Below, piece after piece: positions 1 to 64,000 of a stretch of 64,000 bases of DNA. This stretch comes from Capitulum mitella (lineage: Eukaryota > Arthropoda > Thecostraca > Pollicipedomorpha > Pollicipedidae). Position numbers and translations under genes: made by a program. The notes under the pieces are model-generated. The model was not told where the DNA came from. It worked only from the letters and a program-made list of their open reading frames with translations, and made no database searches. Every line of letters starts with the position of its first letter. Position 1 is the first letter of the stretch. The stretch spans positions 5,580,001-5,644,000 of the forward strand of contig CP099846.1 of the NCBI GenBank assembly GCA_030062745.1, in the 5' to 3' direction.

Positions 1-155
1 ACGAACCGGTTTAGCGTTTGATAACTGACGCCGTACTCCTTCGCAGCGCTGCGGTGTGAAACACCGTCACTGATAGCCAAGCTGGCCACTATTGAGAAAA
101 CATCTCTTGGGCTATTTTTACTTCTTTCGGTTTTCTGGAGGTACTTGCGTGGCAA
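1..155 (-). pseudogene. pogo/Tigger-like transposase, N-terminal HTH fragment (runs off left edge)
   Basis: Read on the minus strand from 155 to 1, this gives an open stretch of 51 codons that starts L-PRKYLQKTERSKNSPRD and continues into SAAKEYGVSYQTLNRF. That is the layout of a pipsqueak-type helix-turn-helix (HTH_psq) as found at the start of pogo/Tigger/CENP-B-like transposases: a short basic MPR-x-Y lead, then an alpha-helical SIVASLAISDG segment, then the recognition helix. Such domains bind the transposon's terminal repeats. The codon where the family usually has its starting Met (before PRKY) is TTG here, so the true start is either mutated or upstream. Any DDE catalytic domain would lie left of the window. 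Family assignment is by eye; a host pipsqueak-domain gene is a less likely alternative. Confidence 0.6.
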
Positions 156-2892
156 GATCTTTGGAAAATCTGAAGCACAAACGCACAGTTACGTGAAGTT
201 TTGGGAGCAATTTCGGAACGATAAACGTGAGCATGCATTGCATTATAGCGGCTAGGCTAGGTAACTAGCAATGGGGGAGGGGGGAATTGAGGCCGAAGGG
301 GAATCTGAGGCAATGGAGCCCATTGCGACCAAACCGAGGGGCCCAATCATGGGTGTAGCCACGGTTCAGAAAGGGGAGGGGAGACAATATTGCCGCAGGC
401 CACCCAGAACAGGTGGAGCGGAGGTAAAAATCACTTGTTTCGGGCACTGCATGACAAATTACCGTTGAAATCCCTTTTGTTAAATTTATAAGTTGAAGAA
501 GCTGCGTCGCCGATGGAAAGTATCTATTTGATACCTTAGATATCAGAGGGGGATAAATCACCACTTCCGGGAAACTGCGGAGCACGTGTACCTGCAGACC
601 CGCAAAGGTTACACCTATGGACCCAATGGGTGGAGGATGCTTGTGGCAGTGGCCTCACCAGCTTCAAAGTCGTTGTGGGAGAGACATGCCAATTTTCAAG
701 ACTGACTGTGATACTTCTGGGGGGCCAGGAAAATTCCCAAAGGAAAGAAGAACTTAAGCTAAAGAGGGCAATTTAATTTAATCGTGCATGAACCGTGGCT
801 GAGACTCTGTCAGCCTGCCAGGCTGCCACACCAACTTTTCAAACAGATTCCCACTTTTGGGCCCGATGTTTGTTTATCTCACTCTTAAGCTCGTGGCAAG
901 GCCGATGCCTTCAGACTTGGAAAAGTTGGAGGCTAGAGTCATTTTTGGGGCAGTCCCTCCCTTAGGTTATCTTACATGTGTCCCGGAAACGTGACAGGGT
1001 GAGCTGTACCAGTGGCGGGTATGTTGTATCACTGATACAACATGCCCCATACACAGCTGATACAACATGCACCGTCCGACATCTTGGAGGAAAGTTCGCG
1101 TCACTCAGTCCATGTGTGACCAGGAGACACAAAATGTTTTGCAGCATATGCAGAACATATACTTACCCGCGACTCAGCGTAGCGTTCAGACCAATCCAGT
1201 TGCACCGTGGGACCTTTAACACACATTTCTAACGATCGCAAAAATTTAAAACGATATGCAAAAAAAAAACAGATTCGTCGCACTCACCTCAGGGCGCATG
1301 CGCGTATGCAGCCGGAAGTACACTGAAAGACAGAGGGCGCTGCTGCGCGTCAGCAGAAAGGTTCGAAAGCACCATCTGTCGCTTAGATTTAAAGTAAATC
1401 GCCCTGATACTGCTCCCACTTGATACAGCTCGCCCCACTCTTCCCTATATGTCGGCCATACAACAAAATGGCCACTGCCATATTGGATCAAGTACAGTTC
1501 ACTAAATTTTTCGTCGGTTTGTTTATCATTATTGTTATTCATTTCGTTTCATTACGAAACAATGCTCCCCGTTTTACATATCAATGTCACCCAATGAACA
1601 GGGGAGAGAAAACAACTCATCTCTGGTTTCGATGGGACAGCAACAATAATAGCGTCTCAGAGCAGAGCAGTAGGGGTGAGAGACGCATTACTGAAATACT
1701 GCTTACATGGAAATCACAGTGTTTACGAGTCGGAAATGCCACGTTTTCGTAAGTAGACTACGTAAATATATTTTTTCCTCAGTATCGTAATGTGTAGGTA
1801 CCTGGTGCCACATGAACTGCTGACCGGGACCGCAGAAATTATGACCCAATCCACGACCTGACTGCCTTCTTGTGACGTCATGTCATTGCTATGATCTCCG
1901 GTCGGCGTCGACGTGGGTTATTCGGACAGCAGCGACCATAGGCCCGGGACCCATAGGGCCGAGGGGGGCTTCAACCCCCTAACTTTTTGAAATTTAACGT
2001 TGACCATATGGGCGTCGACTGGAAAGAACTGAACCAAGATGCTTCTCCTTCTTCCCTCAACTGAAGGGAAGTTCCCGAGCCCCTGTCAACAACCGCAAGA
2101 ACCACCACAAAGAAACCACAAAGCCCCAGGTCCGGGTCCAGATTCGCCGCGGCCGAACTGCAGAAGCCCGCTCAGACTGCCTAAAACAAGAGAAGAACAA
2201 GACGTCTGTGCGTGGTCGAGCTACCAGCTGACGCGGCCAGGCGCTTCTCACGATGTTGGAGGCTGCTAAGCAGGTAAATGTGATGTCAGAGCGCCGCAGT
2301 TAGCACTTGGGTATCCGCTGTTCGTGTAGTTAATCTGATCACAACCGGGATGTTGCTTGCCTTTCACCGCTTCGTTGGTTCTCCGGAACAACCATGATAT
2401 TAGTAAGTACTTGAAGTAGAAATAAAAAAGAAAAAGAAAAAAGAAAAAAGATGGATCGAAAGCTGACCAAATTTCAGGACTTACTAATGGGAAACAAAGG
2501 CCTTCAGCCATTTCATTTCCACTAGACCTTCCTCACTTTCCTTACTCTGTCCGATCTGCTTTTCGTCACGTTATTTTCAGTAGAAGGCAACAGCCTATCA
2601 GTTTGATAAATACGCACCAGTTGAGGAGAGCATGTCCTGTTCCATTATCTGCCGACGTCCTTTACAATATAATCGTTTGTCCTGTTCATGTCTGTTCTGA
2701 ATTTTTCTTTGCGTCCTATTTGGTTTGGCCTGGTTTAGCTTGGTTTGGAAAGGTCGCAAATAACTTGTGTCGCAAATAAATGAACTCGTCAAACAACTGA
2801 CATCCCAGGTGGTGGCGAGATGAGCCGTGATGTAGGACAGTTTGGTAGCATAAGGATAGGATGCAGAAAATTTAGTTGCTTTAGTTCCTAAT
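156..2892. other. Intergenic stretch, no gene recognised
   Basis: Only short unrelated open frames (longest about 130 codons) occur here, none with a recognisable domain. The block is of mixed composition, with a small palindrome at 1021-1043 and an A-rich tract near 2425-2450. I see no RNA gene or transposon end that I can support. Confidence 0.5.
1021..1068. repeat. Short palindrome plus third copy of the same arm
   Basis: ATGTTGTATCA (1021-1031) is followed after one base by its exact reverse complement TGATACAACAT (1033-1043). The same TGATACAACAT recurs at 1058-1068. This could be a remnant of a transposon terminus or a protein-binding palindrome; nothing else identifies it. Confidence 0.6.
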
Positions 2893-2896
2893 TTAA

Positions 2897-4107
2897 CCCT
2901 ATTCCCGGCAGGGGGGGGCGGAATCCGCCCCCCCCTCGGGTTTTTTGCTTGCCAATTCCAGGCTTTTTGACGCAGCTTCACGAAACTTGGTGACTTTTCC
3001 TAGCTATTCCTTCTACGCGCCGTGACAAAATTTCGAAATTCTATTTTGCTCAGGGGCGGAGCCAGGCAACGTTTTTGGGAGGCACCTCAGGTCATTTTTG
3101 GCCATGTTGAGGGTAAAAGGAAAATGTCTGCCAAAAACAGAGTTTTTAAGATAGAACTTAAAACTTTACATGACTATATAGCTAAATAGTTGGGCAATGT
3201 GCATATGTAATTTTGTTTATCTGAGGTCACTTTACAAGGTCAGGTCAAGGTCAAAAGGCAAAATTGGTTTTTTCGCAATAATTTCGGCGCCGTTTTTTCA
3301 AATGCCAAACCCGGAATATATATGACGTAGAAAAATTCCCTCTACTTGTGTACCAAGTTTCAGCTTGATATCAGGTCAGGTCACGGAGCTATGACCTAAA
3401 ATGTCAGTGCACGTACCCTATATCGCAAAAGCCAAAAAATGAATTTTTTGGAATAGAGTGAATTTAATCGATTAAAAACGTTTACAGATAATATTGAATG
3501 CACACGACATCATTCCAGGTGACCCCAAGGTCACTGGAGGTCATTTAAGGTCAAAGGTCACAAGTTGATCTGAGAAACGTGTGACCATGACAGTTCCCCC
3601 TTTTTTATGTCCCTGGCACCGCCTATGCTAACATTATACAAACATTGTAATGCGATTTGTACTTCTTTAGCATAACATGACTAGCAGAAGCTAAAAAAGT
3701 GTTTTGGCCTCTTTTGTTCATTCCATTATTGGAAAACTAATCCCCCTATTTTTGAAACCCTGTGAACGCCCATGAATTTTCTCAAAATTTCAGATTTGCA
3801 TACCCATGGTAAAAGCCCTATCCATAATCTCTCGATTGATGCCAGTTTCATCGAAATCGGTCCATAAACAACGGAGTTATAAGAAGTCAAAAAGTACCCT
3901 CCATTTTGACATTTTTGCCCCCCTGTATCCACAAATTTCAAAATTTTGAAAATTTCTTTTTATCAAAATGTAGTTCACGTCACGGCAAATCGATTGCCGT
4001 TTGTTGCGATGAAATCGGATAAGTAGTTCTCGAGATCTCAGGGGGGGGCCGAATCCGCCCCCCCCTGCCGGGAATCGGCCATACCGTCTAGCCCTCCGGG
4101 AATAGGG
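2897..4107 (+). mobile_element. piggyBac-like MITE, copy 1 (1211 bp, TTAA duplication)
   Basis: The element starts CCCTATTCCCGG and ends with the exact reverse complement CCGGGAATAGGG. It is flanked by TTAA on both sides (2893-2896 and 4108-4111), the target-site signature of piggyBac transposons, whose termini also begin CCC. Next to the left terminus lies a G-tract/GGAATCC/C-tract hairpin. The same ATTCCCGGCAGGGG block recurs inverted near the right end, but 20 bp inside the terminal repeat, giving asymmetric inner repeats as in piggyBac. The interior is AT-rich with many AGGTCA/GGTCA motifs and no significant ORF, so the element is non-autonomous. A second copy of identical length lies at 19095-20305, and a longer transposase-bearing relative lies at 31973-35026. 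Confidence 0.88.
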
Positions 4108-4474
4108 TTAACCCGAACCAAGAACAGCTGCTCTTCTGCTTTTCTGTTTAGGCCACTGGTGCAATGTCAGAGTCATTCGCAAATCGGTATTAAAGGGAAA
4201 CATTCAGGGTTATCCGAGGTCACATCATCTCACGTAAGGTCAAATCTTCTCGATTATCACGTAATTGGCCTGAACGAAATGTTCCGAATTCACAAAATTT
4301 CGTGATAAAAGTAATATTGAGTAAGAAAAGGTTTTTCACCCTCGCCCAACTTCACCCTGACGAGGGCGGCTGGAGCGGGGGTCGGGCATTTCGACACCTC
4401 CCCCTCTATCTCGCAAACGGAAGGTAGAAGAAAATGCTGCTTATATCAACGGAGAGCTCGTCATAGGTACGTTG

Positions 4475-4476
<2 letters not shown>

Positions 4477-4518
<42 letters not shown>
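4477..4518. repeat. (TA)n microsatellite
   Basis: An uninterrupted run of about 21 TA dinucleotides. Confidence 0.95.
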
Positions 4519-4520
<2 letters not shown>

Positions 4521-4807
4521 GAAACGGAAAGAGCTAGAGACATGAAATTTTATAGGCGGGGTAGGGCCATAACGATTTACATAGTACGCAATGTTTTACT
4601 GCCCTAGGTCAATAAATTCAAGGTCAAATGGGATCGAAAAGGTCAACTTTGGACACTTTCTCCACCCGTACAGGCGATGACGTACGGCTTTTCGAACGGA
4701 ACGGACGAAGGGGGACACTTTTGTGCCCCGCTTCTAGTGCGCGTTAACGCGAAACCCCCTTCCACTGCGCGTGATATAGCACTCAACTGATGACGGTTTT
4801 GGAGCCC

Positions 4808-5118
4808 AAGGAGTTGCAATCCAAAGGTATTCCTTGCCTTTTTGTTTGCATTACTATTAGATCTCCGACAGCACACGAAATAAAGCAAAGAAGACGACTG
4901 AATGTTAATTCAGGTCACAAGGTCAGGTGAGGCCACGCCACGTCATTGGCCATGGGCGTTCTAGAGTGTTGGTATTTAAGGAAAAATCCTTGCACAAATC
5001 ATTTCTACCGTTTTGGAAGAATACGAAGTGATGTGCCTCCAAAACGCTTGACTCGTACATGGTCAACAATTCGCCAGCGACGCTGAAAAGCCTTGCAAAT
5101 ATAGCGGAGTATAAATGC
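4808..5118 (+). repeat. Dispersed AGGTCA-containing repeat, copy A
   Basis: This segment is clearly similar, in the same orientation, to 57987-58243. Shared landmarks in the same order are CACGAAATAAAGCAAAG, then a GGTCAGGT cluster, then CAAATCATTTCTACCGTTTT, then a GGTCAACAA/GGACAACAA core with TCGCCAGCG. No ORF or terminal inverted repeat is visible, so the element class is unknown. Confidence 0.75.
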
Positions 5119-5988
5119 ACTATATCAGGTCATCTGATGCGATATGTCGGTGCGGAGTGCCCCGATGGCCGGGTTTCTACCGCGGACACCGCCTGACGGC
5201 CGCACTGCCGGCACACCGCCGTTACCGCCCCCTGGTGGCCACGCTGGCCGCGGCTTTCACTCCCCCCTAACGGCGGTGACGGCGGCGTTCCAGCGCTCCC
5301 GGCCGGACGGGGCCGCTCACGGCGCTGTGGCCCGATCAACTTTTCACTGTGGCTGGTGAGGGGAAACGCCGATAGTGGCTTGTCTGTTTTACACTGCACC
5401 TCATAAATGCTCCCACCAGTTAACGGAAGGTGGCGGAATACCCCAGTTCATGCATCCCACTGGGCTAGTGTGGAAAGCAAGTTTATAGTTCCTATGCTTT
5501 CACGGCCAGCGCCCGTGGAGCAAGAGCGAGATATTACGATAAGTTGACGCCTGCCCGAGCGTAGTGCCTTGTACGAACTAACAAGTTCATTAAAATTATT
5601 TTCTCCGCACAATTTAGTGACGTTACTGTTAGAAGTAAACAGATGAAAATAATAGAACTACAACCAACAATACCGCCACCGGTCACCGAGACCATCGGCA
5701 GCAATCACCGTTTGGATATGGAGAAGCCCCCTAGAACCCCTTGTCCCGATGTAGAAAATTAATCCCACCCAAACCCCCTGTTCCCACACACACAGAAAAA
5801 CTGAGAACAACTGAGTTTCAAATACCTGTATAATACACATATTAAGTTTGTAAAGCACTAAAAGCGACAGACTGCTTGTCATTTAAGCATTGCCTGATTG
5901 TAACTACACATTTTTGCCCGATAGAATCTTATAAATGACTTCGTATATGACTCTGTATCTTAGTATATGAATTTAAAAAGAAGTCAGG

Positions 5989-6202
5989 CAGGGGCGCAGC
6001 CAGGATTTTCTTAAAAGGCTGGGGGGAGCTCAGTGTGAACTGAAATCACACGAAAACCACCTGCCGGGAAGACGATGTACAATGGCTTTCGTAAAAACTG
6101 AGCGCCTGAAGGGGGGAGGGGCCGGGTCCGCCCTAGGCCCAGTCAGGGGATCCATGAAGCCAGGGGCCCCCTGAATTCATGGGCTCCCTGGCTGGGCCTA
6201 TG
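5989..6202 (+). mobile_element. hAT-type MITE (214 bp, 8-bp target-site duplication)
   Basis: The left terminus is CAGGGGCGCAGCCAGGATTT and the right terminus is CCCTGGCTGGGCCTATG, imperfect inverted repeats of the CAGNGGCG-AGCC type seen in hAT elements. The flanks are exact 8-bp direct repeats, AAGTCAGG at 5981-5988 and 6203-6210, the length typical of hAT insertion. The interior shares ACGAAAACCACCTGCCGG and GACGATGT-CAATGG, in the same order, with the reverse complement of the 167-bp element at 35657-35823, so the two belong to one family. There is no coding capacity. Confidence 0.85.
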
Positions 6203-6289
6203 AAGTCAGGTGTATGTGCAGCTGATAACTTTTAGGAACGGCAAGCGTCCAATGTGACAAAATTTTCACTGGTTGTTTTTATTCAGGAG

Positions 6290-6745
6290 GCCCAACATAG
6301 GATAAGAGCTCGCCATTGGTCACGTACTCCCCACCCCGAAACTTTGGGCCAGCTCTACCCCTCTGCGAGCCTCTTGTAAAGCGCTATGTTGATATTTCTG
6401 TCCAGGGAGCCCACATGAAGTGAGGAGGTCCACCACTGGTCGAGGAGCCCCAAAATTTCTGGTCGGCTGCGCCCCTGTCCCTGAGTGTGTTAGGCGGGCT
6501 TCTGGCACAGAAAAGGTCACCCTGAGACTGCCAGTAAAGCCCTGAAGTGCCAACGAAAGCCCCAGATACGGCTAGAGGGACCTTAAGACTGCCAGATATA
6601 CCCCATGTAACAGAGGAGGACCCCTGATACAGCCATGAAGACCACCGGAGACGATCAAAGGGCCCATGACACTGCAGAGGGGCCCTGAAATCGCCAAAAG
6701 GTCTTTTGTAACTGCCAGAGGGCCCCTGAGACGGCAAAAATGCTC
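6290..6745. repeat. Degenerate short-period repeats (GGGCCCCTGAGAC-type)
   Basis: Loosely repeated units of about 25-40 bp share a consensus close to GGGCCCCTGAGACTGCCAGA, for example near 6580, 6670, 6700 and 6720. Similar degenerate units appear at 8150-8500. Units of the same general style in another consensus fill 45240-46800 inside a hAT-type element. Frames open through this block are repeat artefacts. Confidence 0.55.
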
Positions 6746-6750
6746 TCCAA

Positions 6751-7110
6751 CAGGGGTGTCTATTTGTTTTCTTTTGAGAGAGCTCTGGCCCACCAATTGT
6801 TGATTTGGGTCCACCCAATGTTGGTTTGGTTTCATCCAATATTTTCTGCCGGTTTTAAAGGTGAGTGAGTAATAATAGCAAAAAGAACGGCCGCATAATA
6901 TAAGAGACAGGTGGAAAGTAAAGAATAAAGTATAAATCGGCGTATCTATCTATTTTTCTATCTTCTGTCTATACATACCGATATACATGGGAATAAATAC
7001 AATTTTTGTTCGATAAATAATAACAAAAAAACTTATAAATTTTCTTTGGTCAAACTAAAGTGGGTTAAATCCGTTGAGAAACCAATACTTGCGGGAGTTA
7101 AGAGGAGAGA
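6751..7110 (+). mobile_element. Partial hAT-type MITE, relative of 9266-9756
   Basis: It starts CAGGGGTGTCTATTTG, matching the left end of the complete element at 9266 (CAGGGGTGTCGATTTG). It stays alignable through the CTCTGGCCCACC, GGTTTTAAAGG and TATCTATC blocks and the AAAGTGGGTTA-GTTGAGAAACC block near 7055-7085. It then diverges before a right terminus is reached. No matching right terminal repeat or 8-bp duplication was found, so this copy is truncated or rearranged. Confidence 0.65.
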
Positions 7111-9265
7111 CGATAAGAGGGGCACCTGGATCACAGGGCGTCCTTTGAGACTATTAGGGAGGGACCTTTGGGACTTCCCACTAGAAGTTTCTAGCAGAAG
7201 GGCCCTGAGACGACCAGAGGGATCCTTGAAAGTATTTCATCTTATTGGAATATTTTTGTTTTCCTCGGCGCTTAATTTCGACCTCGACCGTCTGCTTAAG
7301 AACTGGGGGGTTTTTAGCCCCAGTCACTAGTCAAAGTAAAAAGTGATACAACATAAGTATATTTTTGGGTATCATAGCCGTTATAATTAATGATGTACAA
7401 GATAGCGTGCCGGCAACAATGGTAATTTAAGGCACAAGCACTGATACCAGATCTAACTGATACGGAACACCGCTCCACTATTCACACCCGACAAAGCTAC
7501 GTACAGAGATTAACATAAGACCTCGAAATGCACCTCGCTCCAACTAACTATATCTTACAGGATTAAGTACACAGACCACCTAAGTTCCTTCAGAGTCCGA
7601 GTTTTTCCATTCTGGCCAAGCCAGAATGAAGTTCGGCGGTGCTCTTGCATGTTTCAGAGGTGTGCTCCGCTCGTTCCGCAGGTGTGTCCAAGTCCTCGAA
7701 TGGCCTCGAATGACTCGAATAACCCCCCCCCCCCCGACCAGCGGCCGGGAGCTTTTATACTGCTCTCCGGTTCCGGATTCACGCGCTCGTCTCATCTCGT
7801 CTCACGCACCTTCTGCGTGTGGTGGTAATGAGCCGCTATGCACGACGGTCGGCTAATGTCAACAGGCAGGTTGAATGTGCCGACGCTCTTATTTGCGGCG
7901 GACGCCCTCATTTGCGGTGATCGACGGTTCCAGAAATCCATGGCGTTCTCGGCCGCGTCCGGGGTTGCGCGATCAGGGCTGTGTGGGTGTCGGCCTTCTC
8001 GCTCGCGGCTAGGAAAATTCTATGAACCGACGATTGTTGGGCTCTCTCGTCCTGCCGGTCCCCTGGTGCGCCGCCGGCGTCGAGGGAGCGAATTTGTTCC
8101 ACAATCTTACGACGTCCAGACAGCTCCTGAAACGGCCTAGAGGATGAGGAACTCGAGGATTACCAGAGGCACTTCTGTCGCGGCAGAGAAAGACTTATAT
8201 AGGGCCCTTGTTACTTCTTGAGGGGCCTCCTAGGCAGCGAAAATCCCCCAGGGACGACAGAAGGGAACCCGAGATGGCTTAAGTGTCCCTAAGGCTGCCA
8301 GATGAATCCATGACAATGCCCGAGGAATCCCTGAAACTGCGAAAGGAGCGCCTGAGACGTTCCGAAAGACACGCGAAACTGTAAAAAGAACGTGAGACCA
8401 ATAGACGGTCTTGACACGGAAGATGGCCCAAGACCACCAAAAAGCTAAAAAAAAGTCTCCAGAAACTACAAAACGGCAGAAGGGCTCCTGGACCAGATAC
8501 AGCACGACATCTGAAGTAGAGGGAGGAACGTAGCCGCGTGAAATCCCATCGCTGTTGTCATATTTCGGACACTTTGTAAGGGAACGAAACGATTTTTTTT
8601 AACGAGGGGACACGTACGCTTCATTTTTTTTAGGCTGTTTTGTACGGAAAAAACGCAAAGTTGCATCAAATGCATCAAATGTTTCGGCCTGGACTCAAAC
8701 AGATCAACGTTTTTTTCATATCTGAAGAACAGAAATGGGGGGGGGGACCGGGAGGGGGCCCCGCGCTGACCATTCGTTCACCTCCCCCCCCTTTGACGAA
8801 ATCTTGGAACCGCCCATGCTCTGAGAACCTTCACTCGAGTAGGGAATCAGTTACACGGGCTGAAACGAAAAAGTGTAAAAATGTCTGGAGAACAGTGTAT
8901 ATTTCCCGCGGGATTCAAATCTACTGCGAACTCTAGAGGGCTTTGGTTTCACCGACATGTGTTTCCTTGGCGTCAGTCAGCCCACACGGACTTGACACAA
9001 GACTTCGGACACGTCTGAGCCCAAGAGGCTGTTGTTCAGGGTCCTGTTGCACACAGCGATGTGCTATTTTCCGCCCCTATTGGTTCCAGGGCCCTAGAAG
9101 TCCATTGGATGTAGTGATTTCCATGATGGTCGAGCAGGCGTCAACCCGCCCTTATTTTCCGTCACCCGCGATAGTAGCGCCTCTGACGGCGACTGGTGAT
9201 AACACGGAACGGTCTATTCGCTAGTGAATCGAACTGACCATTGGCGGGTAAAGAAGGGTATATGG
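7111..9265. other. Intergenic, decayed repeats, no gene recognised
   Basis: Short unrelated open frames only. The degenerate GGGCCC/CTGAGAC-type units recur at 8150-8500. Near 8730-8818 a G-run and C-run bracket a short segment that ends GGAACCGCCCATG, resembling a worn hAT-type right end. I could not pair it with a left end or a target duplication. Confidence 0.4.
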
Positions 9266-9473
9266 CAGGGGTGTCGATTTGTATTCTTTCGAAGGGGCTC
9301 TGGCCCACCCAGTACTGATTTGGGCCTCTCCAGTATTGGTTTGCGCCCCTCTAATATTGTTTGCCAGTTTTAAAGGGAACTGGGCAAAGATAATGAAAGC
9401 AACTGCCACAATAGATAAAAGATAGGCAGAAAGGGTAGAATAAGGCATAGTGATGTATCTATCTTTTTGTCTA

Positions 9474-9547
<74 letters not shown>

Positions 9548-9756
9548 ATAAATCTGTAAACATATTGGTATATATCTACCTGTAAACATGGTATGTACGC
9601 AATTTTTCATTTGAAAAATAGTACAAAAAACTGAAAAATTTCCACTGATCAATATAAAGTGGGTTACCCATTGAGAAACCCACATTTGGGGAGATGTCAG
9701 GTTGTCGCGGCCCACGACTCGGCTCACCCAGTCATTTATAGAAACTGACGCCCCTG
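9266..9756 (+). mobile_element. hAT-type MITE (491 bp) carrying a (TA)n tract
   Basis: The left terminus CAGGGGTGTCGATTTGTAT and the reverse complement of the right terminus, CAGGGGCGTCAGTTTCTAT, match at 15 of 19 positions. The flanks are near-identical 8-mers, GTATATGG (9258-9265) and GTATAGGG (9757-9764), consistent with an aged hAT target-site duplication. The interior has no transposase. It includes a long TA microsatellite at 9477-9544. The left and central parts match 6751-7110. An open frame across the TA tract on the minus strand is a repeat artefact. Confidence 0.8.
9477..9544. repeat. (TA)n microsatellite
   Basis: An uninterrupted run of about 34 TA dinucleotides inside the hAT-type MITE. 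Confidence 0.95.
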
Positions 9757-9802
9757 GTATAGGGTGACCATACGCTATCTCGAGCGACCCAGGAAGGGTA
9801 AC

Positions 9803-10915
9803 CGGACCAAGGTTCGTAAGTCGAGGGGTCGTATGAGAAAAGCTTCGTAACCAAAGTTTCGTAATGTAAAATGTTTCGCCCACCACGGCGCGGGGTCGCT
9901 CTGCAGTCGGCATTGTGCGAACTACGAGGTGGGAAGCGGGCGCCACCTTTTGCGCATGATCAGCACCAAGGGTGCCTGATTCAAGCGCCCGCCGCCAGGC
10001 GGTGGTCGCCTCGGCCGTCTGGTTGCACCCTGGCGGTGGAGCCGCGCATGGCCGCTAGGCGGCGGTGGGCGCTGCATCAGGTGCCTAGGATGCTGCTGCC
10101 GGGTTAGGCGCATGCGCCAAAGGGGTGAACGACCCATTGGCTTCTTTGGGGTAGGTCATGTGGGTGTCTGGGCCAAAGAGGATCTCGAGATTCTGGGATT
10201 GGGGTTTCCCCTGCGTAAATGTAGGCGCTGTGATTGTGAGTGTGTTTGTACCGAATGTATCACGTTGAATGTTAGGATTGGTTGTGCGATTCTTTACCCG
10301 TAACTTGTAATTAGTGAATATATGGGATCCAAGATATCAGTTATCTTTCTCCTTGTGCGGGGTGCCGGGACTACTCTGCGGTGAGCGCAACACATCAGTG
10401 TGTGCCGGGTCGCACGTAACGACCGTGTGGCAGGCGAGCGAAACGGCGATACCGGTGCTTTTGGCTCCCCGTGACGAGTTCGGCCGACGACTCACGGTGG
10501 AGGGTGGAAGGCGCTGGGCGGTGCGAAGCGCTGTTTGGTGTCGTGTTAAGGTCCGAGTCCGGAAGGACCCTACTCCGCCTTTTTACAGTAAACATAAGGC
10601 TCGTATCAGTAAAGGTTCGTATCGGACAAGATTCGTACCGGTAAAGGTTAGTTCCGAGTTTGAGCCGGAGGCGCGGTATAGGATACCAGAGGCCGCAGGC
10701 CGATAATGGGTGCGGTCGGACTTGGCTCGGTCCAACAAAGGGGTTAGGTAAGGTAAGGTTAGGTTAGGCTTGATTTCTATTTCAGGTCAGTTCCTTTTCT
10801 AACATGAGTCTTTTCCGATTTCAACCCTGAGTTTACAAACCTTTGGTTAGGAACCTTTTTCCTTACAAACCTTTTCTGTTACGAAACCACTTTGGTACAA
10901 ACCTTTTCCATGACG
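9803..10915. repeat. Possible transposon with inverted clusters of an AAAGGTTYGTA motif
   Basis: At 9808-9872 a motif close to AAGGTTCGTAA recurs roughly every 17-20 bp (AAGGTTCGTA, GGGGTCGTAT, AAGCTTCGTAA, AAAGTTTCGTAA). Similar motifs lie at 10598-10645. At 10835-10910 the same motif appears in the opposite orientation (TTACAAACCTTTT, TTACGAAACCACTT, TACAAACCTTTTCC). Two inward-mirrored clusters about 1 kb apart resemble subterminal transposase-binding repeats. The sequence between is CpG-rich. It contains an open frame at 10314-10706 (130 codons) with no recognised domain. I did not find clean termini or a target duplication. Confidence 0.4.
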
Positions 10916-11329
10916 CAACTTGCCTAGCACACGGTCCCTATTGAGACAACATACCTCGCTTCGCGCGACCTAACCTATTAGTTGGGCAGAACCAAGTCCG
11001 ATGGCACCCTTTCCTCGGCCTGCGGCCTCTAGTGTCCTCCATCGCGTCTTCGGCGCGGTGTTACGCTTACGGCGCAACGTCACGCCCCGTGAACGCTCCC
11101 CGCAGTCAGTAAAAGATGGCGGCATACCCTAATCAAGGTCGTACAGGAAGCGAGTCTACAACCCACATACTTCCCGGCCACCGTCCGTGGCGCTACTGTC
11201 TCAGGTGATAAGCAACGGGTGATAGCGGGTGAGTTCTGGGTCCGTAGCGCCAGCCTTGGGCATGGTGTCGGATGGGTAAGAACTTCAGGGGTGGGCACTT
11301 TGTGCCAATATTCAGTGTAACTAATTACA

Positions 11330-12740
11330 ACCAGCTCAAAATATTACAAGTAGATTGGAGTGTCGGTCATGCATGTGTTTCACAAGTTGAATAAAACTGA
11401 CATGTACTTTAGGATGGAATAAATAGCTCACATTTGGCTTCAGTTTTACCTCAGTATTGTGCATTGCAAAACCTCCCTGTTGCACTTTGTGTGTACCATT
11501 TTCTTTAACTGGCAGAATTGGCTCCCAAAACTCCTCTGTTCCAAAGCTCAAGGCTCAAGGCACAAGTATGTAAGTTAGTTAATTAACATCCTTGTTTCTT
11601 GGTTGTGGTGGAAAAGTGGAAGCTGCTTGAAAAGTGAAATCCTTGGCAGCTGTTTGTACATTGATTAACTTACTTTCCTCTTGCAGTACATGGTGTTGAT
11701 TGTAATGGACGTTGGTTCTTGTATTTCATGCCGTTTTGCATGGTTTGACAACATGTTAAAGATGAGGCTTTTGACCTATTCCATGTCAAAGGAAGGCAGT
11801 GCAGAAAAGTGAAGTTTGTACCATGTTGCCAGTACAAGCTAATACAAAACAGAAAACATCACATTTCAGTTCCCAGAATTGTTGCTGACTGCCTGAGCTC
11901 AGTCTTGCTATAATGCTGTTTGCCATTCTTTTAGTGTACAGCATTTCTTTATACATGAAAGATGCATTTTTTCTTACAATGGCCCACTGACTGCAGGGCA
12001 AAACAGACTTTTTACAAAAGATCATTGGCCAAGGTCAGTTTAATCACTATAAATATTGTAAGGCATCAATATGCTTGCTACACCATTTGTTTCTTATGAT
12101 GTTTAGTGGGCAAGAATACTTCTGGTTAGGGCTGAAAATTTGCTTTTTTCATGGTGTCAGAGCAAGGACAGAATCTTGGTTACTTTCAAAGTTTTCTGTC
12201 TAAACTCCAAAATTTTGGAAGCAAAATGTTGTAAAGTTCAAACTTTACAACATTTTGCTTCCAAAATTTTAGGATGCAATGAAATCATTCCTTCTGTTCT
12301 CAAATAAGCACAGAGTCATGTCTTGCACATGTGTCCAACTATCCAACAATAAGAAGGCTTAATAATGATTTTCATGGTTATCACAGATCAAGGTCAGGAT
12401 ATCAGTCTTCTTCCAATTCTGGAATATCATTGTCATGTTTCTGTCAGTTCAGGTTGCAACTGCACAAAGAGATTTAATTGTTGTCATGTACACATTGTTC
12501 TCAGCCCTGGCCTGTATACAATTGCCACACTGACTACACACAAACATGCACATTTTTTGGTTGTGTTCTCATTTTTGAAGGTAAAAGTCTTATGTCATGT
12601 CATAGTATAGTTTTTGTTTTGGAATAGAGAATTTTGCAAACATTTATACTGGTGTACTGAATGTAGAGAGAGTCATTTGCTTGCAGGGTTGGAAACTAGT
12701 CAAAATGGGTGTAATGTGGCTTTTTGATGGAGGCACAAGG
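11330..12740. other. CpG-depleted AT-rich block, no gene recognised
   Basis: By eye only a handful of CG dinucleotides occur in about 1.4 kb, while TG and CA are abundant. CpG is frequent on both sides (9870-11300 and from 12740 on). That is the footprint of long-standing cytosine methylation or of a sequence of separate origin. Open frames are short and unrecognised, and the block contains the palindrome at 12209-12270. It could be the intron or 3' part of a methylated gene or an old methylated repeat. Confidence 0.5.
12209..12270. repeat. 62-bp near-perfect palindrome
   Basis: A 30-base arm at 12209-12238, beginning AAAATTTTGGAAGC, is followed after two bases (CA) by its exact reverse complement at 12241-12270. 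The transcript would fold into a 30-bp hairpin. Confidence 0.95.
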
Positions 12741-13703
12741 TTCTACTGACGCCCCCCGGTAACTCACGCATGGCTTGTCTAACGATAAAAAGTGCACTGT
12801 TAGAAAGCTCATGACAAGCAGAGCTCGAAACTGGTGTCGTTTTGGGGTTTTGGATGGTGTACAATTCATTCATGCCATGTATATGTTTTCTCACAGCCGA
12901 CTGAATGAGACCGAGAAGCGGCCTGGATCTCAAGGGCTGTGATTAATTAAGTTTAGGTAAAGGCACTAATGGCCAGGTAAAAGCCTGCAGATGCCGATGC
13001 ACGTCTAATTTCTCGGATTCGTTTGATGTATATGCCGGAACGCTGAGGTAAAGACAGGGCGATTTTCGCGACAACTGGCGGCGGAAGCGGTACCCCAGTG
13101 GGGTGTGAAATTAACTTAACTAATTTTAGCATTTCTTTATTTTTGTGGCATGGGCCTTTCCATGATATTTCTTTATCCTAATGGCCCTTGTGATGGTTTC
13201 TCATACTAGTTATCATGCATTAGTTATCATTCTACGCAATTAGCGTAGCTTTATTCGCGCGAACGTGTTTATTTCCAAAATATGCGTTTTTTAAACATGT
13301 GAACATCTTTGTATTACTTGCAACCGTGCGAGTCACTTTTTCATTTTCTACTCGCTCTGGGTAATTTATTGCCGATTTTGACGGCGGTGCATTTGAGCTC
13401 GTAACAGCTATTCTTGACCTGACCTCAGGCCAGTAGATTGAAGTCATTGGTACTTTCTCCATTGGACGGTAAACGGATGTCTGCATCACCCCACACTAAA
13501 AATGTTATAAAACATTCCCGTCAAATTCCGAAAAAAACGACATCTTGAAAATGGGCGTGACCCTAAGTCAGTCACCCAGAGAATTCCGAAAAATGCGACA
13601 TAGCAGATTTGTTGCATTCATCAACATCTCCAATTCCTGAAATTTTTAATGTGATACCATGTTTTCCGAAAACGCTACTGGGCGCTAAACGTTTTTGGAC
13701 ATA
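12741..13703. other. Intergenic, no gene recognised
   Basis: Ordinary sequence with normal CpG frequency. A few AGGTCA/TGACCT motifs occur near 13415-13430. No supported gene. Confidence 0.45.
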
Positions 13704-13873
13704 GGGTCACTTGATCTGACCTAGGTAAGATACCTGACTTGACCTGAGGTCAGAACGTTGACACAAGGTGTTAAAATGATCAAGCAAAGGGTCACTTGAT
13801 CTGACCTAGGTAAGATACCTGACTTGACCTGAGGTCAGAACGTTGACACAAGGTGTAAAAATGATCAAGCAAA
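13704..13873 (+). repeat. 85-bp tandem duplication rich in AGGTCA/TGACCT
   Basis: 13704-13788 is repeated almost exactly at 13789-13873, with one visible difference (GTGTTAAAAT versus GTGTAAAAAT). Each copy carries GGGTCA, TGACCT, TGACCTGAGGTCA and related half-sites. The near-identity implies a recent duplication. Confidence 0.95.
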
Positions 13874-14300
13874 ATGTGCACAAAGTTTCGTGGCGCTGCG
13901 TTTGTTCGTTCTGTCGCAGTGTCGGAAAAACCTTGGGGGGGGGTCAACCGCCCCCCAGTCGTGGGCGGGTTAACACGCAGACTGGAAGGAGGGACGCTTT
14001 TGTGCCCCTATCTTTTTTCCTTGTAAATTTCGAGAACGGATCGGAGCTGGTCGCTGCTGTTTTGTGACATGTTTGTGACAACTGAATGGCCCTTCGATTG
14101 ATCCAAAAAATGGAAAATCGGCCTGAAATTTTAAACGTTTGATGCGTTTGAAGTCAAACAAACGTCACGAAAATAATGGTTGTCCCTGACATGCTGAGGG
14201 AACTTTGCGGAAGGACTAGCGTTCTACGTAAGGTTGCCGTTTGATATAATCAGCCAGCATCATTCGGGCATAAGTAATGGATGTACCTAGACCAAAGCCA

Positions 14301-14665
14301 AGGTCACAAAGGGTCCAAGTCATCAAAAGTTAGGTCAGCCAGCTGGTGACCTGATCCAGATTTGCTTTGCAACATGTCGGTTCGTATGAAATATACATTG
14401 AAAGGCCCTTAATAAAATACGTGAGCGCACACTGATACGCTTATAAATACCAGGGTAAATGAAGGTCAAGGTTATCAGAGGTCATGGCCAGCCAACTTAT
14501 GACCTGATCCAGATTTGCTTTCCAACATGTCCATTTGTATGAAGTGTACATTCAAAGACCCTAATAAAAATACGTGCGCGCACGTTGCTACGCTTATATA
14601 TACCATGGTCAGTGCAGGTCAGGGTCATCAGAGGTTAGGGTTAACTGTTTTGTGACCTGTTCCAG
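14301..14665 (+). repeat. ~160-bp tandem repeat, about 2.3 copies
   Basis: Units start near 14301, 14463 and 14622. The first two share AGGTCA-AAGG/GGTTAT, GACCTGATCCAGATTTGCTTT, AACATGTC, TAATAAAATACGTG and ACGCTTATA-ATACCA in the same order. The third is cut off and runs into a TA tract. Divergence is clearly higher than in the 85-bp duplication upstream. Confidence 0.85.
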
Positions 14666-14795
14666 GTATAATATATATATTAATATATATATATATATAT
14701 ATATAGACGTGTGTGTGTGAGCGTGTGTAATTTTGACGTTTTAAAGGAATGAAGTCTTCTGATGTGTGTGTGTGTGCATGTATGTATGTATGTAT
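14666..14795. repeat. (TA)n, (GT)n and (ATGT)n microsatellites
   Basis: TA repeats at about 14669-14704, GT-rich tracts near 14707-14725 and 14763-14775, and ATGT repeats near 14778-14792. Confidence 0.85.
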
Positions 14796-15821
14796 ATATT
14801 AGGTCTCGACTCTGTCCCGCTATGTGTGGTATTGAAGCAAAACGGAGGCTACGTTACATCTTTTTCGAAATATAAACGCATGTTATCCATGCAGTACTGT
14901 AAAACAACCTGGCGCCTGTAAAAAAATCCATTGGGGTTTTGACCGAAATTCTACACTTTTGTAGTTTGCTAGATTGGTTTCTAGGGCCAACTGGCGGATC
15001 CAGGTAGACCATCTCGGCCATGCCCCCCTGTACGGCGATTAGGGAGCAAACGGCCATTCCCCCCAAAAAACATGGCTATTACTACACAACCAGAGTTTTT
15101 AGTCGCTGGACACTCCAAACCCACGGCTAACGTCTTCCCCCCACACCTGGTCTTTGACTCGCTGACCTATCGTCCATATCCAGCAAATTTGGTCCCCCGA
15201 ACTTGCCACTGGATTCGTCCTTTTCTGGGGACACCTTTGCTATACCCCCAGTCAAAATGACGTGGCGGGGCCCCTGCACGTAACGTCGACCTTAGAGGTA
15301 ACGCAGGGCTGACAATTTATGGCCAGACATTTTTCGATAGATGCTACGAGCAAATTAAATTTCATCCCAATCGAAAAGATTCTTGTGCAATTTTAGAATG
15401 AATGACCATATCATTGGCAGTGTCATTGTCAGAAATGATTCTTCTTTACCACAGACATGACTTCTGATCATTGAGAAGAATAAAAGTGATAGAAAAATGA
15501 GGATTAAGGCCTAAGGGGATTCAGCTCACTGAAATCAGCGGCGTCATCACGCCGCCGCCCAAAACGCAGAGCGCTGGTTTGTTTGTCGTATCTGTGAACG
15601 ATTGCATGCTACATTTCATCCGTTCAGATCATTCTCAGGCGATGGTGCGGTTTTTGTGACTGAGCAGTATTAATGCTTGCCATTTGCTATTTGTCATTAG
15701 TGAGGTAGTAATCTCCCGCCTTGCATTAGTGATAATGAACCGAGGCTGTTCAGTTTATTAATAATCCATAAAATGGAGTGTCCGGGCCGGTCTGCAGCAC
15801 GGTTCGTCGGGAGGCGATGGA

Positions 15822-16106
15822 ATGTTCAAAAAACATGACGTATATCTTTCGAAAGCTGGTTATGAGCTGATTCCAAGCATTTGGTTTTTTCGAAATCTGT
15901 CGATGGACTTAAAACTACGTGGCATTCCACGCCTGTTTCACTTCGCTTGGCTGCATGCCCTGGCTATGGATAGTAGACGGTTCTATTTCATGCCTACCGA
16001 TTCCTTAATTGGAATAATATCCAGCAGTCAGAACGGGTCTGAACGCCTTACGTGTGATGAAATCCTTCCTAAAACCAGTGACTATTCTTCCACTGAGGAA
16101 GATTAG
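15822..16106 (+). CDS. Small ORF of unknown nature (94 codons)
   Basis: An ATG-started frame of 94 codons ends in an acidic Ser-rich tail (DYSSTEED). It is mixed in composition and not driven by repeats or GC bias. I recognise no domain, signal peptide or membrane segment. It may be a chance ORF, or a remnant of a transposon accessory protein. It is listed only because its composition is more protein-like than its neighbours'. Confidence 0.15.
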   Translation: MFKKHDVYLSKAGYELIPSIWFFRNLSMDLKLRGIPRLFHFAWLHALAMDSRRFYFMPTDSLIGIISSSQNGSERLTCDEILPKTSDYSSTEED

Positions 16107-18468
16107 GAACTGTCTCAGTTGTAGTTTTGGGTTTTACCAGTATATTTTGCGTTGAGTTATTCTTATCATAGTTTCTTATCAAGACGATGAAATACAGGTC
16201 TTAAAAACGCAGAACATCGATGGCATTTCAACCTGTTCATTATTTTCAGAAAATCAAAGCACTTTCCTTTGACGAACAGCACTAATTCTCATTCGAAGGC
16301 CGTTGGGAAGAACTGAATGAGGTATGTCTCACACGGCTGCCATATGAGATTGGCAGCGCGCTATTTCAGACAAGGTGATTACTGAATGCCCTTGCAGTGC
16401 ATGAACTGCACGTTGGTGAAAGTGTTTGCGTTCATTGTCAACTTGTCTATTCCAGGTAGATTCGAGCCGCGAATTTGTTACAAGTAGTGCTTAGTTTCAC
16501 TTTTTTTGGCCTGCAATAGCAGTAGTAGTAGCAGCTCGTCAACCGACCTGAGAATGAGGGCTGGAATATGTAAGAGCTTTGATTAAGCCAGCCTTTGGCC
16601 ATGGATCAAGCAAACCATGGTTACCAGGCGTACATATCATGATTGTGTCTGGCAATGTAGCTAGGATTTTGGTAAGAGGGGGTCGGAGTTCAAATAAAAA
16701 TGCTTGCCAATGTTCAAGATAGGCAAGAATTGATTTGAGGCCATGCCGTGCTTTTCTACTATGCATAACAAATGTTTTATAACCGGACGTAAAGACTGTA
16801 CTTTTGTTTCTGATTGGCGTACAACGCATGCATAGTCTGGCAAACATAGGAAAAAGGGGTATCTCATAAGAGTGCCAATGTTAAAACTCCAATTTTTTTG
16901 GAAGTGACACCTGCCCCAGTAATACTGGCATTGACACTTTCGGGCGACGGACGTAAACAAAATGTTCACACATCAATGATGACAGTAAAGGTCAAAGCCC
17001 CTTCTGAAGTAAACGGACTAATATTCCCAGCTAACACAAATGAAATATGCGTGCTACAAAATGAAAATAAGTAATAGGGTGCTTTTATTCGAGGGGGTGG
17101 ACAAACGAAAAGTACGGGATCATTCATAAACTACGTAACCTGCCAAATGTGGATGGTGGTCAGCTTCCTGCAAATAGCTCGTATCAGGAACTGAGCCTAC
17201 AAGACGTTGCGAGCCAGAGAAATGTGTGAAAATGTGTGACCTAGTTTATGCATGTCCCCGAATTAGTGCTGAAATGCTGAGCCAAGCTATGCCTAAAAAG
17301 AACCCGTCGGCTGCGTTTATTGTTCTGATGCCTCGCTTACGGTGGATATAAATAAAAAACAAGCGAAAAGAAAGGAACCCCTACGATGCATATTAAGGTG
17401 GCCGCAGTTCGGATAAGTAAATGTTTCAGGTTGGTCCGCCATTATTTCCATCGCCGTGGGGGAATATTCCAGCTATGATGGTGCCTCACCCGTTACGGAG
17501 CCCTGGCGCCGCCTCTGCCTTAAACATATTCGTGACAGATAATTTCATAACGTGTCACTTACCACTGCTTAGGCGCTTAAAATCGCTCGTACTGACGCAT
17601 CGGCTGAGGATTTTCCCTCCGGGGTGAGTCTAATGAACCGATGATTGACCAAATATCCGGCAAATGATGGTCTGAAACATTTAATTTATGATGCGTGTCG
17701 CAAGTCTTGTTTCCCATGAAGCCTCGTACCAAACCCAGTCGTTCTTAAATAACTAGAATGTATATATTTAAGCTTTTGTTCGTGCCAAGGTTGCCAGATT
17801 TGACTTTTTCCCAGGCCGACATATTAGTCGCATTGCCGTGACGGGATTGGTTTAGAATTCGGATTTCCCTCGGGAGGGAAATCGGGATTTCAAGAGGCGT
17901 TTCCGTGACCGTACGCAGGAAATCCGGATACATTGGAAATCTGGGATTTGTCGTCAATGATGGCGCCTGTGAGACATTTCCGTTCAGGGCGTGAGGAAAT
18001 ACATTCAATATTAGACTGTCGTATGGAGTAAGCTGCTGTGCGAGACCGATGTTGTGTGTAAGATTTGAGAACGTTGTAGCGCCGATTAATCGTTTTTAAC
18101 CAACAAGCAGCCAACAGACCTGAAATTGAATTCGCCGCTAGCTGCTCCTTCGCAGGGCCTCAAAACAAACGCGCTGCAGAATGCTACCAAATGTTTCCAA
18201 CTGACGGGAACTCTGGATTTCCACAGGAAATCTTTTTTAGTCCGGATTTGGAAATCCAATCCAGTTTGCCAAAAGGGGTGTTTCTGTAACCTCAGAAATC
18301 GGAATTTGATGGTAAATCCTGATTTGCTAGTGTCATGGAAACTGGGCTGATGTAACGGAGCGGGTTTGCTCTGCCTGGGACTGCACGGACCTTGCGCTGA
18401 TCACGCTGAGCCGAGGAGTCAGCAGTGCTGACTTGTAGCAGTGTTACCTTGTAGGCTGAAGAAGAACG

Positions 18469-18951
18469 ATGCTGCGCGACGCTCCAGCTCATGAATACCG
18501 GCGACGGCACGTGTGCATCGTTTGTCTGGAGAAGGAGGTCGACAGAATTGCGACTACGGTTCTGGAAAGAATTCGCCGCCTACCCAAGAGGAAGTTCGAT
18601 GTTCCTAACGACAGTGCGGTTCTGGTCGGGATCTGTGCAAAATGCAGAATCACTCCGTCGAGAAGTACCCTCGGTCAAGGGAAATACTGCGTCAAAGGGC
18701 ATTGCTGACCTAACAAGACTGGAACGACTAGAGCTTCAGAGCACGTACCTGTTGCTGGTGCATTGTCACAAAGTACCTGTTGCTGGTGCGCAACAAGCCA
18801 AGCGTGCCTTGGTTGCAAGCGCAAATCGAGAACAACCCAACACAAACAGTGCTCACCAGGGAAGCTACATATGTCCAGATACCATGAGTTTTCTGTCGGA
18901 AAATCCAAGACCTGGGTTTCTCCACAGACTACACATCTTGTGAAACCCTAG
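18469..18951 (+). pseudogene. Possible decayed Cys-rich (zinc-ribbon-like) ORF
   Basis: The frame 18469-18708 reads RHVCIVCLEKEV, then a basic segment (RIRRLPKRKF), then VGICAKCR. That is two CxxC knuckles about 40 residues apart, the spacing of a treble-clef or zinc-ribbon fold. In another frame (18763-18951) further Cys pairs follow (CCWCATSQACLGCKRK). The two parts would need a frame change to join. A short tandem duplication (GTACCTGTTGCTGGTGC twice, about 28 bp apart near 18744-18790) lies between them. No family identified; it could be chance. Confidence 0.25.
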
Positions 18952-19094
18952 TGTTGCGGATCTGTCGTACGGGCATTAACACGGCAGCTACTCATCTGGC
19001 ATACGGACGTTGAAAGGGAGAATGGTTTGAAATGTCCCATTTTTCTGTCTCAGTTACTCTGGAGAAAGTAACTTGCGGACATCGCTGATCTTAA

Positions 19095-20305
19095 CCCTAT
19101 TCCCGGCAGGGTGGGGGGCTGAATCGGCCCCCCTCGGGTTTTTTGCTTGCCAATTCCAGGCTTTTTAACACAGCTTCACGAAACTTGGTGATTTTTTCTA
19201 GCTATTCTTTCTACGGGCTGTGACAAAATTTCAAAATTCTATTTTGCTCAGGGGCGGGAGCCAGGCAACGTTTTTGGGAGGCACCTCATGCCATTTTTGG
19301 CCATGTTGAGGGTAAAAGGAAAATATCTGCCAAAACCAGAGTTTTTAAGATAGAACTTAAATTTTTATATGGTTGTATAGCCAAATAGTTGGGCAATGTG
19401 TAAATGTAGTTTCATTCATCTGAGGTCACTTTGCAAGGTCAGGTCAAGGTCAAAAATCAAAATTTGTTTTTTTGCAGTAATTTCGGCGCCATTTTTTCAA
19501 ATGCCAAATCCGGAATATATATCACGTAGAACGGTACCCTCTACTTGTTCTTTAAGTTTCAGGTTGGTATCAGGTCGGGTCATGGAGCTATGACCTAAAA
19601 TGTCAGTGCGCGTACCCTATATCTCAATAGCCGTAAAACGAAATTTTTGAAATATAGTGAATTCAAATGATTGAAAACCTTTACAGATAGTATTAAGTGC
19701 ACACGAGATCATTCCAAGTGACCCCAAGGTCACTGGAGGTCATTTAAGGTCAAAGGTCACAAGTTGATCTGAAGAACGTGTGGCCATGACAGTTCACCCC
19801 TTTTTCATTTCCCTGGCACCGCCTATGCTATCATTATGCAAACACTGTGGTACGATTTGTACTTCTTTAGCATAACATGACTAGCAGAAGCCAAAAAAGT
19901 GTTTTTGCCTCTTTTGTTCATTCAGTTGTCAGAAAACTAATGCTCCTATTTTTGGAACGCTGTGAACGCCCATGAATTTTCTCAAAATTTCAGATTTTTG
20001 TACCCATGGTGAAAGCACTATTCATTATCTCTCAATTCATACCAGTTTCATGGAAATTGGTCCATAAACAACGGAGTTATAAGAAGTCCAAAAATACACC
20101 CCATTGTGACATTTTTGCCCCCTGTATCCACACATTTTAAAATTTTGAAATTTGCTTTTTATAAAAATGTAGTTCACGTCATGGTAAATCGATTGCCGCT
20201 TGTTGCGATGAAATCGGACAAGTAGTTCTCGAGATCTCGGGGGGGGGCCGAATCCGCCCCCCCTGCCGGGAGTCGACCATACCGTCTAGCCCTCCGGGAA
20301 TAGGG
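19095..20305 (+). mobile_element. piggyBac-like MITE, copy 2 (1211 bp, TTAA duplication)
   Basis: It has the same termini as copy 1 (CCCTATTCCCGG ... CCGGGAATAGGG), perfect TTAA flanks at 19091-19094 and 20306-20309, the same orientation and exactly the same length. The interior aligns along its whole length with scattered substitutions. The two are therefore independent insertions of one master sequence, not a segmental duplication, because their flanks are unrelated. It has no ORF of note. Subterminal motifs CAGGGGCGGGAGCCAGG near 19249 and CCCTGGCACCGCC near 19811 form a second, inner inverted pair. Confidence 0.88.
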
Positions 20306-20309
20306 TTAA

Positions 20310-21349
20310 ACGTGCTTGCATATACCTATAGGCCACCGGGAAGCTGCATTGTTAAGTTGGATTGCTAGCTGACTGCTAAAACTTGTTTTCAGACTCATTG
20401 GACAACTCATCGACCTTTGTATACCTTTACACTCATCTGTAATCAGAAATCGTTTTGCATGCGACCTAGAGTTCTCCCATCCCACTGCCTCCCTACAGAT
20501 CACTATAGGTAACTTGCTCGTTGGGGTCAGTGTGTACAACCTTTGATATCGTGCCCGTGCACAAGTGTTTTACATAGCCCTCTGTAAAGGCGAAGTCATG
20601 AACTACAAGCCATCAGGAGCTAAAATATATGCGTTTCAGTAGTTTCCGAACCATCTGATTTCCTAAGAGACTTCATGGGCAGCAAGGCCAGAGATATGCA
20701 TGAAAAATGAAGCGTTTTAAGTTACCATTTAGCAGATATTTGGTTAGAAATCGGTTCCGTAGACTCAGCCTAGGAACGGGAATCCTCAGCCGGTGCGTCG
20801 CTAAAAGGTCTATTTTAAGGGCCTAAGCGGAGCAGGGCGACACGTTATGGAAACATCTGGCACGATTATGTTTGAGGTGGGATTTCGTGAAATGTAGCAA
20901 AAAAGCGTTCATATCCGTTTTGTGTGCTGGATATTGTTAGCTGTCAGTTAAAGAATCGGTAGGCATGAAAAAGAACCATCTTCTATCCCTAGCCAGGCCA
21001 AGCAACTTTATGAAATGAAACAGGTATGTGTAATGTCACGTAAAAGGCGTTTAAAAAAGCCATCTGTGGGTTTTGAAAAAAATCGGATCTTTGGAATATA
21101 TGAATAAATGAATGGATGGAATCGTAAAGGAATGAATGAAATAAAAGGAGGTGAACAAAACGAATGCAGTCATAAATAGCTTTCGAATTGTATACGTCAT
21201 GTCTTTTAGACATTCCATCACCGTCCGACGTATCGCTGCAGTTGGCCGCCGGCCGCCGCCTGAGCGGGCTGTGCCGCTGAGAGCGGCGACCGGCCGCTGA
21301 CGGACATCGTCTGCCGACAGCCGCCGGCCGCCGACTGCCGGCCGCCGCC
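20310..21349. promoter_or_regulatory. Upstream region of RMI1, promoter not resolved
   Basis: AT-rich sequence without a recognised gene switches abruptly to GC-rich sequence from about 21230, where GCCGCCGGC-type repeats lead into the RMI1 start codon. No TATA box or initiator can be placed with confidence. The GC-rich 120 bp probably represents the 5' untranslated region or proximal promoter. Confidence 0.35.
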
Positions 21350-23079
21350 ATGTATTTGGGTCAACTGGGCGCCGTGCGAACGGCGCTGCGCGAGCGCGGG
21401 ATCACTGCCATCACAGACGAGTGGCTGCAGGCGTGTCTGCAGCACGTGGCCGACTCGTGCCTGCAGCAGCGGCTCTCGCCGGCCGAGCTGCAGCGCCAGG
21501 TGATGCTCCAGTGGCTCGACACCGACCTGACCGCCATCGGAGCCGCCTCGCTGCCGGCCGGCCTGGCCGCCGCGCCGCGCGCCACCCTCCGCCAGCCGTG
21601 CGCCGTCCAGCTGGTGGACGCCGTGGACGTGGGCCAGCCGGCGTACGGCCAGCTGCTGCGGCTGCGCCGGCTCGACGTGGCGGACTCGGAGGTGACGAGC
21701 GAGCCGCGCGCCGGCGGCGAGCCGCGCCCCAGCCGTGCGCTCCGCCTGACCCTGACGGACGGCGTTCAGACGGTGACGGCACTGGAGACCGGGCCCGTGC
21801 CGGATCTGCGCGCCGACGCGCCGGCCGGCCAGAAGCTGCTGCTGCACGGCCCGCTCGAGTGCCGTCGCGGCGTGCTGCTGCTCACGGCCGATTCGGTCAG
21901 CGTGCTGGGCGGCTGCGTGGACGAGCTGCAGCGGCCCGACGCTCAGGAGCGACTCCTGGAGGCGCGCGTCGGCGCCGGCGCGGCGGCGGCGCGTCCCAGC
22001 CACATCGGCTACCGGAACGGTGTGGACGCGGCGGCCGGCCGCGCGCCGCCGACGCCGGCCGCCGGGCGCGACCCGTTTGACGACGGCATGGACGAGGCCG
22101 AACTGGCCGCCATCGCCATGCCGGACGACGACGTCGACGACGCCGTGCTGGCGGCCGCGGCGAGGCTGGAGGACGACGTGGAGCTGGAACCGGGCGGCGG
22201 CGCCCCGGCGTGGGAGCTGGCGGCGGAGCCGGCAGTCCCGAGCGAGCCGGGCTGGACCGGACCGAGCCATGCCGGACGAGGACGTCGAGCGAGCCGGACC
22301 GGACTGGACCGAGCCATACCGGATGACGACGTCGACGACGCCGTGCTGGCGGCCGCGGCGAGGCTGGAGTACGACGTCTTGGAGTTGGAGCCGGGCGGCG
22401 GCGGCCCGGCGTGGGAGGCGGCGGCGGAGCCGGCCGGCGGGAAGGAGGACGGAGCCGTGGAACTCGCTCGGGGCGGCGCCGGCCGCTGGCGACGGCAGGA
22501 CGCGCAGTCTCGGAGCTGCGCCGGGCCGGCCGGCGCCTGGTTTGTCCGGCTCGTCGGAGGCGTCGACCGGGCCGGGCCCGCAGCCGTCGGCCTCCTCGCT
22601 CCGTCCGCCGCCGACGTTTCGGCTGTCGCCGCCCGCCGAGGCGCCGCCGGGGCCGGAGCCGCCCGGCCGGCCCGCGCCCTTCGGGTTACCTGAGCGAGCT
22701 GCTGCCGGGCCGGCCGCTCACCGTGAAGGCGTTCATCATGACCCAGGTCAGCGGGCTGAGCACGGCCGGCGGCCGCTGGCGGCTCACCGTCAAGCTCAAC
22801 GACGGTACGCGCGCGGCGGAGGCGGCGGTGACGGACGGCGTGCTCCGCTCGCTGATCGGCCTGCCGGCCGCCGAGGCGGTCCGACTGCGCTCGGAGGGCC
22901 CGGAGGCGCGGCGGCGGCTCCGGGACGCCCTGTCCGCCGCCGAGCGGACCATCATCCGCCTCAACTGTCTGATGCGCCTGGAGGCGGGCGCCGGCGGCGA
23001 GCTGCCGGAGGTGACCGCCGTGCAGGAGGTGGACGGTCGGACCCTGGAGGCGCTGCGGCTGTGCTCGGCGCCGCCCTGA
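21350..23079 (+). CDS. RMI1: RecQ-mediated genome instability protein 1 homologue (two apparent frame changes)
   Basis: RMI1 is the OB-fold scaffold of the BLM-TOP3A-RMI dissolvasome, which dissolves double Holliday junctions in the nucleus. The N-terminal frame has the helical DUF1767-type segment (QVMLQWLDTDL), then the first OB fold with the family landmarks DVGQPAYGQLLRLR, SRALRLTLTDG, GPVPDL and RRGVLLLTADSVSVLGG. An acidic and Pro/Ser-rich linker follows. The C-terminal OB2 domain begins GYLSELLPGRPLTVKAF and includes VKLNDGTRAAEAAV and LNCLMRL. Start: the ATG at 21350 in a GCCGCC context. Stop: TGA at 23077-23079. The protein must move from the frame of 21350 to a second frame around 22440-22530, then to a third at the GGG of 22684-22688. 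Each step equals one extra base, so sequencing error in G-rich DNA or real decay are both possible; a spliced intron is less likely. Total about 575 residues, near the family's usual size. GC is far above the flanks. Confidence 0.88.
22121..22436 (+). repeat. In-frame internal duplication (198 bp) in RMI1 acidic region
   Basis: The segment starting at 22121, encoding PDDDVDDAVLAAAARLE, recurs from 22319. The offset is exactly 198 bp (66 codons), so the reading frame is kept. The following ELEPGGG-PAWE-AAEPA also matches. The DNA between the copies contains a further short GAGCCAT-CCGGA-GACGTCGA echo near 22264-22290, suggesting slippage in GC-rich sequence. Confidence 0.85.
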
Positions 23080-25694
23080 ACGCCACTGGCGCCGGCGGCG
23101 GCCATCTCAGGCAGGCGGTGGTCGGGAACGTTCTCCGGCGTCGGCTGCCCGGCCGGTTTGTGCGTCGGTGTCCGGAACGCACCGGCCGTGGTGAGCTGAA
23201 ACAGCGCCACCCTGCTGGCTGTGGGAGCATTGCGGGTAAGCTGCTCTGGGTGTCGTGAGCACAGGTGGAAGTACAAATACACATCCAGCATTCATGATCG
23301 TTTGCGGCGTCTTGCTATTGAAACCAAAAGAGGAGTGTAGAATCTGTAACGGAACGCATGTATTTTTCTGTCTGGATTTCATTGATTCAGGTCTCGAAAT
23401 TCAGCGTTGGCAGGTAGTTTGAGCACTTAAACTGTTCACGTTGTTTTACGCGGGAATTCAAAACCAAGAAATGGTATCTGGTATCTGTTTGTTTTTAGGG
23501 TGGGGGGGACGGTCATTGTGAAATCCATTATTCGTAATTTGTATTTACCAAGCCTTTGCGAGGCTTCACTCAACATCGCGTATCAAGCACAAGTAACTCG
23601 CGTTCAAGAATGGTATGAAAAGCTACCCTGTCCGTGGTTGGCCTGAAGATAGTATCCGGTCTGTCCCAGCGCGGACCCGTTCCGTTTTCGGCAACCGTCC
23701 GGCCGGGCGACAGGACGCAGTGCCGTCGTCGCGTCCTCTCCAGCCGCTCCTGCGCTGCCATCTGGTGGCGACGGTGGGAGACGCAGTCACACTGGGAGCA
23801 CTCGACGTAGCGCTGTATTGACACACATAAAGCGAGTGCTGCAAGCGGTCCAGTACTGCCAGGGCGCCGGCGACACCCGGCCGCGCACCACTGCACGCCT
23901 ACACCGGCCGGAGAAGGACAGAGCGCCACACCAACACACGAAACGCACCCGAACGGGTCCAGCTAACCGATGGCGAAGGGCACGGAGGCAACAGGAGACA
24001 GTGCTACGGGGGAGACCAACCAGGCCTGGGACGCGTCCGACGGAAACCAGAACAAGCCTGCGCTCAGGCGACCTTGTGCGCCGACGGACGTAGCAAGCGT
24101 GTACAAAGCGGACGCCGCGGGGACGCGTGGAGCATCGGCGCAGCCGACTGGACTTTGGGGCCGGCCTTGCAGGTCAGAACCTGAGCAGCAGTGGGCGGCA
24201 TGACTGACGACGTGACGAGGCGGCCGTCCGCCACCTCGTCGGCCAGTCGGCGTGGCGTGACGTCACGTTCGTCACGCGTCGCGTCCCCGCCGACGACGCC
24301 GTGGCGCCGCAGCGTGCCTCTGCTCGGTCGGCGTGGAGGAACAAAGGCCGATCGGAGTTCTCGGGGCCGGGAGGGTTTCACATCTCGCCTCGCGCACGGT
24401 CAGACCCGCGAAAGGTTAGGATAAGATTCGCCCTAGGAGACGGGCGCCGTCCGCGCGCTAGACGGCACTTCAAACCGGCTGTTTATGCGCCACAGGCCGT
24501 CCAGTGGCTCAGCGCGCAGTAGTGGATACGTGTGACGGCCTCCGGATTGGGCCTTTTCACCAATCGCGAACGGCGCGGAGACTCCCGCAGCCCTGCGCGA
24601 TCCATTGCACGAATCCAGTCGCCGACCCCGGCTGGGTCCGGCCGAGCCCTGTCCTGGTCTCCTGACTCTCACTGCCAGCTGACCCGCCTGATTTGCTGAC
24701 GACGCCCGGCCCGTCGCACCGATCGCCTCCCGTCTCCTGACTTCAGCTCCAGACGACTGGCCGCGTCCAGAGCCGGCCGCCTCGCGAGATGCCGCGCCTC
24801 GGCCGCGAGCTCCGACGCACCTGCACTGTCTCGTGCGGCAGTCGGGCCAAAAAGCGCACGAGCTCAAGCTAACGGTGAAAGGGCATCACTGCTAGTCATC
24901 CGCCTCACCACATCCGTGCAGGGACCCGCGATCAGTACCCGAAAGCAATGCGGCCGCGCGTCCAGCGTCAGCCCGTTCTGAGCGTTACCCGCATTAAATC
25001 GTTTTGGCCCGACATTCGGCTCACGTCCCTCACAGTCCTCGAACGGTAAATCGGCGAGAAGTGAGCATCATCGCTGTTTCGAGCACGTGGGCGGCTCAGC
25101 CCCGGGACCCGTTGCACAGGTATCGGTAGTGAGCATCAGGTACTAGCGTCCTAGTTCGACAAATTTCCTCGCGCTGGCTCCTTCGTAGCAAATGTCCAAT
25201 AATTGTTTGAGGAGCTAAGCTAAACTTTCCCTTTCCCTGTCCCACTCTCTCCCCCCCCCCTCTCTCTCTCTCTCTTCGTAATAGCTCAATCTGGTATGCC
25301 TCACCACAGATGACTACATGCCTAGGCGTAGATATCACAAATGACCACGTCTTTTTCTAACCTGAAAATCAAAATTTTGCCCGTTAAGCACTTTATATCT
25401 GCAAAAATAGTTGAGCTGATCGATTATTTGTCCCATCGCGAGCAGGGCAACCGGTGAATGCGGTCTACGCTATCACAGTTTGTCCCGTTTAACAGTCGGG
25501 ACGAAAGGCCACCCCATAGCCTCCAGTAGCCGCTCCGCTCTAACATTTGTTTGCGGCGACGACGACACCTCGCATTTACAGCCTGTCACCCGGTCTATCC
25601 ACCCGTTTCGCCGAGCTTCTGCAAAACGTCGCACCACATCGCGTGACGGAGGAAACCTCCGCGGCGCCGCGCCGATTACGGGGGTCTTTCAAAT
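23080..25694. other. GC-rich stretch downstream of RMI1, no gene recognised
   Basis: High-GC, CpG-rich sequence, especially 23600-24900. All six frames stay open by composition, and none shows a recognisable domain or protein-like amino-acid use. A C-run followed by (TC)n lies at about 25250-25274. No clear AATAAA polyadenylation signal was seen within about 500 bp of the RMI1 stop. Possible unrecognised exons or promoters cannot be excluded. Confidence 0.4.
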
Positions 25695-25883
25695 CAGCCG
25701 TCAACAGCTGGTTCGGATCGCCTCTCAACAGGCGCCCGTCCCGGTCCGCATCAGCCGTCAACAGCCACGGATCCCCGACCGGGTCGGCCGTCAACAGCCA
25801 CCCCGCCCGGTCAGGGTCAGCCGTCAACAGCCATCTGTCTCGACCCAGACCAGCTGTCAACAGTCACGGGTTCCTGTCCGGGA
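25695..25883 (+). repeat. 33-bp tandem repeat (about 5-6 units)
   Basis: Units begin at about 25695 (short), 25719, 25752, 25785, 25818 and 25851. All except the second share a core close to CAGCCGTCAACAGCCA; the second has CGCCTCTCAACAGGCG. Because 33 is a multiple of three, open frames pass through on both strands (for example repeated RQQP or SAVNS). They cannot be taken as evidence of a protein. Confidence 0.85.
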
Positions 25884-26799
25884 GTCAGAGGTACTTGTCT
25901 GTCCGCCCGCGACGCAGCGCCGGCTGGAGCGGCGCCAACTGGCTGCGATTCCCGGACAGGAACCCGTCGACGGATGATTCGGACCGGGAAAGGTGACTGA
26001 CGGCAGCTCAGACACCCGGTGCCGGCAACCGTTCGCCCGCGTCACGTGACGTCGGACTGCTAACAGAGACCAGACATTCCAATCCAACCTTTGTACGTTT
26101 AAACCTAAGCCCTCGTTTTATGGAGGAAGGCCAGAGACGGCCAGATACCCGATCTAATTTTCTGATTTCAGCTCTCGCTGCTGAGAGGTTATTCACCCAG
26201 CCCGTGGTTAATCTTTGAGCTCTGGACACCAGCCACCCGCTTACATGGTAATGTTTACATTCTGCAGGTCGCGGCAATGTGCTGCACAGGCGGATCAATG
26301 CCCCATCAAAAACTGGATGCAGTTAAATGTCAGGTCGGTTAAAGTTAAAGTCATTGTCAGGTAAACTGCAATCATCGAAGGCCAACCTGAGTTAATTTGA
26401 TTTAATCTGGTGTCGGAGCTTCGAACACTATGCTATGATGAGCTGACCAAAATTTGATTGGCTTGGATAAGGGACCCGTGCGCGCTTCGGATTGTCGCAC
26501 AGTGCTCCTCACTACGGTAACCCGCGTCCCAATCTTGGGGCCGAGCCGGAATGTGAGGGTTCCAACAAGTATTTACACTAATCTGACGATAATCCTAACC
26601 AGCAACGCAAAAGCGCGTCACTGCAATCTAAATTGGACTTCTGATGCATATTTTTGATTATCTCTGAACTCGCATAAGCCGGCAGGAAGCATGCAAAGGG
26701 TGAGCAGCATAACCTACTAAAGCGATCGTCGCGGCGGCAGAAGCTCGCCGGATGATACCCAAACCGACAGGATTCTCCGAGCTCACGAAAGTTTAAGCT
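25884..26799. other. Intergenic, no gene recognised
   Basis: Mixed composition with AGGTCAGGT and related motifs near 26330. No RNA or protein gene seen. Confidence 0.4.
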
Positions 26800-27862
26800 G
26801 CGGCCGCATACGCGGCTCTCTCGGCCGAAGCTTTGAGCGCGCCAGCGGGTCGCGGCGGGCTCCGCCATTACCATGGGGCTCACAGCTGACGACCAGAGCG
26901 AAACAGTCCATTCCCCGTGCCCGTCCCGGCCGCGCGTCACAGCTGGCCCACCGAGGCCTAGCCCTGCCGTCGCGGGCCCCCACTGTCGAACGCACTCCGG
27001 GCTCCCTCCCCGAGCAGACGGCAAACGTCCCGCTTGCTTCAAGAACGCCGCACTCGCGCTGTTTCGGACGGGCAGAAACTTCACAACAGATCGACAGGAA
27101 GCGCGAGACTGGCAGACGCCGTCTCGCCGGCGACAGCGGGCGGTGACTGCGCGCCGCTTCCGCCTGGCAGCGTGCACGGCACAGGCACAGCGCGCTCCAT
27201 GTGCGGTCTGAATCGGATTCTGAGCCAGTCGGCGGCGGCGGCCATTTGAGCGGCGTTCCAGTGGGTAGGCTCGGCACGGGGACGGCGGGTAGCGGACGGT
27301 CGCGACCCCAGTGCAGTTGGGTGGCTGCAGGGTCGGCGGCGCGCGGTCGGCCCGTCGGTCGGTCGCTGGAAGCGGGCGCCTGTCGATAACATGCGCGACT
27401 CCCAGAGCCGGGCGCCGGTGGCGCCACCTCGGCCGACCCTGGCGGCAAGCTGCCCGCTGGTGGCGCCGCCCCGCGGCTGCCGGAAAACTGCCCGAAGAGC
27501 GCCGGCAGCGGGAAGGAAGGCAGAGCTGAGCGTTCGGGTCGCAGCCGTCGGCGGTGTCCTGCGGCCCGGACGGGACGGGAAGCTCGCCGTCTACATCTGC
27601 ATCAGCGGAGAGGCGTACAGGGTCGTCTGCAGCGTCTGGGAGGCTCGATCGTCGGCCAGCGACGACAGCGGCGTCGGTGGCGGGCCGCAGCTGATCTGCA
27701 GCGAATCGGTGGCCGTCGGCAGCGGCGGCGGCAGCTGCAGCTGCGCCAGCTGGCCGGCGCAGTTCGGCAGCGGGCCCGGCGGCGGCGCCACCGAGTCGTC
27801 CGACACGCACAGCGACGATTGCAGGTCCAGGGACACAGCTCCGTCTGTAACGAGCGGCCACA
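26800..27862. other. CpG-island-like block with a candidate minus-strand exon
   Basis: A very GC-rich, CpG-dense block. The most protein-like frame is on the minus strand from 27862 down to 27591. It reads SLDLQSSLCVSDDSVAPPPG ... TPLSSLADDRASQTLQTTL and ends YASPLMQM before a TAG, where GTAGAC could alternatively act as a splice donor. It has the Ser/Pro/Gln-rich look of a transcription-factor activation region, and I cannot assign a family. The longer minus-strand frame of 427 codons (26578-27861) is Arg/Ala-rich and looks compositional. The 49-bp minisatellite begins directly at this exon's upstream edge. Confidence 0.3.
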
Positions 27863-28917
27863 GGTCACCACGGGCGGCCTGGAGGTCGTAGCTGATGGTA
27901 CGGACAGTCAGGGGTCACCACGGGCGGCTGGAGGTCGTAGCTGATGGTACGGACAGTCAGGGGTCACCACGGGCGGTCGGAGGTCGCAGCTGATGGTACA
28001 GACTGTCAGGGGTCACCACGGGCGGCCGGAGGTCGTAGCTGATGGTACGGACAGTCAGGGATCGCCACGGGCGGCTGGAGGTCGCAGCTGATGGTACGGA
28101 CAGTCAGGGATCGCCACGGGCGGCCGGAGGTCGTAGCTGATGGTACGGACAGTCAGGGGTCACCACGGGCGGCTGGAGGTCGTAGCTGATGGTACGGACA
28201 GTCAGGGGTCACCACGGGCGGTCGGAGGTCGCAGATGATGGTACGGACAGTCAGGGGTCACCACGGGCGGCTGGAGGTCGTAGCTGATGGTACGGACAGT
28301 CAGGGGTCACCACGGGCGGCTGGAGGTCGTAGCTGATGGTACGGACAGTCAGGGGTCACCACGGGCGGTCGGAGGTCGCAGCTGATGGTACAGACTGTCA
28401 GGGGTCACCACGGGCGGCTGGAGGTCGCAGCTGATGGTACAGACAGTCAGGGATCGCCACGGGCGGCCGGAGGTCGTAGCTGATGGTACGGACAGTCAGG
28501 GATCGCCACGGGCGGCTGGAGGTCGCAGCTGATGGTACGGACAGTCAGGGATCGCCACGGGCGGCCGGAGGTCGTAGCTGATGGTACGGACAGTCAGGGG
28601 TCACCACGGGCGGCTGGAGGTCGTAGCTGATGGTACGGACAGTCAGGGGTCACCACGGGCGGTCGGAGGTCGCAGATGATGGTACGGACAGTCAGGGGTC
28701 ACCATGGGCGGTCGGAGGTCGCAGCTGATGGTACGGACAGTCAGGGGTCACCACGGGCGGCTGGAGGTCGCAGATGATGGTACGGACAGTCAGGGATCGC
28801 CACGGGCGGTCGGAGGTCGCAGATGATGGTACGGACAGTCAGGGGTCACCATGGGCGGTCGGAGGTCGCAGCTGATGGTACGGACAGTCAGGGGTCACCA
28901 CGGGCGGCCGGAGGTGG
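27863..28917 (+). repeat. 49-bp minisatellite, about 21 copies
   Basis: The unit is close to GGTCACCACGGGCGGCTGGA followed by GGTCGTAGCTGATGGTACGG and ACAGTCAGG (49 bp). Variants are mostly single-base (GTAG/GCAG, GGCTGG/GGCCGG/GGTCGG, GGTCACC/GATCGCC) and recur in blocks, so higher-order amplification of multi-unit groups is visible. The first unit keeps GGCCTGG, which fits an origin by amplification of the adjoining unique sequence. The period is not a multiple of three, so the array is not coding. Confidence 0.97.
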
Positions 28918-31900
28918 CAGGGTTGGTGTGTGGTCATTTACTGCCCGCAGAGGTCGAAACAGGCGTCTGCACGCCACCACATATCACAGGCACTACCATG
29001 CGATGCATAAGCTTGAGACAATAGGAAAATGATTAGGGTTGAATGGGAGTTGTATGATAAGGGGTTGGAAATTTTTAAAAACACAACAGTAGAGCCACGC
29101 GCTCCCAAAACTATGAAAGATTAGCGAGCACATAATTACTAAAAATATAATGCTACTTCGCACTGCACTGGGCCTATAGAACAATATCAAGAGGGGCCGG
29201 ATTTCACCGTCTTCTAGTGCTGCGGTTCATACATCACGCTCGCGTTCCTCAGTGCTGTGATGAAAGCAATATTTCAGCGCCGACATTCTTCATAGTCCAG
29301 GCAATGTTGCACTGGCCGCAAACCCATTTCACTCGCATAAACGGGTCAGCTTACGGACCCATTTTAGGACCGACAAGAGCTATTCCCCCTGAGAACACCC
29401 GTAAATCACCTTGTAAATGTGCAGGTGTGCGGCGCGTAATCGGACGTGGGTCACGCACCGGGGCGTTCTGACGGCAGATCGTGACCCGCGCAGCTGTGCG
29501 CCTGCACCGGCCTCACGACGTCGTTGGCGGAGCAGCCATCATCCCACATCGTCAACTGCCCGACGCCGCCCCACCGCCATCAGCTGGCGGCCGGCAGCTG
29601 AGCCCCGCCGTGGTCCGGTCGGCTGCTGTGCCGTCTGAGCCGAGACCGGGTCGGGAGCCGTGCGACGTCGCACTGTGCGTTCTCCAGTCTGCCCCGCCCC
29701 CTGACGAAACTGAGCTCGCACGACCCTGGCCCGTAGGCCGTACGTACGAGGCTGCAGGCGGAATGAGTTTTACCTCGAAAACAGGGAAAATCGAGCTGAG
29801 CGCCCCGGCCATAACGATATTCCAGAATCATAACTACCATCCACGTGGGACCGACTCGCGCATTTTCGCATACGCAATATAACTCACCCAGTATAACTCA
29901 GTTCGTTGCGAGTTTTGTATTTTCACGTGCAATACGTTATATTGTATGATTTTTGCCGCCAGACTATTCCAAGACGATGTAACGGCGTTTGCAGTTTATT
30001 AATTTATTTATCTATGTATTTGTTGGTGCTCTTCAATCACTCTCGACAGCATGCTGCCGTACGTCACCGATAACCTCCCCGCAAGTGCGACGATTCTCAA
30101 CGGCTGCCCGTAGTTGCACATCTGTTGCTGCGGCGGCTCGACGCGTGCTGAACTCGGCGTCCAGATAACGCCGGGCTGACCGCGGTGAGGCCACTCGTCT
30201 TCCCGTTCCAGTCACCGCCGAACGGTCCGGACCGACCGGTAGGGCTCCTCTAGCCGACACCAAGCCACCTGCACCGTCGGTCAATATCCGACGCCGGCAC
30301 GTGGCCGCCAGCTCACGTGTGCCTGCCACGGGACGGCGTGCCGGCCGCGTGCCGAGAGCGCAGCCTGCCGCGAGCCGGGTGGAGAAGTGGGGGCGACCCG
30401 GCCGGCGGTGAGTGCGCCCCAGGCACTAGTGCGGCGCGGCAGTGGCTGGCCGGTCGCTCCCGCTATCCGCTGCCTGATTAAATGGCTCTGTCGTGCTTTT
30501 AAGGTGCTGTAAAGTCATCGGACTAGGGATGTGGAAGGTGGCCTGGCATAAATGGAGTGCCATCATCATCGACAAGCCAGCGGTGCAGTACCGGCGGACT
30601 GTCACTGGTTTCTGGAGACGCCTGCGTCATCCAGCAGGAGGCTGGCTCGCCGGACTTGCACTGGCTCAATCGCAGGTAGATACTCATGGGACAAGGGAAC
30701 ACAATGCGGCAGGGGACTGCGACGAATAAAAACAAAGTTCCTTGCGGTCATTAGGCTAATGAAAAAATATCACTCAGCTTATCTGACACGCAACAGTATT
30801 ATATCAGATATTATACAACAATGTTTGATTGCCATTGCAGACAGCCCAGAACAGTCCTGTTTATAATTCTGCCCGTGCTTATGGTTCATGCAAAACTTGC
30901 ACCATCTGACAATGCTGAAGGGGGAATGATGATATGCTTCCTCGTCTTTTGCATGCCAGCGCAATCCCTGAATGGTGTCCCGGGCCGCTTTCGAGGCAGC
31001 TGGCGCCTCATAACGAGGAGCGCGCTCTACCATCGTGCGGTAATTCAAGAGAGTCAGTGCAAAGAGACAGTCCAGCCCTATTTCGGGAAGATCACAGGTT
31101 GAGGCAATTTCTGGGTGTCTCGGCTCACTGGCTCTGGATAAGGAGTCTAATAACAAGAGCATTCCGCTAGATATTATGCAGCGGTGTAACAATTAGGCCT
31201 TGAAAACTTCCACAAACGGAAACTCACCGAGGTAAATGTCAGGTCAGTTTTCGGCATCTGTTTAAGTTTTTCAACAACACTCCTCGTCTGAAAGTATCGA
31301 TTTTCTGGTAGCTGCCGCTGCAAGCTCGCTTGCAATGAATGTCGCGGCGGAGGCGCAGCTGTTGTTGCGGGCTACAAGAGCTGCAAGAATGCGGCTAATT
31401 ACCCCGCATTTGCTGCCGGGCAAACGGTCAGGGCCGGGTGCCGGCGTCAAGTCCCGGCGCGCCCGTCCGGTTTTTGGGCTGCCCGGCCAGGAGGAATAAA
31501 GTCCGATGGCGGGACGGCCGTAGCCAGCCATACCAGCTCGTAAAGCGGACCACTGCCGTACCTGTTCCATGATGTACCTGAGGCCATCGCTTACTACGCC
31601 GAACTACTACGTCCTACGTCCAACTACTACTACTACGTCCAACGGTGCTGCAGATGTGACGCAGATTCCCGAGTGAAAACAGCAGCGCGTTGGCACAGAA
31701 AAAACGAGACGATGCAAGAGAACGCATAACAAGTTGGAGACCGCCTAACATTCTCATGATTTCGTGCCTGATCAACCGACTGACTGGAATACGCAATGCC
31801 CAGGTGTAAGTCAAATACGCAATGCCCCGCCAATTTTTTCAACCATGCAGTTTGTCAAGAACATGAAATGCGACTTCCCACAATTAGAATAGCATCCCTT

Positions 31901-31968
31901 CATTGAATGGTTTTTTAAAGATCCGGAAATATCACGTAAAAACCATTAGGAATTTCGAACAAAAAAAA
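28918..31968. other. Intergenic with GC-rich patches, no gene recognised
   Basis: GC-rich, CpG-rich patches at about 29440-29760 and 30050-30470 are separated by AT-rich sequence. Open frames there lack recognisable domains. A CTACTACTAC/CTACGTC simple repeat lies near 31597-31640. No transposon end with a matching duplication was found. Confidence 0.4.
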
Positions 31969-31972
31969 AAAA

Positions 31973-34900
31973 CCCTATTCCCGGCAGGGGGCTGAATCCG
32001 CCCCCTCAGTTTTTTTGCTCATAACTTCTAATCTATTTGGCGCAGCTTTGTGAAATTTTGGCTTTTCCTAAATATCTTTTTTACGTGTTTTGACAGCTTT
32101 TTGTCGTTTTATCTTCCACAGGGGGGGAGCCAGACTGCGCTTTTGGGAGGCACCTCATGCATTTTTGGTGCTCTTGATGGCAAGTTTGAAATAGCTCTCA
32201 AAGCTGGAGCTTTTACAGCAAAGCTTAGATTTTCGTGGGTGAAAGATATTTAATGCTGCTATCAGCGTGTGTAATTACGTTGACCTTCAGTAATTTCTTC
32301 ATAGTCATTTTCCCCAAAACTAAAAAACATGTTTTTTTCAAAAATTTTAAAAAATATTTTTTGGCGCGCAAAATCCGGAATACATGTGGCTCAGAACATC
32401 CTCTTCTTTGTGTGCTGAAAATTTCGTGGTGGTACTAGCTCAGGTCACGGAGTTATGACCTGATATGTCTGATGAGTACCCAGGTCACATTGGTCATAAT
32501 GGGGTACAGGGGTACACTTCGCACTCTTGAGCACATTACAATAACCGTAATGCCATTTGATGCAGTAATAATGAAATCTGAGACTACATGAGGCGGCGGG
32601 TTATAAATTGACCTAAGGTCATGTCAGGTTCGGTGAAGCTAGACCCTCTAAATTCAACGCTGCCGTGAGCTTAGGCTAGTAAAGTGATGAGCACCGATGT
32701 GGTGCATGATAATTTTGCTGCAAATGCATTTCTCGCGCATACTTTTCAATCGTAATCCTAGTTCAGCCATATATTTTAGGCGGAATGAAAAAAAAATGCA
32801 TGGTATAAAACAGTGCAGCAGGTGCCTATATGAGGAGCAACAACAAAGCCTGTACTTTTCTGTTCCGATACGGACAGCTGTGCTAGCAATACTTTCGCGG
32901 AACAACATCTTTGAGATTTTCCTCCTTGGGTGAGTCTCAGTTTTGATGCCAAGGGCCTTTCTCACAGAGTCCGTAAACGAACAAAGTCCGGTAAACCGAC
33001 GGAAGACAACGGCGACCAGCAGAGGTGCACTCAGGAATATTGCATAAAGGCACAAACTCGAAATGCAGGCGACGAAAGCTTACGAATGTTCACATGAGGG
33101 CACAAATGAGGTGCCATATCAGGGGTCACCCTCGACGACATCGCCTTTACTTAGTTCTGTACCGACTCCTGCCGGCTTTTGTCGTCTCCCATCGCTTTCT
33201 GGTCAGTTATCTGTGCGTAGTTTCTTCGGGGAGAGGGATGCGGGCGGCGGCTTCCCTTTCAACACTGATGACGGCGGGACGGCGCAACTGATAGGTTAAC
33301 GAAGTTATGATTCCGGGTGGTGAATGAGTTTATACTCGTGGAGTGTCAAGCCATGGGGGACCGCGCCAGGACAGTCATTCGCCATCTGGCACGTCTCGCG
33401 ATGTTCACACGTCTCGTGCACTGTGCGAGCATGAAGAGACAGAGATTGGTTCCGACGGAAATTCGGCGTATTCTGGGCGAGAGTGAGAGCGAGTGACGAG
33501 GACCTAAGTGATATCGGACTTTTTCCTGGCGAAGGAACCGAAGACGAAGATGGTTCGGAGCAAGAAGAACAAACGGAGGCTGTTGCCGTTGCTGCCGTCG
33601 AGGGCTTCACGGCTGCCGTGCGGCCGAGTCCGGTCGCCGCCGCGCGCCGACCACGGCCGTCCCGTCGCCGCTGCTGACCCATCGCCGCCGCGCGGCCACT
33701 GACGCTGTGGGTGCTGGCCATGGCGTGTCGACATCAATTGCTGACCCAGAACCATCTTTACCAAGTCGCTCGCACCTGGTGTATGACGTATAGTCAGCCC
33801 TCGACATATCGAAATATGATCCTGCCGGACCGCAGCAAGCAGAGGAGTTATGTGCGGTAACACACAAAAACGCGATCAACTGAAGAACAAAGCGTTAGGT
33901 GGACGACAGCTCCGCCAAGCTCCGCAGACCGCCAGGATCGTGCAAACGTAATTCATGGAAGGCCCGGCGTCGCAGCAGGACCAGCGCGAGCTGCTGACGA
34001 CCCAGGGAAGGCGTGGAGGCAGTTCTTCTCAGAAGAAATGCTAGCACTCCTTGTCAACAAAACTAACAAAAAGGTAAGAGACACTCGAAGCCGGCTTCAG
34101 AGAGAACCAGACGGCCAGAAGTACAAGGACACTAACCCCGTCGAAATGACGGCGTTCATTGGCCTTATGTATGCCCGCGGTCTACTCGGACAAAATCTGC
34201 ACAGCATACAACGCGTTTACCTCGAAAAGACCGGACACCACGTCTTCGCCGCTACGATGGACGAGAACGTTTGAGTCCTTTGAACTAATAAAATAAAAAC
34301 ATCACTAGCAAAACGCCCATTTTGTGTCCAATCCTATGTTTCGCAAACTTTTCATAAACCGTGCATTCCCCATTTTCCACACGCTAGAAACGCCTATTCT
34401 GTTCAGGTCATGCAAATGTTGGTCTAAAACACAATTCGTTTGTGGTTTCCCCCTATGTCCTTTTTGGCGTAATTTCCGTAGCCAGTTATCATCAAAAGAC
34501 ATCGAGTAACATGGCCTCCCATCTTTGTGTCCCTGCTTCCGCCCCTGCCAACGGTATATGCAAGGGTATTATTAAACAGTATTAATTACTCATCATATGA
34601 CCCCCATAGTCTCCTATGTTGCCTCTAAGGCCATGTTGTGGAACTTTTTTATCAGGAAGGTACCTCCTATTTTTCGTTTCATCAGAACGCCTATGAATTT
34701 CCCGAAATTTCAAAATTCAGGTCTGGAAATAAAAGTCTTATTCATACACCCACGATTCCTGGCAACTGCATCAAAATCGGTCCATAAGCAACGGAGCTAT
34801 AACGGTTCCAAAAATACCCCAAATTCGGCATTTTTTGCCCTCCGTACCCACATTTTCCTAGATTTTGGATTTTTTTTTATAAAAGTGTAGTTTACATCAT

Positions 34901-35026
34901 GGCAAATCCATTGCCGTTTGTTGCGATAAAATCGGATGTGTAGTTCCCGAAATCTCAGGGGGGGCCGAATCCGCCCCCCCCCCCTGCTGCGAATCGGCCA
35001 CACCGAGAAGTCCTCCGGGAATAGGG
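31973..35026 (+). mobile_element. Longer piggyBac-like element (3054 bp), degenerate, parent-type of the MITEs
   Basis: It starts CCCTATTCCCGG and ends CCGGGAATAGGG. TTAA follows on the right (35027-35030), but the left flank is A-rich (AAAA) instead of TTAA. The left 250 bp and right 450 bp align with the ends of the two 1211-bp MITEs. These include the hairpin of G-tract and C-tract, the GGGAGGCACCTCA block (left) and GCAACGGAG-TATAA and GCCGTTTGTTGCGAT blocks (right). The middle, absent from the MITEs, carries a broken piggyBac-type transposase N-terminus (33431-34274). This supports descent of the MITEs from such an element by internal deletion. It is not autonomous now, as no catalytic domain is visible. 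Confidence 0.82.
33431..34274 (+). pseudogene. piggyBac-family transposase, N-terminal remnant
   Basis: The ATG at 33431 begins MKRQRLVPTEIRRILGESES, then a stop or one-base frame change near 33490. The acidic DEDLSDIGLFPGEGTEDEDG segment follows, then a low-complexity Ala/Arg stretch, then stops. From about 33995 another frame gives WRQFFSEEMLALLVNKTN and NPVEMTAFIGLMYARGLL, ending ATMDENV before TGA. An acidic start, FF-xEM-L-xx-TN and AFIGLL/M-G are the order found at the start of piggyBac (DDE_Tnp_1_7) transposases. Cut-and-paste transposition at TTAA would be its activity. The catalytic Asp-containing core and C-terminal zinc finger are missing, because sequence after 34280 is the element's non-coding right end. 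Broken and non-functional. Confidence 0.8.
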
Positions 35027-35030
35027 TTAA

Positions 35031-35656
35031 GGACACTGGAGCGCAGGCACCCTGAGGTAAAATGCTCGACTCACGCAACATGCATATCGTGAGTTTCATT
35101 CTTAGGAGTGTTTGCTCACTGCTGCGCTGATGTTCGACGCAAGCAAGCAGGGAAGTCCGTACCAATCGGCCTGTGGAGATCTCAAATTTTGCGTTACCTA
35201 ACGGGCAGTTCACGCGGCCCGTGGCGGATTCATCCCGCCATTTTGGGAGGGGGTCCAGACTGCATGAGGTTCATTCCTTAGGGTGGAATAGTCACGATAA
35301 CTTTACCACGGAGTTCTTCGGATATACCTACGAAATATGGCATGTCTACTCCGCGTGAGAACAATATGATGGGATTATGCCACAGAAAATTATATTTTGT
35401 TCATTGAACTTGTTGGAAAGTTATAAGCCTGAAAAAGCGTTACTGGCAGGGCCAGCCGGGACGTTCCGCTACATTTTCTGCCTTTTGAAGTATACTCATT
35501 TGGTCTACGGTCTCCATCGCAATAACTAGTATGGTGGCGACAGGTTATCTGTCTAGCAATAATACCGATGTGAATGTGTCATTTCTGAAAGAACTTTTCT
35601 TCTAAGCTAGCAAAGCTGAAGCCTGCGTTGCGAAATCGGTTTATAATATACGTTAG
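35031..35656. other. Intergenic, no gene recognised
   Basis: Short frames only. GTGGCGGATTCATCC near 35221 weakly resembles a hAT-type end but has no partner. Confidence 0.4.
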
Positions 35657-35823
35657 CACAGGCGCAGCCAAGGAGGCCCTGGGGGCACGCCCCTCCGCCC
35701 TTACGTCCGCATTTTTTTGCGAAAACCATTGCACATCGTCTGTCCGGCAGGTGGTTTTCGTATGATTTTGGTTCAAACTGAGGTTTGACTCCCCCCCTAA
35801 CGAAAATCCTGGCTGTGCCCCTG
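35657..35823 (-). mobile_element. hAT-type MITE (167 bp, 8-bp target-site duplication)
   Basis: The left end is CACAGGCGCAGCCAAGG and the right end ATCCTGGCTGTGCCCCTG, inverted repeats of the CAGGGGC-AGCCAGG type. The flanks are exact 8-bp direct repeats, TACGTTAG at 35649-35656 and 35824-35831. Read on the minus strand it follows the same order of motifs as the element at 5989-6202, so it is the same family in the opposite orientation. It has no coding capacity. Confidence 0.88.
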
Positions 35824-36963
35824 TACGTTAGTCTCGATCTTCGAGTACCAACTACGTGATTCATTGCAAAGGACTTGCGAAATGATCAATTTACACAGAA
35901 GGATACCGCCATATCCTACTTTATATCCCACTTTATATCCCGGCTGTGTCTGACCAGGCAGGCTTGGACCGTTCAATTCTTTCTTCTGCTTATTGTGGTA
36001 GAAGTTACATTGCCTTCGGCCTCTGTCGCAACAAGCAGAAAAATTAAATTGGGCAATCCGGCTATTTGTTAATCCCATTCCTGCACCCATAGCCGTTGGG
36101 CGCAATACTCCCCCCGTATGGGGGGGGGATATTATTCGACCCCATGACATCTTGAGAACTACCCGACCGATTTCAAAGCAGCAAACGGCAGTCAGTTCAC
36201 CCTCACTTAAACTTCGTTAACCTTTGCCGATACGGAGGTGGGAGAGCCCATGAGAACCCCTCCCCCAATTTTCTAGACAGCCAAAAAAGAAAAGGCGAAA
36301 AGAAACGAAACTTAGGTTATCCTTTCTCAGACCATTTTTACGTCCTTCGTTCATTTTCAAACCCAGGATCACTTAAGGTCATTGCCATAGGACGTATGGA
36401 CGTCTCTGAAATTCAAGGGGGATACCGAAGTCTGGGGGAAACAATATGACCCAAAATCCCATTTTTCGTCGGAAAAACGTGAAAAACGTCCACTTGCCGA
36501 CCAAAACTTGGGGGGGGGACAAAAATCCATTTTTCCGAAATTGGAGGGATTACACCTATGGTTACACCTGTGGTTACACCTATGCTTGGGCAGGTCAAGT
36601 AGGATTATGTTCGAAAAAATGAAAGTGGGATAAATGAGACTATGTTCCAAAAACTGAAAGTTGGGGAACATTTTGCGAAATGTATCGATTGACATAACAC
36701 ATGGGAAATTGACAGAGCATGACAAATTAAGCAATTCTGCTTCCTCGAATTTTTCGGAAATTTCCAGGTCAGTGACTTAAGGTCAGTTGATTTTTCGGCC
36801 CTTTTTTAGTTTGCTAGAGATCGTGGGACTGGTTCGCTGATTTTGAAGCCCGAATATACACTCCGGTACATCTCACGTCATTTACACACCTAAATGTACC
36901 CCTTCACCCTCACATGGGGTCAGGTCACCTTCCATACCGGATTTTCAGACCAGCAACCGAGTA

Positions 36964-37215
36964 CAGTTCTTTGGTTCACAGTCTTGGAATGTTTATTGGT
37001 AGCCGTATGCCAGGGTTTTCTGGAAGCACTAATATACAACAAGAACTTATTTGTCAGGGTACCCTAATCCCAGCTGACCCTGATTTGATCCAGTTCCTTC
37101 GTTTTAAGTCTTGGAATGTCTAGTGGTAGTCATGCGTGCTTCGGAAGCGCTAAAATATGTCAAGAACGTATTTGTCAAGGGTGCCCTAATCCCATAGCTG
37201 ACCTGATTCTGCAAC
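36964..37215 (+). repeat. ~127-bp tandem duplication
   Basis: 36964-37090 and 37091-37215 share AGTTC-TT-GTT, AGTCTTGGAATGT, GGTAG, GGAAGC, ACAAGAAC, TATTTGTCA and GGT-CCCTAATCCCA-AGCTGACC in order. The copies are moderately diverged. Confidence 0.8.
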
Positions 37216-39567
37216 ATTATAACTGTTTTAGATTGATTAGAACGATCGCACTGTGTACGGTCACAAATGTTATAGCTATACACATGTTTTCCTTCTACCC
37301 AGTTTGCACTGCCCTAATCCCCTTCTTTTTGGTATCCAAAGTAAAAAACCCTGACGTCGTGAAAATAACATCACGGCAAATAAAAATATTTTGCACGGCG
37401 ATCGTGACCGCCGCCCGGTATCTGAGGGACTTACGTCAAAAATGCTTTGGTGCACATGATTTATGATGTCGAAGAGATATTACATGATTCGACGTCAGAA
37501 TTTTATGCCGCACCGTGTCTGATCAATGATAATGCGGCACACGACACGACAGACACTAGAAACGTCTGACGCCTTTGTGCCGATATTTTGACCTAGGCTG
37601 GCCTTGCTTGAATCACACAGATTTCACCAAGAAATTTCCCTTACTGCCCTTCTTTTTTCAGAATACTCTGGCTTTTAAGTTATTCATCCAAGAAATATCC
37701 TGGTGTTTTCGCTTGTCTGCTACCTACGATATTTTTCAAAACGCTGAATATAATGTCAGCGAAAAACTGATGGTTGTGCGCAGCGTTTCAAATGGCAGTT
37801 CCAGAGGCATTAAAGTCTGCAATGGACTGATAAATAGCTCATTGTGTTAACATACATAAATCTTGGAACATCGTAACTGAATAAGACAAACAATTTAAAT
37901 GAAAATGTTTCGAAATGTCTTAAAATAAAGTCATAAATGCCGTACGTCTCGTTTGTCTTACTCACTGCAAGCCATCCTTTTGACCTTTTGACCTGTTTTT
38001 TTTTTCTTCAAAGATTGCCTTTTCTCTTCTGCCGGACATGGCGAACACTTTGTATCTCGGTCTTTTGGCTGAATGACGAACTGAACTGGATCATACTGTC
38101 CAATATATATTTCACTACATGTCTCAGCTGAAGAAAGCCAGCTTTGCATGGAGAAGAAGTATGCGGACTTCCTCGTCCACCTTAAGACATTTCTCCATAT
38201 TTTTTTCCCGACAAAATGACTCTGGTTTGACGTTTATAGCTCAGACCAGTAAGGAGGCGTGCAGGATACAAGATATGACCTTACACAGCGTTATATGGCC
38301 TCTAATACCCATACTGCGCTGTGTTAGGAACACTGCAATTCCTGACAAAAACAACTTTTGTTTATGACAGTAGTGGCGCATTTCCCAGTGTTTTTTAAAA
38401 TGTTTGGTGCCAGAATCATTTTCATAGAGTATTTTACTTCCCTTCTAACCGCGATTCAGAAGTAATGACGTGACCTCTAAGCTTTTACATCTGAAAGTTC
38501 CTCCACGTGAAATCGTTCATTCCAATGAAAATTAAATGTTTTCATAGTCGTGACTTTAATCTTTTTAACGCCATTAGTTCACGAGATCATAGGGTTCTCG
38601 ATAAAACCAGGATGGTGAAGGGAACCCAAACTTCCCGATGAGCGAGAGTTAGAGCAAGCCATTTCGACGCCATAAACCAAAGCAGACAAACATTTCACAT
38701 TTTTCCCTCCTTCGCATATCCTTTGCTAGAAACCTCAACATGCATGTAGCGAATATCCAACTATGAGTTCATGAGAGCTATATACGACCTTACATGAGAT
38801 CAACATCGTCATCACTTTCAGGTTTGGTTTTCAGCCCCATGATTACACCCCGTGACCTAGGACTAGCCTATTTTTTGTACGAATCTGTGATTGACGGCAG
38901 AAACGTAAATCGCAGTCTCTTCTGCTCGTGGCGAAACAATGCCCCTCATTTCGACCATATTTATATTGTTATTGTATTAGTAACTGGAAGTTTGCAGTCC
39001 GATCTGGGGCTTCGAGCCGAAGGCGGACATCATTTACGCTTGTGTTACCAAGTGGAATACACAGGATCATGGAGCCATTTTACAAAAATCCATTCTTCGC
39101 CAGTTGGATTAGCCAGAAATAGTTTATTAATGCTCCCAAAAAGGCGATACAAATAAGAAGCGGATACTCAAAGCCTGGGAACAGCGTCAGATTTCAGCAA
39201 ATAGGCAACCGGGACTGGGCAGTGCGCGCTACGCAGAAAAATTCCAACCAAGGCTGCGATCCGTGGACATTTCGACCGTATCGCAGAACGCTACTCCCAT
39301 ACACACCGTGGCCCTGGAACAGACGCTGAGCTGTGCGGTCTCAGACGTAAACCTATAGACATAACCCTGCCAGACGTAGAGCCGAACAGGACGAAATGCA
39401 GCGTCGGAGGTCGCGATGGCCAGCGCAGCTGCGCTTCTCCGGTCGCCACCCATCAGCCGTCCTCTTTGAAGTGACTGGCGCCAAGCCAGGCAACACTCGC
39501 AGCTCACTGACTGGCGCCGCCCACTGGCGCCATGGGGCACCACCGCTGACCACTGCACTCCGCACCA

Positions 39568-39692
39568 GGTCATATACCCCTACAGATTACCACACCCTGG
39601 CCAGGCCAGACGCCCCTGCAGACCACCACGTCCCGGACAGGTCACACACCCCTGCTGGCCGCCTCGGTCCGGGCCAGGTCAGACACCCCTGA
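39568..39692 (+). repeat. ~36-bp degenerate tandem repeat
   Basis: Four units begin CAGGTCA/CAGGCCA and continue with ACCCCTGCAGACCACCAC-type sequence (near 39568, 39604, 39640 and 39676). Confidence 0.6.
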
Positions 39693-41470
39693 CCACAGCG
39701 GTCAAGGGAGCCAAGTCGTCCGCACCAGTGTCGCCACGCGCCAAACCACACATTTTCCCTGGTCATTGCGAACTCCGCGAGCTTGGACGTGACCTACTCT
39801 GCACTCATCGGTCCTGGGAGCGCTGCCGAACCTTTTGCTGGCCCCACATCGAATGCGCCAGAACCAAACTCCCATTAAGCGAAATGTAAGGCTAGCTAGG
39901 CAGAGAAATGCTTTTCTTACGGAATGGGGATGTCGACAGCATTTGAGGAAACGACTTATCGGCCAAGGATGCAACGGATCCGTTGCGCATGATCATTCAT
40001 GCATTGCCTGCATACATAGGTGTTAAAACACCAATGTCACAAATTCAAAAGAAAACAAATCGTTCGTCCTGTTATACCGGTATTCGTTCACGTTCCAATC
40101 TCCGTACAGACTGAGTGATTCTCATCAGGCCGTCCCAGGGAGCCAGTGCTGTGGTCTCGTGCTGCAAACAGCCGATAAACTTTCGGCCTTCCGGTTCACG
40201 CTCCAGGTGTTCAAAAATCGTGTCTGGAGATCAGCATCAGCTTCCAAACAGGATTTCACCGTAACCCGCTTTGTGTTCGCCCATGACAAAAAAGCGAGGT
40301 AGGTCGTTTTGGCCAGCCTGGCGAGCGGCAATATGTCTTGAGTCATTGGGCCCTGCTTTTTTGTAATCACAGGGCCCTCGAAGACCTTGCTGTTGACTGA
40401 AAGCACTATCTAAGGTCAGGATACAATATAAAAACTCAACAGGACGAGGTCTCCCATGAAGCCGTTTCTTTTTACCCTTTGGCAGGTAGCAACTGTGTTG
40501 TGCCGATGTAGCATATGCTTAACTGGTGCAACTATCTGTCTTTACATTTTTGCCGTTGGCGTCTATACTAAATAGGTCCGTCCCATAAACAGCACGGAAC
40601 TGAGAGACCTGAAGTCAACGCGAAGTATGAAGTGAAGTCAGCCAGGTCAACGCGTGAGCGTGCACGGCGAACCGGCCCTGAGCAGCTTAGGACAGCCGCT
40701 GCCTGCTGGTGGCCGCCGCATCGTCGGCTCGGCGCGGACGAAAGCGGCCCAGGCGTCCGGCTCGGCCGGCCGGCGCGGACCTCTGAGCGCCAGCAAACCG
40801 CCCTGCAACCACAGCCCGCGGCTTTTACGGCCGGACAGCACGACCGTCCGCCGCCGCGGCCGGCCGGCCAGCTCGCCAGCTGACGGTCGACAAGCGCCAG
40901 TTGGCTGGCCGGGCTCAGCCCGGCCCAGTCCGGACAGACCGGCAGCGGCGCCGTCTGGCGAACGGCTGGCAGCCCGCTGCACCCTCTGCGTGCTCCTGTG
41001 CTATCAGACCGCTCGTGGGAACATGGGATGCTCGTTCGCACCCTTGGCTATGGCCTGGACGGTCACTCAAGTAACCATTGTGCCGGCGAGCACTAGAAAG
41101 CCAGAGCACTAATGACGGGGCTTCACGAGGGACCGCCAGGCGCCAGGAATATTGGACGCCAATGGCTGCCATTGCACAGGGCTCTACAAGCTAACGACAC
41201 TGCAGACCTGGCTATTTTTGTTCATTACGGACTTGGCTTCCTACAGCCCTCAGGGTTAGACAAAATAAACTATGCTTGTCCACAATGAATAGGTGGGATA
41301 TACTTCCTTTTCACTACGGATATACTGCACAGCATCTCTCCACAGCCAACAGTCTGCTGCTGGCAGATCTGCGGTGATAGCCTCGGCCTCATTGCCGAGG
41401 CTATGAGGTTGTACGACCGGCCTCATAGCTTCGGCAACATGGGCGATTGCTCTGCAACCCATCTCTGCAG

Positions 41471-41730
41471 CCGCGCCCGTCCGGCGGATCCGTCCCCCAG
41501 TCACCCACGCCACGTCTGGTAGATCCGTCTACAGCCACCCCCGCCCGGTCCGGCAGATCCGTCCCCAGCCACCCCGCCCGGTCCGGCAGATCCGTCCTCC
41601 AGTCATCTACGCCGGTCCGACCCTGCTCAATTGACCCTGCGGAGCCGACCCTGCTGATCCAACCCTGTTCAACTGACCCTGCTGAGCCGCCCTTGTCGAT
41701 GGGACCCTGCTGCCCTGACCCTGCTATACG
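41471..41730 (+). repeat. Two adjoining GC-rich tandem repeats (~33-bp and ~14-bp periods)
   Basis: From 41471 to about 41610, four units contain GTCCGGCAGATCCGTCCCCA or close variants. From about 41617 to 41730, GACCCTGCTGA-type units of roughly 12-17 bp recur. Open frames are by-products. Confidence 0.7.
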
Positions 41731-44700
41731 GCGTCCGTGTCGGCGCCGGCGCAGCGGCGCAGACCGCGGCCAGCGGGGTGATGAGCGTTTCTGGCCTGTT
41801 GCGATAGGTATGCTTGTCTTAGGTCCTGGACAAATTCCAACTCGTCAGTCGGCAAGAAATCACCAGAAGAAATACATATGACGTACCTTTTAACGTTATA
41901 GTGGCAATGTAAAGGATATTGGAACATAAACATATTCTTTGCTAGTGACGACGGATTACTTCTGGTTATAGCCTTCAGACGGAGGCGGCGGCCTCATCAA
42001 TTTGCAGACGGTTTTGATGAGGTCTATTCCTGATCAGCAATGGTTCACCGTCGCCACCACGAACAGGGCAGCCGGGTGCGCGGATCGAACAGAAATAGAA
42101 GCGCGGGCGTGAGGAAGACAGCATACATTGGGACACCGGGTCTCTGAGAACAGCTATGCTTTTCCCATCGCTCCGTTCAGTTTTCAGCGGTAGTTTGTGG
42201 CTACGCCCGTGAGGCTTTTCTTGGGGGAAAATCCCAGGATGCGCCCTGGGAATGCTCCCGCGCAATGCCAAAACCAGCACTTGCAACAAGAATTGTTCCG
42301 TGGGTAAACTCTTTCAGTGACGTTTCATGTCCCGTTATCTTCAGCGCGCAAGCACAGCATAAGCGATAGGGCCGTTCATTGCAACGTTGAGTTACCAAAC
42401 AGCGCATGCGCGCAGTATGTGCGCGCATAGCAACGCTGGCAGCTGGCCAAATCAATGGCGTGCATGACAGTGATGCGCAGCGTTGCACACGGCGAACCCG
42501 AGTGTTCCGGTCCGCTGCAGTGGACAGAGGCCGGCCGGACGCCTCTGGTCAGCTATGCGGGACAGGGCGGTAGCGCTGACGTATACCGACGCAGCCATGA
42601 CCGGAAGTCGAGTTGGCTGCGGCGGCAGCGGCGCCGCCCACCGGGCCTCCCGGCCGCGGAGGCGAACTTCAGGACCGCTCTCTGCCTCCATCACGACTGC
42701 TGCGCCACACCCGGCGGAGACGACTCAGAGACGCTGCCCATAGAGCGCAGAATCCCGTCCGCTGAGCGCGGCGCAACGCCTTTGAGGGATCGCAGCTTGT
42801 GCGGACGGGCCAGGAAGCAGCGAGACCGGGTCAGAGAAGCGACGCCAGGCACCATGCCCTGGGTCCGGTTCATGGAGGCCCCCCTAAGGACGCAGCACAA
42901 TGAAGGCCTCGCCACGCCGATGGCAGTCGCTGTCGGCATGAGGAACGGCCGAATCCGTTTGCCAAACGGCAAACGGAACAGCACCTACCGTTTTACCAGA
43001 CACATTTTTCGGGTCATTTTTATCCCCCTCTGTCGATACCTAGACCTCGCACAACGAGTCGACACAATTTGACTGTCCCTTTCCGTAAAGAACACACCTA
43101 AAAGTTTTTCGACAAAGAAATAACTTAAAAGAGAAATTACTAACCGCATATATTTCACGAATGAAACGCTCACATACATGTTAGGGTAAAGGCAATCAGA
43201 TTGGTTATTTACAAACTGAGGCTTTCCCGCGAGTCGTTTGCAGGAACGACGCTCCTCCTCGTAATCGGCACATTGAATATGTACAAACATGAGCTGTACT
43301 ATATTTGTAGCTATGAATCCTCAAATGGGTGATGTGTTCCATTTATTGATGCTTTCCTGTAAACCTTCCTGCCGAGTCCGAGTGAGAACACAACAGGAGC
43401 AAAACTGCAAATCTGCACGGGGTTTAACCATGTCACCAGTTTAACCATAACCATTTAAGTTTTCCAAAAAATGTGTGAGGGGCCGAAACTCAATTTTCTT
43501 TCAAGACAAAAATGTCGTCTCACACATCCCTGACGTCAGTATTATGACGGACTCTAACCACTGGTGGTTCGTTCCATCTTCTATATGATTTTTGAGTAAC
43601 GTGTGTCTGTCATGCACAGGAACGTCCAGCAAGGAGCACGTTACCATGATTTATGACAATCCGCGCCCCAAAGCCCAACACAAACGGTCATCCCAAAGTT
43701 CAAACTGCCTCGAAACTGATACTCTTTGAAACTGGGCAACTCAGTGTTCATAAACCTTGCTTAACGAAGTAAGCGGCAAGCCCTAGTCTATATACTATTT
43801 GAGTAACGTGTGTCTGTCTTTCTGTCTTTCCGTCTGTCTGTCTGTCGACAAATCTTTGCTCCGGCCCAGGGCCCAAACAGATCGGCAGATCGGCACGTGC
43901 CGTGCACCGTTCGAAAGGCCTCGCGCGCCACCAGAAAATCCGCTAATTTTCGTCGCGCTGCGACCCGCCGTTGGCGCGTTCCAAGCCCTCCAAGGGTGCT
44001 TTTTATTCATAGGGAGAACACGTAAAACGGGAAACGCAAACAGCGCCAAACAGTGGCGTAGCCAGCATTTTTTCTCGGGGAGGTCCTGGAGGATAAGGGG
44101 GCCCCAACGCTGAGGGGCCCTTAAATACTTCAGGGGCCCCATGGCCAGCGATGTCGTTTTGTGTAAATGATTTGGGGGAAAGGGGGGAAAGGGCAAATCA
44201 GTTGAGGGGGCTTCACAACCTAGCCTCCCCAAATTTGACTTTCTCAACGGATTTAGGGCACTTTGTTTTGACGACGGGAGTTGATCTAAAAGGAAAGATT
44301 TATATAGGATTTTGGTTTGTTATCATATATATCTACATATATATATATGTATCTGCATTATCTACATATATATTAGTAAAGCTAGGAAGTAGACCGTAAC
44401 GTATACATTGTTAAGAACTACAGACTTGGCACTGATGATCTTCTTTGGTGTGGCTTCCATTGTTCGTATAAGTCGTCTCGTTTAGAATGAGTGTTCATTA
44501 AAAACGTTGGCAATATCCTTTGTATTATAAAGAAAAATCAAAAAATCATATTTTATTATCGATCTAAAGTTTCTTCTACACATGGGACATCTTCAGACAT
44601 TAGTATGGCGTCAATGACATTTGGTTTAAATTTGAAAAATAAACCACGCGGTTAGTAAAAACATGGATCTTCTGATTCGCGCACAGAATTAAACATGGAC

Positions 44701-45040
44701 AAGCAGTGCTGAAGCAAGATACGATTGGTTGGCTAGTTATTGGGGCTTAGGGACGCACCGACTACAGGGTCATTCGGCGCCCAGAAACAAGATACGAAAC
44801 ATCAGTACAGCACCTATTCACATATTCATAGTCTATGCTCTAGTGGCGGCCCTTCAGACAACTGCAAGTCCCACGCGCGTTAACCTGGCGGTCAATTCGT
44901 GGGTACAATATTCATGGGATATCCCGAATGAATATCGTCTCGAGAGCAGCTAGGCGCCGTTTATCCGTTGCCTTCGCCAGGATCTTCATGTTCGAGGTGA
45001 TGGTGCGAGGAGTAAAGTGTTCACAGTGGCGTGGTTCTGT

Positions 45041-45096
45041 GTATATATATATATACATATATATATGCAAATATATATATATATATATATATATAT
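45041..45096. repeat. (TA)n-rich microsatellite
   Basis: Three TA runs interrupted by CA and GCAA. A shorter TA/CA tract lies at 44320-44375. Confidence 0.9.
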
Positions 45097-45239
45097 CGCG
45101 TTTACCCAAAGCGTCGTTAGACTTGTTGTGGTGCCATCGAGGAGAGGAACCTTGTAGTTTCCAGAAAATCCCTAAAACATTCAGCAAAAATTGTTAAACC
45201 ACGCTAGGGCATTTTTAAGAATTATTCCGAAAATACGAT

Positions 45240-46800
45240 GATCAAGGGCCCACTTAGAGAGGTAAAGGCTCACAAAAACCAATGGGCCCTCTAAATAAGT
45301 TAAAGACGGGGCCTTTCTCGTGGTCTTAAGGATCCTCGTTGAATTCATCTCGAGGGCTCATTGGAGTTTTTCGTGGAACCCTCAAGCTTTTTAAGAGGGC
45401 CTTTGGGCGGATTTAGGGCACTTTAGGGAGCCAACAAACACTTCCTTGTCCGGCTTAAAACTACATTCCTGAATGTGAGCAATCTGAAGGTACTGAAGGC
45501 CCTCTCAAAGGTTTAAGGGGTCCACAAACATTTCAGTGGGTCCTCTAGATGAATCCAAACAGACTTTTTCGGGTGCCTCTTCTTGAATGTATATCAAGTG
45601 TCCATATGAGTTTTTTGGGGCCTCTCAACGTTTAAGGGGTGCCCTTGATATTTTCAGAGGGCCCATGAAATATTTACTCATCCGGTTCACCCTTTCCAGA
45701 ATACATGAGGTGCCTCTGAAAATATAAAGGACATTTTGGATAAATTTAAGAAGGGGTCTCCGAACGCCACGGAGGTCCCTTCCTTTCATTAAAGAACCAT
45801 CGAGTTTGTGTGAAACCTCAAACCTCTTGAAAAGCCTCTTAATGTTTTCGGAGGGCGTCTCAGACATAACTCCTGTCCTGAATGCTTCAGAAACGTTTCA
45901 AAATACTTATGGGCCTCTCAGATGTTTGAGGGCCGCACAAAAACTCCACTGAGCCCTCGAGAGGAATTCAGTGAGGGTCCCTGAGATTTTAGGGAGTCAT
46001 TCCTTGGATTCATCTAAAGGGCCTGTGTAGTTTTTCTGTGGGGCTGTCGATCTTTTCACGGAGTCCTTGATATTTCCAAACAGGCCTCAAGCATTTTCTC
46101 GTCCGGTGTATCCTTTCTATGCCTGAGGTCCCCTATTAAAATATCAAGGCCCTGAAAATGAATTCAAAGATTTCGTTGCAAGGAATTTGAAGGAATTTTG
46201 TTTCAAACGAATTCTTTTCACCTTACGGAGGGGCCCCTCCTTGAACTAGTTTAAAGGGTCATTTGGAATTTTGTGGGTTCTCAAACATTTCGAGAAGCCC
46301 GTTAATATCTCAAGAGGGCCTCTAAAATAATGCCTCATCCGGTTCAAAACTTCCTTTCTGAATGTTTGGAGCATCTAAAAAATTTGGGGGCGCCGCAAAA
46401 AATTAATGTGTCCTCGAGATGAATTCAAACGGGGACTCGGGCCTGGAACAGGGTCATTCTTTCAGTTCATCGAAGGGATGCAGAAGAATTTGTTGGACTC
46501 CTCGAGTTTTCGAGAGGTCTTGGTATTATCAGAGGGTATCTCAAACATTTTCTCAGGACCCCTCAATCATTTCCTCGTTGATTTGAAATCCTCTACTCCT
46601 TGTTCGAGGAGGTCCCTAAGAATGTTTGAGGAGGGCCCCTAAAACCGGAGTAGAGCCCTCTGGATCCTTCTAGAGGATCCTCTTGAATTCATCCGGAGGG
46701 TCCATGGAGTATGGTGCTGGGTTCTCAAGCTTTTGAGAGTGCCCTCACTATTTTAAGAAAGCCCCAAACTTCCAGGAGAGCTTCTCTTAATCAGACGAGG
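45240..46800. repeat. Degenerate ~30-40-bp repeats filling the hAT-type element
   Basis: Recurring pieces such as GAGGGCCTCT, AATTCATCT-GAGGG-CCT, GAGTTTTTCGTGG and TCATCCGGTTCA recur with spacing of roughly 30-40 bp within larger cycles of about 190-240 bp. The Pro/Ser/Phe-rich frames that result are artefacts. Confidence 0.6.
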
Positions 46801-47506
46801 AAATCTTTCCGTAACTTGGATTTGGTTATTGACTAGTACCGTTTGAAAAAGTTGCGGAATATTTCATCAAGTTTAAATGTCATTTCAATCATGGGTCCGG
46901 CATACCACTGTGGGCCCCACTTCAAGACTGGGGGAGCTAAAATCATCATTGGAGGGGGCTGAAATGAACACTGAGGGGAGGTGCTTACACCCGCTCAAGA
47001 GAAAATGAAGTCCAAGTCCATGTTTAGAACGCTATGGATACTTGGCAAGAACCTGTTTTCTTCCCCTAATAACCAAACTTTCTTTTGAGAAAGCTGGCCT
47101 GGATTATCTACATGCAGTGTTCTGGCCACTGGAACTCCATTAATGGTAGAACTTCCACTTTTTCTGCATCTGAATGGTCAGGGAGCTGGCCAGGCGTCAA
47201 CCTGCCTACATGTCCACTGAACTACTTTGATGATCGCCTAGTTATGCCACTACGATGCCCGGCTCTGGCATCCAGCAGCCATTTCAGGGCAGAGTTGTCT
47301 TTCCTGCTAGGAGCTGCCCGGCAGGAAAGGCATCTTGGAAAGTTCCCAATGTTCACTGACCTTTCCATGTCAGTGGACATTGGGGCCAGTTAGGACATGC
47401 CTGGGGCCCGGCCCAGGGGACTCCCTTTCCATCCCAAGAACTCCTAGAGTGGGGCTGGTAATACCCCTAGGTCTTTTGGTTAACGTTACGTCATTGGGGT
47501 TCCGTT

Positions 47507-48000
47507 CCCGACACACTTACGCCATCCATGGCAAGAGGACCTTTGCTGGGTGGCGGCTCCTTTGCAGAGCATCATTTCCTGTCCTCGCATATGCCTTTTG
47601 GCAGGTGTATGCCGGGGGGCCCTTACCTGTTCCAGGGATACCTTTCAGGGGGCACGCCGCTACTTGCCAGACAGGTCTTTGCCTGGGGTCTGGAGCCCTT
47701 TGCGTTGGAGTGGAATTACCTTTCTCAGCCATGGGAGCACCTTTAGGCAAATGCCATGGGGCCCTCGTGGGCCCTTCCCGACACACCGACACCATCCCAA
47801 GGCAGGACCTTTCCTGGCTGGCGGCTTCTTTGCAGAGAAGCATCCTTGCACCCGGTCAGAGGGCATCCTACTATCTTCCAGAGGGGTCTTTGCCCAGGGT
47901 CTGGGGCCCTTTTCGGGGTAGTGGACCTGTCTTTCCCGGCCAAGGGGCCCCTTTAGGCCAATGCCAGGGGGTCCATCAAGAAATTTTGGGGATCCCAGGA
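47507..48000 (+). repeat. ~270-bp imperfect tandem duplication inside the hAT-type element
   Basis: CCCGACACAC starts at 47507 and again at 47777. Both are followed in order by CCATCC, GGACCTTT, TGGCGGCT, TTTGCAGAG, a GGTCTTTGCC block and GGTCTGG-GCCC, then CACCTTTAGGC or CCCCTTTAGGC and AATGCCA. Confidence 0.8.
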
Positions 48001-51000
48001 CTCCCTGTCTACGCTACTGGCGCCAAACATCGTTTCGGTTCCGGCGAGTTTTCGTGGCAACCGCGGGTCGGATCAGTTCGAAACGCACCAACTTGAAACG
48101 AGAATTAATCGGGCAATCGTGTGGCACATAGCACGTTTCAATGCGCGCGGCACGCGCCACGCGCAAGTGGCGGCAATGTGAAGAAGCTGTTTCTGGGCGT
48201 TTTCAGAATCGGGTGTGACGCTGGAGATCCAGAGATCGCAGAGACTCGGAAGAAGCATCACGGTGGAGCTCCGTGTACCGTCTTTGATTCGCACCGGAAG
48301 CTCAAAGGTTTCGAGCCACAGTTCCGGTGCCACACGGCCTGGAAGCAGACGATGTACTCATTCTCGAACTCCTTATCGATTTTACTGCAATATCGCGCAG
48401 AGGCTTTTTACTTTTCGGAATGAAAATCGTATCAGCGCGTAGCTTCGTCTTTTGTGCTCCATATCAACCCAAAAAATTGTATTTTTTGTGGTATGTTTGT
48501 AATAGATCATTTAATGAGGTCCTGCGAATCTTAACGCGAATTTATCGCGAAAAAAATTCATGCGAGCTGCAGCCACAGGCACAGGTTAAAGCCAAACAAA
48601 ATGCGCACGCGTTCCTTAAACCGTGGGATCCACTCAGTTAAAAACTTGGCACACTTCGTTGTCAAAGTTGTCTCGGTTTCAGAAGGCTGTCTTGGCCATC
48701 CAGGGACAGTAACTCGAAATGGATATTCTCTCAAAAGAAACTGAACATCACATCGCATAGCATCCTGTGTGCCTTTAAAGATAATGCTCATGGGCAAGGA
48801 AAAGAGCAAAATGGCTATTTTCCATGTCTTTCACCTTTTTTTGCCGGACGCAGAAACAGTCGCGAGGATCAGATCATCAAAGCGGAATGCCAAATAAAAT
48901 CAAGTGCATTCAGAAACGGGGTCTGCCATGCACAGAAGCGTCCAGCAAGGAGCACGTTACCGTCAGTTATGAAAATCCGTGCCCCAAAGCCCATCACAAA
49001 CGGTCATCCCATAGTTCAAACTGCTTCGTAACTGATACTATTTGAAACTGGACAGTTCAGTGTTCATGGAGCTTGCTTAACCAAATAAACGGCAAGACCT
49101 AGTCTATATGCTATTTGAGTAACATGTGTCTGTCTGTCTTTCTGTCTTTCTGTCTATCTGTCGGCAAATATTTGCTTCGGTCCAGGGCCCAAGCGGACAG
49201 ACGGGTTGGCACGTACGCGGACCGTTCGAAAGGTCTCGCGGGCCGCCAGAAAATCCGCTAATTTTCGCCGCGCTGGGACCCGTCGTTGGTGCGCGCCGCG
49301 CGCTTGAAGGATAATTATTTAGCCCGTAGGAATAGCATGTAAAAGGGGAAACGCAAAAGGCGTCAAACATTGTTTCGGTTCCGATGAGTTTTCTCGGCAA
49401 CCACGGGTCGGATCGGCTCGAAACGCGTCAACTTCGAATGACAATTGAACGGACAATCGCGTGGCACAAAACACGTGTCAATGCGCGCGGCAAGCGCCAC
49501 GGGCAAGCGACGGGAATTTGAAAAGGCGGTTTCCGGACGTTTTTCGGAATTGGGTGTAGTGCTGGCGATCCAAAGATCGCCGCGACTCCGAAAAAGCATC
49601 ACGGTGTAGCTCCGTGCACCGTCTTTCGTTCGTACCAGCAGACTAAAAGATCAAAGGTTTTGACCCACGTTTCGGGTGTCGCGCCGCCTGGAAGCAGCCG
49701 ATGCACTCATCCTCTAACCCCATATCGATTCCACTTCAGTATCGCGTGGAAACTTTTGACTTTGCGATGAAAGTCACATCAGCGCTTAGCCTGTTCTTTT
49801 GTGCTCTATATCAACCCCAAAAAATCATCGTATGTTGTTGCAGTATGTCTGTAATAGATTATTTGGTAAAGTCCTACATGTCTTAACGGGGATTCATTGC
49901 GAAAAAGAATTCATGTCGGCAGCAGTCACTGGCTCAAGTCCCAGTCAAATAAAATGAATAGCGCACGCGCGGTTCAAAATCCCGGATTCGCGAGGTAAAA
50001 AACTCAGCACCGTTCGCTGTCAAAGTTGTCTCGGTTTCAGAAGGTTGTCTTGACCTCCCAAAGACAGTGGCTCGAAATGGGTATCCTCTCAAAAGAAACT
50101 GGACAGCGTATCGCATAGCGTTCCGTGTACGCTGAATAAGAATGGTCATGGGCAAGGAGGAAGATGGCTGCTCTCCACGTTTTTCACCTTTTTTGTGAGA
50201 CGGAGGGACCATCATCAAAATCGGATCATGAAAACGAGGTGCAAAATAAAATGAAGGGTATTTGGAAACGGGGTCTGTCATGCACAAGAGCGTCCAGCAA
50301 GAAGCACGTCACCGCCATTTATGACCATCCGCGGTCAAAAGCCAAAAACCAACCAAAGATCCCAAATGTCGGACTGCTCTGAAACCTAAACTCTTGGAAC
50401 CCGGGCAGCTCACCGTTCATGAACCTTGCTTAATGAAGTAAGCGGCAAACCCTAGTCTATATACTATATGAGTAACATATGTCTGTCTGTCCTTCTGTCT
50501 CTGTGTCTGTCTACAAATCTTTGCTCAGGTCCACCAATCCATCGTCCAAACGGATCGACAGATCGGCACGTGCCGTGCACCGTTTACGTAAAACCGGAAA
50601 CGCAAACGGCGTCAAAGACCGTTTCGGCTCCGACGAGTTTTCTCGGGAACCACGGGCCGGATTGGCTCGAAACACACCAGCTCGAATCAAGAATTCAGCG
50701 GGCAATCGCGTGAAACACAGCACGTTTCCTTGCACTCGGTAAGTGCCACACGCAAACGATGGCAATGTGAAAAAAACTGTTCTGGGCGTTTTTCAGGATT
50801 GGGTGTGGTGCTGGCGATCCAGAGATCGCATCGACTCGGAAAAAGCATCACGATGGTGCTTCGTGTACCGTCTTTCGTTCGTATCGGCAGTCCAAGGGCT
50901 TCTGCTTACTGTTCGGGCGCCACGACGCCTGGAAGCAGACGATGCACTCATTTCCGAACTCCTGATCGATCTCACTACGATATGGCATAGAGGTTCTCGA

Positions 51001-54000
51001 CTTTCTGCAATGAAAATCACATCGACGTGTTGCCCGTTTTTTTCGTGCTTCACATCAGCTCAAGAAATCACCTTTTTTGTTGTGGTATGTTTGTTTTAGA
51101 CTACTTGGTAAACTCCTGCAGGCCTTACAGCGAATTGCTCGCAAAAAAGGATTTATGCCGGCAGCAGTCACTGGCTCAAGTCACAGCCCTATAAAATGAA
51201 TAGCGCACTCGCGGCTGAAAACCTAGGATCCGTCAGACAAAAAACACCCGGCACTATTCGTGGTTAAGGCAGCCCTGTTTTCAGAAGGCTGCCTTGACCA
51301 CCCAGGGTCAGGAACCCGAAATGCGTATTCTCTCAAAAGAAATCGGACAGCATATCGCAAAGCATCCTGTTCGCGTTTAAGGGGAACGCTCACGGGAAAA
51401 GAGCAAAATGGCCGTTTTCCATCTTTTCTGCCTTTCTGTGTGGAACGTCCAGGCAATCATAAAGACCAGATCATCAAAGTGAGACACAAAATAAAATCAA
51501 GTGCAATCAGAAATGAGGCTTGCCATGCACAGGAGCATCAAGCAAGGAGCATTTTACCGTCATTTGTGACAATCCGCGTCTCAAAGCTCAAAACCAACCA
51601 AAGACCCCAAAGGTCAGAGTGTTTCGAAACCGCTACATTTTAAAATTGGACAGTTCAGTGTTCATGAACCTAGCTTAACGAAGTAATCAGCAAGCCCTAT
51701 TAGTCTATATACTATTTGAGTAACGTGTGTCTGTCTTTCTGTTTGTCTGTATATCTGTCGTCAAATCTTTGCTCCGGTCCAGGGCCAGACAAATCGGCGG
51801 GTCGGCATGTGCCTCACACCGTTCGAAAGGTCTCGCGCCACCAGAAAATCCGTGCATTTTTGTGGCGCTGTGATCCGTCGTTGGCGCGTGTCGTGAGCTT
51901 GAAGGCAGATATTTATCCCATAGGGATAACACGGAATACGGGAAACGCAAACAGCGCCAAACATCGTTTCGGTTCTGACGACTTTTCTCTGCAGCCACGG
52001 GTTGCATCGGCTCCAAACGTATCAACTTGGAAAGACAACTGAAGGGGAAACCACATGGCACACAGCACGTTTCAATGTGCGAGGCACGTGCCACGCGCAA
52101 GCGATGACAATGTGAAAAAACTGTTTTTGAACAATTCAGGATTGGGTGTGATGCTGGCGATCCAGAGATCGCAGCGATTCGGAAAAAGCGACGCGATGTA
52201 GCTCCGTGTACAGTCTTTCGTTCGTGCCGGAAGCCCAAGTTTTTGGCTCACGGTTCGAGTGCCACGCCGCCTGGAAGCAGACGATGCACTCATTCTCGAA
52301 CCCCATATCTATTCCACTTCAATATCACGTAGAAGCCTTTGACTTTTTGAAATGACAATCACATCAGCGTGAAGCCTGTCCTATTATGTTCCATATCAAC
52401 CCAAAACAACACCGCATTTTGCTGTGGTATGTCCATAATAGGTCGATTGATAAAGTCCTGCATGTTCTAACCCGGATCTATCGTGAAAAAAAACTCATGC
52501 CAGCTGCAATCATTGACTTAAGCCGTAGCCAAATACATGAATAGCGCACGCGCGGCTCCGAACCTAGGATCCACGTAGTCAAAAACTCGGCACATTTCGC
52601 CATCAAAGTAAACTTTGTTTCAGAGGGCTGTCTTGCCCACCGAGGAACGGTTAATCAAGATCGGTATCTTCCCAAAAGAGAAAAACACATGGCGTAGCGA
52701 CCTGTGTGCGCATAAAAATAATGTGCATGTGCCGTTCATAGGCAAAGGGCAGACTGATCATTCCCCATGTTTTCACATTTTGTGTCGGACGTTGAGACAT
52801 TCACCGAGATCAGATGGTCAAAGCGAAATATAAAACAAAATGAAGGGCGTTTAGAAATGTGGTGTGTCATTCATAGGAGCGTCCAGCAAGAATCATGTCA
52901 CGGCCATTTATGACAATCCACGCCCCAAGGCCCAAAACCGCTATCAACGATCGCAAATGCTTTGAAACCTAAACTCTTGGAAACCGGGCAGTTCAGCGTT
53001 CATGAACCTTGCTTAGCAGCGTAAGCGGCAAGCCCTAGTCTGTGTGCTATTTGAGTAACGTGTGTCTGTCTGTCTTTCCGTCTTTCTGTCTGTCTGTCGA
53101 CAAATCTTTGCTCCGGTCCAGAGCCCAAACGGATTGACAGATCAGGACGTGCCATGAAGCATTCGGAAGATCTCGCAGGCCACCAGAGAATCCGCCAATC
53201 TTCGTCGCGCTGCGACCCGTCGTTGGCGCGTACCGCGTTTCAAGGCTGATTTTTCGCCCATAGGAAAAGCACGTAAAACGGGAAACAAAAACACCGTCAA
53301 ACATTGCTTCGGCTCCGACGAGTTTTCTCGGCAACCAGGGGTCAGATCGTCTCGAAACGCGTCAATTTAGAATGGCTATTGGACGGGAGATCGCGTGGCA
53401 CACAGCACGTTTCATTGCGCATGGCACGTACCACGCGCAAGCGACGGTAATGTGAAAATGCCATTTCTAGGCGTTTGTCAGGATTGTGTGTGGTGCTGGC
53501 GATCCAGAGATCGCAGCGACTCGGAAAAAGCATCACGGTATAGCTTCGTGTACCGCCTTTCGTTCAAACCGAAAGCCCAGCGGTTCCGGCTCACGGTTTG
53601 AGTGCCGTCCCGCCTGAAAGCATACGATTCACTGATTCTCGAACCCCTTATCGACTCCACCTGATATTGCACAGAGGCTCTTGACTTTTTGCAATGAAAA
53701 TCACATTGACGTGTAGCCCGTTCTTTTGAGCTCCCTGTCAGCTTATAAAATCGTCGTATTTTGTTGTAGTATGTCTGCAATAGGTCGTTTGGTAAAGTCC
53801 TGAATGTCCTAACGCGGATTTATCGCGAAAAGAACAGCATGTCTTACCGGTCCAGTTCACAGTCAAATGAAATGATTAGTGCACGCGTGGCTCAAAACCT
53901 AGGATCCGCATAGCCAAAAAGTCGCACATTTCGTTGTCAAATAAGTCTTGGTCTCAGGGGTTGTCTTCGTCACCCAAGGACAGTGTGGACCTGGCAGTGT

Positions 54001-55498
54001 GGTCAGGACAGTGGACAGTGACTACACTCGCCACAAAGCCCGAATCCGTTCAAAGATCACAAAGGCCAGATTGCTTCGAAAATGATTCTTTTCGAAACAG
54101 CACATTTCAGTGTTCATGAACCTAGCTTTACGACGTAAGCGGCAAGCCCTAGCCTATATGCTGTTTGAGTAATGTGTGTCTGTCTTTCTGTTTGTCTTTC
54201 TGTCTGTCTGTCTGTCTGTCGGCAAATATTTGCTCCGTTCCAGAGCCCTTATGGACTGACGGATCGGGACGTGCCGTGCACCGTTCGAAAGGTCTCGCGC
54301 GCCACCACAAAATCCGCTTATTTTCGTGGCGTTGTGACCCGTCGTTGGTGCATGCCGCGCCCTTCAAGACTGGTTTTTCGCTACAGGAATAACACGTAAA
54401 ACGGGAGACGCAAACAGCGTCAAACATCGTTTCGGCTCCGACGAGTTTTCACGGCAACCACGGGTCGGATCACCTCGAAACGCGTCAACTTTGAATGATA
54501 ACTGAACAGGCAATCGCGTGGCATACATTACGTTTCAACGCGCGAGGCACGTGCCATGCGCAAGCGATGGCAATGTGAAAAAGCTTTCAGACGTTTTTTG
54601 AGGATTGGGTGTGGTACTGGCGATCCAGATATTGCAGCGACTCGAAAAAAAAAACACCTTTGTGTTGCTTCATGTACGGTCTTTCGTTCGGACAGGGAGC
54701 CCAAATGCTTCGCCCCACGTTTCGGGCGCTATGCCGCATAGAAACAGACGACGGACTCATTATCGAACCTCTTATCAATTCCACTTCAATATCGCATACA
54801 TGCTTTTGGCCTTTTGCAGTGAAAAGCACATCATGGTGTAGCCCATTCTTTTGCGCTCCTTGTCAACCTACAAAATAATCGTATTTTATTGCAGTATGTC
54901 TGCAATAGAACATATGCCAAAGTCCCGCATCTCCTAACGCGGACCTGTCACGAAAAGTAATCCATGGCGGCTGCAATCCCTGGCTGTAGTTACAGCCAAA
55001 TAAATGAATAGCGCGGCCCAAAACCTGTGATTCGCGTAGTAAAATACTTACACATTCCGTTGTCAAATTAATCTTAGTTCCAGAAGGCTGTCATGGTCAC
55101 CGAGGAACAATAACTCGAAATTGATGTTCTCTGAAAAGAAACTGAACAGCATATCGTTTAGCGTACTGTGTGCGTTTAAGAGGCATGCCCATGGTCAAAG
55201 AGGAAGATGGCTATTTGCCATGTTTTTTACCTTCTGTATCGGGCGTCGAGGCAGCCACCAAGATCGGGTGATCAAAGAGAAATGCAAAATAATATCAAGT
55301 TCGTGTAGAAACTGGGTCTGCCACGCGCAGTAACTTCCAGGAAGGAGCACGCTACCGTCATTTAGGACATTTAACGTCCCAAAACCTAAAACTAGCCAAG
55401 GATTTCAAAGATAGGACTGTTTCCAAGCTGATACTTTTTGGAAACTGGGCAATTCATTGTTTACAAACCTTGCTTAACGAAATAAACAGCGAGCCTAG

Positions 55499-56831
55499 TC
55501 TTGATCTATCTACATCTTTTGATCAGAAAAGACAGTCTGTGATGGACAGTAGTCTATAGAGGCCAGCGTTTCTAGCAAGACGAAAATCTTTCTATTTAAA
55601 TACAGTTGGCATTCATGTCAACCATACATTTGAACCAAGAAAACATAACGAAAGCCTCAGATTAGCTTTATGTTTGGCATAATATTGAGTGTAATCCATG
55701 AAAAGCAACGTATATGTTTACTTTTGTTCTTAGGACACATTAAGTCTAGCCAAAGTTGGTGGGGCCTGATTCCTGAAAAATCCAATGGACTTGAGAGGTA
55801 CAAAAGGGACAAAACTGGCACCTTCCAGGCACGATGCGGCATAACAATTCAAAATCTACCTACATTCCATTTCCAGATATTCCGAACATGAACCAGCCGC
55901 ACATTCTGAAATGGATATGAAGAAGTGGAAGGTCAAAAACAAAACAAAAGACAGATTGTAGTAAAAATGTGACCGGCACCTTTTAAGCCACGCGATGAAA
56001 CGTCATCCTAGAGGATGATGAGTGTTTAACTCAGTTATGAATAGCAGAATGCTGTCTGACGAGTTAACACATGTAACATGTAGCATGCAACACATTAGCC
56101 GTGAATGGGACGTATTTTTCGTCACAGCATGTGTCGTACCACAGTGATGCTTTGGTCGCCAGAATGGATACCTACGCTGAGGTGCCAAAGATCGTTCTTT
56201 GTACCTGCCTTTCCTGAACGAAACGTCTGTGGTAAACCATGACAGCAGTCAACACGAGACAAGACGTTACATTAAGCCAGAGGAGTGGTCACATCAGTCT
56301 GTTAAATTTCGGGTGCCATATAGTATGCGTATACCTGAGATACACAAATGCTGTAGATAACGTATGCTACGAATCAGAACAACAAACAAGAAAATGGCGG
56401 ACCCACACGATTTTCAGATGACTTCAGGTAGTTTTAAAAGATCTTCATAGTAACGGTCAGAAATGCCTTGAAGCAGTCATAACAACGGCTCATCAACTAT
56501 GACTCAACAATGTGATTACGAGTGCAAGGTCTTTTGCCGTCCCGCTGACTGCTCTTGCCCCCTGGCCTGTGCAAAAAGTCTCTATCATTTATTTTCAGAC
56601 ATCGCCTGTGTGCACACCTCCGTGACATAGAACTATTTCTGCCGATCTGAGTTCTGGCCAAAACTTCCACAAACGCGACTAGAAGCCGGCGAATGACCCT
56701 CGCCTCGCAGCATGGAAGACAAATTTGATTTTTAACGCATCATTTTGGTGCCAGTAAAGCTAATACACTACCATGTTGACTTTCAAGCAATAAAGATGGC
56801 CGGCAATGCCACTCGTCTTATCAGCGACGGG

Positions 56832-56889
<58 letters not shown>

Positions 56890-57109
56890 GTGTAGTAGAG
56901 TCTTGGAAGGGTCTTGGTAAGAGAGAAAAGAAGAATTTGAACGTATCGACGTCAAACCTCGCCCAACCGAGGGGGGTGGGAGGGGGCGTTTTGACTGCCC
57001 CAAGGACTTCTGTTGATAGAAAAAACAGTGCGCGTAGAGTGCCGAATTTTTTAATACATTTTCTTACATCCTTTATACATGGCTTGAAGAACTTCCAGCT
57101 TCCGGTCGT
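55499..57109. other. Intergenic, no gene recognised
   Basis: AT-rich sequence with short unrelated open frames; nothing identified other than the (GA)n tract. Confidence 0.45.
56834..56885. repeat. (GA)n microsatellite
   Basis: About 26 GA dinucleotides without interruption. Confidence 0.95.
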
Positions 57110-58243
57110 GTCACATCTAGGTCACTCCTATATGACCTAGGTCACGTAGGAGAGGTAAACCTCTGATCGAATTTATTGTTAGGGGCAAGGTAGGTGGCCT
57201 GAGGTCAGCACAATTTCCGCCAAATCTCCATATTTCCAACGGTTTTGAACCGTTTCTAAGGCATAATGGTGCCTGAAATGCATTCCGGGGCCAAGAAAGT
57301 CACTTAACACGACAGTGTTAACCCATTTGAAGGATCATGAGGTCAGGTTAGGTCACGCCTGGGACGAACTAGGAAAAAAGGAGTACGAAACACCGTTTCG
57401 ATGATCCCCGAGGTGTCTATGGGCACTGAAGTCGATTTTTTCCGCCCAAAATTGCATCAAGACGTTCCCAAGCTGTGGAATGACGTTTTGTCAACTGAGG
57501 TTATGCGGGGTTACCGTGGTAGAAGCTGAAATGTATCACTGGTGCTTGAAAAGCATTCCTGGGCCAAGTAAGTCACTAAGCACGACAAATAATGGAGGGT
57601 CATGAGGTCAGGTCAGGTCACATTTGGGGTAAGGTAGCGAAAAGGAGCCTAAAATCCCGTTTTGATGATCCTAAGATAAAAATAGGCAATGAAGTCTATT
57701 TTGCAGTCCAAAATTCCACCAAGACCCTTCCATATTGTGAAATGGCCTTAAATCACCTGCGGTCATACGAGGTCACCGTGTCAGAATCGGAATTCATACA
57801 CAGATGTCCAGTTTTATCTTTCTGCTTTATTTCTCGAGACAATGGCGTATCTAGGTATAAAAAAGATGGAACCCAAGTGTGCTTCAAATTAGGTGGTGAT
57901 CCTACGTCAGGTCAGGTCATGTGATGGACCTTATATAACACCCTATTGATCATATATACACCTTAAATCAAACCCAAGGCGTTTCATTTCAAAGGTACTC
58001 CTTGCCTTTTATTTGCATCGTTACTGATCCTCGACGGAACACGAAATAAAGCAAAGAAAACGGCTGAATGTTTGGTCAGGTCACGATGTCTGGTCAGGTC
58101 ACGCGGGGTCCTTGATGTTCTAATCTGTCGGTATTTACAAAAAATATCCGTACAAATCATTTCTACCGTTTTGGAAGCACACATGGACAACAACTCGCCA
58201 GCGCCGTTCTAAACCCCACAGGATAGCGAAGTGAAAAATTACA
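57110..58243 (+). repeat. AGGTCA-rich dispersed repeat region, including copy B of the 4808-5118 repeat
   Basis: Clusters of abutting GGTCA pentamers occur, for example ATGAGGTCAGGTTAGGTCAC near 57340, TGAGGTCAGGTCAGGTCACA near 57602, and GGTCAGGTCA near 57908, 58075 and 58092. Segments 57280-57380 and 57545-57640 are themselves similar (GCATTCC-GGGCCAAG-AAGTCACT and ATGAGGTCAGGT). 57987-58243 matches 4808-5118. No protein domain recognised. Confidence 0.7.
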
Positions 58244-58499
58244 TCACGTCATCCGATGGGATAAGTGATTATATGCATGTGATAAACCGTAAGACACCGT
58301 AATGTATATTCTGTTAGCTCTCCGTTGGCATTCTCAGGATTGCTGTGGTTTCATTGAGGGTGGAGCCAGAGTTCCTATTAGAAACTTCTAGTTTCAACAT
58401 TTATAGGCAAAAAATTGCATTACTTCTTTTATTTACCAGGAACTTACGTGCTTATGAGCGTCCTTATGGTGACCTTTCCGATGATATAAATTCCATTTT

Positions 58500-59330
58500 T
58501 CTCTGACGTTTCGTTCGGGAGATGGGGAGCGGCAAAACGTCCCCGACGGGCTCCAACCGCCCACGTCAGAGTGCCGGCAGAGCGCCTGACGTCAGTTCTG
58601 CCGCACGTCGATTCTGTCTGATGTCAAGCTGTCGGACGTCAGTTGCGTTGGAGGTCAGTTCTGGCGGACGTCAGTTGTGCTGGACGTCAGTTCTGATGGA
58701 CATCCCGTTTCTCGCCGGCGGGTGCGACCGGCCGGTCGGCCATTGTTATTCACTGCCTGGACCGTGTTCGCGGCGGCGGCCGGCATAAAATTTGCAATGG
58801 CGCCGGCGGCCTGCCGAGCGGCGAGCGCAGCTCGGCCTTCCTGGGCAGCCAGGCGCCGGGTGACGCTGGCCGTCGGCCGCCCGGAAATCAATCGCCGGAG
58901 GCGCCGAGTGGCGCAGGTCGGGCGACCTGGACGCCGTCCGCCACTCGCTGTCGGGTCAGGGCCGGTCCGTGTCGGCCGCCGCTCAGACGGCGCCCGCTGT
59001 GGCCTCCGAGCGCGGCAGATCGTAAAACGGCCGTCTGGGTGTTGAGCGGCGCCGGGCGCGTCGCCGGGCTCGGCGTCAGTCAGCGGCCAGAGGGCGAGGT
59101 GCGCCAGACAGCGCGGCCTGCACCGGTTGCCGGGCGATTATCCTTGAGCGGCGGGCAGTTTTGACAGTCGGTTCCCAGCGCCCGTGAGCCCGGTGTGCAG
59201 TGCACCTGAGCCGGCGCGGCGGTGGTGATGACCGAACCGTGCGGTGCACCCGCCGCCGGCCCAGAGCGCCGCCGCCGGACAGCGCCGGCGGTCGCAGTCG
59301 GGCATGACGCCTGACGTGTCAAGCTTGGTT
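58500..59330. other. GC-rich CpG-dense block, no gene recognised
   Basis: Open frames on both strands are Arg/Ala/Gly-rich, without recognisable domains. This could be a promoter-associated island or an unrecognised exon. It contains the 16-bp minisatellite near its left edge. Confidence 0.35.
58588..58702 (+). repeat. 16-bp minisatellite with CRE-like cores
   Basis: Seven or so units start GACGTCAGTT/GATGTCAAGC/GAGGTCAGTT and are followed by 6 variable bases; the last four are exactly 16 bp apart. The first reads TGACGTCA, the full cAMP-response-element palindrome; most others keep GACGTCA. Regulatory activity is inference only. Confidence 0.75.
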
Positions 59331-59734
59331 TAGCATTGCCTGTGTTCAACTTAGCTGCCTTCGACTCTGTTTTGCGTTACACGTCGTCGAGAAACATCTT
59401 AATAGTGCACCGACACTGACATCGCCTTGATATTAAACCTTATGTATCGGACATGGCGTCGAGGAAGACCCTGACATTGCTTCCTTGCTGGTTCTGCAGA
59501 GGGCTGTTCAAAGGTTGCGCCAAAAATATCTGACCTCATACAGATGGTGATTAGGACCACTGGGTGAACGTGTTCTTCCACTGATAGGTAGATATTACTT
59601 TCCGATGTCTTTTATAAGGGTCCAAGCGACGAAACTCGTGGATGCGTGGGTCAGGATCCACACAAAAAGCTTCCGTTAGCATATACACTGCAACCCAGCA
59701 CCTTCCCCTTCAAACCGTCTGGTCAGATTTGGGA

Positions 59735-59980
59735 AGGAGGACCTGACACCTAGGAGCAGGACAGCGCACAATCAGGAGGACCTGACACCTGGGCGCAGGA
59801 CAGCGCACGATCAGCAGGACCTGACACCTGGGCGCAGGACAGCGCACGATCAGGAGGACCTGACACCTGGGCGCAGGACAGCGCACAATCAGGAGGACCT
59901 GACACCTGGGCGCAGGACAGCGCACAATCAGGAGGACCTGACACCTGGGCGCAGGACAGCGCACGATCAGGAGGACCTGG
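59735..59980 (+). repeat. 39-bp minisatellite, about 6 copies
   Basis: The unit reads GGAGGACCTGACACCTGGGC followed by GCAGGACAGCGCACAATCA (39 bp). Copies are nearly identical, with AATCA/GATCA and AGGAGG/AGCAGG variants. The period is a multiple of three, so long repetitive frames appear on the minus strand (RCPAPRCQVLLIV). Translation is not supported otherwise. Confidence 0.96.
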
Positions 59981-60450
59981 CGAGCGACACCGCATGTTGG
60001 GAAGGAGCCCTGACGCCCGCGGCAGCGCGTCCTGAACGAGCCCTGAATTTTCAGTTAGCGTGTTCTGAAAAAAGGCACCCAAGGTAGGGTTGTGTAAAAT
60101 TCGATGCAATGAAAAACATTTACAACCGGTATATGCCAGTTGCAGGGGTTATGTAACATACTGCAAATACCTGCTTCGCCTGGGCTCAAACGCGGGTGAA
60201 AGTAACATCCTGGATCAATATCGATTTGGTATTCGGAACGGCAGCAGCATGGCGGCACCACAGCTCCACAAGCAGCGACCAAGCCGGGGAGCTGTTGCTA
60301 TTCCACTCTGCCGTCCAGGGGCACCACGGCACCCGTCTGGACGTCCCCCCCCGTTGGCCCCATTTTGGCTGCAGTGCAGCAGCCATGCACTAGCGGACGC
60401 CAGCCATGTCCGCAGCTGCCGCCCGCCGGTCTCTGTAGGCGCTCGCCGCC

Positions 60451-60953
60451 ATGTGACAGGCCGGTCTGGTCCCTGATGACAGAGATGACAGGTCGGTGCG
60501 GTCCCTGATGACAGGCCGATGCGGTCCCTGGTGACAGGCGGTGCGGTCCCTGATGACAGGCCGGTGTGGTCCCAGATGACAGGCGGTGTGGTCCCTGATG
60601 ACAGGCCACCCTGATGACACGCGGTACGATCCCTGATGACAGGCCGATGTGGTCCTCGATGACAGTCCGGTGCGGTCCCTGATGACACGCGGTGCGGTGC
60701 CAGATGACAGGCCGTTGCGGTCCCAGATGACAGGAAGGCGCGGTCCCTGATGGCAGGCGGGCGCGGTCCCTGATGACAGGCGGGCGCGGTCCCTGATGGC
60801 AGGTGGGCGCGGTCCCTGATGGCAGGTGGGCGCGGTTCCTGATGGCAGGTGGGCGCGGTCCCTGATGGCAGGTGGGCGCGGTCCCTGATGGCAGGTGGGC
60901 GCGGTCCCTGATGGCAGGTGGGCGCGGTCCCTGATGGCAGGCGGGCGCGGTCG
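60451..60953 (+). repeat. 23-bp minisatellite, about 21 copies
   Basis: The unit is close to TGATGACAGGCCGGTGCGGT plus CCC (23 bp). In the right half it homogenises to TGATGGCAGGTGGGCGCGGT plus CCC. Indels are common in the left half. Three units equal 23 codons, which explains the long His/Pro/Arg-rich minus-strand frames of about 260 codons here (60215-61080). Confidence 0.96.
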
Positions 60954-62348
60954 GACCGCAGAGGGGCGACCGCTCTGCCACGGCGCGGCTCCATCGCCGC
61001 AGGCGCGCGGCCGTCGGCTGCCAGCAGGCTAACGTACGCCGGTTACCAATGGTCACTGACCGGTGCAGGGGCGGCGCCACCGGGGGAGGGGGCGAGGGGG
61101 ACGCGTCCCCTCTATCTTTGGATAGGGGATGGGCATTTCCCCTGTCTCAACAGCCTTTTTGCAGGGAAAATGTATTTTTTGCATATATTTTCATTTATGG
61201 GACATTCCCTTTTTTCTTGCCAAAATGGAGTTCCATCAGATTTGATATCATTACATTGTTATAAGTATGACGCTTCTGAGATATATCCCAAAGACCGCCC
61301 GGTGGTATTCCCTAGTACTATCTGAGCGTGTTCAGTATCTTCGGTGTCCAGGTTAAAGCAGGATTGTGCGGTTACTGGATCAGCGCATCCTTGGAAGATA
61401 CTAGGATAAATTTATATCCTATTTAGATTAGGATAAATTCACGGATACTAGACATAGAATCAAGAGAAAGATGAAAACTAGTATGACCTGGCAGGCACGA
61501 CACGCATGGTACCGCAATTCCTCAGATGTAAATGCTGTTTTCGTACGCGCTGGTCGCTTAACCCTCGCGTACCTAAGCCCCCCCCCTCCCGCCATGGTGT
61601 TTTCGCGATAGCTTCACTACGCAATGATCCTTAAGTCATTTTTCTTTTGACGTCTTCCTCGCGTGATAGCGTCACATAACCGACAGGTGTATTTTGATGA
61701 CTCATGTCTGCCGATTCGATCACATTGAGGGATATTTTTTTTTGTTTGCAGTTACAACTATAGTTTTCGTGCTGCGTCATTATAACTATGAACAGTTTGT
61801 TTTGAATAGCTTTGGTGGCATTTACTTTCAACTTTAAATGAATACAGGGTGTGAAAGGTAATTACCTCTTAGGTTCCAGATTTGACTCCTACTGACCTCT
61901 ACTGTGTTTGATCAAAGACCACAAATCATATCTGATTTAGAGTCACCTCGTCAAGTCCTTTCCTATGAATTTACCCTCGTTTTGTAGCATTTGTGGTCCC
62001 AGAGGTAATCGAGGGGGACTAAAATGCCCCCCCACCCGGGCATCAGCGCTCGGCTGGGACATCCGGGCACCCGCGGGTTGTGGTACTTACATGTCACACA
62101 GATGGTCTTGGGGACCGGTTTCGGACTTGCACGTGCGAACAGGACTGGGTTATTAACAGAGAAAGCGACATTTATCCCGCCCTCCAGAGCAAGGAGTATC
62201 GGTGTCTAACCTCTGGCATTTGTCTTCCCTGTCGTGATGCCGGCTCTCATTTGCAGTTCAGTAATGGGAGATGCCTTTTTAAAGTAGTCCCGAGTCTGAT
62301 CAACCTGCTGATCCTGATGATCCTGATCCACTTGCCAAATCCTGTCTG
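60954..62348. other. Intergenic, no gene recognised
   Basis: GC-rich up to about 61110, where CAGGGGCGGCGCCACC followed by G-tracts at 61063 resembles a hAT-type left end without a found partner. Sequence is AT-rich beyond that. An imperfect TAGGATAAATT repeat lies near 61403-61440. Confidence 0.4.
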
Positions 62349-63961
62349 TTGGATGCTTCGCCGTCTGCTGGACCAAGCTCAAGTGGCCCGCTTGAATTGG
62401 AGGAGCCACCGCAAGCGAAAAGACCCAAAGGGGGTAAAACGCGCCTCTCACACACGTCTTGTGATTGGCTAGCTGCAATGTATTACCTTGGTCATGAGCC
62501 AGCAGATACTCCCGAGACTTTTGCGAGGGCGTTTTTTTCTCAGTACAAGTCACAAGCGATGGTGAAACGGGGGTACAGTTTTTTTTTTAATTCAAAAATC
62601 TTGTGTGTTGTTTTTCTGCTTTTGTCCAAAGAGGAACAAGAGGATGTGGCCTTTTCATGCATATTTTGCTCTATGCGTCGTGTCCCTCATTACCATGACT
62701 CATGGATATCATTCCGTACACTTTTCGCCCTCCCCCCTTCCCCAGACCCCGAAGCAGAAACTGCGAGCACCGATTCTGCGGAGGCGGCCGAAGCTGAAAC
62801 GCTTCCAAAGGGATATCGAAGCTGACCTCGCCCAACCAGCCGAGTCCAGCAGCAATTCCTGTACAGAAAGTCGGTGTTAGAGTCCTCACGTTCCACGCAG
62901 CCTGGTACAAGCAGTATCCATGGCTTCACTTCTGTCCGATTCGTGGCAAGGTTCTGTGTTTTAACTGCGCGAAGGCCTGCGAACTGGGTCAGACTCTGCA
63001 CTTCCGGCACGAAGAGTCTGAGTTCTCATCAGCCGGATTTAGCAAATGGAAAAACATAAAGGAGAACGTGGCTGCATCATGCATGCATGCATGTCAGAGC
63101 GGGATGCATCCCGCTCCGACATCCGCAGACATGCCTTGTCTTTGAATGTCGAACCGGCCACACGCGAAATCATTTCGTCGGCGGAGAAAAGAGAGCAAGA
63201 GCTGACGCAAGCAGAATTGATCAAATTGTCACAAGCGTTATGTATCCTAGCCAAGCAAGGTTTGGCTTCCCGAGGACACCCAGAGGATTCGGGCAACTTC
63301 AAATAATTGTTTCAGCTGAGGGCCCAGGACGGCCCAGATCTGCATCAGTGGCTAAAGCGAAAAGAATCCTTTGCAAGCCATGACGTACAAAACCAAAACA
63401 AAACAAGATCTCGGAGCTCCTCAGTGGCGAGGTGCCACGGGGCGTAACGTCGGATATAGTCGAAACACGCGCAGCTGACGAAACGGAGGAAAGAAACGAA
63501 GTCCTACGCTATTGTTGTAGATAGCACGTAAAATGTTAGTGGCGTGGAGCGAGAATCGGCAAGTTTTCGCGTCGTCGACGATGATCTGAACATTCACGAG
63601 GAGTTCGTAAGGCTTTATGAACCCCAGTCCTACGAAGGTTGGAGATCTGGCAGCAGTGACTGAAGACGTGCTGACCCGCCTGGGTCTGCCCCTCGGCCGC
63701 CTTCGAGGTGGCCTTCGATGATCTTCAATGGCGCGGCGGGCATGTCGGGAATCTTCAGGGGTGCCAAAGCAATCCTGCGTCAGAGTCAGTCAGTGGCTTT
63801 GTACGTCCATTGTGGTGGACAGGTTTATCCGCTGTCACATTGTATGGTCAAGTGGTCTAACTGATTGTATGCACAATGCTAAGAAGACGCTTCGAAACTG
63901 CAACAGGATATTCCCGCTGGTCGTGATGAGAAAGGTACAGCCGGCCTTCGCATATAAATGA
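62349..63961 (+). pseudogene. hAT-superfamily transposase-like gene (TTF zinc finger/DUF4371-like), decayed, open to the right edge
   Basis: Pieces in successive frames follow the order of TTF-type/ZMYM1-like hAT proteins. 62349-62825 is a Ser/Pro/acidic N-terminal part. 62879-63070 encodes the TTF-type finger (FHAAWYKQYPWLHFCP, VLCFNCAKA, SSAGFSKWKNIKEN). 63110-63306 gives ELIKLSQALCILAKQGLASR and GHPEDSGNF, before a stop and LFQL-AQDGPDLHQWLKRK. 63490-63650 gives SYAIVVDST, a stop, NVSGVERESASFRVVDDDL, then NIHEEF, the start of the RNase-H-like core with its first Asp. 63640-63850 gives AVTEDVLTRLGLPLGRLRG, NGAAGMSG and ALYVHCGGQ. At least three frame changes and two stops show it is dead. 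The usual D of the TTD motif is N. The C-terminal dimerisation domain would lie beyond the window. Confidence 0.75.
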
Positions 63962-64000
63962 ACATTAACGAGAACGAAATTTCTTAAACGCATGATTCCC

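Follow-up and report, generated by a model that had tools for sequence, protein, structure and literature searches.

The window, a 64,000-nucleotide stretch of Capitulum mitella DNA, contains seven units arranged head to tail at 43580-55498, all on the plus strand and each running from a TCTATAT-like 5′ end to a CTAG-like 3′ end (Table 1). An earlier note on this DNA had described a seven-unit array whose outer edges are exact element ends. Both points held, as all seven units were located and the array starts at a 5′ end and stops at a 3′ end. The last 3′ end, where one base is deleted, was taken directly from the sequence. Over aligned stretches, different units are ~71-82% identical. Four of the six inner junctions read CTAG/TCT (slashes mark element boundaries), one has three extra bases (unit 3) and one reads CTAG/CCT (unit 6); the note had regarded the 5′ TC and 3′ CTAG as common to the units, and exceptions include the CC start of unit 6 and the CTATTAG end of unit 3. 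A GTCT microsatellite run begins near the 5′ end, from about base 22, a feature shared with Helentrons and HINEs and not diagnostic. The 3′ stem-loop is present but weak, with a mean folding energy of -2.8 compared to -1.7 for shuffled sequences (71 family 3′ ends). The claim that the hairpin had drifted most in the last unit holds weakly, since unit 6 has the base deletion but units 1, 3 and 4 also have four mismatches each. The transposon that splits unit 1 is flanked by an 8-bp duplication, GCGCCAAA, at 44043-44050 and 48020-48027, and we take it to be hAT-like by its termini only. Fragments of its first ~1.25 kb recur across many contigs of the genome. Elsewhere the window holds minisatellites and an open reading frame that is likely a host gene.

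Table 1. Features of the window, with positions counted from its first nucleotide.
Feature	Position	Strand	Description
Open reading frame	21350-22693		RMI1 N-terminal domains (PF08585, E 2.4e-30)
Minisatellite	27863-28920		49-bp unit, 21.6 copies, 93% matches
Host 5′ flank	43570-43579	+	Ends CCATCT; T precedes the array, the usual A being absent
Unit 0	43580-43786	+	207 bp; internally deleted, 5′ end joined to last 175 bp
Unit 1	43787-49102	+	Full copy, split by another transposon
Inserted transposon in unit 1	44051-48019		Non-Helitron; short inverted ends CAGTGGCGTAG / CTACGCTACTG
Unit 2	49103-50455	+	1353 bp
Unit 3	50456-51703	+	3′ end is CTATTAG
Unit 4	51704-53038	+	1335 bp
Unit 5	53039-54152	+	1114 bp; interior partly missing
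Unit 6	54153-55498	+	Begins CC; one base deleted in 3′ end
Host 3′ flank	55499-55512	+	TCTTGATCTATCTA: T, then TCTATCT block at target-motif spacing
Minisatellite	59735-59979
Minisatellite	60484-60952

The end patterns of the family were matched to the 477-Mb genome (16 contigs) at up to three mismatches. The 5′ pattern gave 107 matches and the 3′ pattern 216, compared to none for the reversed-pattern controls of both ends. Besides TC, some family copies start with CC, TT, TG or AC. Solo copies with the same ends, for which the earlier note had suggested a search, were found elsewhere: L041, L044, L045, L046 and L047 have A before and T after, and L043 has G before and T after. In the loci read, copies did not begin and end at arbitrary phases of the unit, nor were they confined to satellite arrays. 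To look for empty sites, the 150-base flanks on either side of nine insertions were joined and matched to the genome. For three (L043, L046 and L047), matches at 80-84% identity span nearly the whole joined sequence and differ from it in length slightly or not at all (298 bases against 298 in one case), and the joined flanks of L045 gave one partial match through the join. The five other joined sites, including the window array, found their own flanks only, or matches short of the join, among the matches listed. Thus, a paralogous empty site exists for three family copies, but none was found for the window array among these matches.

The family is a canonical, non-autonomous Helitron. It has the features of Helitron1, namely a 5′ TC, a 3′ CTRR (CTAG) with an upstream palindrome, and insertion at A^T without duplication. 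Helentrons and HINEs (DINE-1-like) were also considered. The target at host junctions is A^T, not TT, and subterminal inverted repeats were not found, there being no exact inverted match of at least 8 bp between the two terminal 150-bp stretches of the consensus; the Helentron label that the note had allowed for therefore fails. At two loci, family 5′ ends are paired on one strand, 90 bp apart (C6:30039642 and 30039732) and 129 bp apart (C4:8229860 and 8229989), an arrangement like that described in fungal Helitrons with multiple 5′ termini. L060 and L061 (C4:2.93 and 2.96 Mb) are opposite-strand near-duplicates with the same Helitron units.

No intact full-length element with family ends was found, but one Rep-bearing member was, a decayed 3083-bp element at C7:10764735-10767817. 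It carries the first ~830 and the last ~310 bases of the family on either side of decayed Helitron coding sequence, of which 57 residues match Helitron_like_N (PF14214, E 6e-10) and contain GLPHVHILLW, presumably the HUH motif. Directly joined to it upstream is a copy with ordinary unit ends, read outside ~1.2 kb of its interior. A profile search gave 33 PF14214 matches in the genome. At the other Rep loci, family ends were absent within the DNA read (mostly 1.5 kb either side, somewhat further at C15 and C3), and the similarity of the C15 stretch to two units is at chance level only. At L056 (C15:3298300-3308200), two Rep stretches occupy one strand, 5.69 kb apart, within repeats that are 98.7% identical over 3428 bp; these may be two tandem copies of a different, younger Helitron family. 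The C7 coding piece has its nearest relatives (43-58% identity) at C1:20664158-20670625, as two inverted copies ~6 kb apart that are possible remains of the autonomous lineage.

Direct joining of copies occurs on the scale of the whole family. Upstream DNA was read for 100 of the 107 five-prime ends; 52 abut a family 3′ end with no gap, three have 3-6 bp between, one has a weak, unclear match, and 44 have host flanks. All 44 were kept, among them one inverted-duplicate pair (C4) and two cases in which a second 5′ end closely follows a first, so that the flank counted as host may derive from the family. Downstream DNA was read for 66 of 100 listed 3′ ends (216 matches in total). Among 20 further 3′ ends taken in list order, a family 5′ end comes next in 14, as judged by eye.

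The relatedness of array neighbours was then compared with that of other units. From 53 paired units, the 47 full-length ones were used for a tree, in which no two array mates are sisters; wider clades are shared by some, such as window units 4 and 5 (support 0.80) and both L062 units (0.85). A distance test used 76 units with at least 300 columns, with one duplicated locus set aside. Divergence was 0.225 between adjacent units (39 pairs) compared to 0.222 between units of different arrays (2489 pairs). The nearest relative was an array mate for none of the 63 units with a comparable mate, against 1.9 expected by chance. For the six full units of the window array, a single clade was rejected, as it lowered the log-likelihood by 202 units (p-AU 3.6e-8; quick tree of 52 rows).

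These results bear on how the arrays arose. In rolling-circle read-through, copying of one element would run past the termination signal several times and the resulting concatemer would insert in one piece, which yields exact head-to-tail units and exact outer edges. Excerpts of PMC4067079 propose this for bat and silkworm tandem Helitrons, and excerpts of PMC5876387 cite tandem arrays as support for rolling circle. Here, however, array neighbours are not each other's closest relatives, and rolling-circle amplification, one of two origins suggested in the note, is therefore unsupported. At C7, moreover, the copy with ordinary unit ends leads directly into the 3.1-kb Rep-bearing member. We regard read-through as improbable. 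Dissimilar neighbours with exact joins could also be spread by multimer transposition, in which existing mixed arrays or dimers move as blocks to new places. However, first-unit distances do not predict second-unit distances (Spearman -0.01, 748 comparisons of 41 neighbour pairs), although the power of this test is limited because only 16 comparisons have either distance below 0.15, and none has both. This origin appears quite improbable too. Head-to-tail repeats of about 1.3 kb would be consistent with ordinary satellite DNA or with ancient tandem duplication by unequal exchange, but the solo copies with exact ends at A^T, the array edges at unit ends and the empty sites argue against both, as do the unlike neighbours; locally amplified, arbitrary-phase units were not what we observed, and we give this reading very little credence. 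Collectively, since neighbours are not nearest relatives, the window clade is rejected and pairs have not spread together, the comparisons suggest that the array units most likely arrived separately, in support of the note's other proposal, repeated insertion at the same end.

We next considered the sites at which copies land in host DNA. In the 44 host 5′ flanks, A is found at -1 in 33 (75%, p 4.9e-12 against 25%), C at -2 in 64%, T at -2 in 27%, and A or T at -3 in 86%; binomial tests were run for A at -1 and C at -2. On the 3′ side, seven of 37 non-tandem flanks were dropped (five with family homology further on and two duplicates), and six host flanks from the 20 further 3′ ends, read once the motif had been noticed, were added to the remaining 30. 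The window 3′ flank was shifted by one base, the profile having overrun a deletion. T is found at +1 in 30 of the 36 flanks. Because C is found at +2 in just 8%, these flanks are not simply other Helitron 5′ ends. The best match to the element's own ACTATTT at offsets 5-9 averaged 4.78 of 7, compared to 3.08 for 6172 A^T sites in the window (p 9e-14) and 3.18 for 507 more distal sites of these flanks; the p-value from the first 30 flanks is optimistic because the offsets were picked after inspecting them. The six later flanks alone gave a mean of 4.33 (p 0.012 and 0.019), with CTA itself in only one. Overall, CTA was in place in 18 of 36 host flanks, compared to 339 of 6172 window A^T sites (5.5%) and 24 of 507 outer-flank sites. 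Shuffled flanks averaged 3.71, placing the real flanks at z 7.2, and ACTATTT ranked first among its 105 anagrams. Flanks with T (30) match best at offsets 5, 6 and 7. The preferred target pattern appears to be WYA^T followed, after 5-7 bases, by a CTA(T/A)TT-like block; the element's own left end reads A/T-CTATATA-CTATTT.

Based on these observations, we consider it likely that the array is a stack of independent canonical Helitron insertions at the boundary between a host A and a resident 5′ TC, with left-end-like targets favoured. A Helitron inserted as A/TC...CTAG/T would leave an A^T site at its own left edge, and a second copy entering there would produce A/TC...CTAG/TC...CTAG/T, with CTAG set directly against TC and without an A at the inner junction. 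The host A would stay at the outer left and the host T at the outer right, which would explain why the array edges are always exact ends. Since such an insertion leaves no inner A, it would also answer an argument reported in the available text of PMC2267711, by which independently inserted units should have an A between them. Counting against the model, T takes the place of the expected A in the left flank of the window array. The transposase apparently prefers targets resembling its own left end, and would therefore strike this boundary often; the boundary is probably chosen for the likeness of the resident front end to the family's preferred landing site.

Sequence likeness may not be the whole cause. 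At one exact spacing, the motif occurs 6,468 times in the genome, compared to 1,297 for a reversed control, and many of the listed occurrences fall in one repeat family. Set against the 216 detectable 3′ ends, this means that resident ends are favoured roughly 37-fold, even when every host insertion is charged to motif sites. More than this block must therefore guide target choice. The short motif being unable alone to give the observed preference, insertion at resident 5′ ends could be independent yet have another cause, such as an active left end lying in open chromatin or exposing single-stranded DNA, with the host-site motif a minor AT-rich bias; Helraiser likewise prefers AT-rich 3′ flanks, according to excerpts of PMC4778049. 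However, the best-matching word is ACTATTT itself, with its C, which scores above shuffles and all 104 alternative anagrams. We consider such a cause unlikely, though deserving of serious weight. Under serial self-targeted insertion, the remaining preference might come from longer left-end recognition, or from a Rep that is already nicking the resident.

Serial insertion at the left edge predicts that the 5′ unit is youngest. This gradient was not seen, either in adjacent pairs (18 of 40, p 0.64) or between first and last units (12 of 25). A preliminary comparison restricted to full units had appeared to support the model. Neighbours sequenced only in part and the sampling of copies by their ends blunt the test. 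Such sampling could also mask the gradient, as could insertions into inner junctions or brief activity of the family; alternatively, the model may be incomplete.

One Rep recognition step may serve both left-end cutting and target choice. IS200/IS605 elements transpose through single-strand HUH chemistry, and their target rule ties site specificity to the left end. The family described here would work like them by analogy; they are prokaryotic and without a helicase. Their site specificity is mentioned in excerpts of PMC5876387.

Other Helitrons share parts of this pattern, as far as excerpts of the cited papers describe them. In a maize pair (PMC2267711), CTAG is joined directly to TC, as here, and two dissimilar elements are explained by consecutive insertion, with insertion between a host A and a resident T given as one option. 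That was one pair, whereas here 52-55 of 100 five-prime ends read lie in joins; this scale, the relatedness tests and a target motif resembling the left end are what the present analysis adds. The tandem Helitrons of bat and silkworm (PMC4067079, PMC5876387) also form head-to-tail arrays, ascribed to a bypassed termination signal or rolling circle, whereas the units here behave as separate insertions. Helraiser/Helibat (PMC4778049) resembles the present family in its TC...CTAG ends, palindrome, A^T target without duplication, target preference strongest on the 3′ flank and AT-rich stretch near the left cleavage site; what is reported there is AT-richness, whereas here the block is CTA(T/A)TT-like and resembles the left end. 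For FoHeli of Fusarium and relatives (PMC5148889), self-insertion has been proposed, multiple 5′ termini occur and three tandem copies are known in Metarhizium acridum, but the ends are non-canonical and the target is another. Among the open-licence PMC papers listed, we recognised no account of a target motif that looks like a Helitron's left end.

Although roughly half of the 5′ ends read are joined to another copy, the units behave like separate insertions, and tandem arrangement by itself is therefore no evidence of rolling-circle copying. Tentatively, we suggest that Rep might read one code both to cut the left end and to choose the target, the left end being its own best landing site. 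If true, Helitron arrays of this head-to-tail kind would in general document serial self-targeting rather than rolling-circle concatemers, and Helraiser, with its bias towards AT-rich targets, would be another family following the same rule. The resemblance of target to left end provides a concrete, testable rule for Helitron site choice, and self-targeting would allow dispersed transposons to assemble arrays resembling satellites.
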